From Bacillota bacterium (GTDB taxonomy: Bacteria > Bacillota > Desulfotomaculia > Desulfotomaculales > Desulfallaceae): 40,503 nt of DNA. Of the stretch, positions 1 to 40,503 are shown piece by piece. Each line of letters opens with the position of its first letter. Position 1 is the first letter of the stretch. The notes under the pieces are model-generated. The model saw only the letters and a program-made list of their open reading frames with translations. It searched no databases and was not told the DNA's origin. Made by a program: the position numbers and the translations under genes. The stretch covers positions 1 to 40,503 of the forward strand of contig JAKSCU010000259.1 of NCBI GenBank assembly GCA_022360435.1. The letters are read 5' to 3'.

Positions 1-84
1 AACTCCCGCTTTCTCGACGGTCTTGATACAAAAGTGGAGGACGGCGATACTATACAAATTCTACCGGCAATAGCAGGAGGCTAA
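1..84 (+). CDS. MoaD/ThiS-like sulfur-carrier protein, C-terminal end only
   Basis: The frame is open from the first base and ends in TAA at 82-84. It encodes the last 27 residues of a protein whose 5' part lies outside the window. The visible end reads VEDGDTIQILPAIAGG and stops directly after Gly-Gly. A beta-grasp ending of the form DGDxIxIxPAxxGG followed by a terminal GG is the signature of MoaD/ThiS ubiquitin-like sulfur carriers, in which the last Gly is adenylated by an E1-like enzyme and converted to a thiocarboxylate. An E1-like gene lies 1.5 kb downstream in the same direction, which supports the pairing. In Firmicutes such carrier/E1 pairs often sit next to tungsten aldehyde ferredoxin oxidoreductases; whether one lies upstream cannot be seen. 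A ribosome binding site for the next gene (AGGAGG) overlaps the last codons, so the two genes are probably co-transcribed. Confidence 0.8.
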   Translation, partial: NSRFLDGLDTKVEDGDTIQILPAIAGG

Positions 85-89
85 ATAAA

Positions 90-1322
90 ATGATTAATCC
101 AAGAACTAAGAGCGACCCATTGTTTGAACACTTTGTCACAGCATCGGGGCCAGAAAACGGATTAGCTGACGGAAGAAGCAATGCGGGGCTTTTTGCTGAA
201 AACCAAAGTCTTTCGGAATTTGAAAATCGTGCCCTGAGAAGTATTAAGAAAAGCTTTTCCTGTGAAGATAGTAAAACTCTATATCAGGAAATTTTAATGG
301 CTAGCGATAAGGAGCTAGACAGCGCCGAAGAAGACTTGGCCGCCACTGTTTTTAGTGACCGACAACGGGTTTTTGATTTCAGTCAAGACTTTCTCAGCAA
401 AATTGATGCAAGTGCCGGTATCAAAAAATGTTTTAGTCAAGCAATCGAGGAAGTGCGCACCGAGGTGTTTATCTACCCGTGTTTCCCGCCTGTAGATTTT
501 GTCTTTGCCACCCTGAGCGCGGAGCATGAAAGGTCTAAGGACGATCTCTTGCCTCTGGCGGCCGCGAGTCTATATTACTACATCGGTGTCGCTCTCTATG
601 ACGATGTCATTGATCACGATTTGGGCACGACATGGTCGGGGCATAGCACAGAACATGTTGGCCTTACCGCAATAGGTGTATTTGCCGGTCTCCCTGCAAA
701 AATATTTCAGCATTACTATGCAAAACCCAATGATGAGTTGATGTATGCCAAATTATCTCATATCGTGCTGGAATTAATTTATTATCAAGCAGTTGGACAA
801 TATCAGGACCTTGAAATCGATCTTACGCACAATGAATTGCCACAGATAAGTGAGCAAACCTCGGCGCTAAAAGTGGGCACGACCGGGGGTTTGACAGGAC
901 GATTAGTAAGCGAGTTCTTAAAGTTCCCGGATGCTGTGGCACGACATTTCATTGACTATTGCACGAACATGTATACTGCAATGCAGATATCAAGCGACAT
1001 ATTCGACATTTGGAGCAAACCGGTTAGCCCGGATTTCACCAATGCAACGGTAACATTACCGATTGCCTATACCTTTCTATCTTTGCCGGAGGAAGAGAGA
1101 ATTGTATTCAAGCGCAAGCTTGAGTTAAAGAATGCAAGCATGGAACATCATAACGATCTTCGCCAAACAATAGAAAAGACTAATGCATTCCTGTATAGCC
1201 TGGCTAAAGCGGAAACATATCGCCAAAAGGCGTTTATGTCCTTACTCTATCTTGAGGAAGCAGGGCTGCCAATTTCATACTTGCGGTATTTTACTAAAGT
1301 CACTGCCATTTGCAAGGATTAA
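90..1322 (+). CDS. ComQ-like isoprenyl diphosphate synthase homologue
   Basis: This 410-residue protein resembles the all-alpha trans-isoprenyl diphosphate synthases. The first aspartate-rich motif is intact (DDVID at about 171-175). The second is degenerate: QISSDIFD at about 299-306, with Ser where typical synthases have the first Asp of DDxxD. A weakened second motif is also seen in ComQ-type enzymes, which prenylate a peptide or act on unusual acceptors rather than only extending isoprenyl chains. The first 120 residues are a charged extension not usual for this family. The start is ATG at 90, with AGGAGG at 75-80, five bases after the stop of the sulfur-carrier gene, so both look like one operon. 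No convincing ComX-like peptide gene follows. It may make or transfer a prenyl group linked to the sulfur-carrier chemistry, but that is inference; the substrate is unknown. Confidence 0.7.
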   Translation: MINPRTKSDPLFEHFVTASGPENGLADGRSNAGLFAENQSLSEFENRALRSIKKSFSCEDSKTLYQEILMASDKELDSAEEDLAATVFSDRQRVFDFSQDFLSKIDASAGIKKCFSQAIEEVRTEVFIYPCFPPVDFVFATLSAEHERSKDDLLPLAAASLYYYIGVALYDDVIDHDLGTTWSGHSTEHVGLTAIGVFAGLPAKIFQHYYAKPNDELMYAKLSHIVLELIYYQAVGQYQDLEIDLTHNELPQISEQTSALKVGTTGGLTGRLVSEFLKFPDAVARHFIDYCTNMYTAMQISSDIFDIWSKPVSPDFTNATVTLPIAYTFLSLPEEERIVFKRKLELKNASMEHHNDLRQTIEKTNAFLYSLAKAETYRQKAFMSLLYLEEAGLPISYLRYFTKVTAICKD

Positions 1323-1461
1323 GCGTATTAACAGTAGTTACTATGATTCCGACGCGGTGGAGTTTGGCTGGTTTATCAGAAGTTGATAAAAAATAAAGAG
1401 TGATATTTGGTAAAGGCACGCTAGAGATACCGTAGCAAGCAGAGCTCTATCCCAGAATCAA

Positions 1462-1504
1462 TATATGCACCATGCCGGACACACCATCCGGTATGGTGCA
1501 TATA
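1462..1504 (+). promoter_or_regulatory. Long stem-loop upstream of the E1-like gene
   Basis: An 18-base-pair inverted repeat (left arm 1462-1479, right arm 1487-1504, loop 1480-1486) has a single G/T wobble. It ends six bases before the ribosome binding site AAGGAG (1510-1515) of the E1-like gene. No T-run follows it on the plus strand, so it is not a standard terminator. It could be an operator or an mRNA element controlling translation of the downstream gene. A second weak hairpin (arms 1372-1378 and 1384-1390) lies in the same 200-base gap. Confidence 0.55.
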
Positions 1505-1523
1505 AAACGAAGGAGATTGGCAG

Positions 1524-2399
1524 ATGGAAACGAAAGAACGACAGAGTTTTGAAATCCTCCTTGCTGAAGCTGCGGAAGAATATCTCGATCCCGCAGATAG
1601 AAGAATGTGGATACTAAAAGACAGTGAATCCCAAAGGCTGGCCGACCAATTCCAGGTCAGTATGCACGATGTGTATATTGAAGCTCTCAATCAAGGAATA
1701 TGGCCATATCGCTATGTCCGTAACCAAAGCGGCTTCTCAATTTCAGACCAACTCCGCCTAGCTAAATCGCGAGTTGGAGTAATAGGCTCGGGTGGATAGG
1801 GCGGCACATTGATTCTTCTCCTATCTAGGATAGGAATCGGAAGCCTTGTCATTATTGACCATGATGTATTTGATGAGACAAATTTGAACCGGCAGGCCAT
1901 TTGTAGCGTAAACTCCGTCGGAACATCAAAATCCAAAGAGGCAGGTAGAATAGTTAAGAGCATTAACCCTGCCGTTAACGTAAAATCGCACCATCTCAAA
2001 ATCAGTACCATTAATGGTGCTGATTTACTGGTTGGGTGTGATGTGCTGGTCGATGCTCTGGACAATATTCATGATCGCCTGGCGCTTTTGGAAATTGCTC
2101 GAGATATGGGCGTTCCGTATGTACACGGCGCTATTGCCGGCTTTGACGGTCAGGTAATGACCGTCTTCCCTGAAGATACGAGTTTTAAAGAAATTTATGG
2201 CGCAAACCACTCCCCGGGAGTGGAGCCCAAGAGACCTGAGGCTGTCCTGGGTGTTTTGGCGGTCACCCCGTCTATGATCTCTACATTTCAAGCTATGGAG
2301 GTGATTAAAGTCATTCTTAAGCGCGGTCGTATACTTAGAAATCGCATTCTCCAGGTAAATTTAGAGGAGTCGCAGTTTAATGAATTTTTATTGGAATAG
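1524..2399 (+). pseudogene. ThiF/MoeB/HesA-like E1 adenylyltransferase interrupted by an in-frame TAG
   Basis: Reading from ATG 1524 (AAGGAG at 1510-1515) gives 91 residues, then TAG at 1797-1799, then 199 more residues in the same frame to TAG 2397-2399. Read through, this is a 291-residue E1-like enzyme. It has RYVRN near residue 63, the ATP loop VGVIGSGG-stop-GG, the strand LVIIDHDVFDETNLNRQ, the DALDN segment, and a C-terminal helix (SMISTFQAMEVIKVIL). The stop falls exactly where the family has Leu in GxGGLG; TTG to TAG is one base change. The Cys pairs that bind zinc in MoeB/ThiF are absent. Its expected role is to adenylate the C-terminal Gly of the sulfur carrier encoded at 1-84. A recent nonsense mutation, a sequencing error or amber decoding could all explain it. 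The 91-residue fragment alone lacks the catalytic core. Confidence 0.75.
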
Positions 2400-2912
2400 T
2401 TTGCCTTGATAAGATGGCGCCCGCGTAAATAATGCCTAATTTTTTAGCATTAGGAATTCGTTTACCGTGATCGGGGAAGCATTTTCTCCATGCTCATTTT
2501 ATTTATTGCACCAACGTTTTATGTCCCCGGATTAGACGAGCAAGTACCAAGGAATGATTTAGCACAGGGCTGGCGTGTATTCAAAGCTATACTTTTTTGC
2601 TTGCCGTTTTTGTCTTTTATATTCAAGTTCCCTCGGGTAGCCACCTGGCAGGCTGACAATAACATAAAATACCAATTGATTGTAAAGAGCTACATTAAAA
2701 ATGTAGTATTTTTTTTGTAACACTATTAACAGGTGACACGCTGTACCCTATAATGTATTTTAATAGGTGGCCATTGTGCCTTATGGAGGTGATGAAGTAT
2801 TTGAGCTTCTGGCAAGCAATAATGACGCAGAAGATATGGGAGAATGAATAGATTTGATATTTAAAAGACATGAAAGCAAGGTATAGGATTGGCTTTTGGA
2901 GGGGTGATATAT
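2400..2912. other. AT-rich intergenic region without a supported gene
   Basis: This gap of about 510 bases separates the broken E1 gene from a small gene. It contains a weak hairpin just after the E1 gene (arms 2435-2440 and 2449-2454) and a terminator-like hairpin at 2690-2716. A 76-codon open frame at 2490-2720 has no good ribosome binding site, runs into that hairpin and has a poly-Phe/Lys composition, so I do not call it. Short frames near 2776-2850 preceded by GGAGGTG are too short to support. Confidence 0.5.
2690..2716 (+). terminator. Possible rho-independent terminator
   Basis: A perfect six-base stem CTACAT/ATGTAG (2690-2695 and 2701-2706) with a five-base loop is followed by a T-rich run (TATTTTTTTT, 2707-2716). 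The stem is short and AT-rich, so termination would be modest. It would close any transcript from the sulfur-carrier cluster. Confidence 0.45.
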
Positions 2913-3125
2913 ATGGCAGCCAAAAATTCAGGCAAACCCAACAGGGACGATGAGAGCGATGATACCAAGCTGCTGCGTGGAATAGCCACCTGTTTGCTTA
3001 ATGCAAATGGGCAAGTATCCAGGGAAGATGTTATAAGAGAGATAGTAACCAATCATCCGGAAGAACTGCAGGATCGCGTCAGCACTAAAATGATAGACAA
3101 GATTCTGGGCGAGTTTAAACAATAA
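2913..3125 (+). CDS. Small hypothetical protein
   Basis: This frame encodes 70 residues from ATG 2913, chosen because a strong GGAGGGGTG sits just upstream; an in-frame TTG at 2889 would place that site inside the gene. The product is soluble and charged. It has an acidic, low-complexity start (residues 1-17) followed by a helical segment containing a short winged-helix-like pattern (GQVSREDVIREIVTNHP and MIDKILGEF). I do not recognise the family. It stands alone, with a terminator 46 bases downstream and a divergent-looking gap on each side. Confidence 0.55.
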   Translation: MAAKNSGKPNRDDESDDTKLLRGIATCLLNANGQVSREDVIREIVTNHPEELQDRVSTKMIDKILGEFKQ

Positions 3126-3171
3126 AACCGGCTGTGTTGCCCGGTTATGTCGGCGGCCAATTTAGTAAATT

Positions 3172-3209
3172 CCCTGAATTCTTTGTTGAGGAATCAGGGT
3201 TATTTTTTA
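3172..3209 (+). terminator. Rho-independent terminator after the small gene
   Basis: The arms CCCTGAATTC (3172-3181) and GAATCAGGG (3191-3199) pair over nine bases with one bulged A, followed by TTATTTTTTA. Position and T-run fit termination of the small gene ending at 3125. A second weaker hairpin, AACCGG/CCGGTT, lies just after the stop. Confidence 0.65.
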
Positions 3210-3401
3210 TGCAAAGAAGGATTTTAACGAGTGGATCGATATAATCATTGCCCTTTTTTAGATGTTTATAAAGGGAAATGGAAAAGGAATGTCGTAATCA
3301 AATATACTGCAATTGTTCATTATTTAAAATAGAATTCAATTACGTTTTACCGTTTTATCTGTTAATATCGCGGCTGTAGATATGGAAGGTCGGGGATTTA
3401 G

Positions 3402-5999
3402 ATGGATTCTGCCAACTTTCAGAACATTTTTGCGCACTTACCTCTGCCGGCGTTCGTTTTTCAGGATGGTTGTCTAAAACTGATTAACAAAGGGTTGGAG
3501 GAGGTTAGCGGCTATTTTGCCGCCGAGTTGTTTGATATGCCAATTGAACAGCTTATCCATCCCGATGACCGGGACTGGGTAATGGAAAAAGCCGGGCGAT
3601 GTCTGGCCGGTAAAGATGTTCACGGCAGTTATGTTTTTCGCGCCTTAAGCCGCAGCAGTGTAGTTTATTATGTCAAGGTTTATTTTTCTGTAATTGAATT
3701 TAACGGGCATCCGGCCATCCTGGGGCAATTTATCGATGTCACCAAACAGAAGATACTGGAAGAGACGCTGCATAAAAATATTGCCAACGGTAAACAGTCG
3801 GAGGAGATACTGCGTACGGCCCTGGTTCAGTTGAAGGATCTGATTGAATTTTTGCCGGACCCCACTTTTGCCATAGACCGCGACAGAAAGGTAATTGCCT
3901 GGAATAAGGCTATGGAACAAATTTCCGGCGTGCCCAAGGACGAGATTATTGGTTGTGGTGATTACGCATACGCGTTACCTTTTTACGGGGTTCGGCGTCC
4001 GACCATGGTGGATATGGTTTTTTCCCGGGATATAAAAATAGAGAAAGAATACAAGTACGTTGAAAAAAAAGGGGATGTGCTTTTCAGTGAAACTTTTGCT
4101 CCCTTGGCGTATGGGGGCAAGGGAGCATACATATGGACCAAGGCTTCGCCGCTTTATGACAACCAGGGCAACCTGGTGGGGTCCATTGACATAAGCAGGG
4201 ACATTACCGAGCGTAAAATGATGGAAGAGGAAATAATTCTGCAAAAGGCTTATTTCCAGAAGCTTTTTGAAAACGCGCCCATCGGTATTGCCATGCTTGA
4301 CAACCGGGACCAGGTGTTGAAAATAAACAAGGGGTTTGAAAACCTGTTCCAATATTCTCTGGAGGAAATAAAGGGACGTGATGTAAAAGAAATAATTGTT
4401 CCCCAAAACCTGTCCGGCGAATCGCTGGACATTCTGAACACAGCCCTGGAGGGCCGGGTGGTGGGGAGGGAAACCGTTCGCAGGCGTAAAGGCGGTGGCC
4501 TGATTAATGTTGCTTTATTCAGCTACCCTATTGAAGTTAACGATAAATTGATGGGGATTTACGCCATATATATTGACATAACCAAGCGTAAGCAAGCCGA
4601 AGAACTATTCCGGACAATGGCCGACAGCTCGCCCATCGGTATATATATCATACAAGACGGCGTGTTTCGGTTTATCAATCCCAGATTCCAGGAACATACC
4701 GGGTTTACCGCCGTTGAATTGCTGGGCAGGAGTTCCATGAGCCTTATCCATCCCGAAGATAGAATAAAGGTCAGGAATGGGGCTGCAAAGATGCTCAGGG
4801 GAGAGACTTTCACCCCGCACGAGTTCAGGATAATCAATAAGCACCGGGAAGTGCGGTGGATCATGGAAACACTAACGTCAATATCATACCGGGGCAGGCG
4901 TGCGGCTCTGGGTAATTACATGGACATAACCGAGCACAAGCAAACCGAGGAATGGCTAAGATACCTCAGTTTCCATGACTCCCTTACCGGTCTTTACAAC
5001 CGCAATTATTTTGAGCAGGAAATGCGCCGGATGGAAAGCGGACGTTTCAACCCGGTGGGGATAATTATTTGTGACTTGGACGGGTTGAAATTTGTCAACG
5101 ACACCTTGGGACACGATGCCGGGGACGGGCTTCTAGTGGCTGCTGCCGGGGTGGTCAAGGAGTCTTTTCGGAATGACGACATGGTGGCGCGTATCGGTGG
5201 TGACGAGTTTGCCGTGCTGCTGCCCCGTTGCAATCTGGAGATAGTTGAAAATGCTTGCCGGCGCGTTAAAGAAGCCCTATCAAGGTATAACGAAGTCAAT
5301 CTTGAACTGCCCATGAGCCTGTCATTGGGTTTTGCCCTGAGCGGTGAAACCGAACCTGACATGGTTGCTCTTTTTCGTGAAGCCGATAATAACATGTACA
5401 GGGAAAAGCTGCACTGTCAACAGAGCGCGCGCAGCGCTATTGTACAAACCCTTATGAAAGCCGTGGAAGCCAGGGACTTTATTGCCGAAGGGCACGCCGA
5501 GCGGCTGCAGACCCTGGTGGCGGAAATGGCGTGGGTCCTCGGTTTGTCCAACCACCGGACCAATGATTTGCTCTTGCTGGCCCAGTTTCATGATATCGGG
5601 AAGGTAGGCATTCCGGATCACATTCTGTTCAAGCAAGGCCCGCTTACATCCGATGAGACCAATGAAATGCAGCGTCATTGTGAAATCGGTCATCGCATTG
5701 CCCAGTCTTCACCGGACCTGGCGCCAATAGCGGACCGGATTTTGAAACATCACGAATGGTGGGACGGCGGCGGTTATCCACTGGGTCTGAAAGGGGAGGA
5801 TATCCCTTTGGAGTGTCGCATTCTTTCCATAGCCGACGCTTACGACGCCATGACGAACAGCCGTCCGTACCGGGATATTTTAACGCCGGAGAAAGCCAAA
5901 GAGGAACTGGTGCGATGCGCCGGTTCTCAGTTTGACCCTTACCTGGTGGAAGTTTTTTTGGGGGTGTTGGACGGGCAGTTGGATGTGTTGCCGAAATAA
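3402..5999 (+). CDS. Multi-PAS sensor with GGDEF and HD-GYP domains (cyclic di-GMP turnover)
   Basis: This 865-residue protein has four PAS repeats (about 1-125, 140-275, 285-400 and 405-520), each closing with a DITK/DITE-type motif. A diguanylate cyclase domain follows, with intact GGDEF at about 598-602, and then an HD-GYP phosphodiesterase domain with FHDIGK near 729-734 and GGGYP near 788-792, followed by the IADAYDAMT block. No transmembrane segment or signal peptide is evident, so it should sense a cytoplasmic signal such as redox state or a small ligand. Both cyclase and phosphodiesterase motifs are complete, so it may switch between making and degrading cyclic di-GMP. The start ATG 3402 has a GGAAGG about a dozen bases upstream. 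It is monocistronic and ends 16 bases from the convergent khtU gene. Confidence 0.9.
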   Translation: MDSANFQNIFAHLPLPAFVFQDGCLKLINKGLEEVSGYFAAELFDMPIEQLIHPDDRDWVMEKAGRCLAGKDVHGSYVFRALSRSSVVYYVKVYFSVIEFNGHPAILGQFIDVTKQKILEETLHKNIANGKQSEEILRTALVQLKDLIEFLPDPTFAIDRDRKVIAWNKAMEQISGVPKDEIIGCGDYAYALPFYGVRRPTMVDMVFSRDIKIEKEYKYVEKKGDVLFSETFAPLAYGGKGAYIWTKASPLYDNQGNLVGSIDISRDITERKMMEEEIILQKAYFQKLFENAPIGIAMLDNRDQVLKINKGFENLFQYSLEEIKGRDVKEIIVPQNLSGESLDILNTALEGRVVGRETVRRRKGGGLINVALFSYPIEVNDKLMGIYAIYIDITKRKQAEELFRTMADSSPIGIYIIQDGVFRFINPRFQEHTGFTAVELLGRSSMSLIHPEDRIKVRNGAAKMLRGETFTPHEFRIINKHREVRWIMETLTSISYRGRRAALGNYMDITEHKQTEEWLRYLSFHDSLTGLYNRNYFEQEMRRMESGRFNPVGIIICDLDGLKFVNDTLGHDAGDGLLVAAAGVVKESFRNDDMVARIGGDEFAVLLPRCNLEIVENACRRVKEALSRYNEVNLELPMSLSLGFALSGETEPDMVALFREADNNMYREKLHCQQSARSAIVQTLMKAVEARDFIAEGHAERLQTLVAEMAWVLGLSNHRTNDLLLLAQFHDIGKVGIPDHILFKQGPLTSDETNEMQRHCEIGHRIAQSSPDLAPIADRILKHHEWWDGGGYPLGLKGEDIPLECRILSIADAYDAMTNSRPYRDILTPEKAKEELVRCAGSQFDPYLVEVFLGVLDGQLDVLPK

Positions 6000-6009
6000 A
6001 AATCGGCAA
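5988..6009. terminator. Stem-loop shared by two converging genes
   Basis: A perfect seven-base stem TTGCCGA/TCGGCAA (5988-5994 and 6003-6009) has an A-rich loop that contains the TAA stop of the sensor gene. T-rich sequence follows on the plus strand (CGGTTTTAGTTTTG), and the opposite gene ends at 6016. It probably works as a short bidirectional terminator. Confidence 0.55.
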
Positions 6010-6015
6010 TCGGTT

Positions 6016-7230
6016 TTAGTTTTGTGTTCTCGGACGAGAGAAAGTGTTGATAAGCTTGATATAAAGCTCGTAAAAGAAGCGGGCGTTTTTAGCCAACACC
6101 GGGCTGATAAAGGCCAGGAGCAACACATACAACGCGGCGAACGCCGGCAGAACTTCGCTTATGCCTCCGGCTACCGCCAGGCTGGCCACTATAACGGCGA
6201 ATTCGCCCCGGGCGATGACGGTGAAAGCTACGGTAAAACTGCGTCTCAGGTTGTAGCCGGCCAGCCAGGAGGCTATCAGGCCGGTGATGATGTTGCCCAC
6301 CACGGTCATCAGCACTGCGGCCAGCGCGACACCCACGGCGACTTCAAATATGCGGTAATCTATTTCCAAGCCGAAGGAGAAGAAAAAAACCGCCCCAAAA
6401 AGGTCCCGCATGGGCGTAATGTACTGGATCACCCGCTTGGAGTGGATGGTTTCGGCTATGACCATGCCCAGCAGGAGAGCCCCGATGACCTCTTCAATGT
6501 GAATAGTTTCCACCAGCACCGCGGTGAGCAAAAGCAAAGTAAAAATAATGACCACGAAACTTTCGGTGGATTTAACGGACAGCCTTGGTTCGAGCAGGTT
6601 GCCGATGCGTCGGCCCAGCATGATAATGGCGAGTATGAAAGCAAATATCAACAGCATAGCCGGGAGAATTTGCGCCAGTTCCATATTCCCGCCGCTGAAC
6701 AATAACGCCGACAGGACAGACAGGTATAAGGCCAAAAAAACATCCTCAAACACCATGATGCCCAGGACGAACTCGGTTTCCGGGTTGGCCGTCCTTTTTA
6801 AGTCAACTAACAACTTTGTGATTATAGCGCTGCTTGATATGCCCGTAATCCCGGCCACCACAAAGGCTTCGGTCCAATCGTTAAAAAATATCCAGCCAAA
6901 TACCAAGCCACGCAAGAAATTAAGCAGCACGTAGAATGTGCCGCCTTTGAAGAGGGAAGCGCCGGAGGCGGCAATCTTGCCCGTGGAAAACTCCAGCCCC
7001 AGGTAAAACAACATTAATAACACACCCAGGCGGGACAGTATGTCGATGGATTCGGTCCTGTGCACCAGGGCCAAAGACACGCCCATAATGTCCGGGGCAT
7101 GGGGACCCACCAGCATACCCGCCAGAATCAGGAAGGGGATGGAAGAAAATTTTAACTTATTGGCGGCAAATATGGCCAAGCTGATAAAAATGAACGCCAG
7201 GCCAAGGTTTAAAATAATATTTTCGCTCAA
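6016..7230 (-). CDS. khtU: CPA2-family potassium(sodium)/proton antiporter, KhtU-like
   Basis: The product is a 404-residue polytopic membrane protein of the Kef/CPA2 class, with about twelve hydrophobic segments. Family landmarks are LLMLFYLGLEFS, ITGISSSAIITKLLVD, GALLLGMVIAET, FFFSFGLEID and VIARGEFAVIVAS. It stops after the transport domain and lacks the RCK/TrkA domain of KefB/KefC. The gene just upstream encodes a separate TrkA-C protein, which is the KhtT-KhtU arrangement of Bacillus. Its likely role is potassium efflux in exchange for protons during alkaline or osmotic stress. The start is TTG 7230, with AAGGAG six bases upstream, and the gene follows khtT by 15 bases. The ion specificity is inferred from the pairing; sodium/proton exchange remains possible. 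Confidence 0.8.
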   Translation of the reverse strand: MSENIILNLGLAFIFISLAIFAANKLKFSSIPFLILAGMLVGPHAPDIMGVSLALVHRTESIDILSRLGVLLMLFYLGLEFSTGKIAASGASLFKGGTFYVLLNFLRGLVFGWIFFNDWTEAFVVAGITGISSSAIITKLLVDLKRTANPETEFVLGIMVFEDVFLALYLSVLSALLFSGGNMELAQILPAMLLIFAFILAIIMLGRRIGNLLEPRLSVKSTESFVVIIFTLLLLTAVLVETIHIEEVIGALLLGMVIAETIHSKRVIQYITPMRDLFGAVFFFSFGLEIDYRIFEVAVGVALAAVLMTVVGNIITGLIASWLAGYNLRRSFTVAFTVIARGEFAVIVASLAVAGGISEVLPAFAALYVLLLAFISPVLAKNARFFYELYIKLINTFSRPRTQN

Positions 7231-7245
7231 CTGTCATCTCCTTAT

Positions 7246-7746
7246 TCATGCCTTAAGCATCTTTTCAAACTGGTGCATTTTTTCTTTAATTCCGGCAGCC
7301 ACAATGGTGTAGCCGGGAGTAAAAATGTGCGAAGGTCCGGGATTGATTAAGGATTTGCACTGTTTGCCCTTGCTCTTGTCCTCAATGGCGGCAATAACTA
7401 TAATACCGTGGTTTTTGCGCAAGCCCAGTTCGCCGATGCTTTTCCCGGCCACCTCCGAACCTTCCTGCACTTTAATCCACTCTATGTGCAGGTCTGCCAC
7501 GGCTGTTTCCAGCTTTTCTAGTAAATGTGGCTGGTAAAATGAACCGCTGATGATAGCCCCCACCTGCCTGGCTTCCTGGTCGGTCATGGTCACCGAGGAC
7601 AGCGCGTCCTCCTCCCCGGCGGGGAAGTAATAGACCTCCCTGTTTCCTTCATCCAGGATGACAACCGCCACCCGGTCGCCGTTATCAAGTGATATTTCAA
7701 ATTTTTTACCAAGCCCCGGCAGTTCCGCCTCTTTAATCACCGGCAA
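7246..7746 (-). CDS. khtT: KhtT-like regulatory subunit with TrkA-C (RCK-C) domain
   Basis: This cytoplasmic protein of about 166 residues opens with IKEAELPGLGKKFEI, very like KhtT of Bacillus. It ends in a TrkA-C/RCK-C domain (about 85-165: HIEWIKVQEGSEVAGKSIGELGLRK, then PGYTIVAAG). In Bacillus, KhtT gates KhtU and binds cyclic di-AMP, so the same regulation is plausible here. The start is uncertain. A TTG at 7755 touches the ribosome binding site AAGGGGG and is too close to it, whereas the TTG at 7746 lies nine bases away and gives a family-like N-terminus, so I chose 7746. A GTG at 7740 is another option. khtT is followed by khtU after 15 bases and preceded by the YlbF-family gene by about 40 bases, so the three probably form one operon. 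Confidence 0.8.
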   Translation of the reverse strand: MPVIKEAELPGLGKKFEISLDNGDRVAVVILDEGNREVYYFPAGEEDALSSVTMTDQEARQVGAIISGSFYQPHLLEKLETAVADLHIEWIKVQEGSEVAGKSIGELGLRKNHGIIVIAAIEDKSKGKQCKSLINPGPSHIFTPGYTIVAAGIKEKMHQFEKMLKA

Positions 7747-7788
7747 CGCTGACAACCCCCTTGGAAAAATACCAATTAATTTTTCAGC

Positions 7789-8133
7789 TTATTCTTTCAT
7801 CTTGTCGGCACCAGCATCACGGATTATTTTCATTACCTGGTTCATCATGGCCTGAAATTTTTCCTGCGCCTCTGAGAAAGACTTAACGGTACTATTCTCC
7901 ACCAGTTTTAACTGGAGTTGTTCAAATTCAGCGGTCTCCTCGGGAGAAAGGGCGCCTCCGTTCTTGGTTTTCTCTCGCTGCAGGCTTTGCAGTTCATGAA
8001 ATTTTTTTAAAAGAACCTGAGCGTTGGCGTCTTTGATCATTTCGTTTTCCCGTTTTTGGATTTCTTTGAACTCCTCTGATTCGATAATGCTGGCGCCCAG
8101 TTCTCTGGCTTTTTCAAATACGTTATTGTTCAT
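7789..8133 (-). CDS. YlbF/YmcA-family regulator
   Basis: This 114-residue, almost entirely helical protein matches the Com_YlbF family (FEKARELGASIIESEEF, LLKKFHELQ, FEQLQLKLVENSTVKSFSEAQEKFQAMMNQVMKII). In Bacillus, the related YlbF, YmcA and YaaT form a complex that affects sporulation, competence, biofilm formation and RNase Y-dependent mRNA processing. Here only one member is seen and its partners are not in the window. It starts at ATG 8133 with a GGGAGGC-type site upstream. It is the first gene of a probable leftward operon with khtT and khtU. Family assignment is good; the cellular role is inferred. Confidence 0.8.
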   Translation of the reverse strand: MNNNVFEKARELGASIIESEEFKEIQKRENEMIKDANAQVLLKKFHELQSLQREKTKNGGALSPEETAEFEQLQLKLVENSTVKSFSEAQEKFQAMMNQVMKIIRDAGADKMKE

Positions 8134-8211
8134 TGGTGTAGCCTCCCGTGATTTATTGGTATGAAGTGTTCCAATGTGACTGGCTAAATGTCCACATTAT
8201 GACATAAGTAT

Positions 8212-8239
8212 ATTATATCACGAAGTGGTCCGGAACCAA
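8212..8239 (-). promoter_or_regulatory. Putative sigma-A promoter for ylbF-khtTU
   Basis: On the minus strand, a consensus -10 TATAAT (8212-8217) lies 16 bases downstream of TTGGTT (8234-8239). It is about 80 bases upstream of the YlbF-family start. The -10 is perfect; the -35 is weak. Confidence 0.5.
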
Positions 8240-8324
8240 AGTTTTGTAGCCAAATTATCTCCAATGTCACCCGTTAAACCTGTGGCCGATTTGTTGGTTG
8301 CGGGGTTACGCCGCGGGCCGTTTC

Positions 8325-8333
8325 TGTTATAAT
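8325..8333 (+). promoter_or_regulatory. Putative extended -10 promoter for the HAD gene
   Basis: TGTTATAAT (8325-8333) gives an extended -10 (TGn before a consensus TATAAT). No good -35 is seen at 16-18 bases, as is common for extended -10 promoters. The HAD gene starts about 95 bases downstream. Confidence 0.5.
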
Positions 8334-8427
8334 TGAGTAGTGAACGCATGTGGTTGGTATCTACTAAATAACACAAACCTCCAACCAACGCTTTTATAAA
8401 AGACACCGGATTGGAGAGATATGACTC

Positions 8428-9075
8428 ATGCCAAAAGAGTTGGTTTTATTCGACCTGGACGGTACGCTGCTGGATTCTCTGCCGCTGATTGAAACCACTT
8501 TCCGTTATGTCTTCCAACGCATGGAGATACCTTGGGAAAACGGCGCCGTTATGAAAACCGTGGGGCTGCCGCTGCGGGATGCTTGCAAACAGTTCGGCGG
8601 TGCAAGGTGGCGGGAGCTTTTTGACTGTTACGTCCAACACCAACTTAGCATCCACGATGCATATGTCAAAGTGTTCCCGGGCACCCGGGAGGCGCTGGCG
8701 GAAATTGCTCCCATGGTAAAAGGGATGGGGGTGGTAACTTCCAAGCGGCGGTCCGTGGCTACGCGCGGCTTGACGATAACCGGCCTGGACCTTTATATTG
8801 AACACCTGGTGGCCCTGGAGGATGTGCAAAAGCCCAAACCCGACGCCGAGCCGGTGTTGCTGGGGTTGGAAAAATTCTGCACCCGTCCCGAGCAGGCTAT
8901 ATTTGTCGGTGACAGTTTATTTGACGTAGAGTCGGGCCGCGGCGCCGGTGTGACGACGATAGCCGTTGGCTGGGGAATGGCGTCCCGGGACGAACTGCGC
9001 GTGGCGAACCCCGATTTCCTGGTGGACAACTGGTCCCAGTTGCTCTCGGTGTTAAAAACACTGGTATTTAAGTAA
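8428..9075 (+). CDS. HAD-superfamily phosphatase, PpaX/Gph-like
   Basis: The 215-residue protein carries the four HAD motifs: FDLDGTLLDS at 8-17 (nucleophile and acid/base Asp), VVTSKR near 108, KPKP near 132-135 as the lysine motif, and VGDSLFDVESGRGAG near 158-172. The helical cap between motifs 1 and 2 fits subfamily IA, as in pyrophosphatase PpaX and phosphoglycolate phosphatase. The substrate cannot be read from the sequence; PpaX-type pyrophosphatase or a sugar-phosphate phosphatase are likely. The start ATG 8428 follows a GGAGAG motif. Its stop codon lies inside the first unit of a REP-like repeat, so its last residue (Lys) is contributed by the repeat boundary. Confidence 0.85.
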   Translation: MPKELVLFDLDGTLLDSLPLIETTFRYVFQRMEIPWENGAVMKTVGLPLRDACKQFGGARWRELFDCYVQHQLSIHDAYVKVFPGTREALAEIAPMVKGMGVVTSKRRSVATRGLTITGLDLYIEHLVALEDVQKPKPDAEPVLLGLEKFCTRPEQAIFVGDSLFDVESGRGAGVTTIAVGWGMASRDELRVANPDFLVDNWSQLLSVLKTLVFK

Positions 9076-9176
9076 TTTAAGGGACACCTGTAATTTAAGG
9101 GACACCTTACTTAATTTTTAAAAAATTAAGTAAGGTGTCCCCGTAATTATTCCTAAGGTGTCCCCGTAATTATTCC
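9072..9176. repeat. REP-like palindromic element with tandem flanks, between converging genes
   Basis: The centre is a perfect 21-base inverted repeat (9099-9119 and 9121-9141) around one base. Its arm begins GGGACACCTTACTTAA. It is flanked on the left by two perfect copies of an 18-base unit (9072-9089 and 9090-9107, GTAATTTAAGGGACACCT) and on the right by two perfect copies of a 23-base unit (9131-9153 and 9154-9176). The TAA of the HAD gene (9073-9075) and the TAA of the ABC-F gene (9170-9172, minus strand) lie in the outermost units. The motif resembles REP sequences linked to Y1 (RAYT) transposases, but no such transposase is in the window. It probably also acts as a bidirectional terminator. 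A degraded relative lies at 39254-39302. Confidence 0.85.
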
Positions 9177-11089
9177 GTTAGTTCCAGCCATTCTTCCATG
9201 TGGAGTTCCAGTTCGTCCCGCAGTTTTTCCAGGGAGGCATTCTTTTCTTTGTATATCTCATGGTTTGCGTAAACTTCGGGCTGGTAAAGCTCTTTTTCCA
9301 GATCAGCGATTATTTTTTCGGTTTGCACCACCAAGTTCTCCAGTTCGTCTATCCGGCGCTGCCTCTTGCGTTCCTCTCGCTGCATTTCCTTGCGCTGCAA
9401 AAACTCTTTTTTGCCCGCCGCCATCCGGTAATCCTGGCGAACGATTGCCTTGTCCGTTCCGACCATAGGCTTTCTAGCCTGGTAATAATCAAAGTTGCCC
9501 GGATAGGAAATGACGCCGTTGGGGGTTAACTCCATCACCCGGGTGACGATTTTGTTTATGAAGTAGCGATCGTGGGACACAAACAGCAGTGTGCCAGGGA
9601 ATTCCAGCAGCGCCTCTTCCAGCGCTTCTTTGCCGGCAATGTCCAGGTGGCTGGTAGGCTCGTCCAACAGCAGGAAATTGGCCCGGGTGCAGAGCAGTTT
9701 GGCCAAAGCCAGCCTGGACTTTTCGCCGCCGCTCAGGTCGACTGTCCTTTTCAGCACGTCGTCACCACTAAACAAGAACCTGCCCAGCAGCGAGCGCGCT
9801 CCTTGTTCCTCCAGCTGGGGGAAATCATCCCACAGTTCGTGCAGCACGGTTTTGTCCCCTGCCATATGCTTTTGCTCTTGCTCGTAATACCCGGTCTTTA
9901 CGTGATAACCGGCTTGGATTCGGCCTGCCAGCGGGGCCAGCAGCCCGGCCATGGTTTTCAGTAGTGTTGTTTTGCCCGTGCCGTTCGGCCCCACCAGGGC
10001 CACTCGTTCGCCCCTGGTGATGGTGAAGCTGATGTGACCGGCCAATATTTTATTCCCGAAGCCAACCGCTATCTCTTTGGCCACCAGCACTTCCTCGCCG
10101 CTTGGTCTGGTTATGTCCATGGCCATGCCGGGTTTTTTACCTTCGTTGGCCGGTTTTTCCAGGGGTTTGATTCGTTCCAGCATTTTCAGTTTGCTTTTAG
10201 CCCGCCCGGTGGTGGAGGCCCGGGCTATATTTCGCTGGACAAAATCCCGCATCCGGGCCATCTCTTCCTGCTGGTGCCGGTACCGGGCGGCCTGGCGTTC
10301 CATTTCTTCCGCTTTGAGCACCAGGTAACGGGAATAGTTGCCCCGGTAGCGCGTCAAGCGGCAGCGTTCCAGTTCGTAAACGGTGCCCGCCAGGGCGTCC
10401 AGGAAGTAACGGTCGTGGGAAACGGCCAGGATGGCCCCGGAATAAGATTGCAGGTGTTTCTCCAACCAATCCATGGTTTCCATGTCCAGGTAATTGGTGG
10501 GTTCGTCCAGGATAAGCACGTCGGGTTTGAGCAGCAGCAGCCGGGCCAGGGCCAGGCGGGTTTTTTCGCCGCCGCTGAGCCGGTCCACCGGCATGTCCAG
10601 GTGCCGGTCGGAGAATTTGAGCCCGTATAAAACGCTGCGCGTTGTTGATTCATACTCGTACCCGCCGCCGCGGCTAAAACTTTCCCGCAGGCCGGTGTAC
10701 TCGTCCTGAACTTTCTCCAGTTTTACCGGGTCGGCCATCACCTCGGGCCGTCCCATGTCGGCTTCCAGTTCCCGCAGCTGCTTTTCGGTTTCCGCCAGGT
10801 GGTCGAAGACCGACAGCATTTCCTTCAGCACGGTGCGCCCCGACAACAGCCCCCCGTCCTGGGCCAGATAACCGGTAGTGGCTGTTTTGGGACGGATAAT
10901 TGCGCCGGTGTCGGGTTGAAGCGAGCCGGTAATGATTTTCAGCAGCGTTGTCTTGCCCGATCCGTTGCGGCCCACCAATCCCACCCGCTCGTCATGCTGT
11001 ACGGTCAGGGTGGCGTCCTCAAGGATGAGCGTCCCGCCAAAGAATTTATATATATGTGCGGCTTGCAGTACGATCACGTTCCCTATCAC
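9170..11089 (-). CDS. ABC-F family ATPase
   Basis: This 639-residue protein has two ABC nucleotide-binding domains and no membrane segments. The first has Walker A GRNGSGKTT, signature LSGGEKTRLALARLLL and Walker B LILDEPTNYLDMETMDWLE. The second has GPNGTGKTT, LSGGEKSRLALAKLL and LLLDEPTSHLDIAGK. A charged interdomain linker (about 235-320) and a C-terminal coiled coil (about 565-639) complete the ABC-F plan. Such proteins bind the ribosome and either help translation or protect it from antibiotics; which applies here cannot be told. The start is GTG 11089, with GAGGT five bases upstream; an in-frame GTG at 11077 would give the more usual MIVLQA opening. The 3' end lies in the REP-like element. 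Confidence 0.9.
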   Translation of the reverse strand: MIGNVIVLQAAHIYKFFGGTLILEDATLTVQHDERVGLVGRNGSGKTTLLKIITGSLQPDTGAIIRPKTATTGYLAQDGGLLSGRTVLKEMLSVFDHLAETEKQLRELEADMGRPEVMADPVKLEKVQDEYTGLRESFSRGGGYEYESTTRSVLYGLKFSDRHLDMPVDRLSGGEKTRLALARLLLLKPDVLILDEPTNYLDMETMDWLEKHLQSYSGAILAVSHDRYFLDALAGTVYELERCRLTRYRGNYSRYLVLKAEEMERQAARYRHQQEEMARMRDFVQRNIARASTTGRAKSKLKMLERIKPLEKPANEGKKPGMAMDITRPSGEEVLVAKEIAVGFGNKILAGHISFTITRGERVALVGPNGTGKTTLLKTMAGLLAPLAGRIQAGYHVKTGYYEQEQKHMAGDKTVLHELWDDFPQLEEQGARSLLGRFLFSGDDVLKRTVDLSGGEKSRLALAKLLCTRANFLLLDEPTSHLDIAGKEALEEALLEFPGTLLFVSHDRYFINKIVTRVMELTPNGVISYPGNFDYYQARKPMVGTDKAIVRQDYRMAAGKKEFLQRKEMQREERKRQRRIDELENLVVQTEKIIADLEKELYQPEVYANHEIYKEKNASLEKLRDELELHMEEWLELTE

Positions 11090-11136
11090 TCCCGACCTCA
11101 GTTTACCCTATTCCGCCGGGTTGAACAATAAAAAAA

Positions 11137-11169
11137 GCGCGCTCATGCGGTTCCCTCGGCGCGCTTTTT
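11137..11169 (-). terminator. GC-rich terminator after the DASS gene
   Basis: On the minus strand, GCGCGC (11159-11164) pairs with GCGCGC (11137-11142) across a loop holding GAGGGAACCG, followed by a run of T. A-rich sequence on the other side makes it usable in both directions. The loop and stem match the hairpins of the repeat units at 14.2 kb and 35.2 kb (GCGCAC stem, GGGAAC loop), so it belongs to the same family. Confidence 0.75.
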
Positions 11170-11273
11170 AATACTTCTTGTGCTTTTTTAACATATGCCG
11201 GGTTTTGTGACCAGGCCAACCTTCAGGGGAAACTATATAGTGCTGGAAGTTTTTACGCGTTTTTTCGGTAAAT

Positions 11274-12734
11274 CTACCAGATGCCGAGAACTTTCCACCA
11301 AAACCCCGCCAGTCCGAAGATTACCAGAACCAGGGAAACCAGAAACAGTACCGAGCCGGCCTTGATGTAGTCGATGGCTTTCAGGTACCCGGGACCGTAT
11401 ACGATGGCGTTGGCCGGGGTACCGATAATCAACAGATAAGCGAAAGCCGAACCCAGCGAAGTGGCGATGCCGATGGCGAATGGTGAAGTCTGGGCCAGAT
11501 CGGCCACTTTCAATAGTATGGGACCGAGTACCGCCACCGTCGGCCCGTCGGCCATGGTGTTCGTTGTTATGGCGGTTATGGTGGTGGTGGCTGCCAGGAG
11601 GGGGAGGCCTGATTCAATACCTATTGAATTTACCATGTTGATTAACTTCTCGGCCAACCACAGGGCTGTGCCTGTGCTGGCCAGCAGGGTGCCCAGGGAA
11701 ATAGCTCCGGCGTAAAGCAGCACTACACCCCACTGGGTATGTTCCTGTAAATATTTCCAGTCCACCAGTCCCAGGATCATGGCAATGATGGCGCCCATGA
11801 TGGCGATGTTACCCAGGCCCAGATGTTCGCTCATGGTAATCCACAGAACCAGCACGGTGATGAACAGGGCCAGAGCCATTTTGGCTTTCCCGGACATGGC
11901 GCCGGCGGAAGCCATTTCTTTTTTGATTTCTGCCACGGCTTTGGAAAGGTCCTTCACTTCGGGTTTAAACAATCTGGTCAGCCAGAACACCAGAAACGGA
12001 ATCATGACAATGGTGAAGGGCATGGCCATTAAAAGCCACTGGCCGTAGGTGACGGTGATGCCGTAATCGTTCAAAAACCCGATCATCAGGGCATTCCGGG
12101 CGCCGCCGGAAGGAGACGCCAAGCCGCCGATGACACAGCCGTAAGCAATGGCCAGCATCAGCATTTTACCCAGCCGGGGGACCTTGCTGATGCCGCCGGA
12201 CAAGGCGACGATACCCATCCCCACCGGGAGCATTATGGTGGCGGTAGCATGTTCCGACACGAATCCGGCGCTGAAGGCGCAAAAAGTGACGATACCGAGG
12301 GTGACCCGGGTGACATTTGTCCCTGCCACATTAAGTATGGCCAGGGCGATTTTGTTATGGATATTGTATCGGACCAACATGGCCCCGATCATCAGCGCCC
12401 CCATAATAAAACCGACAGCGTCATTCATAAATGTCGCTGGTACGTCCCTGAAACTGGTCAAGCCCATCACAACCTGGTAAGACCCGATTATCAGTGCGAC
12501 TGCCGGGAGCGGTATGGCTTCGGTAAAAAAGCATATTACCACGAAGGCCATTAGTCCCAGTACGTACTTGCCTTGTAAAGTAAGGCCCTCGGGTGTTGGC
12601 ATCAAACAGATGGCAGTTGCCACCATAACCGCCACGATAAACCATTTGCGTTCGCTTAAAAACTCGGACAAGAAAGATTCTTTGGGGCCGCTGCTCAGGC
12701 TGGCGTTTGCTTTTTCCTGCGCTTGCAGTTCCAT
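11274..12734 (-). CDS. DASS (SLC13) sodium:anion symporter, candidate sulfate or dicarboxylate transporter
   Basis: The 486-residue protein has about eleven to twelve membrane segments after a 30-residue cytoplasmic start. It carries the SLC13/DASS signatures: FFTEAIPLPAVALI, SEHATATIMLPVGMG (first SNT-type ion site), the second site ITTNTMADGPTVAVLGPI, and GTPANAIVYGPGYLK near the end. Family members import sulfate, succinate, malate or citrate with sodium. The gene lies between genes of sulfate reduction (dsrC 1 kb away, sat 4.3 kb away), which makes sulfate import attractive, but growth substrates such as fumarate or malate are equally possible. The start ATG 12734 has a strong AGGAGGAGG. 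It has its own long upstream region and a GC-rich terminator, so it is probably monocistronic. Confidence 0.85.
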   Translation of the reverse strand: MELQAQEKANASLSSGPKESFLSEFLSERKWFIVAVMVATAICLMPTPEGLTLQGKYVLGLMAFVVICFFTEAIPLPAVALIIGSYQVVMGLTSFRDVPATFMNDAVGFIMGALMIGAMLVRYNIHNKIALAILNVAGTNVTRVTLGIVTFCAFSAGFVSEHATATIMLPVGMGIVALSGGISKVPRLGKMLMLAIAYGCVIGGLASPSGGARNALMIGFLNDYGITVTYGQWLLMAMPFTIVMIPFLVFWLTRLFKPEVKDLSKAVAEIKKEMASAGAMSGKAKMALALFITVLVLWITMSEHLGLGNIAIMGAIIAMILGLVDWKYLQEHTQWGVVLLYAGAISLGTLLASTGTALWLAEKLINMVNSIGIESGLPLLAATTTITAITTNTMADGPTVAVLGPILLKVADLAQTSPFAIGIATSLGSAFAYLLIIGTPANAIVYGPGYLKAIDYIKAGSVLFLVSLVLVIFGLAGFWWKVLGIW

Positions 12735-13385
12735 ATTAAACCTACCTCCTCCTTGGCGGTGCCGGCAGGCTTTAATCGATTAAGTAATAATAAAGCGTTA
12801 TAAAATGGGTTTACCGGCTGTGCTCTTATATGCGCAAATATAATTTGCGGGCTATATATCGCTAGTAATGTCTTGAAAATAGGGCGCCTGATTAATACTA
12901 AAACAACAAAGGATTGAGCCGGATTTCACAAGCCACGGTGCAGTTTCAGGCGCTTTATCTGTCAGTTCCCCCTCCTTATTGATTATTATTTTTCATGCAT
13001 TTCATCGCGGACGCGAGATCCAAACTGCGTTGGGAGATGATTGCGAAATATTGAACTTGGATTTGTGCTTTATGTAACTTGCTAATTATTATATCCGGTC
13101 CACAGTTAATTGGCAACACTTTTTCCCACTACAGTCAATGTTTTTTTAAGTGCCGTATAAACGCGCAAAATGAGCAAATTAGATACGATTGATTTGTCAT
13201 TACATTTTGTTGATAACGGGGGCGTTGGTGCTTTTTATTGCCACCTGGAACATAATGCCTAATTTAACCAGCGTTTAAATTAGTTTAATTTGTTGAAGGA
13301 ATCATTAACGCTGTGTCGTATTATCATTTAAGAATAAAATTAAATCCGGGCCATATAAGCGCTATTGTTTATGTGACCGGAAAAT
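12735..13385. other. Intergenic region between the DASS gene and the dsrC leader
   Basis: About 650 AT-rich bases separate the leftward DASS start from the structured region ahead of dsrC. No open frame with a ribosome binding site is present on either strand. It must hold the DASS promoter, but I see no clear consensus pair. The region has several short T-runs and A-runs only. Confidence 0.4.
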
Positions 13386-13448
13386 TTTGGCGGCGGGGCG
13401 TCATCCCTCCCGGCGCCAAACCCATAAGCTCCCAAGGAGGAGTATGGG
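13386..13448 (+). promoter_or_regulatory. Two adjacent strong hairpins in the dsrC upstream region, possible structured leader RNA
   Basis: Hairpin one spans 13386-13420: outer stem TTTGGCG/CGCCAAA, one mismatch, then CGGG/CCCG. Hairpin two follows with no gap at 13421-13448: CCCATA/TATGGG outer, CTCC/GGAG inner, loop CAA. A third small hairpin, GTGC-TGTTC-GCAC, and a CCGG-rich segment follow near 13495-13530. The dsrC start is 358 bases beyond hairpin two. The arrangement resembles a structured leader, but I could not match it to a riboswitch class I know. No T-run follows, so these are not ordinary terminators. Confidence 0.4.
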
Positions 13449-13805
13449 TAAGGAAGCGAGTTGATGCTTTAGAGTACATCGTTTAGATTTATGCCGTGCT
13501 GTTCGCACAGTCAACCCGGTCCGGGGGAGAAGCAGTTGTTTAAAACGGACATCATTTTACAGGCCCGGATATTACAATGATTGTTTGCGTTTTGCATTAC
13601 ACATAATAACGTTCAGCAAAAGCTTAATGCCGCAAACCGTTGATCGGGCCAAGTTCGGGATGAGGATAATTTTTTAATGTGTTAGCATGTTGCGCTCTTG
13701 CTGTTGGGATGTTAATATATTGCATGTGGACAATAGTTTTTACCCTAAAAAATATATAGGGGAAAGTGAAGGTCTGTCTGGTTAAATATTTCGGAGGTGA
13801 ATTTA

Positions 13806-14123
13806 ATGGCTTTTCTTGAAGTAGGCGGGAGTAAGATTGAGCTTGATGAGGACGGTTTCATTATTAATCCCGAGGACTGGAACGAAGGCGTAGCTACTTA
13901 CTTTGCTGAATCCGAGGGTATTAAAGAACTTACCGATGATCATTGGAAAGTGATCAATTACCTGCGTGACTATTACAAGCAGTTTCAGGTTGCTCCCATG
14001 GTACGTAAAATGTGTAAACAAACCGGCTACAGCCTGAAACAAATTTACGAACTGTTTCCGTCCGGCCCGGCCAAGGGCGCTTGCAAACTGGCAGGTCTCC
14101 CCAAGCCCACCGGATGCGTTTAA
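13806..14123 (+). CDS. dsrC: DsrC, sulfur-carrier partner of dissimilatory sulfite reductase
   Basis: This 105-residue protein is a full-length DsrC. The C-terminal arm ends GACKLAGLPKPTGCV, with the two redox cysteines at Cys93 and penultimate Cys104, spaced by ten residues as in true DsrC rather than TusE, which has only the last one. In sulfate reducers, DsrC receives sulfur from sulfite at DsrAB as a trisulfide and passes it to a membrane complex (DsrMK/JOP) for reduction to sulfide. The start is ATG 13806, set by GGAGG at 13793-13797; the upstream GTG overlaps that site. It stands alone with its own long upstream region and a perfect terminator, the usual pattern for a highly expressed dsrC outside the dsrAB locus. 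Confidence 0.95.
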   Translation: MAFLEVGGSKIELDEDGFIINPEDWNEGVATYFAESEGIKELTDDHWKVINYLRDYYKQFQVAPMVRKMCKQTGYSLKQIYELFPSGPAKGACKLAGLPKPTGCV

Positions 14124-14136
14124 TAGCATTATCGAC

Positions 14137-14165
14137 AACCCCCGCTTCAAAGCGGGGGTTTTTTT
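14137..14165 (+). terminator. Rho-independent terminator of dsrC
   Basis: The perfect ten-base stem AACCCCCGCT (14137-14146) and AGCGGGGGTT (14151-14160), loop TCAA, is followed by a T-run to 14165. It lies 14 bases after the dsrC stop. This is the strongest terminator in the window. Confidence 0.92.
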
Positions 14166-14368
14166 ATACTCTTAGGAAAGTATACCCGGCCATATTAATG
14201 GCCGGATTCAAGGATAAGAGTATTAAAAAGCGCACGCAGAGGGAACTGAACAAGTGCGCTTTTTTAATACTCTCAGGAAAGTATACCTTGCCATATATAT
14301 GGCAAGGACAAAGGAGCAGAGTATTAAAAGGCGCACGCTCCGGGGAACCGAGCAAGTGCGCTTTTTTT
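14166..14368. repeat. Tandem pair of about 101-base structured repeat units
   Basis: Unit A is 14166-14266 and unit B is 14267-14368. Each has a closing stem (ATACTCTT/AAGAGTAT in A, ATACTCT/AGAGTAT in B) around an inner palindrome (A: CCGGCCAT/ATGGCCGG at 14186-14205; B: a perfect 22-base palindrome at 14286-14307 with arm CCTTGCCATAT). A GCGCAC/GTGCGC hairpin follows (A 14230-14259, B 14331-14361) with a GGGAAC-type loop and a T-run. Differences in stem sequence between A and B are compensated, which points to conserved structure. The B palindrome recurs exactly at 35209-35230, and the terminal hairpin also occurs at 11137-11164. No protein is encoded. Confidence 0.85.
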
Positions 14369-14430
14369 GGTGCTTCCGATGAAAAAATAGTAGACAAAGA
14401 CTATTTTCATTATATTGTGCCGACAAGGCC

Positions 14431-14484
14431 TGGGGGCTTAGGAATGCGAATCGGCCACCTAATTTTGGAGACATTCTCCCCAGG
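14431..14484 (+). promoter_or_regulatory. Stem-loop just upstream of the fmdB-like promoter
   Basis: CCTGGGG (14431-14437) pairs with CCCCAGG (14478-14484), and GAATG (14444-14448) with CATTC (14472-14476). The structure ends 26 bases before the -35 of the next promoter. It could be the end of an upstream transcript or an operator; there is no T-run directly after it. Confidence 0.35.
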
Positions 14485-14510
14485 GGTGTGCTCCATTCCT
14501 TAAAAAAAAC

Positions 14511-14540
14511 TTGACATGAGGTGGCTTGGGAATTTAAAAT
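14511..14540 (+). promoter_or_regulatory. Sigma-A-type promoter for the FmdB/NifX-like pair
   Basis: Consensus -35 TTGACA (14511-14516) and -10 TAAAAT (14535-14540) are separated by 18 bases. The start of transcription would fall near 14547, about 30 bases before the first gene. This is the clearest promoter in the window. Confidence 0.75.
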
Positions 14541-14576
14541 ACATATGAACCAATGTTCAAAACAGGGGGGCCCCCG

Positions 14577-14843
14577 ATGCCTATTTATGAATTTAAATGT
14601 TTGGACTGCGGGACAATAACCGAGGTGTTGGTTTTATCCCTTACCCGGGGGGAGGGTTGTGCCTGCGGGAAATGCGGGGGCAAAAAAACCGAAAAAATAA
14701 TTTCCCGGCCGGTGGTGCGAACCGGGCGAGTTGGTGGCGGGAAGGCGGACGATTCACTCCCGGGATGTGGCGATTCGGATGAAACTGCGCCGGGTTGTTG
14801 GCCGGATAATGATGATTATGTGCGGTTGAAAGGGCAGCAATAA
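14577..14843 (+). CDS. FmdB-family zinc-ribbon protein
   Basis: The 88-residue product begins MPIYEFKCLDCG, the standard opening of FmdB-type zinc ribbons. Cysteines at 8 and 11 and a second knuckle C28-x-C30-x-x-C33 would bind zinc; the extra Cys in the second knuckle is slightly unusual. The C-terminal half is Gly/Asp-rich and unstructured. FmdB was named as a regulator of an amide/formamide operon, but its molecular role is not established. The start ATG 14577 was chosen to keep that opening; GGGGGG lies just upstream. The next gene starts 34 bases after the stop, so the two share the promoter at 14511. Confidence 0.75.
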   Translation: MPIYEFKCLDCGTITEVLVLSLTRGEGCACGKCGGKKTEKIISRPVVRTGRVGGGKADDSLPGCGDSDETAPGCWPDNDDYVRLKGQQ

Positions 14844-14877
14844 TATTATGTTCTATACAAATGGAGGGATTAAATCA

Positions 14878-15246
14878 GTGAGACTGGCATTGCCGTATGA
14901 AAATGGGCAGATAAACCAGCATTTCGGCAGGAGTAGAGAGTTTGCAATCGTCGATGTGGAAGGTTGCGCCATTAAAGCCAGAAAAAACGTCTCCGCCGCT
15001 AATTTGCAGCATAACCATGAAGGGTTGGCCGGCTTGATGCGGACCGAAGGTGTGGACGTGGTCATTACCGGCGGAATAGGAGCTCATGCTCTAAGCAGTT
15101 TGGAAGACGCCGGCCTGAAAGTGATTACCGGCGTCGGTGGTGGTATAGATGAAGTGGTGAACAGCTACATGCGCGGCGAGTTGGTGTCCCGGCGCACGTC
15201 TTGCCAACATCACCATGGTGAGCACCACGGCTGTCACCACAACTAG
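14878..15246 (+). CDS. NifX/NifB-C-terminal-like iron-molybdenum cofactor-binding family protein
   Basis: This 122-residue protein matches the dinitrogenase iron-molybdenum cofactor biosynthesis fold: RLALPYENGQINQHFGRSREFAIVDVE, then LAGLMRTEGVDVVITGGIGAHALSSLEDAGLKVITG and a GIDEVVNSYMRGEL end. Family members bind FeMo-co precursors or other metal clusters; many occur in non-fixing anaerobes and their role there is unknown. It carries a His/Cys-rich tail (CQHHHGEHHGCHHN), which may bind nickel, zinc or iron. The start GTG 14878 was chosen over an upstream ATG at 14848 because GGAGGG lies nine bases before it and the protein then begins at the conserved strand. It is co-transcribed with the FmdB-like gene. 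Confidence 0.8.
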   Translation: MRLALPYENGQINQHFGRSREFAIVDVEGCAIKARKNVSAANLQHNHEGLAGLMRTEGVDVVITGGIGAHALSSLEDAGLKVITGVGGGIDEVVNSYMRGELVSRRTSCQHHHGEHHGCHHN

Positions 15247-15324
15247 ACGGGTTTCTCCTGAAAAACAAGCTCCAAAGTGCTTGATGTTATATTGGAAGGG
15301 ATGCGCTACCGTCCCTGTGGCGGG

Positions 15325-15534
15325 CTAAATACCGTAGCCGGCCAGGATACCCACAAGGGTCAATAAAAACCCGCCGCCGGTGACCTGCATTGATTTTTTA
15401 AAGCGGCCCTCCCAGCGTCCGGGGTGGAGGCCGGGCCACTTTCCGGCGCCGGCCAGATATAATGTAGACATAAGCACACCGGCGGTGATAACCACCAGCC
15501 CGCTGAAAATAAACAAAAAGCTTAAAAATACCAT
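15325..15534 (-). CDS. Small membrane protein, unknown function
   Basis: This leftward frame encodes 69 residues from ATG 15534 and could extend to 15615. The shorter form is preferred because the longer one would begin against an 18-base-pair hairpin at 15614-15668. It shows two hydrophobic segments (FLSFLFIFSGLVVITAGVLM and FLLTLVGILAGYG) joined by a basic loop (HPGRWEGRFKK). I do not recognise the family. No strong ribosome binding site is visible, so it may be weakly expressed or not a gene. It converges on the NifX-like gene. Confidence 0.4.
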   Translation of the reverse strand: MVFLSFLFIFSGLVVITAGVLMSTLYLAGAGKWPGLHPGRWEGRFKKSMQVTGGGFLLTLVGILAGYGI

Positions 15535-15613
15535 GGTTATGCCACATCCCGCCTGCAGTATAATATTAAAACCGATATGTATTATATTACTGCACCGTTT
15601 CATCCCCAGCAAC

Positions 15614-15668
15614 AAAAAAATGGATCAGGCGCTTTATGGTTTTAAAAAGTCGCCTGGTCCATTTTTTT
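15614..15668. terminator. Long bidirectional terminator hairpin
   Basis: An 18-base stem (15614-15631 with 15651-15668, one G/T wobble) has an A-run at one end and a T-run at the other, so it can stop transcription in both directions. It insulates the YkgJ-type gene from the genes to its left. Confidence 0.75.
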
Positions 15669-15799
15669 GATTTTTAAGCTGTTTACTTTTATTTTCTCCC
15701 CCTTTTGGCCGGGTTAAAGGAAAAAATAAATTTGTGTATAAATATAAGGGTTATAGACACGGTAATAGTGGCAACAGATATGAAAGGAGATGGCAAGCA

Positions 15800-16540
15800 G
15801 TGCTGCCTTTGAACAAACTGCACCAAGCCGTTAGCCAGGCCGGCGGAGAGGGACTGTTTGAAAAGCTCGAAGCTGTGTATGAGCAGGTTCCGGACACTGA
15901 GTGCGAAAAGTGCGCCATATGCTGTACAGTGCCGCAACCCGCCTATATTATTGAATACTTGAATATGTTTCGTTACGTGAACGCAAACATGCCCGGCCAG
16001 TGGCCGGACCTACTGGAAAGGGCTATTCGCTACTATTTTTTGGAATTGGTGGATGCCGGCCAGCGCTGCCCCTTTCTTGATTCCGACAATGCCTGCCGGG
16101 TTTACGAAGCAAGGCCGTTTACCTGTCGCATGTACGGGCTGTCGGGTAATAAAGTCAGCAGTGAGGATATGCGCGGTAATATGCAGTCGCTGGTGGAGAA
16201 GTACCGCCGGGAGCATGGCATCGAGCTGCCCGGGGAAATAGTTGATTTTGAATTGCCTCAATGCCAAAAGGTACGTATTGTGAACGGAAAAAACAAAAAA
16301 CCCCGGGAACTGGCTCCGCTTCTCATTGCCGATATAGGACTGTTGGAGCAGTTCTTTGTTCCTCCGCCGGTGTTGGACAGCCAATACACCTTTGTGCCTT
16401 ATGTGAATCATCTGGTGATGGGTGTGGTCAGCGAGGGGGCCAGGTTTCGGCGCGCCAGGGTAATGAAAGAGTACTTGGAATCCGGGCGTAGTGAACTGCT
16501 GGAAGGGTATGTAGAAAAATTTAGTCAATCCGGCATTTAA
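15800..16540 (+). CDS. YkgJ-family cysteine-cluster protein
   Basis: This frame encodes 246 residues from GTG 15800, chosen because AAAGGAG lies about eleven bases upstream; the frame is open further up to GTG 15734 but without a binding site. The protein has the YkgJ pattern: a CEKCAICC cluster near residues 35-42, then CPFLDSDNACRVYEARPFTCRMYG, giving eight cysteines likely to hold zinc or an iron-sulfur cluster. The family is common in anaerobes and has no established enzymatic function. The C-terminal third lacks cysteines and is predicted soluble. It stands alone between a terminator and the sat upstream region. Confidence 0.75.
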   Translation: MLPLNKLHQAVSQAGGEGLFEKLEAVYEQVPDTECEKCAICCTVPQPAYIIEYLNMFRYVNANMPGQWPDLLERAIRYYFLELVDAGQRCPFLDSDNACRVYEARPFTCRMYGLSGNKVSSEDMRGNMQSLVEKYRREHGIELPGEIVDFELPQCQKVRIVNGKNKKPRELAPLLIADIGLLEQFFVPPPVLDSQYTFVPYVNHLVMGVVSEGARFRRARVMKEYLESGRSELLEGYVEKFSQSGI

Positions 16541-17070
16541 AATAAAATACCCTAAACGCCGTTATGCCGAGCAAATACGCTGAAAAAGTCAAAAAATGTT
16601 GCGCTGCCACAGGGATTAAGGGCTTGTCAATGAATGATAAACATGCTATATTTTAATATAATAGTGAATGCAGGGGAAGGTATTATTGAATATGTGCTTA
16701 TATTCACAAAAACGGACATGTTTTGGTAGGCAATGCCAAAATATTTCACTTAGGTAAAAGGAGGAACATTACAGACCCGTGTCTAATTCCTTTAGTGTTT
16801 GGTTTCACAAATATTGTGGAAGAAATTGCAAGATTAAGATAAGATGTCAATTCATAAGGGCATAAACTCCAAACATAATATTAGCGTCCAGTCCTTTCTT
16901 GTAATAGCGTGTCCGCGACAAAAAAATGTCATTTGCCGGACAATCGATAGATTGTTCAAGTAAATAGATTTTATAGGGGTAAGGTGTTCGGGAGGTTGGG
17001 TTTTCATTGGGAACTTTTCTGTTCCCTGTTTGCAAAATTAAATTAAAATTAGTAGGAGGGAAAAGCACTT
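16541..17070. other. Upstream region of sat
   Basis: This gap of about 530 bases precedes the sulfate-reduction genes and must hold the sat promoter. I see small hairpins: a GACA/TGTC pair near 16917-16931, ACAATC-GATA-GATTGT near 16941-16957, and GGGAAC-TTTTCT-GTTCCC near 17009-17026. The last lies just ahead of the sat binding site AGGAGGG. No open frame with a credible start is present, and no consensus promoter pair stands out. Confidence 0.45.
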
Positions 17071-18309
17071 ATGGCATTACCGAAACCGCATGGTCCGGAG
17101 GGAAAACTGAAGCCTTTGCTTTTGTACGGGGCGGAAAGGAAAGCGGAAATCGAGCGAGCACAAGGCCTCCCCAAGGTTTACATGAGTTCAAGAGAAACAT
17201 CCGATGTTCTGATGCTGGGCATCGGCGCGTTTACCCCCCTGACTGGTTTTATGAAGAAGGATGATTATACCGGTTGTGTATTTGACCTTAAATTGAACAA
17301 CGGCGCCATGTGGCCCATGCCGGTTACACTTTCCATCACCGGCGCGGAAAAAGACGCCATCAGCCTGAACGCAAACATGGACGTGGCATTAATCGACAAG
17401 GCGTCCGGCGAACTTTACGCCACCATGACTGTTGAAGACATCTATACTTACGACAAGGAAGCCGAGTGTCGCGAAGTGTTCAAGACCCTGGACGCCGAAG
17501 GGCACCCCGGCGTGGCCAGTGTTATGAGTCAGGGTGAGTATAACCTGGGCGGCCCGATTAAGGTTCTCAACGAAGGCGTATATCCCCAAAAGTACCCCAA
17601 GTATTACCTCTATCCCGAAGAAGCCCGCAAGTTGTTTGAGTCCAAGGGTTGGTCCAATGTCGTGGCGTTTCAGACCAGGAACCCTATGCATCGCTCTCAC
17701 GAGTACCTGTGCAAGTTCGCCATGGAAAGCGGACTGGTGGACGGATGCTTCATCCACGCCATCGTCGGCGCCCTGAAACCCGGCGACATTCCTGGTGAAG
17801 TGCGCACCAAGTGCTATGAAGTGCTGGTGGAACACTACTTCCCGCAAGAAAATATCGCCCTTGGCGTGTATCCCATGGAAATGCGTTACGGCGGACCCCG
17901 GGAAGCTTTGTTGCACGCGGTATTCCGTCAGAACTGGGGCTGCAAGTACCTCATCGTCGGCCGCGACCATGCCGGCGTAGGCGACTACTACGGCCCCTTT
18001 GACGCCCAGACGATATTTAAAGAACTCTGGCCCGGCGCTCTGGAACTTGAGCCCATGCTGATTGCCTGGACCTTTTACTGCTACAAATGCCAGAGTATGG
18101 CCAGCCAGCGCACCTGCCCGCACGGGCCGGAAGATCGCTGCGTGGTCAGCGGCACCAAGTTCCGCCGTATGATGCAGGACGGCGAGGAGATTCCCATTGA
18201 GTTCGGTCGTCCCGAGGTCATGGAAATTCTGCGCGAATATTACAAAACCGCCGAAAAGGTTGAAATCAAGAAGGGCGCATACGAAGATATGCCCGGAACC
18301 AAAAAGTAA
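17071..18309 (+). CDS. sat: Sulfate adenylyltransferase (ATP sulfurylase), dissimilatory type
   Basis: The 412-residue protein catalyses ATP plus sulfate to adenosine 5'-phosphosulfate (APS) and pyrophosphate, the activation step of sulfate reduction. Visible motifs are QTRNPMHRSHEYL at about 201-213 (QxRNP and HxxH at the active site), GxLKPGD near 231, and VGRDHAGVGDYYGPFDAQ near 296-313. A Cys-rich stretch close to the end (CYKCQ...TCPHG...C) matches the metal-binding loop of homodimeric ATP sulfurylases from sulfate reducers. Length is normal for the family. The start ATG 17071 has AGGAGGG upstream. A 613-base gap precedes aprB, which is longer than usual inside one operon, so aprBA may have a second promoter. 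Confidence 0.97.
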   Translation: MALPKPHGPEGKLKPLLLYGAERKAEIERAQGLPKVYMSSRETSDVLMLGIGAFTPLTGFMKKDDYTGCVFDLKLNNGAMWPMPVTLSITGAEKDAISLNANMDVALIDKASGELYATMTVEDIYTYDKEAECREVFKTLDAEGHPGVASVMSQGEYNLGGPIKVLNEGVYPQKYPKYYLYPEEARKLFESKGWSNVVAFQTRNPMHRSHEYLCKFAMESGLVDGCFIHAIVGALKPGDIPGEVRTKCYEVLVEHYFPQENIALGVYPMEMRYGGPREALLHAVFRQNWGCKYLIVGRDHAGVGDYYGPFDAQTIFKELWPGALELEPMLIAWTFYCYKCQSMASQRTCPHGPEDRCVVSGTKFRRMMQDGEEIPIEFGRPEVMEILREYYKTAEKVEIKKGAYEDMPGTKK

Positions 18310-18922
18310 CACGCTTGACATGGGAGTACGAAGAGGATTCCGAAATGAGCCTCTCCAACAACTGGAATACTACCGGGTGCGCCAAGGGCGCGCCCGGCAA
18401 GCGGTACCTTCCTCCGGCGGATAAATTTGGCATGTGGCGAAAAATGTCGTAATTTCGGCTATAAAAAACAGGTTTTTAGCCGGGAGAGAAGAAGGAGCCG
18501 GATATTTAAGCGTCGAATGTCTAATTACTTTTTACGGCTTTTTTATACGGGGTCGTGCCAGGGAAAGAGACAGTTGTCACAAGAACGGGTCCCAGGAGTG
18601 AATACATTGTGCATCATCGTCGGTGAGGGCCGGGTCATACCGGAATCCAAGCGCCGCGACCCCGGGTTGCCAAAACAGCTATATTTTGCACAGTTCTTGG
18701 GGGAGGTGATTATAAAGGCCGCCGGGTGCAGCTATGAATCGCGCCCAGCGCAAGAAAAGACTCGATATTGCGGGTATTTTGGGGGAGAGGAAGGGTTGCA
18801 GTTAATTCTATGGTTCTTTTTGTCACCTCATTTGCCTAAGCGCCGGCTGGTAAGGCAATTATGCCGCTGTCGGTGCGTAGAAACCTTGTTTAATTAAAAT
18901 TTGGGAACGGGAGGTTGAATTA
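18310..18922. other. sat-aprB intergenic region with a GC-rich stem-loop
   Basis: Some 64 bases after sat lies an eleven-base-pair stem-loop (18373-18383 with 18387-18397, loop AAG, one G/T wobble) without a T-run, likely an mRNA 3' stabiliser or weak terminator. The remaining 500 bases contain no credible gene. A 156-codon frame from TTG 18427 has Cys/Arg-rich composition and no matching binding site. A new promoter for aprBA is expected here, but no consensus pair is obvious. Confidence 0.5.
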
Positions 18923-19366
18923 ATGCCAACTTTTGTAATGACCGAAAAATGTGACGGCTGCAAGGGTCAGGACAAAACCGCTTGCATGTACGCATGCCCC
19001 AACGACTTGATGGTGTTGGATAAGGAATCCATGAAGGCCAACAACCGTGACCCCTGGGCCTGTTGGGAATGCCTTTGCTGTGCCAAGGCCTGCCCTCAGC
19101 AAGCCATGGACCTGCGCGGTTATGCCGACTTTGTCCCCATGGGCGCCACTGCAACTCCTCTGAGAGGTTCCGACAGCATTATGTGGACCATCAAGTTCAG
19201 GGACGGGATGGTCAAGCGCTTTAAATTCCCCATCCGGACCACTGAAGAAGGCACCGCCGTGCCCGACGGCGGATACCCGGCCGACCAGGACAATCTGAAC
19301 GACGAGACCCTGTGCACCGAGCCGGCTTCCTTGCTGATGGACGCTGTGCCCACCATGAAAAAATAA
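18923..19366 (+). CDS. aprB: Adenylylsulfate reductase beta subunit (iron-sulfur)
   Basis: This 147-residue electron-transfer subunit carries two [4Fe-4S] clusters. The ligands are visible as Cys10, 13, 21, 25 (with the long insert KGQDKTA typical of AprB) and Cys47, 50, 53, 57. The C-terminal half (about 65-147) forms the beta-sheet and tail that wrap around AprA. It passes electrons from the Qmo-type donor to the FAD of AprA in the cytoplasm. The start ATG 18923 has GGGAGG upstream. aprA follows after 54 bases, the conserved aprBA order. Confidence 0.97.
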   Translation: MPTFVMTEKCDGCKGQDKTACMYACPNDLMVLDKESMKANNRDPWACWECLCCAKACPQQAMDLRGYADFVPMGATATPLRGSDSIMWTIKFRDGMVKRFKFPIRTTEEGTAVPDGGYPADQDNLNDETLCTEPASLLMDAVPTMKK

Positions 19367-19420
19367 TTGCACTCCCAATACGGGGTTTGATAAAGAACTT
19401 AACGGAGGAGGTTAATACTA

Positions 19421-21301
19421 ATGCCGATGAATTTTGAAACTGTTGAAGTAACCACAGATTTTCTTATTGTAGGCGGTGGCATGGCATCCTGTGGCGCGGC
19501 CGTGGAAGCTGTGCACTGGGCGAAGAAACACGGCCTGAAAACTACCCTGGTTGACAAGGCTTCCGTGGATCGTTCCGGCGCGGTGGCCATGGGTCTCTCG
19601 GCTATCAACCAGTATCTTGGCGTGGGTAAAGGCAAAAACACCGTGGAGCAGTATGTTGAGTATGTGCGCCAGGATCTGATGGGCGTTGCCCGTGACGACC
19701 TGGTTTACAATATTGCCCGCCACGTTGACGGTTCCGTGCACCTGTTTGAAAAGTGGGGCCTGCCCATTTGGAAAACCGAAGATGGCGAGTATGTAAATGA
19801 AGGCCGCTGGCAAATCATGCTCAACGGTGAATCCTACAAGGTCATCGTGGCGGAAGCCGCCAAGAACGCCCTGGGCATGGACAATATTTACGAGCGTATC
19901 TTCATTATCGAACCGCTGCTGGACGGCGACCGGATTGCCGGGGCTGTTGGTTTCAGCGTGCGGGAAAATAAATTCTACGTTTTCAAGGCCAAAGCTGTTC
20001 TGGCCGCCATGGGCGGTGCGGTAGGCGTGTTCAAGCCCCGTTCCACCGGTGAAGGTCTGGGTCGTTCCTGGTATCCTCCTTTCAGCACCGGCTCCAGCGC
20101 ATACTTCACCATTCGCGCCGGCGCGGAAATGACCTGTCAGGAAGTGCGCTTCATTCCGGTACGCTTTAAGGATGCTTACGGTCCGGTTGGCGCCTGGTTC
20201 CTGCTGTTCAAATCCAGGGCCATCAGCGCCCTCGGTGGCGAGTATATGGTCGAGCGCCGCGACGAGCTGCAAAACTGGGCTCCTTACGGCCTGGTCAAAC
20301 CCATCCCGGCCAACCTGCGCAACTACCTCGGCATGCTGGATGTCAGCGAAGGCAAAGGTCCCCTCATGATGATGACCAACGAAGCCATCGCCAAGCTGGC
20401 CGAGAAGTATAAAGACGATCCCAAGGCTTTCAAGAAGAAAATGAAGGAACTGGAATCCGAAGCTTGGGAAGACTTCCTTGATATGACCATCTCCCAGGCC
20501 CTGCTGTGGGCGGCCACCAACACCCAGCCCGAAGAGAAGCCTTCGGAGATCGCCGCCGCCGAACCGTACTTCATCGGTTCCCACTCCGGCGCATCCGGCG
20601 CCTGGGTATCCGGTCCCGAGGACATCGCTCCGCCCGAGTATTTCTGGGGCTATGCCAGCATGACCACCGTCAAGGGTCTGTTTGCCGCCGGCGACGCTTC
20701 CGGCGCTTCCAGCCACAAATTCTCCTCGGGTTCCCACGCTGAGGGCCGTATTGCCGCCAAGGCAGCCATCAAGTATATCGTGGAGAACAACGAGCAGCCC
20801 AACGTGGACATGGCCAAGGTGGAAGAACTGAAAGCCAAGGCTTACAAGCCGCTGGAGCTGTTTGAAGAGAACAAGGGCTTTACCACCGACCCCGAAGTGA
20901 ACCCGGCTTACATCAAGCCCAGGATGTTCATGTTCCGTCTCCAAAAGATGATGGATGAGTATGTGGGCGGCGTGAGCGCGAACTTCAGCACCAACACGCC
21001 CAACCTGGAAAGGGCCATGGAGTTGCTCGCCTTTCTTAAGGAAGACTCCGAGAAACTGGCTGCCGCCGACCTGCATGAGTTGATGAGATGCTGGGAGAAC
21101 ATCCACCGGATGTGGCAAGCCGAGTCTCATGTTCGCACCGTGATGTTCCGTGAAGAAACCCGTTGGCCGGGTTACTACTACCGCGCCGACTACCCGAAAA
21201 TGGACGAGGAGAATTGGCTGTCCTTCGTCAACATCAAATGGGATCCGAACACCGGCGAGTGGGACGTATTTAAAAAGCCCATAATTCGTCTGGAAGTCTA
21301 A
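19421..21301 (+). CDS. aprA: Adenylylsulfate reductase alpha subunit (FAD)
   Basis: The 626-residue catalytic subunit reduces APS to sulfite and AMP. It belongs to the fumarate reductase/succinate dehydrogenase flavoprotein family. The dinucleotide site FLIVGGGMASCGAAVEAV is at about 10-27, followed by DKASVDRSGAVAMGLSAINQYLG. The FAD-domain close AGDASGASSHKFSSGSHAEGRIAAKAA lies at about 420-448. The C-terminal helical domain and the end KWDPNTGEWDVFKKP are typical of AprA. Length and all landmarks match the family. The start ATG 19421 has GGAGGAGG upstream. A GC-rich hairpin follows the gene, and qmoA starts 393 bases later. Confidence 0.97.
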   Translation: MPMNFETVEVTTDFLIVGGGMASCGAAVEAVHWAKKHGLKTTLVDKASVDRSGAVAMGLSAINQYLGVGKGKNTVEQYVEYVRQDLMGVARDDLVYNIARHVDGSVHLFEKWGLPIWKTEDGEYVNEGRWQIMLNGESYKVIVAEAAKNALGMDNIYERIFIIEPLLDGDRIAGAVGFSVRENKFYVFKAKAVLAAMGGAVGVFKPRSTGEGLGRSWYPPFSTGSSAYFTIRAGAEMTCQEVRFIPVRFKDAYGPVGAWFLLFKSRAISALGGEYMVERRDELQNWAPYGLVKPIPANLRNYLGMLDVSEGKGPLMMMTNEAIAKLAEKYKDDPKAFKKKMKELESEAWEDFLDMTISQALLWAATNTQPEEKPSEIAAAEPYFIGSHSGASGAWVSGPEDIAPPEYFWGYASMTTVKGLFAAGDASGASSHKFSSGSHAEGRIAAKAAIKYIVENNEQPNVDMAKVEELKAKAYKPLELFEENKGFTTDPEVNPAYIKPRMFMFRLQKMMDEYVGGVSANFSTNTPNLERAMELLAFLKEDSEKLAAADLHELMRCWENIHRMWQAESHVRTVMFREETRWPGYYYRADYPKMDEENWLSFVNIKWDPNTGEWDVFKKPIIRLEV

Positions 21302-21694
21302 TCAGATAACCAATAGTTGATCTCACCCCATGTCCCGGGCGAGATCGGTAACTTTACGCATTGTGCCATCCACGGCGCAAAGGGCCCGTGGCTTCGGCCA
21401 CGGGCTTGGCGCTGTGCTTAAAACGGCGGCATGTCAAAGTTGCGATAGCAGCCCTGGCTGGTACTCACTTGGGGACTGGGCGTTAATTTTACGGAGAGTG
21501 GACCACTATACCAGGCGTCCTTGCGGGTTGCCTGGAGTTTTTTTTCAGTGAAATGTCCCAATTTTATGTATAAGAAAATAGTGATTTAAGTTTTTTGTTT
21601 AAATTGTCGCGCAATTGCTAAACCGGACGATTGTCATTCGGTAGAATAGAGCAGGCAGAAAAATCTACACGGGAGAATGGCGTGGTGATAAATT
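21302..21694. other. aprA-qmoA intergenic region
   Basis: This holds a small hairpin right after aprA (GATCTC 21320-21325 with GAGATC 21341-21346), the strong stem-loop listed at 21375-21412, and about 280 bases to qmoA without a supported gene. The part next to qmoA is AT-rich and could hold a second promoter; I see no convincing consensus pair. Confidence 0.4.
21375..21412 (+). terminator. GC-rich stem-loop after aprA
   Basis: GCCCGTGGC (21384-21392) and GCCACGGGC (21397-21405) form a perfect nine-base stem closed by a TTCG tetraloop, extended by GCGC/GCGC outside a small internal loop. No T-run follows, so it may be a partial terminator or a stabiliser that makes aprBA mRNA more abundant than the qmo mRNA. 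Confidence 0.6.
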
Positions 21695-22954
21695 ATGGCA
21701 AATAAAAGCATATTGGTTGTGGGAGGGGGAATAAGCGGCCTGACTGCTGCTCTGGAAGCGGCCGAAGCAGGCTGTGAGGTTTATATTGTGGAAAAGAACC
21801 CGTACCTGGGGGGACGGGTAACCCAGATTAACCAGTATTTTCCCAAGCTGTGCCCACCCAACTGTGGGTTGGAAATCAATTTCCAGCGCATCAGGAACAA
21901 CCCCCGGATTAACTTCTTTACCATGGCGGAAGTGGAAAACATCTCCGGCCAGGAAGGCGATTTCAGCGTGACGGTTAAACTGAACCCCCGTTACGTGAAC
22001 GAAAATTGTACCGGCTGTGGCAAGTGCGTGGATGCTTGCCCGGCGGAGATAGACAATCCATTTAACTACGGGATGAATAAAATCAAGGCCATCCATTTAC
22101 CCCACGATTTTGCTTTCCCCATGCGATACGTTATTAACGCCGACGCATGCAAGGAAGCGGGATGCGCGGGTAAGTGCGCCGAGGTTTGCGAGTACAAAGC
22201 CATCGAGCCCGACATGCAGCCCAAGACCATGAACCTGAACGTGGGCGCAATCGTGTGGGCCACCGGCTGGGAACCTTACGACGCCAACAAGCTTAGTTAC
22301 TACGGGTACGGCCGGTACAAGGACGTCATTACCAACGTAATAATGGAGCGGATGGCCGCCATGGACGGACCCACATCGGGCAAAATCGTCCGCCCGTCGG
22401 GCGGCAAGGAAATCAATAGTATTGCTTTTGTCCAGTGTGCCGGTTCCCGGGATGAGAATCATCTCAAGGCCTGTTCCTCGGTTTGCTGCCTGGCAACCCT
22501 GAAACATGCCACCTACGTGCGAGAACAGTACCCCGAAGCCCAGATTGATATTTATTATATCGACATCAGGGCCCGGGGCAAGAACGAAGACTTTTTCACC
22601 AGGGTGCAGGAAGCGGCCGGCATTAATTTAATCAAGGGCAAGGCCGGCGAAATTGAAGCAGATTCCGACACCGGCCAGTTGGTTGTAATTGCCGAGGACC
22701 AGGATACGCAACAGGTGGCCAGGAAAAGTTACGACCTGGTGGTATTGGCCACCGGCATGGAGCCATCCACCGCAACAGCACCGATCCCGACGGATATGGC
22801 CTATGATGAGGACGGTTTCGTGGTGCCGGGTGCGGGGACTGCCGGTATCGTGGCCACCGGATGTGTCAAAAACCCGTTGGATGTGGCCGCCGCTGTGAGA
22901 GATGCTACCGCCGCAGCGCTTAAGGCCATCCAATCGACAGTGAGGGGGCAGTAG
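21695..22954 (+). CDS. qmoA: QmoA, HdrA-like flavoprotein of the quinone-interacting membrane-bound oxidoreductase complex
   Basis: The 419-residue protein is an HdrA-type flavoprotein. An FAD site is at the N-terminus (ILVVGGGISGLTAALEAAEAG, about 5-25), followed by the HdrA motif NPYLGGRVTQ. A cysteine-rich insert at about 107-170 reads CTGCGKCVDACP and CKEAGCAGKCAEVCEYKA and likely binds iron-sulfur clusters. The segments VQCAGSRDENH and VVLATGMEPS are shared with HdrA. Together with QmoB it carries electrons to AprBA. The start ATG 21695 has no strong binding site immediately before it (GGGAGA lies further upstream). qmoB begins two bases after the stop, so the two are translationally coupled. 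Confidence 0.92.
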   Translation: MANKSILVVGGGISGLTAALEAAEAGCEVYIVEKNPYLGGRVTQINQYFPKLCPPNCGLEINFQRIRNNPRINFFTMAEVENISGQEGDFSVTVKLNPRYVNENCTGCGKCVDACPAEIDNPFNYGMNKIKAIHLPHDFAFPMRYVINADACKEAGCAGKCAEVCEYKAIEPDMQPKTMNLNVGAIVWATGWEPYDANKLSYYGYGRYKDVITNVIMERMAAMDGPTSGKIVRPSGGKEINSIAFVQCAGSRDENHLKACSSVCCLATLKHATYVREQYPEAQIDIYYIDIRARGKNEDFFTRVQEAAGINLIKGKAGEIEADSDTGQLVVIAEDQDTQQVARKSYDLVVLATGMEPSTATAPIPTDMAYDEDGFVVPGAGTAGIVATGCVKNPLDVAAAVRDATAAALKAIQSTVRGQ

Positions 22955-22956
22955 CG

Positions 22957-25161
22957 ATGGAGAAAAAAATAGCCGTATATATTTGCACAGGCTGTGGAAT
23001 TGGGGATGCCCTGGACATCGATGCCCTGTCCAAGGTGGCGACGGGTGAATTCAAAGTGCCGATTTGTAAGAACGACGAGCAGCTTTGTGGCTCGGAAGGC
23101 GTAAACTTGATTAAGCAGGACATTGAGAGCGAGAGCGTGGACACCGTCGTTATCGCCGGATGTTCCGCCAGGGTTAACTTCGACGTGTTTGCATTTGGAT
23201 CGGACAAGATTGTGGAGCGGGTCAACCTGCGCGAGCAGGTAATCTGGTGTCATACCGCGGGCGACGAGGACACCCAGATGCTGGCCGAGGACAACCTGCG
23301 CATGGGTCTGGTCAAGCAAAAAAATATGAGCGTGCCGGAGCCTTACCAGGTGGAAAACTTTTCCCGCGGCATTCTGGTGGTGGGCGGCGGCCTGGCCGGC
23401 CTTACCGCCGCGCTGGAATCGGCCAAAGCCGGTTATTCCGTCGTGCTGGTGGAAAAGGAAGCCGAGTTGGGCGGCTACGTGGGCAATATGTACAAGCAGG
23501 TGCCTTTGAAGCCCCCGTTCACCGACCTGGAAGAGAACTGTATTTCCGCCTTGGTCAAGGCTGTGGAGGACGCCGGAGTCAAAATTTACAAATCGGCCAC
23601 CGTTGAAAATACCGCCGGCGCGCCGGGCATGTTTGACGCGACTATCAAAACCGCCGACGGCACCGCCGAAGAGCGGGTTGGCGCCATTGTGCTGGCCACC
23701 GGCGCCAAGTCCTACGAAGCCGATAAACTGGCGCACCTTGGCTTTGGCAAGTTTGATAATGTGATTACCCAGCCCATGTTTGAAGAACTGGCAGTCGCCG
23801 GTAAGTTGGAGGCCGGCAAAGTGGCCTTTATCCAGTGCGCCGGATCCAGGGACACGGAGCACCTGCCTTACTGTTCGGCGGCATGTTGTATCGAGTCTAT
23901 GAAACAAGCCCTGTATGTAAAGGAAAAGAACCCCGAGGCCAATATTTACGTATACTACAAGGATATCAGATCCAATGGGCAGTATGAACACTTTTATATG
24001 AAAGCCCAGCAGGAAGGTGTTATATTTATCAAGGGCGACGTCACTGCAATTACCGAAGAAGACGGCAAGCTGGCCATTGAGGCTGATGACAAGACCATGG
24101 GCACCACCTCTTTGGCCGACGAGTTTGACTATGTGGTGCTGGCCAACGGCATGGTACCCACTGCGGCGCTGGGCGAGCTGGTGGAAGAAGCGCCTGCCGA
24201 GGATGAAGCGGCGGCGTCCGACGAACCCAATGCAACCACTGCGCCGGTAATCAAGTCCAACCTGTTGAATCTGGCTTACCGGCAGGGCCCGGAGTTGCCG
24301 GCGCTGAAATACGGCTTCCCGGATTCCCACTATATCTGTTTCCCGTATGAAACCAGGCGCACCGGCGTCTACGCAGCCGGCGTGGTGCGGGCGCCCATGG
24401 ATATGCTTTCGGCGGTGGAAGACGCCGCCGGCGCCGCCATGAAGGCCATCCAGTGCATTGAAGCCACCGAGAAGGGGGAAGCGGTGCACCCGCGTTCCGG
24501 CGATATGTCCTTCCCGGAATTCAACATGAACCGCTGCACCCAGTGCAAACGGTGCACCGAGGAATGCCCCTTCGGCGCCATCAACGAAGACGAAAAAGCC
24601 AACCCGCTGCCCAATCCGTCCCGTTGCAGAAGGTGCGGCACATGCATGGGCGCTTGCCCCGAACGGATCATTTCCTTTAAGAACTACTCGGTGCCTATGA
24701 TCGGCAACATGGTCAAAACCATCGAGGTGCCCGAGGAAGACGAAGAAAAGCCCAGGATCCTAATTTTTGCCTGTGAGAACGACGCCATACCGGCTTTGGA
24801 CATGGCCGGCATCAACCGTTTGCAGTATAATTCCTGGGTCAGGATTATCCCGTTGCGCTGCCTTGGTTCCCTCAACCTGGTGTGGATTAACGACGCCATG
24901 GGTCGGGGATTTGACGGCGTGCTGCTGATGGGCTGCAAGCACGGCGACGATTACCAGTGCCACTTCATGAAGGGCAGCGAGCTTGCGGAAATCCGCCTGT
25001 CCAAGATTTCCGAAACCCTGGACCGCCTGGGTCTGGAGTCGGATCGGGTGCGAGCCACCACGGTGAACATCACGGATTACGACAAAATTCCGGCTATGCT
25101 GGACGAGTTCGCCGAGGAGTTGGAAGAACTGGGTCCGAACCCGATGAAGGATTTCCAGTAA
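22957..25161 (+). CDS. qmoB: QmoB, HdrA-like flavoprotein with ferredoxin and MvhD-like domains
   Basis: The 734-residue protein has four parts. There is an HdrA N-terminal domain with its own Cys residues (about 1-125), then an FAD domain starting ILVVGGGLAGLTAALESAKAG (about 140-160). A two-cluster ferredoxin domain (CTQCKRCTEECP and CRRCGTCMGACP, about 527-570) follows, then an MvhD/FlpD-type domain to the end (FACENDA, IPLRCLGSLN, MGCKHGDDYQC). This matches QmoB. The MvhD-like part is the place where such proteins couple to hydrogenases or formate dehydrogenases, so electron confurcation or bifurcation is possible. The start ATG 22957 is two bases after the qmoA stop. The gap to hdrC is 262 bases and contains a stem-loop. 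Confidence 0.92.
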   Translation: MEKKIAVYICTGCGIGDALDIDALSKVATGEFKVPICKNDEQLCGSEGVNLIKQDIESESVDTVVIAGCSARVNFDVFAFGSDKIVERVNLREQVIWCHTAGDEDTQMLAEDNLRMGLVKQKNMSVPEPYQVENFSRGILVVGGGLAGLTAALESAKAGYSVVLVEKEAELGGYVGNMYKQVPLKPPFTDLEENCISALVKAVEDAGVKIYKSATVENTAGAPGMFDATIKTADGTAEERVGAIVLATGAKSYEADKLAHLGFGKFDNVITQPMFEELAVAGKLEAGKVAFIQCAGSRDTEHLPYCSAACCIESMKQALYVKEKNPEANIYVYYKDIRSNGQYEHFYMKAQQEGVIFIKGDVTAITEEDGKLAIEADDKTMGTTSLADEFDYVVLANGMVPTAALGELVEEAPAEDEAAASDEPNATTAPVIKSNLLNLAYRQGPELPALKYGFPDSHYICFPYETRRTGVYAAGVVRAPMDMLSAVEDAAGAAMKAIQCIEATEKGEAVHPRSGDMSFPEFNMNRCTQCKRCTEECPFGAINEDEKANPLPNPSRCRRCGTCMGACPERIISFKNYSVPMIGNMVKTIEVPEEDEEKPRILIFACENDAIPALDMAGINRLQYNSWVRIIPLRCLGSLNLVWINDAMGRGFDGVLLMGCKHGDDYQCHFMKGSELAEIRLSKISETLDRLGLESDRVRATTVNITDYDKIPAMLDEFAEELEELGPNPMKDFQ

Positions 25162-25363
25162 GCGGAATAGGGACGACCTTGTAAATGTGAATGGACATAC
25201 CTCCTCTCTTAGGGGCAATAAATAGGGTGGGGGGATGTACTTCATAGTGTGGCAGGGTAGACACCCACGCATTAGAGGTTGCAATATCTGAATATGGCAT
25301 ATCCCTCCAATTCCTGGGAGGTTCCGCCTGGGTGGTATCCGCCGGTTGCTTTAGATAAAAAAA

Positions 25364-25384
25364 GGGCGGCTAAAACAGCCGCCC
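25364..25384. promoter_or_regulatory. Stem-loop between qmoB and hdrC
   Basis: GGGCGGC (25364-25370) pairs perfectly with GCCGCCC (25378-25384). A seven-A run precedes it, so it would terminate minus-strand transcription. On the plus strand there is no T-run, and it may instead mark mRNA processing before hdrC. Confidence 0.45.
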
Positions 25385-25423
25385 GTACTCCTTTAAAATT
25401 GAGAAAAAGGAGAAAAATGCTTT

Positions 25424-26020
25424 ATGGAGCAGAAAAAGTTATTTTCAGAACCTGTGAAATATGATTTAACATTTGCCCGGGAAATATATCGCCTGGAGAA
25501 CGGTTCATATATCAAGCAATGCATGAATTGCGGCATGTGCGCCATTTCCTGCGCCACCAAGGATATCATGGACTATTCACCCAGGAAACTCTTCAACCTG
25601 ATCAAGCTTGGCAAAAAAGAAGAGGTTATGAACGCCAATACCATCTGGTACTGCACCTCTTGTTGCACTTGCAAGGCGCGCTGTCCCAGGGGCATCCCCA
25701 TTGTCGACGTAATGCACGATCTGAAAAAATATGCCATTGAGCAAGGTAGTGACGATTACCCGCAATCCGCTTTTTATAAGGCATTTTGGAAGGAAATGTC
25801 CAGCCGGGGCAGGATGTTTGAAGGCGGGGTGACGGCCCGTTATTTCCTGATGCGGGGCCTGGACGAGATCATGAAGGCCTTTAGTATGAAAGACGTGGGC
25901 ATGAGCATGCTCAAACACGGCCGGCTGCCTCTGCTGCCGCCGAAAAAACTCAAGGGAATGGGCGGTTTGAAGAAGATTATTCGCAAGGCCCGGGAACTTG
26001 AGCGGAAGGAGGCCAGGTGA
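25424..26020 (+). CDS. hdrC: HdrC-like iron-sulfur subunit (replaces part of QmoC)
   Basis: The 198-residue protein is an HdrC-type ferredoxin subunit with two cluster motifs, CMNCGMCAISCA near 34-45 and CTSCCTCKARCPRG near 74-87. The helical region after them carries no heme or membrane helices. With hdrB next, it stands in for the soluble part of QmoC; the membrane heme b part of QmoC is absent. This qmoAB-hdrBC arrangement is known from Gram-positive sulfate reducers. The start ATG 25424 lies eleven bases from AAGGAG; a closer ATG at 25417 opens only a 15-codon out-of-frame peptide, which could act as a leader. The stop overlaps the start of hdrB. Confidence 0.9.
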   Translation: MEQKKLFSEPVKYDLTFAREIYRLENGSYIKQCMNCGMCAISCATKDIMDYSPRKLFNLIKLGKKEEVMNANTIWYCTSCCTCKARCPRGIPIVDVMHDLKKYAIEQGSDDYPQSAFYKAFWKEMSSRGRMFEGGVTARYFLMRGLDEIMKAFSMKDVGMSMLKHGRLPLLPPKKLKGMGGLKKIIRKARELERKEAR

Positions 26021-26901
26021 TGAGGTACAGCTTTTATCCCGGATGTTCCATGGAAGCGACGGCCAAGGCCAACCTGTATTCCATTGAGGGTGTGGCCAAA
26101 GCGCTGGACTTGAACCTGGAGGAAATACCGGACTGGAACTGTTGCGGCGCCACCATGGCTTCCGGTGTGGTGGGGGACTTTACCCAGCAGGCGGTTACCG
26201 CCCGCAACCTGGCTATTGCCGAAGCCAAGGGGCTGGACGTAGTGGTGGGCTGCAGTTCCTGCTACATGACCCTGGCGGTGACCAACAAGCGGTTCAAGGA
26301 AGACGAGCATTTCCGCGTCAAGGCCAACGAGGCGCTGGCCACTGCCGGGCTGCATTACAACGGCACCCTTGCGGTGCGCCAGTTTATGGAAGTGCTCATT
26401 ACCGATGTGGGTTTGGACAAGGTGGCCCAGCGGGTCAAAAAGCCGCTTACCGGTCTTACCGTGGCTGGTTATGTAGGATGCCAGACGGTCCGGGCGTTGC
26501 CTTACCAGTTTGACGACCCGGAACAGCCGGTGGGTATGGACCGGCTGATGGAGGCGTTGGGCGCCACGGCGGCGGATTTCCCCATGCGGGCGCGCTGTTG
26601 CGGAAGTTCGCAAACTATTCCCCAAAGAGATATTGTGCTGGACTTGGGATATAAGATATTCGAATCGGCCGCGGCCGGCGGGGCCCAAGTCATTGTCACC
26701 CCGTGTCCCATGTGCCAGTTGAACCTGGACGCCTATGAACAGTTGGTCAATAAGAAATACGGCGCCAATTTCAATATCCCGGTGCTGTACTTTACCCAGC
26801 TGATGGCCGTGGCCTTCGGTTTATCTCCCGAAGCACGGGCGTTGAAGTACAATATTGTTTCTCCTTATGAAGCACTATCAGCTTTTGGAGAAAGCAAATA
26901 G
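26020..26901 (+). CDS. hdrB: HdrB-like subunit with two CCG domains
   Basis: The 293-residue protein has two complete CCG domains. In the first, YPGC, WNCCG and GCSSCYM; in the second, GYVGCQ, RCCGSS and CPMCQLN. These five-cysteine sets hold the non-cubane [4Fe-4S] clusters that split disulfides in heterodisulfide reductase. Here the partner is probably a low-potential donor or a thiol/disulfide carrier rather than CoM-S-S-CoB. No membrane segment is seen. The start ATG 26020 overlaps the hdrC stop (TGATG). It closes the sulfate-reduction run; the next gene is 630 bases away. Confidence 0.9.
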   Translation: MRYSFYPGCSMEATAKANLYSIEGVAKALDLNLEEIPDWNCCGATMASGVVGDFTQQAVTARNLAIAEAKGLDVVVGCSSCYMTLAVTNKRFKEDEHFRVKANEALATAGLHYNGTLAVRQFMEVLITDVGLDKVAQRVKKPLTGLTVAGYVGCQTVRALPYQFDDPEQPVGMDRLMEALGATAADFPMRARCCGSSQTIPQRDIVLDLGYKIFESAAAGGAQVIVTPCPMCQLNLDAYEQLVNKKYGANFNIPVLYFTQLMAVAFGLSPEARALKYNIVSPYEALSAFGESK

Positions 26902-27532
26902 ATGCAAAAAAGTGCGGGCTGCTTTTTTCCTTTTTTAAAAAGGCAATCCGCTATTTTTTTGCCTGTGCTCATAAAAGCCCGTTCGGATAATCGCCCCGGG
27001 CCGCTTGCCGCTTTTGTATACTGCATAATGTATATTATTTCCGTTGTACTTGTCTCCTTATAAAGCTTGTGATAGTATAGATTTGTGATAAGTTGCACTA
27101 CAATTAATCTTGCTTATGGTGTCAGGTTTGTGATAAAATTATCAATACCGAAGATGTGAAAAAGTGCGCAATCATCTATCGCAACCAATTGTAGTAAATG
27201 ACGAAATAATTTGGACATGTGTAACGACAAAGTGAATTTGCTAAAAAAAGAAGTTTGCTTTGTCACCACGCATTTTTTTTGTCACCACGTAAAGAAATAT
27301 TGATATAAAAGCAACTTTTAAAATAATAATTATTCTTTACAAAAGAGTGTCGCTTATTGTATATTTATTATGCATTGTTGATGTATAAAAGCAGCCCCTA
27401 ATAACAAACACTCTTTACAAAAAATACTTTCTACAAAAAAATAACGCTTGTTTGTATAGTTGCCTTGCTGCAAATTTACTCCGTAATGTTTGTGTCAAAG
27501 AAACAGTAAATTAATCATACAGGTGATTATTA
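26902..27532 (+). promoter_or_regulatory. AT-rich regulatory region upstream of the Mrp-type operon, with direct repeats
   Basis: No gene is supported here. TTGTGATA occurs three times in one orientation (27067-27074, 27083-27090, 27128-27135). TTTGTCACCACG occurs twice (27259-27270 and 27278-27289). A TGATAA-AA-TTATCA inverted repeat overlaps the third TTGTGATA. Two imperfect copies of a CTTTACAAAA-type segment lie at about 27335-27460. The spacing of 16 and 45 bases between the TTGTGATA copies is suggestive of regulator sites. An A/T-rich hairpin after hdrB (AGGCAA/TTGCCT near 26940-26964) may help end the hdrB transcript. No consensus -35/-10 pair is clear. Confidence 0.45.
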
Positions 27533-28000
27533 ATGAGCTTTTGGCTGACCTTTATTATGATGTTCGCCTTCTGGATGCTTCTTTCCGGGCAAACCATGCC
27601 CATCCTTGTTTTTCTTGGTGTTGTTTCCAGCTTTCTGGTGGCCTGGTGGTCGCACGACCTTATTTTCGGCCGGGGTGATATTAAGCAGGGAGTAAGCAGG
27701 GTTTTTAGGCACGTAACTTATTTGCCCTGGCTGCTCTGGCAGATTGTGCTGGCCAACCTGCATCTGGTTTACCTCACGTTGCATCCCAACCCCCCTTTGG
27801 AACCCGCTTTTATCAAGTTTAAAACAGATTATGAAACCGACATGGGAGTATTTGTGCTGGCTAATTCCATTACTCTCACTCCCGGCACCGTCACCATCGA
27901 AACCGGGCGGGATGAGTTTATAGTGCACACCATTACCAGTACCAGCGCGGAAAGTCTGCTGACGGGTGAAATGCAGGCCAGGGTAAAGGAGATAGAATAA
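27533..28000 (+). CDS. mnhE: Mrp/Mnh antiporter subunit E (MbhA-like)
   Basis: The 155-residue membrane protein opens with two hydrophobic helices (WLTFIMMFAFWMLLSGQ and LVFLGVVSSFLVAWWS) and ends in the family's cytoplasmic segment (LVYLTLHPNPPLEPAFIKF, ANSITLTPGTVTIE). It is the small MrpE/MbhA subunit of the multi-subunit cation/proton antiporter complex. It is the first gene of a ten-gene operon. The start ATG 27533 has AGGTGA nearby; mnhF follows after three bases. Confidence 0.9.
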   Translation: MSFWLTFIMMFAFWMLLSGQTMPILVFLGVVSSFLVAWWSHDLIFGRGDIKQGVSRVFRHVTYLPWLLWQIVLANLHLVYLTLHPNPPLEPAFIKFKTDYETDMGVFVLANSITLTPGTVTIETGRDEFIVHTITSTSAESLLTGEMQARVKEIE

Positions 28001-28003
28001 AAG

Positions 28004-28261
28004 ATGTTTACTGCAGCTGCTATTGCGATTGTACTGGCTACGTTTCTTGTGCTGTACAGGGCCATAATAGGCCCCCGGGTGGTGGACAGGGTGCTGGCCG
28101 TAAACCTGATGGGCACCAAAACCGTTGTGTTGCTGGCGCTGTTCGGCTACATTTACGAGCGGCCACACTTTTTGGATATTGCTTTGGCTTACGGGTTGAT
28201 CAATTTTATTGCTACCCTGGCCTTCTTGAAATACCGTGAAACCGGGGGATTGGATCGTTGA
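28004..28261 (+). CDS. mnhF: Mrp/Mnh antiporter subunit F (MbhB-like)
   Basis: This 85-residue membrane protein has three hydrophobic helices. The family landmarks RAIIGPRVVDRVLAVNLMGTK and DIALAYGLINFIATLAFLKY are present. Length is normal for MrpF. It lies three bases after mnhE and 37 bases before mnhG, in the E-F-G order common to Mrp and Mbh complexes. Confidence 0.9.
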   Translation: MFTAAAIAIVLATFLVLYRAIIGPRVVDRVLAVNLMGTKTVVLLALFGYIYERPHFLDIALAYGLINFIATLAFLKYRETGGLDR

Positions 28262-28298
28262 AGCGGAATAAGAAATCACTTAACGGGATGGTATTGGC

Positions 28299-28679
28299 AT
28301 GGAGATAAAAACCGTTGTAACCGGTGTGTTTTTAGCAGTGGGGTGTTTTTTTATAACAGTGGCCGCCATTGGGGTGGTGCGTTTCCCTGATTTTTACACC
28401 CGCATTCACCCCGCCGGCAAGGGGGACACGCTGGGACAGGCGATAATTATTATGGGGCTGGTAATTTACGAGGGATTTAGCTTGGTCACCGTCAAACTGG
28501 TGTTGCTGATGGGGCTTATATTTTTGGTTAATCCCACGGCCACGCACTTTATGGCCAAGGCGGCGTACCTGGCGGGGGTAAAACCTTTGGAGGGCACTAA
28601 GGACATGGAGATGGAGCCCGCCAATGTGGTGCTTTCGCCGTACGAAAAAGAAGCTGGAGAGGTAGAAGGTTCCAAATGA
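28299..28679 (+). CDS. mnhG: Mrp/Mnh antiporter subunit G (MbhC-like)
   Basis: The 126-residue product carries the MrpG signature: GVVRFPDFYTRIHPAGKGDTLGQ, then a helix ending FLVNPTATHFMAKAAYLAG. A charged C-terminal tail of about 25 residues extends beyond the family core. The start ATG 28299 has no perfect binding site but the protein begins at the expected helix. Its stop overlaps the next gene by four bases (ATGA), showing tight coupling. Confidence 0.9.
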   Translation: MEIKTVVTGVFLAVGCFFITVAAIGVVRFPDFYTRIHPAGKGDTLGQAIIIMGLVIYEGFSLVTVKLVLLMGLIFLVNPTATHFMAKAAYLAGVKPLEGTKDMEMEPANVVLSPYEKEAGEVEGSK

Positions 28680-29212
28680 TTATTGATGTGTTGTTAATGG
28701 CCATTATCATTATATGCGCCCTGGCGGCTGTGCAGATGAAGGATTTGCTGAGTTCCGTCATGCTGCTGACGCTTTACAGTCTGGTCATGGCCTTGATTTG
28801 GACCAGGCTGAACGCTGTGGACGTGGCTTTTACGGAGGCGGCGGTGGGCGCCGGCATTACGACGGTGCTTTCGATTGCCGTTCTGAGCAGAACCCAAAGG
28901 GGTGAAGAACCGGGCAACAAGCCCGCGGGCGTTTGGCCAGGGGCCAGCTTACTGGTGGTGCTGATCACGGGGGCGCTTCTGACGTACGGCACGCTGGACA
29001 TGCCCGCCTTTGGCGACCCCGAGGCGCCGGCCTACAAGCACGTGGCGGCCAGGTACATTGAGAGTTCTTATGAAGAAACCGGCATGTACAACTATGTCAC
29101 CGCCGTGCTGGCTTCATACCGGGGTTACGATACTCTTGGCGAGGTAGTGGTTATTTTTACGGCCGGCATGGGCGTAATACTGCTCTTGCGCAGGACCAAG
29201 AAAAATCTTTGA
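28676..29212 (+). CDS. MbhD/MbhE-like fused subunit (DUF4040 plus MrpA C-terminal part)
   Basis: This 178-residue membrane protein joins two pieces. The first 75 residues are a DUF4040/MbhD-type segment (MKDLLSSVMLLTLYSLVMALIWTRLNAVDVAFTEAAVGAGITTVL). The rest is MbhE-like (a helix near 95-108, a periplasmic loop, then YDTLGEVVVIFTAGMGVILLLRR). In Bacillus-type Mrp these pieces are the C-terminus of the large MrpA subunit; here, as in Mbh hydrogenases, they are free of it. The conserved Glu residues in the FTEAAVG and GEVVV segments, thought to be part of the ion path, are present. The gene overlaps mnhG and precedes mnhB. Confidence 0.85.
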   Translation: MIIDVLLMAIIIICALAAVQMKDLLSSVMLLTLYSLVMALIWTRLNAVDVAFTEAAVGAGITTVLSIAVLSRTQRGEEPGNKPAGVWPGASLLVVLITGALLTYGTLDMPAFGDPEAPAYKHVAARYIESSYEETGMYNYVTAVLASYRGYDTLGEVVVIFTAGMGVILLLRRTKKNL

Positions 29213-29245
29213 CTATAAAGACTGAGAAAGTGAAAGAGGTGACGG

Positions 29246-29677
29246 TTGGGCCGCATGAAAGAGAATATTATGCGCAAGGTAACCGCCAGACTCCTAATCC
29301 CCACCATTCAGCTGTTCGGCCTTTACGTCATCGCTCACGGTGAACTTGGCCCGGGGGGCGGTTTCCAGGGTGGGGTTATCCTGGGGGCCAGTGTCATCCT
29401 TTTTATCATCGCTTTCGGCCTGGACGAAGGGGTGAAAAGGATCAAACAGTTTAAAACAGACTTGTTAAGTTACGCCGGGGTGCTGCTTTACGCAGGTATC
29501 GGGTTGTTGTGCCTGATGTTCGGCGGCAATTACCTGCAGTACAATGTGCTCCCCCTGTCTGATCCCAAGTTTGCCAGCCAGGTGGGTATAATAGGGATAG
29601 AGATTGGCGTGGGCGTAACCGTGGCGGCGGTCATGATTACTATATTTATAGAAACGGCAAGGCGAGATGAATTATGA
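29246..29677 (+). CDS. mnhB: Mrp/Mnh antiporter subunit B (MbhF-like)
   Basis: The 143-residue protein has four membrane helices. It shows the MrpB landmarks LLIPTIQLFGLYVIAHGELGPGGGFQGGVILGA and a final IGIEIGVGVTVAAVMITIF. The start is placed at TTG 29246, with GAGGTG four bases upstream; ATG 29255 is the alternative and would be within usable range too. The stop overlaps the start of mnhC (ATGA at 29674-29677). Confidence 0.88.
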   Translation: MGRMKENIMRKVTARLLIPTIQLFGLYVIAHGELGPGGGFQGGVILGASVILFIIAFGLDEGVKRIKQFKTDLLSYAGVLLYAGIGLLCLMFGGNYLQYNVLPLSDPKFASQVGIIGIEIGVGVTVAAVMITIFIETARRDEL

Positions 29678-30072
29678 TGGAGTTTATTTTAAGCAAATTC
29701 AATTACTGGGTATGTATCGTATTAATGATGATCGGGTTTTACGCCATGATCGCCAAGGAAAACCTGATCAAAAAAATTATCGGCATGAACATTTTTCAAG
29801 GCGCCGTATTCCTGTTTTATATCTCGGTCTCCAAGGTCCAAGGGGGCACCGCGCCGATTAAGTGGACCGACGCCGGGTACCAAACTATTCTCTACGACAA
29901 CCCGCTGCCCCATGTGCTTATCCTTACCGCCATTGTTGTGGGCATCAGCATAACATCCGTGGGGCTGGCCCTGGTAACCCAGATTTACAAGGCTTACGGC
30001 ACCATTGAAGAAAATAAAATTTTGGAACTAAACCGGCTTGAGGAAGAAAAAAATCTGGAAATGAGCAGGTAG
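29674..30072 (+). CDS. mnhC: Mrp/Mnh antiporter subunit C (NuoK-like, MbhG-like)
   Basis: The 132-residue NuoK-type protein has three membrane helices: a first helix (VCIVLMMIGFYAMIAKENLIKKIIGMNIFQGAVFLFYI) carrying the conserved Lys and Asn, and a third helix HVLILTAIVVGISITSVGLALV. The loop GGTAPIKWTDAGYQTILYDNPLPHVL is typical for MrpC. The C-terminal 25 residues are charged. It overlaps mnhB by four bases and mnhD follows after seven. Confidence 0.9.
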   Translation: MMEFILSKFNYWVCIVLMMIGFYAMIAKENLIKKIIGMNIFQGAVFLFYISVSKVQGGTAPIKWTDAGYQTILYDNPLPHVLILTAIVVGISITSVGLALVTQIYKAYGTIEENKILELNRLEEEKNLEMSR

Positions 30073-30079
30073 GTCAAAA

Positions 30080-31561
30080 ATGATAGCGCACTTTCCAATC
30101 CTGGTAGTTGTCGTTCTATTAATTTCAGCCGCCATTGTACCGATAATCGGTAGGCGCGACTGGAAAATCAGTTGGCTTTGGACCGTCGCCGCCACACTGG
30201 TTTCCCTGGTGTTGTCCCTCTGGCTGCTGCATACCGTAATGCAGGTGGGCAAAATAAGTTACTGGCTCGGTGGTTGGGAACCGCCGTGGGGTATTGAGTA
30301 CGCTTATGATCCCTTAAACGCTTTTGTCCTTTCTGTGGTAGCTTTTCTGGCTTTTGTGGCGGCGGTATATTCAAAGGACGTTTTGCCGTCTGAGATTGAA
30401 GAGCAAAAAATTCCCTTTTATTACTGCATGTATATTTTGTTCATCACCGGCCTGATGGGTATGGTGGCCACAGGCGACATATTCAACGTCTATGTATTCC
30501 TGGAAATTACTTCGCTGGCCGGCTATGTCCTTATCGGGGTCAGCAAAAACAGGCAGGCCCTGATGGCCAGCTATACCTACCTTATTTTAGGAACTATCGC
30601 CGCCACTTTTATCCTGCTGGGGATTGGCTACCTGTACATGGCTACCGGCACTTTGAACATGGCCGATTTGGGACAGAGACTGCCGGAGCTATACCATTCC
30701 AAAGTAGTGCTGGTGGGATTTGCATTCCTTGCGGTGGGCCTGAGCATCAAGGTGGCCCTGTTTCCGCTGCATAACTGGCTGCCCAACGCCTACACCTACG
30801 CCCCTTCGGTAACCAGCGTCATCATGGCGGCTACCGCCACCAAGGTGGGAGCTTACGTGATGATTCGGATGCTCTTTACCGTTTTTAATCCCCAATTTGA
30901 AGTGGTGGTTATACACCTGGCGGAATTATTGTTGATTTTGTCGGTTGTGGCCATCCTGGTGGGCTCAGTCCTGGCGGTGGCCCAGACCAATATCAAAAAG
31001 ATGCTGGCTTACTCCAGTATCGGCCAGATTGGATATATTACCCTGGGTATAGCGCTTTTGAACACCACCGGGCTGACCGGCAGCGTGCTGCATATTTTAA
31101 ACCACACATTAATGAAAGGCGCCTTGTTCATGGTGGCCGGAGCTGTTGTTTACAGGTTGGGTATCACCAGTATCAGGGATTTTACAGGGCTGGGCAAAAA
31201 GATGCCCTTCACCATGGCCGCTTTCACCGTGGGCGCGTTATCCATGATAGGGGTGCCCCTGACGGTTGGTTTTGTCAGCAAGTGGTACTTGGCCGTGGGT
31301 TCGCTCGAGGCAGGCATGTGGTACTTGCTTCCGGTGATACTTTTTAGCTCGCTCCTGACGGCGGTTTACTTTTGGCGGGTGATTGACAATATTTATTTTA
31401 AGAATCCGGTGGAAGGATCAGTAGCCGTGGGTTCCGGCGACGCGCCGGCGGGGGTAGTAATACCCGCCATGACGGTTGCGGCCTTGTGTGTCGTGTTCGG
31501 CATTTTCGCCTCCTGGCCCGTGACCGTGGCTCAGAAGGCAGCCGGTTTATTAATCAGATAA
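30080..31561 (+). CDS. mnhD: Mrp antiporter subunit D-type (NuoN/NuoL-like), first of three
   Basis: The 493-residue protein has about fourteen membrane helices of the proton-pumping antiporter fold. Key residues are visible: Glu in VFLEITSLAGYV (TM5), Lys in GLSIKVALFPLHNWLPNAY (TM7), Lys in AATATKVGAYVMI (TM8), and the NHTLMKGALFMVAG segment with His and Lys (TM10-12 region). GKKMPFTMAAFTVGALSMIG is nearly identical in the next large subunit. The start ATG 30080 is seven bases after mnhC. In the Mbh order this is MbhH. It should carry out cation/proton exchange in the membrane. Confidence 0.9.
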   Translation: MIAHFPILVVVVLLISAAIVPIIGRRDWKISWLWTVAATLVSLVLSLWLLHTVMQVGKISYWLGGWEPPWGIEYAYDPLNAFVLSVVAFLAFVAAVYSKDVLPSEIEEQKIPFYYCMYILFITGLMGMVATGDIFNVYVFLEITSLAGYVLIGVSKNRQALMASYTYLILGTIAATFILLGIGYLYMATGTLNMADLGQRLPELYHSKVVLVGFAFLAVGLSIKVALFPLHNWLPNAYTYAPSVTSVIMAATATKVGAYVMIRMLFTVFNPQFEVVVIHLAELLLILSVVAILVGSVLAVAQTNIKKMLAYSSIGQIGYITLGIALLNTTGLTGSVLHILNHTLMKGALFMVAGAVVYRLGITSIRDFTGLGKKMPFTMAAFTVGALSMIGVPLTVGFVSKWYLAVGSLEAGMWYLLPVILFSSLLTAVYFWRVIDNIYFKNPVEGSVAVGSGDAPAGVVIPAMTVAALCVVFGIFASWPVTVAQKAAGLLIR

Positions 31562-31636
31562 CCTTTAACGTTTTGCTAAAAAATAATTTTTCTTTCTAAC
31601 CGGTGCCCTCAGGGGCACAGTATTTTGAGGTGAGTC

Positions 31637-33121
31637 ATGGAAATCATCGAATCGGCAAGGCCATTATACGCTATACTGGTTTCACTGGCGGCGGTTCTCC
31701 TAATCGGGCTGTCGAGCAAAAGTCCCAACATTCGTGAATCTTGGACCATTACCGCCGCGGTGGCCAAGTTTATCATTGTGGTTTCTATGCTGCCCGCCGT
31801 ACTGGGCGGCGCGGTTTACGAGTTCAACCTGCTGGCTGTGATGCCCGGGTTGGAGATTGCTTTCCGGGTCGACGCCATCAGCATGTTTTTTGGTCTTACC
31901 GCCTCACTGCTTTGGATTGTCACCGCTTTTTATTGTATTGGTTACATGCGCACACTGAAGGAGCACGCCCAGACCAGATTTTACATGTGTTTCGCCGTAG
32001 CGCTCTCGGCGGCTATGGGCATCGCTTTTTCAGCCAACATGTTTACTTTGTTCATTTTTTATGAAATATTGACCTTGTGCACATACCCGCTGGTGGTGCA
32101 TAAAGAGACGCCGGAAGCCGTTCAAGGCGCCCGGCGCTATCTGGCCTATCTGTTGGGCACCTCGATATTCTTCCAACTCACGGCCATATTGCTCACTTAT
32201 TTTTACGCCGGGACGTTGGAATTTGCCGCCGGGGGTATTTTGGCCGGCACGGCGTCCAACACGGTGATAACCGTCATCTTTTTACTGTTCGTGTTTGGCA
32301 TCGGCAAAACAGCCATTATGCCTTTTCACGCCTGGCTGCCTTCGGCCATGGTGGCGCCAACGCCGGTCAGCGCGCTGCTACACGCGGTGGCCGTGGTTAA
32401 AGCCGGTGTGTACACCCTGGTCAAAGTGGTCCTGTATCTTTTCGGGGTGGACTTGCTGCAAGAGTTGGGGCTGGGCGTTGTTCTTGCCTGTATGGCATCT
32501 TTTACCATCATTGCGGCTTCGATTATAGCCCTCAGGCAGGACAACCTGAAAATGCGGCTGGCGTATTCCACCGTCGGGCAGTTGTCGTACGTGGCGCTGG
32601 CAGTGGCCTTGTTGTCGCCTGCCGGGATTACCGCCAGTTTGGTGCACATTATGGTTCACGCCTTCGGTAAAATCACCTTGTTTTTCACCGCCGGGGCCAT
32701 ATATGTGGCGACGCGCAAGTCCAAAGTCAGCGAATTGGACGGCATCGGCAAAAAAATGCCGTTCACCATGGCGGCATTTACCGTGGGCGCGCTGTCCATG
32801 ATTGGTATGCCGCCTCTGGCCGGGTTTGTCAGCAAGTGGTACATGGTCATGGGCGCCGTTGAAGCGCAACAGCTGGTGTTCATCGGGGTTATTGTGCTAA
32901 GTTCGCTTCTAAACGCGGGATACTACCTGCCCATTGTTTACGCCGCGTTCTTTAAGCCCGAGCCCGGCGGGGAAGATGACGGTCGGCTGCGCGAAGCTCC
33001 GGCGCATATGGTGGCGCCCTTGGTGTTCACCGCCGCCGGGACACTGGTATTGTTCATGTGGCCGACTTTGCTCTTGGACCTGGCCGGGCTGGTGCTGGAC
33101 GGCGTTATGGGGGTGAATTAA
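31637..33121 (+). CDS. Second NuoL/MrpD-type antiporter subunit
   Basis: The 494-residue protein is of the same fold and length as the first large subunit. It keeps the TM5 Glu (LFIFYEILTLCTYPLVV), the TM7 Lys (FGIGKTAIMPFHAWLPSAMVAPTPVSALLH) and a Lys in HAVAVVKAGVYTL. The HAWLPSAMVAPTPVSALLH run is closer to MrpA/NuoL than to MrpD. A 75-base gap to the preceding gene contains a GTGCCC/GGGCAC hairpin (31603-31618), which could mark mRNA processing. The start ATG 31637 has GAGGTG. A second large subunit after MrpD is not part of the standard seven-gene Mrp set. Confidence 0.88.
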   Translation: MEIIESARPLYAILVSLAAVLLIGLSSKSPNIRESWTITAAVAKFIIVVSMLPAVLGGAVYEFNLLAVMPGLEIAFRVDAISMFFGLTASLLWIVTAFYCIGYMRTLKEHAQTRFYMCFAVALSAAMGIAFSANMFTLFIFYEILTLCTYPLVVHKETPEAVQGARRYLAYLLGTSIFFQLTAILLTYFYAGTLEFAAGGILAGTASNTVITVIFLLFVFGIGKTAIMPFHAWLPSAMVAPTPVSALLHAVAVVKAGVYTLVKVVLYLFGVDLLQELGLGVVLACMASFTIIAASIIALRQDNLKMRLAYSTVGQLSYVALAVALLSPAGITASLVHIMVHAFGKITLFFTAGAIYVATRKSKVSELDGIGKKMPFTMAAFTVGALSMIGMPPLAGFVSKWYMVMGAVEAQQLVFIGVIVLSSLLNAGYYLPIVYAAFFKPEPGGEDDGRLREAPAHMVAPLVFTAAGTLVLFMWPTLLLDLAGLVLDGVMGVN

Positions 33122-33124
33122 AAC

Positions 33125-33367
33125 GTGAAAAAAGAATGGGATTTTTTTGACCGGCCCAAGAATAAGAAAATAATGGCGGTATTGTTTTTTGTTGCGCTGG
33201 CGTTGCTGCTGTTGATCGACTTTTTCACCTACAAGTCCTCCTATTTCGGTTGGGACGGCATGCCCACCTTTTACGCCATTTACGGTTTTGTGGGCTGCGT
33301 GCTGCTGGTGGTAATCGCCAAGAACATGCGCCGTTTCATCAAGAGGGAGGAAGACTATTATGATTGA
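33125..33367 (+). CDS. Small two-helix membrane protein in the antiporter operon
   Basis: The 80-residue protein begins at GTG 33125, three bases after the previous stop. It has a soluble charged start (KKEWDFFDRPKNKK), one hydrophobic helix (IMAVLFFVALALLLLIDFF), a polar loop (YKSSYFGWDGMP) and a second helix (YAIYGFVGCVLLVVIAKNM), ending in a basic/acidic tail (RRFIKREEDYYD). It overlaps the next gene by eight bases. I do not recognise a named family; its position suggests a structural or assembly subunit of the antiporter complex. Confidence 0.7.
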   Translation: MKKEWDFFDRPKNKKIMAVLFFVALALLLLIDFFTYKSSYFGWDGMPTFYAIYGFVGCVLLVVIAKNMRRFIKREEDYYD

Positions 33368-35150
33368 TTTCTTTCCGCCGGTCCTGGTGTTCATATTGGG
33401 AGCAATCCTCATACCGTTCCTGAGGGGCTGGGTCAGGTCGGCCTACATGTTGTTTCTGCCGGTGGCGGCGATGGTTGTCCTGACCGGAATACCCCACGGC
33501 ACGTACACTGTGATGCCGTTTTTGGACGGCGAGCTGCTCATGCGGTTCGATAAACTAAGCAATGTATTTGGATACGCCTTTATAACAATAACCTTTATCG
33601 CCGTTATATACGCTATGCACCTGAAGAACACCGGGGAGCAGACAGCGGCGATCATATACGCCGGCAGCGCCCTGGGCGTTGTTTACGCCGGCGATCTGCT
33701 GTCGCTGTTTGTGTTCTGGGAAATGCTCACCCTGTCGGCGGCGTTTATCATCTGGTCAAACCGTACCCAAAAAGCCCAAGGCGCCGGTTTCCGCTACCTG
33801 CTGGTGCACATTTTCGGCGGGTTGTGTCTGCTGGTGGGCATAATACTGCATGTCCAGCAAACCGGTTCGCTAGGGTTCGATTATATAGGTGTGAACGGGG
33901 TGGCTTCCTATCTGATGCTGCTGGGTGTGGCCGTGAACACCGCCATCCCGCCGCTGCACGCCTGGCTCACCGACTCGTACCCGGAAGCCAGTGTTACCGG
34001 CACCATTTTTCTAAGTGTTTTTACCACCAAAACCGCCGTTTACGTGATGGCCCGGGCGTTTCCAGGCGCCGAGATTTTAATCGTGTTAGGGGCCGTCATG
34101 ACGGTGTTTCCCATATTCTACGCGGTGCTGGAAAACGACCTGCGGCGGGTGCTCTGCTATAGTTTGATTAACCAGATTGGATTCATGGTGGTGGGAATAG
34201 GCGTCGGAACCTCGCTGGCTGTTAACGGGGCGGCGGCTCAAGCTTTCGTTCACATTATATTCAAGTCGCTGCTGTTCATGTCGGTGGGGGCCGTGCTGTA
34301 CCGGACGGGCACCGCCTTGGCCACCGACCTGGGCGGCCTGTACAAGACAATGCCTATTACCATGGTGTTCTGTGTTATAGGCGCGGCGTCCATTTCAGCT
34401 TTCCCACTTTTTAGCGCTTTTGCCACCAAGTCCATGATCATGTCGGCTGTGGGCTACGAAAGTCTGACCGTGGTCTGGCTGCTGATGCTGTTCGCGTCCG
34501 CCGGTGTGTTCCACCATGCCGGCATTAAAATACCTTACTTTACTTTCTTTTCCCACGACTCGGGCAGGCGTCCCAAGGAAGCGCCTCTCAACATGCTGAT
34601 TGCCATGGGCCTGGCCGCGTTTATTTGCATATTCGTCGGGGTATACCCCCAGCCGCTGTACAACCTGCTGCCGTTCCCGGTGGATTACGCGCCTTACACC
34701 GCGAACCACGTGGTGACCCAACTACTGTTGCTGTTTAGCGCCTCGCTGGCCTTCGGCATACTGATGTACACCAGGTACTACCCGCCGGAGTTGCGGTCCG
34801 TCAACCTGGACGTCGACTGGTTTTACAGAAAAGCCGCCCCGGCGGTCATCAAAGTCGCCGGTGCTCCCGTGGCCGCCTTTAGCGCCTGGCTGGGCCATTT
34901 TTTCCTGCAAAAAATTCCCCAGTTCCTGATTAGGTTCGGACAAAACCCTTCGGCACTGGTCAAGGTTACCCTTGAGTATTTGACCATGCCCTTTAGAAGC
35001 CAGGAATGCCGGGTACAGATCATGGAGGATTACCGGACCGTCAAAGTTTCCTGTGAAAGCTACGTGTTGAAGCCGTGGTCCATCAGCGCGGCCATCACTT
35101 TCGTCACGTTATTTTTAGCCATTTACCTTTTTGTATATTACGTTTACTAA
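33360..35150 (+). CDS. Third NuoL/MrpD-type antiporter subunit with C-terminal extension
   Basis: This 596-residue protein has the antiporter core over about residues 1-470, plus an extension that includes an amphipathic stretch (about 490-565) and a final membrane helix (SAAITFVTLFLAIYLFVYYVY). The TM5 Glu is present (LFVFWEMLTLSAAFII). The TM7 Lys of other subunits is replaced by Asn: GVAVNTAIPPLHAWLTDSYPEASVTG. A Lys follows in VFTTKTAVYVM. The start ATG 33360 overlaps the preceding gene. A long lateral extension after the core resembles that of NuoL/MrpA, which spans the membrane arm. This is the last gene of the operon; the structured repeat follows at once. Confidence 0.88.
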   Translation: MIDFFPPVLVFILGAILIPFLRGWVRSAYMLFLPVAAMVVLTGIPHGTYTVMPFLDGELLMRFDKLSNVFGYAFITITFIAVIYAMHLKNTGEQTAAIIYAGSALGVVYAGDLLSLFVFWEMLTLSAAFIIWSNRTQKAQGAGFRYLLVHIFGGLCLLVGIILHVQQTGSLGFDYIGVNGVASYLMLLGVAVNTAIPPLHAWLTDSYPEASVTGTIFLSVFTTKTAVYVMARAFPGAEILIVLGAVMTVFPIFYAVLENDLRRVLCYSLINQIGFMVVGIGVGTSLAVNGAAAQAFVHIIFKSLLFMSVGAVLYRTGTALATDLGGLYKTMPITMVFCVIGAASISAFPLFSAFATKSMIMSAVGYESLTVVWLLMLFASAGVFHHAGIKIPYFTFFSHDSGRRPKEAPLNMLIAMGLAAFICIFVGVYPQPLYNLLPFPVDYAPYTANHVVTQLLLLFSASLAFGILMYTRYYPPELRSVNLDVDWFYRKAAPAVIKVAGAPVAAFSAWLGHFFLQKIPQFLIRFGQNPSALVKVTLEYLTMPFRSQECRVQIMEDYRTVKVSCESYVLKPWSISAAITFVTLFLAIYLFVYYVY

Positions 35151-35155
35151 AAGAA

Positions 35156-35286
35156 GCGCACTAATTCAGTTCCCTCTGCGTGCGCTTTTTAATACTTTTT
35201 TCCTTTGCCCTTGCCATATATATGGCAAGGTATACTTTTTAAAAAGTATAAAAAAAGCGCACTAATTCAGTTTCCTCTGCGTGCGC
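35156..35286. repeat. Structured repeat, opposite orientation to the 14.2 kb copy
   Basis: Two GCGCAC/GTGCGC hairpins (35156-35185 and 35257-35286), almost identical to each other, flank a 22-base palindrome (35209-35230) that is identical to 14286-14307, and next to it a 20-base palindrome TATACTTTTT/AAAAAGTATA (35231-35250). Read on the minus strand, the order and sequence match the 14.2 kb element (hairpin, AGTATACC, palindrome, CAAAGGA, AGTATT, hairpin). The first hairpin starts six bases after the stop of the last antiporter gene and ends with T-runs on both strands, so it can serve as the operon's terminator. Confidence 0.85.
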
Positions 35287-35386
35287 TTTTTGACACATTT
35301 TTTCCTTAATTCGAGCAGCAGCGGTAAGGGCACGCACGTTTAAGGGCTGGGGGGGACACCTCGGCCCGCGCTTACACCGTATAGAA

Positions 35387-35423
35387 AATAAAGGTTCCAT
35401 AACATTGGAGCCTTTATTTTTTA
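35387..35423. terminator. Bidirectional terminator upstream of the HtrA gene
   Basis: AATAAAGG and TCCA (35387-35399, one mismatch) pair with TGGA and CCTTTATT (35406-35418), followed by a T-run. It lies in the 410-base gap between the antiporter operon and htrA; the remainder of that gap holds the structured repeat and no gene. No clear htrA promoter is seen. Confidence 0.7.
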
Positions 35424-35561
35424 TAAAAAACGTTATTTGGAAGTGGCAAACCGACAATATATTTGCTATTATATTCTTTAAGTTTGTTTTTTCCTCGGGT
35501 TTGCCGTTTTAGGTTTGTATTGCTTATTCTGCGTCTGGGATAAAACGGGGAGTGATGAAAA

Positions 35562-36698
35562 GTGTTTTTCAAATTTAAAAAAGTTCTTCTTTTGACCGCC
35601 TTGCTTGCCTTTGTTGCAGTTATAGCTTTTGCCGGCGGCTGTTCGTTGGACGCTCTAAACGCCGACAACGACACGTCCGGCGCCCGTAATCAGGCCAGCG
35701 CCGAGCCTGCTCTGCCGGGAGTAAAGCCGGGTACAATTGCGGAGATTGTCAAAAACACCGGTCCCGCAGTGGTGAAAGTTAGCGTGGAGAAGGAGGCCGC
35801 CAGCCGTTACTCGCATCCCTTTGCTAATGACCCGTTTTTCCGCTATTTCTTTGGCGGCAACGATGAACAGCCGCGCATGGAAACCGGGCTGGGTTCGGGT
35901 TTTATAATATCCTCCGACGGGTATATATTGACCAACGAACACGTTGTCTCCGGAGCCGACAAGATAACCGTCACAGTCCAGGAAGGAGAGAAGCAATACC
36001 AGGCTCGCCAGGTGGGGGGGGACTACGACCTGGACCTGGCAGTGCTCAAAATAGAAGCCGGGAATGACTTACCGTTTCTGAAGCTGGGCGATTCGGAGAA
36101 AATAGAAGTCGGCAACTGGGTGGTTGCCATCGGTAATCCCTTTGGGTTTGACCATACCGTTACCGTGGGGGTAATTAGTGCCAAAGGGCGTCCGGTGCCG
36201 GTGGAAAGGCGGTATTACAAGAATCTGCTGCAAACAGACGCGGCCATTAATCCCGGCAACAGCGGCGGGCCGCTGTTGAATCTGGCCGGGGAAGTGGTGG
36301 GTATTAACACGGCTGTTGCCCAGGCTCAGGGGATTGGATTCGCCATTCCCACCAGCACGGTGCAAGAGGTGCTGGACGAGTTAATGAATAAAGGCAAGGT
36401 TATTCGCCCTTACCTGGGTATTCAAATGCACAACATTACTCCTGATTTGGCCGATTATTTCGGGCTGAAAAATACCGACGGAATAATTGTGATGGGAGTG
36501 CTTGAAGGCAGCCCGGCGGAACGAGCGGGGCTGCGTCAGGGAGACATAATACTGCAGATGGATAAAAAACCGGTAGCCAATCCGGAAGAGCTGGCCAACC
36601 GCATCAAAGAAGCCGAAATTGGGCAAAAAATATTGCTCATGGTTTACCGTGACGGCGAACCGGCTTACGTTACCGTTAAGGTGGGCGAAAAACCCTAA
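35562..36698 (+). CDS. HtrA/DegP-type serine protease with PDZ domain
   Basis: The 378-residue protein has an N-terminal signal (about 8-28) with a Cys at residue 28 (AFAGGCSLD). This could be a weak lipobox, so it may be a lipid-anchored or membrane-anchored protease outside the membrane. The trypsin-like domain has a complete triad: His in TNEHVVSGAD (about 126), Asp in YDLDLAVLKI (about 157) and Ser in NPGNSGGPLLN (about 234). A PDZ domain follows (about 280-370: YLGIQM, DGIIVMGVLEGSPAERAGLRQGDIILQMD). Its role is removal or refolding of damaged exported proteins. The start GTG 35562 has GGAG nearby. It is monocistronic, with a terminator after it. Confidence 0.92.
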   Translation: MFFKFKKVLLLTALLAFVAVIAFAGGCSLDALNADNDTSGARNQASAEPALPGVKPGTIAEIVKNTGPAVVKVSVEKEAASRYSHPFANDPFFRYFFGGNDEQPRMETGLGSGFIISSDGYILTNEHVVSGADKITVTVQEGEKQYQARQVGGDYDLDLAVLKIEAGNDLPFLKLGDSEKIEVGNWVVAIGNPFGFDHTVTVGVISAKGRPVPVERRYYKNLLQTDAAINPGNSGGPLLNLAGEVVGINTAVAQAQGIGFAIPTSTVQEVLDELMNKGKVIRPYLGIQMHNITPDLADYFGLKNTDGIIVMGVLEGSPAERAGLRQGDIILQMDKKPVANPEELANRIKEAEIGQKILLMVYRDGEPAYVTVKVGEKP

Positions 36699-36737
36699 AT
36701 CAGGAGTACAAAACCCGAAAAAATTAAACGTACAAGG

Positions 36738-36791
36738 AAATAAAGAAGGGCAGGCTGCTTTTGAGACATTAAGCCGCCTGCCCTTTTATTT
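36738..36791. terminator. Bidirectional terminator between converging genes
   Basis: AAGGGCAGGC (36746-36755) pairs perfectly with GCCTGCCCTT (36776-36785), with A/T-rich ends on both sides. It lies between the rightward HtrA gene and the leftward MinD-like gene and should stop transcription from both. Confidence 0.8.
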
Positions 36792-36804
36792 AAAGTGACG
36801 TTAG

Positions 36805-37518
36805 TTAGCTTTGCATTATCTTTTCCAAAATGTTTTCCAGCCCGCGGTGAAAACCCTCGCTTTTCTCCTCCATTTCACTTAAAACACCAATGACCGGCAG
36901 GCCGAACTCCCGGGCCACGGCCTCCGGCGGGTCTTCAAGAGGCGAAGCTTCCCTGTTGAATAACAGTTTTAACTTTTCGACCGGAAATTGAATAATTTTC
37001 AGGTCCCAGAGAAGATGTTTAAGGGTCACCACATTATATCTAAAGGTGTCAACCACCAGCATGGGGATATCGGATTCTTCCAAAACCATGAAGTTAAAAC
37101 TGGTGGGCGTGTTGCTCATATCCACCACAACCCCATCGTAATCGCTTTTCTTTATCGAGTTACAGATAATTTTAATGGCGTTGTAAATGTTGTCGGAGCC
37201 AGGTAATTTGGGGTTGTTGTTGGAGGCCAGCACGTCCAGACCCGACTGATGCTTTTGTAAAAAGCGAGCCCATTGGGGCCCGGTGTATTCAACGTTGCTA
37301 ATACCTGATTTTTTGCTTTCCAGGTATATATCTTCACACCAGTCACTGATATTTGGATAGTGCTGCAATTGTAATCTTTCAGTCACATCTCCTTTGTGGA
37401 TGTCCAGGTCCACCAGCAGAGTTTTATACCCTTTGTTTAGGCTTATTAAGGAAAGTTCTTCAGCTATTGTAGTATTGGCGGTTTGTTTGGTTACGCCGTA
37501 TACTGTGATTATTTGCAC
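36805..37518 (-). CDS. MinD/ParA-superfamily protein with degenerate P-loop
   Basis: The 237-residue protein has the MinD/CpaE-like fold order: a first strand and loop at about 3-20 (IITVYGVTKQTANTTIAEEL), a Walker A' segment LLVDLDIHKGDV (about 38-49), a Walker B-like VVVDMSNTPTSFN (about 127-139), and the late strands LVVDTFR and LKLLFNRE. The expected KGGxGKTT is replaced by TKQTANTT, losing both lysines and the glycines. ATP binding is therefore doubtful, and it may be a pseudo-ATPase. The start is GTG 37518 with AAGGAAAT upstream. It follows the acyl-CoA ligase gene by 54 bases in the same direction. Its function is unknown; CpaE-like pilus or localisation proteins are the nearest guess. 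Confidence 0.65.
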   Translation of the reverse strand: MQIITVYGVTKQTANTTIAEELSLISLNKGYKTLLVDLDIHKGDVTERLQLQHYPNISDWCEDIYLESKKSGISNVEYTGPQWARFLQKHQSGLDVLASNNNPKLPGSDNIYNAIKIICNSIKKSDYDGVVVDMSNTPTSFNFMVLEESDIPMLVVDTFRYNVVTLKHLLWDLKIIQFPVEKLKLLFNREASPLEDPPEAVAREFGLPVIGVLSEMEEKSEGFHRGLENILEKIMQS

Positions 37519-37572
37519 GGTTTTTTCATTTCCTTATCATTGGCTATTTGATTAATTGACCAAAACTAAGCT

Positions 37573-39093
37573 TTATTTGCTAATCCAATTTTGCATTTCC
37601 TTGCGCATCAGCTTGCCGGAAGTTGTCTTGGGCAGATTACCCACGAAGCGGATGTACCGCGGTATTTTGTAATCCGCCATTTGACCCCGGCAAAACTCTT
37701 TAAGGTCTCCTTCGTCCAATGTCTGCCCTTCCCGGACCATCACAAAAGCCAGTATCTCCTCACCCATTACGGCATCCGGCACACCCACCACCGCCACGTC
37801 AAATATATTGGGGTGGGTGTAAAGAACTTCCTCTACCTCCCGGGGGTTGATGTTTACGCCCCCGCGGATGATCAAATCCTTTTTGCGGTCCACTATATAC
37901 AAGTAGCCGTCTTGGTCGGCATAGGCCAGGTCGCCGGTGTGGAACCAGTCGTTACGCAATGCCCAGCGGGTTTCTTCATCACGGTGGAAGTAGCCAAGCA
38001 TGACGTTGGGCCCCCGGACCACTATTTCTCCCACCTGGCCTTGGGGAACCTCTCGGCCCTCATAGTCAAATATCTTTACTTCCACGCCGGGGATGGGGAC
38101 GCCGATGGAACCCTGTTTGCCGGATTTTTCAATAAAATTCACCGTCACCACCGGGGATGTTTCCGCCAAACCGTATCCTTCGGTCAGCGGCATGTTCATC
38201 TTGGCTTTAAACGCCTCGTAAAGGTCGGCAGGCATGGTGGCGGCGCCGGTAAAGACTATGCGCAGCGAACTGACGTCGTATTTTTCCAGGTTGGGGTTAT
38301 CGATTAAGAACCGGTACATGGTGGGGGTGCCGAAAAAGAAAGTAACCTTTTCCTCTTCCATGATGGTCAGCAACTCTTCAGCGCCGCGCCAGCCCTCTTG
38401 GATGACCAGCGTGGCTCCGGCGACAATGGAGTTGTTCATGATACATGTCTGGGCGCCGGCGTGGTAAGCCGGCGCGGTAAGCAAAGCGCGGTCGGACGGC
38501 CCCATGCTGCATAATTGGGAGAAGGTTAGAGCGTTGCTGTACAAGTTGAAGTTGGTTAACATGGCTCCCTTGGGTTTGCCGGAAGTGCCGGCGGTGTAGA
38601 GAATTTCGGCCAGGTCTTCACGGTCATACCTGGTTTCCGGGAAAACAAGGGTACCCTTGCCGCATACCTGATCCAGGGATGTGAAAGCTTCGTTTGTCAG
38701 GTCGCAGTTGTTGACAATTACGCCGCAGGGTATGGCTATGCTTTCATTTATTTTGGCAAAAGAATTCTGTAGTTCAGGGCATGTTATTACGGCGGCCGGC
38801 AGGCAATCTTTAATGATCACGCCAATTTCGTTGTTGGTGTAATTGGGGCTTATCGGAACAACAACGCCTTTCATCCTGATTATGGCGTAGTAGGCGATGA
38901 CAAATTCAGGACAGTTGCCCAGTGCCATCAACACCCGGTCGCCGGGTTTTATTCCGATTTGCTGCAGCCCGCTGGCCAACTTGCTTACCTGCGTATCCAG
39001 CTGGGCGTACGTCATACGCCGGTCTTGGAACACTATCGCTTCCTGGCCAGGGGAAACCCTGGCTATTTCAGCGAGCCGCATTGGCAAATTCAT
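37573..39093 (-). CDS. AMP-forming acyl-CoA synthetase/ligase
   Basis: The 506-residue protein belongs to the adenylate-forming family. Visible motifs are YTAGTSGKPKGAML (about 166-179, phosphate loop), YGLAETSP (about 309-316), a TGDLAYADQDGYLYIVDRKKDLIIRGG hinge (about 394-420) and the C-terminal catalytic Lys in PKTTSGKLMRKEM (about 490-502). It activates a carboxylic acid to an acyl-CoA through an acyl-AMP; sequence type suggests a medium/long-chain fatty acid or an aromatic acid, but the substrate is not determined. The start ATG 39093 has AGGAGG upstream. It is the first gene of a probable two-gene leftward unit with the MinD-like gene. Confidence 0.9.
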   Translation of the reverse strand: MNLPMRLAEIARVSPGQEAIVFQDRRMTYAQLDTQVSKLASGLQQIGIKPGDRVLMALGNCPEFVIAYYAIIRMKGVVVPISPNYTNNEIGVIIKDCLPAAVITCPELQNSFAKINESIAIPCGVIVNNCDLTNEAFTSLDQVCGKGTLVFPETRYDREDLAEILYTAGTSGKPKGAMLTNFNLYSNALTFSQLCSMGPSDRALLTAPAYHAGAQTCIMNNSIVAGATLVIQEGWRGAEELLTIMEEEKVTFFFGTPTMYRFLIDNPNLEKYDVSSLRIVFTGAATMPADLYEAFKAKMNMPLTEGYGLAETSPVVTVNFIEKSGKQGSIGVPIPGVEVKIFDYEGREVPQGQVGEIVVRGPNVMLGYFHRDEETRWALRNDWFHTGDLAYADQDGYLYIVDRKKDLIIRGGVNINPREVEEVLYTHPNIFDVAVVGVPDAVMGEEILAFVMVREGQTLDEGDLKEFCRGQMADYKIPRYIRFVGNLPKTTSGKLMRKEMQNWISK

Positions 39094-39253
39094 AATAAAA
39101 CCTCCTTGTCAAGGCGATGGAAGCTTTTATATCGTTTCACATGGCCGCTGCAAGCATCAGCCAATCAGCTACTTAGCCACATAAAAATATTCTCTCTTGA
39201 CCCGCGGAAATCCTTCTTCCAGACAAATCAGGCCGGGTAATTATTAAACAAGA

Positions 39254-39302
39254 AATTAAGGGGACACCATACTAAATTATTAATTTTTTAAAAAATAATT
39301 TT
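39254..39302. repeat. Degraded REP-like element
   Basis: AATTAAGGGGACACCATACTAAAT resembles the outer arm of the element at 9072-9176 with changes, followed by an A/T-rich palindrome (AAATTATT 39274-39281 with AATAATTT 39294-39301). The right-hand GGTGTCCCC arm is missing, so this is a decayed half copy. It lies in the 324-base gap between the divergent ligase and radical SAM genes, which holds no other supported feature apart from an extended -10-like TGGTAGAAT near 39370. Confidence 0.55.
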
Positions 39303-39417
39303 ATATGAAACAACTGCATTGTCCGGTTGGCCCGGACGGTAAATCTTACTGTCCCGGTTTTGCGGTTTGTGGTAGAATCAAGTTGTACCGTTTATATTCT
39401 TTTGGAGTGGTGAAACT

Positions 39418-40503
39418 ATGTTTATTGAACAGGGTCCCATCAGACCGCCCAGCGAAGCCGCCAGCCTGCTGATCAGGGTAACCCGCAACTGTCCCTGGAA
39501 CAGGTGTGCTTTTTGCCGTACATACAAGGGAGAAAAATTCAGCCGACGTTCCGTTGAAGAAGTGCTGAGCGATGTGAATACCGTGCGCGAAGTATCGGAA
39601 CAAGTGAAAAAAATATCTTGGGAGTTGGGGTGTGGCGGCGAGATTGACGCCGAGGTGGTGCACCAGGCCGGCGCCCGGCACGGCCACCTACACTACCATG
39701 TGGCCGCGTGGCTGTACAGTGGCGGAAAAAGTGTCTTTTTGCAAGACGCCAATTCCTTGATTGTAAAGACCGACGACTTGGCGCGGGTGGTCAGCCATGT
39801 CAAAGAGTCTTTTCCCGCGGTAGACAGGATGACTACCTATGCCCGCGCCGACACGGCGGCTCGAAAGACCGAGGACGAACTGCGACAACTGCGGCAGGCG
39901 GGTTTGAACAGGATACACATGGGTATGGAATCCGGAGCCGACGTAGTGCTCAAAATGATTCAAAAGGGCATCACGGCCGCACAGTTGGAGGAAGCCGGGC
40001 GCAAAATCAAAGCCGCCGGCATATCATTGTGCTGGTACATCATGCCGGGGCTGGGGGGCGGCCAGTATTCCCGGGAGCACGCGCTGGAAACCGCGGCTCG
40101 GGTGAACGCGGTAAATCCTGATCATGTGCGGTTCAGGACGCTGTCGGTACTGAAAGGCACAACTTTGCACGATATGCAGGCGGGCGGGGAATTCGAACCT
40201 TTGGACGAGGACCAAATAGTGACGGAGCAGCGCCTGTTTATTGAATCCCTGCAGGGGGTAACCACCAGGATTGTCAGCGATCACATATTGAATCTGCTGC
40301 AGGAACTGGAAGGTCGACTGCCCGGCGACAGGGACAGGATGCTGGGGATTATCGACCACTACCTGGCCATGTCTGGAGAAGAGAAAGCCAACTTTCAGAT
40401 GGGCAGGCGGGCCGGGGTTTATAACTCCATGGACGACATGCGGCACCCCGCCAAGCACGGGTATGTGGAAGGGCTGCTAAAGGATGCCGGCGGCGCGGGC
40501 GGC
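39418..40503 (+). CDS. Radical SAM protein, 3' end outside the window
   Basis: The frame is open from ATG 39418 (GGAGTGG upstream) to the window edge, giving 362 residues without a stop. Near the N-terminus, NCPWNRCAFC places cysteines at 25, 30 and 33 (C-x4-C-x2-C rather than the common C-x3-C-x2-C). Typical later features are AWLYSGGKSVFLQDANSL, a GLNRIHMGMESG segment with the SAM-binding Gly/Glu, and a YIMPGLGGG strand. The relaxed spacing is found in several HemN/Elp3-like and B12-independent radical SAM groups. The substrate is unknown. It is preceded by a degraded REP-like element. Confidence 0.85.
   Translation, partial: MFIEQGPIRPPSEAASLLIRVTRNCPWNRCAFCRTYKGEKFSRRSVEEVLSDVNTVREVSEQVKKISWELGCGGEIDAEVVHQAGARHGHLHYHVAAWLYSGGKSVFLQDANSLIVKTDDLARVVSHVKESFPAVDRMTTYARADTAARKTEDELRQLRQAGLNRIHMGMESGADVVLKMIQKGITAAQLEEAGRKIKAAGISLCWYIMPGLGGGQYSREHALETAARVNAVNPDHVRFRTLSVLKGTTLHDMQAGGEFEPLDEDQIVTEQRLFIESLQGVTTRIVSDHILNLLQELEGRLPGDRDRMLGIIDHYLAMSGEEKANFQMGRRAGVYNSMDDMRHPAKHGYVEGLLKDAGGAGG

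Follow-up and report, generated by a model that had tools for sequence, protein, structure and literature searches.

All characterised prenyltransferases of the trans-isoprenyl diphosphate synthase-like (trans-IDS-like) class modify tryptophan in peptides (PMC13290415). ComQ (IPR033965), PalQ and the P domain of ChrPC combine a trans-isoprenyl synthase fold with a first Asp-rich motif of the form DDxxD and with a degenerate second Asp-rich motif (pseudo-SARM) that keeps its second Asp and an upstream Gln (PMC5331326, PMC10853753, PMC13290415); their isopentenyl-diphosphate (IPP)-binding motifs are lost. Binding of the allylic donor is ascribed to the first motif, and that of the peptide acceptor to the pseudo-SARM (PMC5331326, PMC10853753, PMC13290415), the motif roles in ComQ itself having been published (PMC5331326, PMC13290415). 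The pseudo-SARM of ComQ reads NDxxx or GDxxx, and ComQ required Asn or Gly, not Ser, at its first position (PMC5331326). A second described system concerns sulfur carriers: MoaD genes lie strictly beside genes for aldehyde:ferredoxin oxidoreductases (AOR), often together with MoeB, in what is probably a mobile tungsten-cofactor cluster (Iyer et al. 2006, PMC1779556). Here we describe a bacterial locus in which a gene resembling those of the first system stands between a carrier and an E1 resembling those of the second. We consider it probable that a tungsten-cofactor operon of carrier and E1 has taken up the gene of an orphan ComQ-like trans-prenyltransferase.

The window, meaning the whole 40,503-nt stretch that was analysed, begins at contig base 1, and the N-terminal part of the carrier and all upstream genes therefore lie outside the data. 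This truncated gene (1..84, + strand; NSRFLDGLDTKVEDGDTIQILPAIAGG followed by the stop codon) encodes a sulfur carrier of the ThiS/MoaD type, of which the last 27 residues are present; they end in Ala-Gly-Gly and, by Pfam match, cover ThiS profile positions 53-76 (1.7e-5). An AOR-type ThiF/MoeB-like E1 gene, identified by its ThiF match and by E1 comparisons, occupies 1524..2399 (+ strand) and matches Pfam ThiF over 1731-2393. The initial annotation, which reported a Gly-Gly-ended carrier, a prenyl synthase and an E1 in one direction, was right about the genes, their orientation and the carrier's end; it missed an in-frame stop in the E1. Elsewhere on the contig, sat, apr and qmo sulfate-reduction genes (named by sequence reading) form one block at 17071-26901, which marks the contig as a sulfate reducer's.

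The prenyltransferase gene (90..1322, + strand; 410 aa; assigned from the frame, Pfam, alignment, trees and a structural model) has its ATG at 90, 5 nt downstream of the carrier stop. Its Shine-Dalgarno sequence, AGGAGG (75..80, + strand, by direct reading), lies 9 nt before the ATG and is supplied by the codons for the carrier's Gly-Gly, so that a gene inserted directly after such a carrier gets its start signal free. With this signal in the last codons of the carrier, the two genes are probably co-expressed, and probably co-transcribed, while their chemistry would be separate; nothing indicates that they work jointly. GC3 is 0.44 in the prenyl gene and 0.43 in the E1, against 0.54-0.72 in the other measured genes of the contig, and both genes therefore look acquired, possibly together. 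This shared odd composition may reflect joint arrival and possibly a functional link, for which it is the main remaining point. Plasmid, phage, PHROG and viral-contig searches with the prenyl protein returned no match, and we rejected a phage or plasmid origin.

Scoring 22.3 bits against Pfam PF00348, the prenyl protein falls below the 27-bit cut-off. Its AF2 model (pLDDT 74.6) matches trans-isoprenyl diphosphate synthase structures at E about 1e-7, with TM values of 0.65-0.8 by target length, and the predicted structure has the trans-isoprenyl synthase fold of the canonical enzymes. The first ~76 residues are predicted to be disordered and are missing in relatives; compared with ComQ, the protein carries an extra ~80-90 N-terminal residues. 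Sequence reading and alignments place the first Asp-rich motif, DDVID, at residues 171-175 (600..614, + strand), with the first and fifth Asp of the ComQ DDxxD kept. Gln299 and the pseudo second motif follow as QISSDIFD at residues 299-306 (984..1007, + strand), in which Ser302 replaces the first Asp; the altered motif SDIFD that had been annotated is thus confirmed. No substitution occurs at Asp171, Asp175, Gln299, Asp303, Lys261 or Gly236-Gln237 in a clade that extends over several phyla. The first pseudo-SARM position is Ser in all six clade proteins of one alignment, and Asn in the Priestia protein L102.

One alignment combined the window protein, its relatives, real ComQ proteins and polyprenyl synthases. 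The ComQ reference proteins, each with an adjacent comX, were fetched from databases; of the search with a B. subtilis ComQ bait, only the retrieved database proteins serve as evidence. Polyprenyl and heptaprenyl diphosphate synthases (PF00348) have the fold and the first Asp motif in common with the window protein, which lacks their GGKRxRP, RRGxPT and second DDxxD motifs. GGKRxRP and the arginines of RRGxPT are equally lost in the relatives and in ComQ. The window protein, its relatives and ComQ also have GQ instead of GE, KxG instead of KTA, Ser, Asn or Gly in place of the first SARM Asp, and a 6-residue deletion behind the SARM. As a statement of resemblance, the original label "ComQ-like" is therefore borne out; the likeness extends, by their descriptions, to PalQ and ChrPC. 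The pseudo second motif sets the window protein apart, with SDIFD instead of NDxxx or GDxxx, and ComQ-type tryptophan chemistry is not assured because Ser occupies the position where ComQ needed Asn or Gly (PMC5331326).

Phylogeny separates the protein from both better-known classes. Two trees resolved three groups, namely canonical synthases, ComQ and a scattered third clade with support of 100/99, which holds the window protein together with proteins from Nitrospirota, delta-type, Bacillota and Priestia genomes. Grouping with ComQ was rejected (p-AU 0.007), as was grouping with canonical polyprenyl synthases (p-AU 0.009), for a protein whose long branch of 2.6 substitutions per site calls for caution over its placement. 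The initial annotation had named membership of the ordinary synthases, together with a promoter of its own, as grounds for abandoning its idea; the tree gave the opposite answer, and a promoter scan upstream of the prenyl gene found nothing above chance. Ordinary polyprenyl synthases are encoded elsewhere in the same genome (contigs C129 and C15). To our knowledge, no member of the window's clade has been characterised.

A quorum-sensing modifier of the ComQ type is unlikely, even with an active site so much like that of ComQ. Its precursor would be encoded either beyond the contig edge or by an overlapping 67-aa ORF (1183..1386, + strand) that runs across the prenyl 3' end and ends VEFGWFIRS. 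This ORF is a weak lead to a Trp-bearing peptide: its Trp lies five from the end, and in ten searched genomes of the phylum true comQ genes adjoin a short peptide ORF that has Trp close to its end (11 loci). It has no match to ComX, however, whereas real ComX does match, and crossing ORFs with a terminal Trp make up 6 of 111 long background ORFs. The gene directly upstream is the carrier rather than comX, and no comX, comP or comA was found in the window, nor was any recognised beside other members of the clade. These points stand alongside the rejection of ComQ membership by the trees. In the 11 comQ loci (L128-L138), the comX-like peptides are encoded upstream of comQ and end in or near Trp, and most loci also carry a ComP-like kinase and a ComA-like regulator.

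Two further readings of the prenyl protein seem to us unlikely as well. Chrysanthemyl-type enzymes, whose second Asp motif is likewise altered, join two allylic diphosphates. The window protein could be an irregular-coupling synthase of this kind, given its altered first SARM position and a model that matches isoprenyl diphosphate synthases including mealybug PcIDS1, but the diphosphate-binding motifs GGKRxRP and RRGxPT are gone as well and the losses match those of ComQ. Alternatively, a polyprenyl synthase may have decayed to a non-functional state within a decaying operon, as the low Pfam score, the long branch and the interrupted neighbouring E1 might suggest. Against such decay, the frame of 410 codons is unbroken and the residues listed above are invariant across the clade.

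The E1 is separated from the prenyl stop by 201 nt. Within this gap, ~20 nt before the E1 start, lies an 18-bp inverted repeat with a 7-nt loop (1462..1504). It lacks a T-run, which makes a terminator unlikely, and is possibly an operator; it was not found in the other loci read, and the gap has no Rfam match. A gap of this length with an inverted repeat means that the E1 need not share the carrier/prenyl transcript. Direct reading of the E1 reveals an in-frame TAG (1797..1799, + strand) in the GxGGxG nucleotide-binding loop (IGSGG-stop-GGTL), the rest of the gene being undisrupted. We rejected a pyrrolysine reading of this codon, as no PylS hit in this genome passes the cut-off and those obtained are cross-hits to other synthetases of class II; PylS does occur in the relative G012. 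Mutation or misassembly is therefore the probable origin of the TAG, and as assembled the E1 reads as broken, with a sequencing or assembly error possible.

Carrier and E1 resemble the AOR-linked pairs of the tungsten cofactor. The two nearest E1s within 113 genomes of the order, from G002 and G418, are 35-37% identical to the window E1. In G418 (L095), AOR, carrier and E1 genes are consecutive with no intervening gene, and in G002 (L016) all three lie on one 7-kb contig. The CxxC zinc motifs of a MoeB-type relative are missing from the window E1 and from the G418 protein alike; the G002 protein has one CxxC elsewhere in its sequence, and its N-terminal segment is similar to that of the window E1. 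With the AOR-linked MoaD/MoeB pairs (PMC1779556) the window thus has in common a Gly-Gly-ended carrier and an E1 most like AOR-adjacent E1s, which bears out the tungsten association that the initial annotation had mentioned for such pairs. It differs from them in the intervening prenyl gene, in a nucleotide loop that is not intact and in showing no AOR gene in the visible sequence. None of the genome's seven AOR contigs was found to continue into this contig, and the contigs fetched show no overlap. An apparent second in-frame TAG, in the AOR gene of contig C435, was discounted after translation gave no internal stop within the coding frame. The same genome (contigs C313, C46, C226, C276 and C359) contains seven AOR genes together with several carriers that end in Gly-Gly. 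In its assembly, rated 98% complete, no MoeB/ThiF-type E1 other than the interrupted one was detected. This leaves an erroneous TAG, a bypass of the stop or the absence of a further E1 from the assembly as explanations.

The three genes are real, and the trio is not a conserved system. No close relative of the prenyl protein occurs in the 16 family, 113 order and 399 phylum genomes searched, and the distant relatives, one (G456) inside the order and four from other genomes, are at most 24-26% identical to it. No prenyl relative stands beside a carrier or E1 in the neighbourhoods read, and the carrier-prenyl-E1 order was absent from the other genomes searched, so the arrangement is, as far as searched, peculiar to this genome. 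The initial annotation had offered both a joint pathway and a simple insertion, and had named restriction to a single genome as evidence against the former; with the order found only here and the relatives in other neighbourhoods, insertion is the idea that gains. It is very improbable that carrier, prenyl enzyme and E1 form one pathway joining thiocarboxylate sulfur to an isoprenoid in a thio-product, for all that terpenoid thioacids such as thioplatensimycin are made in nature, that 5 bp and a strong Shine-Dalgarno link carrier and prenyl gene and that low GC3 is common to prenyl gene and E1, since the order recurs in no other genome searched, the E1 carries a stop in its nucleotide loop and is nearest to E1s of AOR clusters, and the nearby genes read include no acyl-activating or terpene cyclase genes.

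The placement of the trio has the look of a single insertion, not of a new pathway combining sulfur and lipid, and the arrangement has no importance beyond this genome. On the insertion reading, carrier and E1 would be the remains of a tungsten-cofactor helper pair that accompanies AOR, and the prenyltransferase gene would have been acquired between them. The enzyme retains its metal and allylic-diphosphate site and no longer has the IPP-binding motifs. With this combination, and with Ser-Asp-x-x-Asp as pseudo second motif, elongation is unlikely and prenyl transfer likely: the enzyme would take the prenyl group of an allylic diphosphate and place it on another acceptor, most likely without lengthening the isoprenoid. 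By analogy with ComQ, that acceptor would probably be a peptide or protein side chain, for instance tryptophan.

More tentatively, and in our estimate improbably as a whole, the clade may form, apart from ComQ, a third bacterial lineage of enzymes that prenylate peptides or proteins, distributed over Nitrospirota, delta-type, Bacillota and Priestia genomes and acting on acceptors other than ComX; at this locus, translation of its member would begin from the tail of a carrier gene for the tungsten cofactor, with its expression tied to tungsten enzymes. The trans-IDS-like prenyltransferase class would be widened by such a clade, whose pseudo-SARM differs and whose surroundings show no recognised pheromone genes, and the acceptor of its enzymes is directly testable. 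The neighbourhoods of the relatives vary. A Priestia plasmid carries a solitary copy. In a Nitrospiria genome (L058), the prenyl gene lies 8 bp upstream of a gene for an HExxH metallopeptidase-like/HEAT/cyclic-nucleotide-binding protein, and a homologue of that protein is encoded beside the prenyl copy of the Bacillota genome G456 (30% identity; L058 7911-11500 and L059 2-3817); prenyltransferase and neighbour are possibly a conserved pair. In three delta-type genomes (L060 8842-9807, L061 1334-2242 and L062 9074-9997), a conserved lipoprotein-like gene rich in Cys comes after the clade member; it is 64% identical between L060 and L061, the two of the three that were compared.
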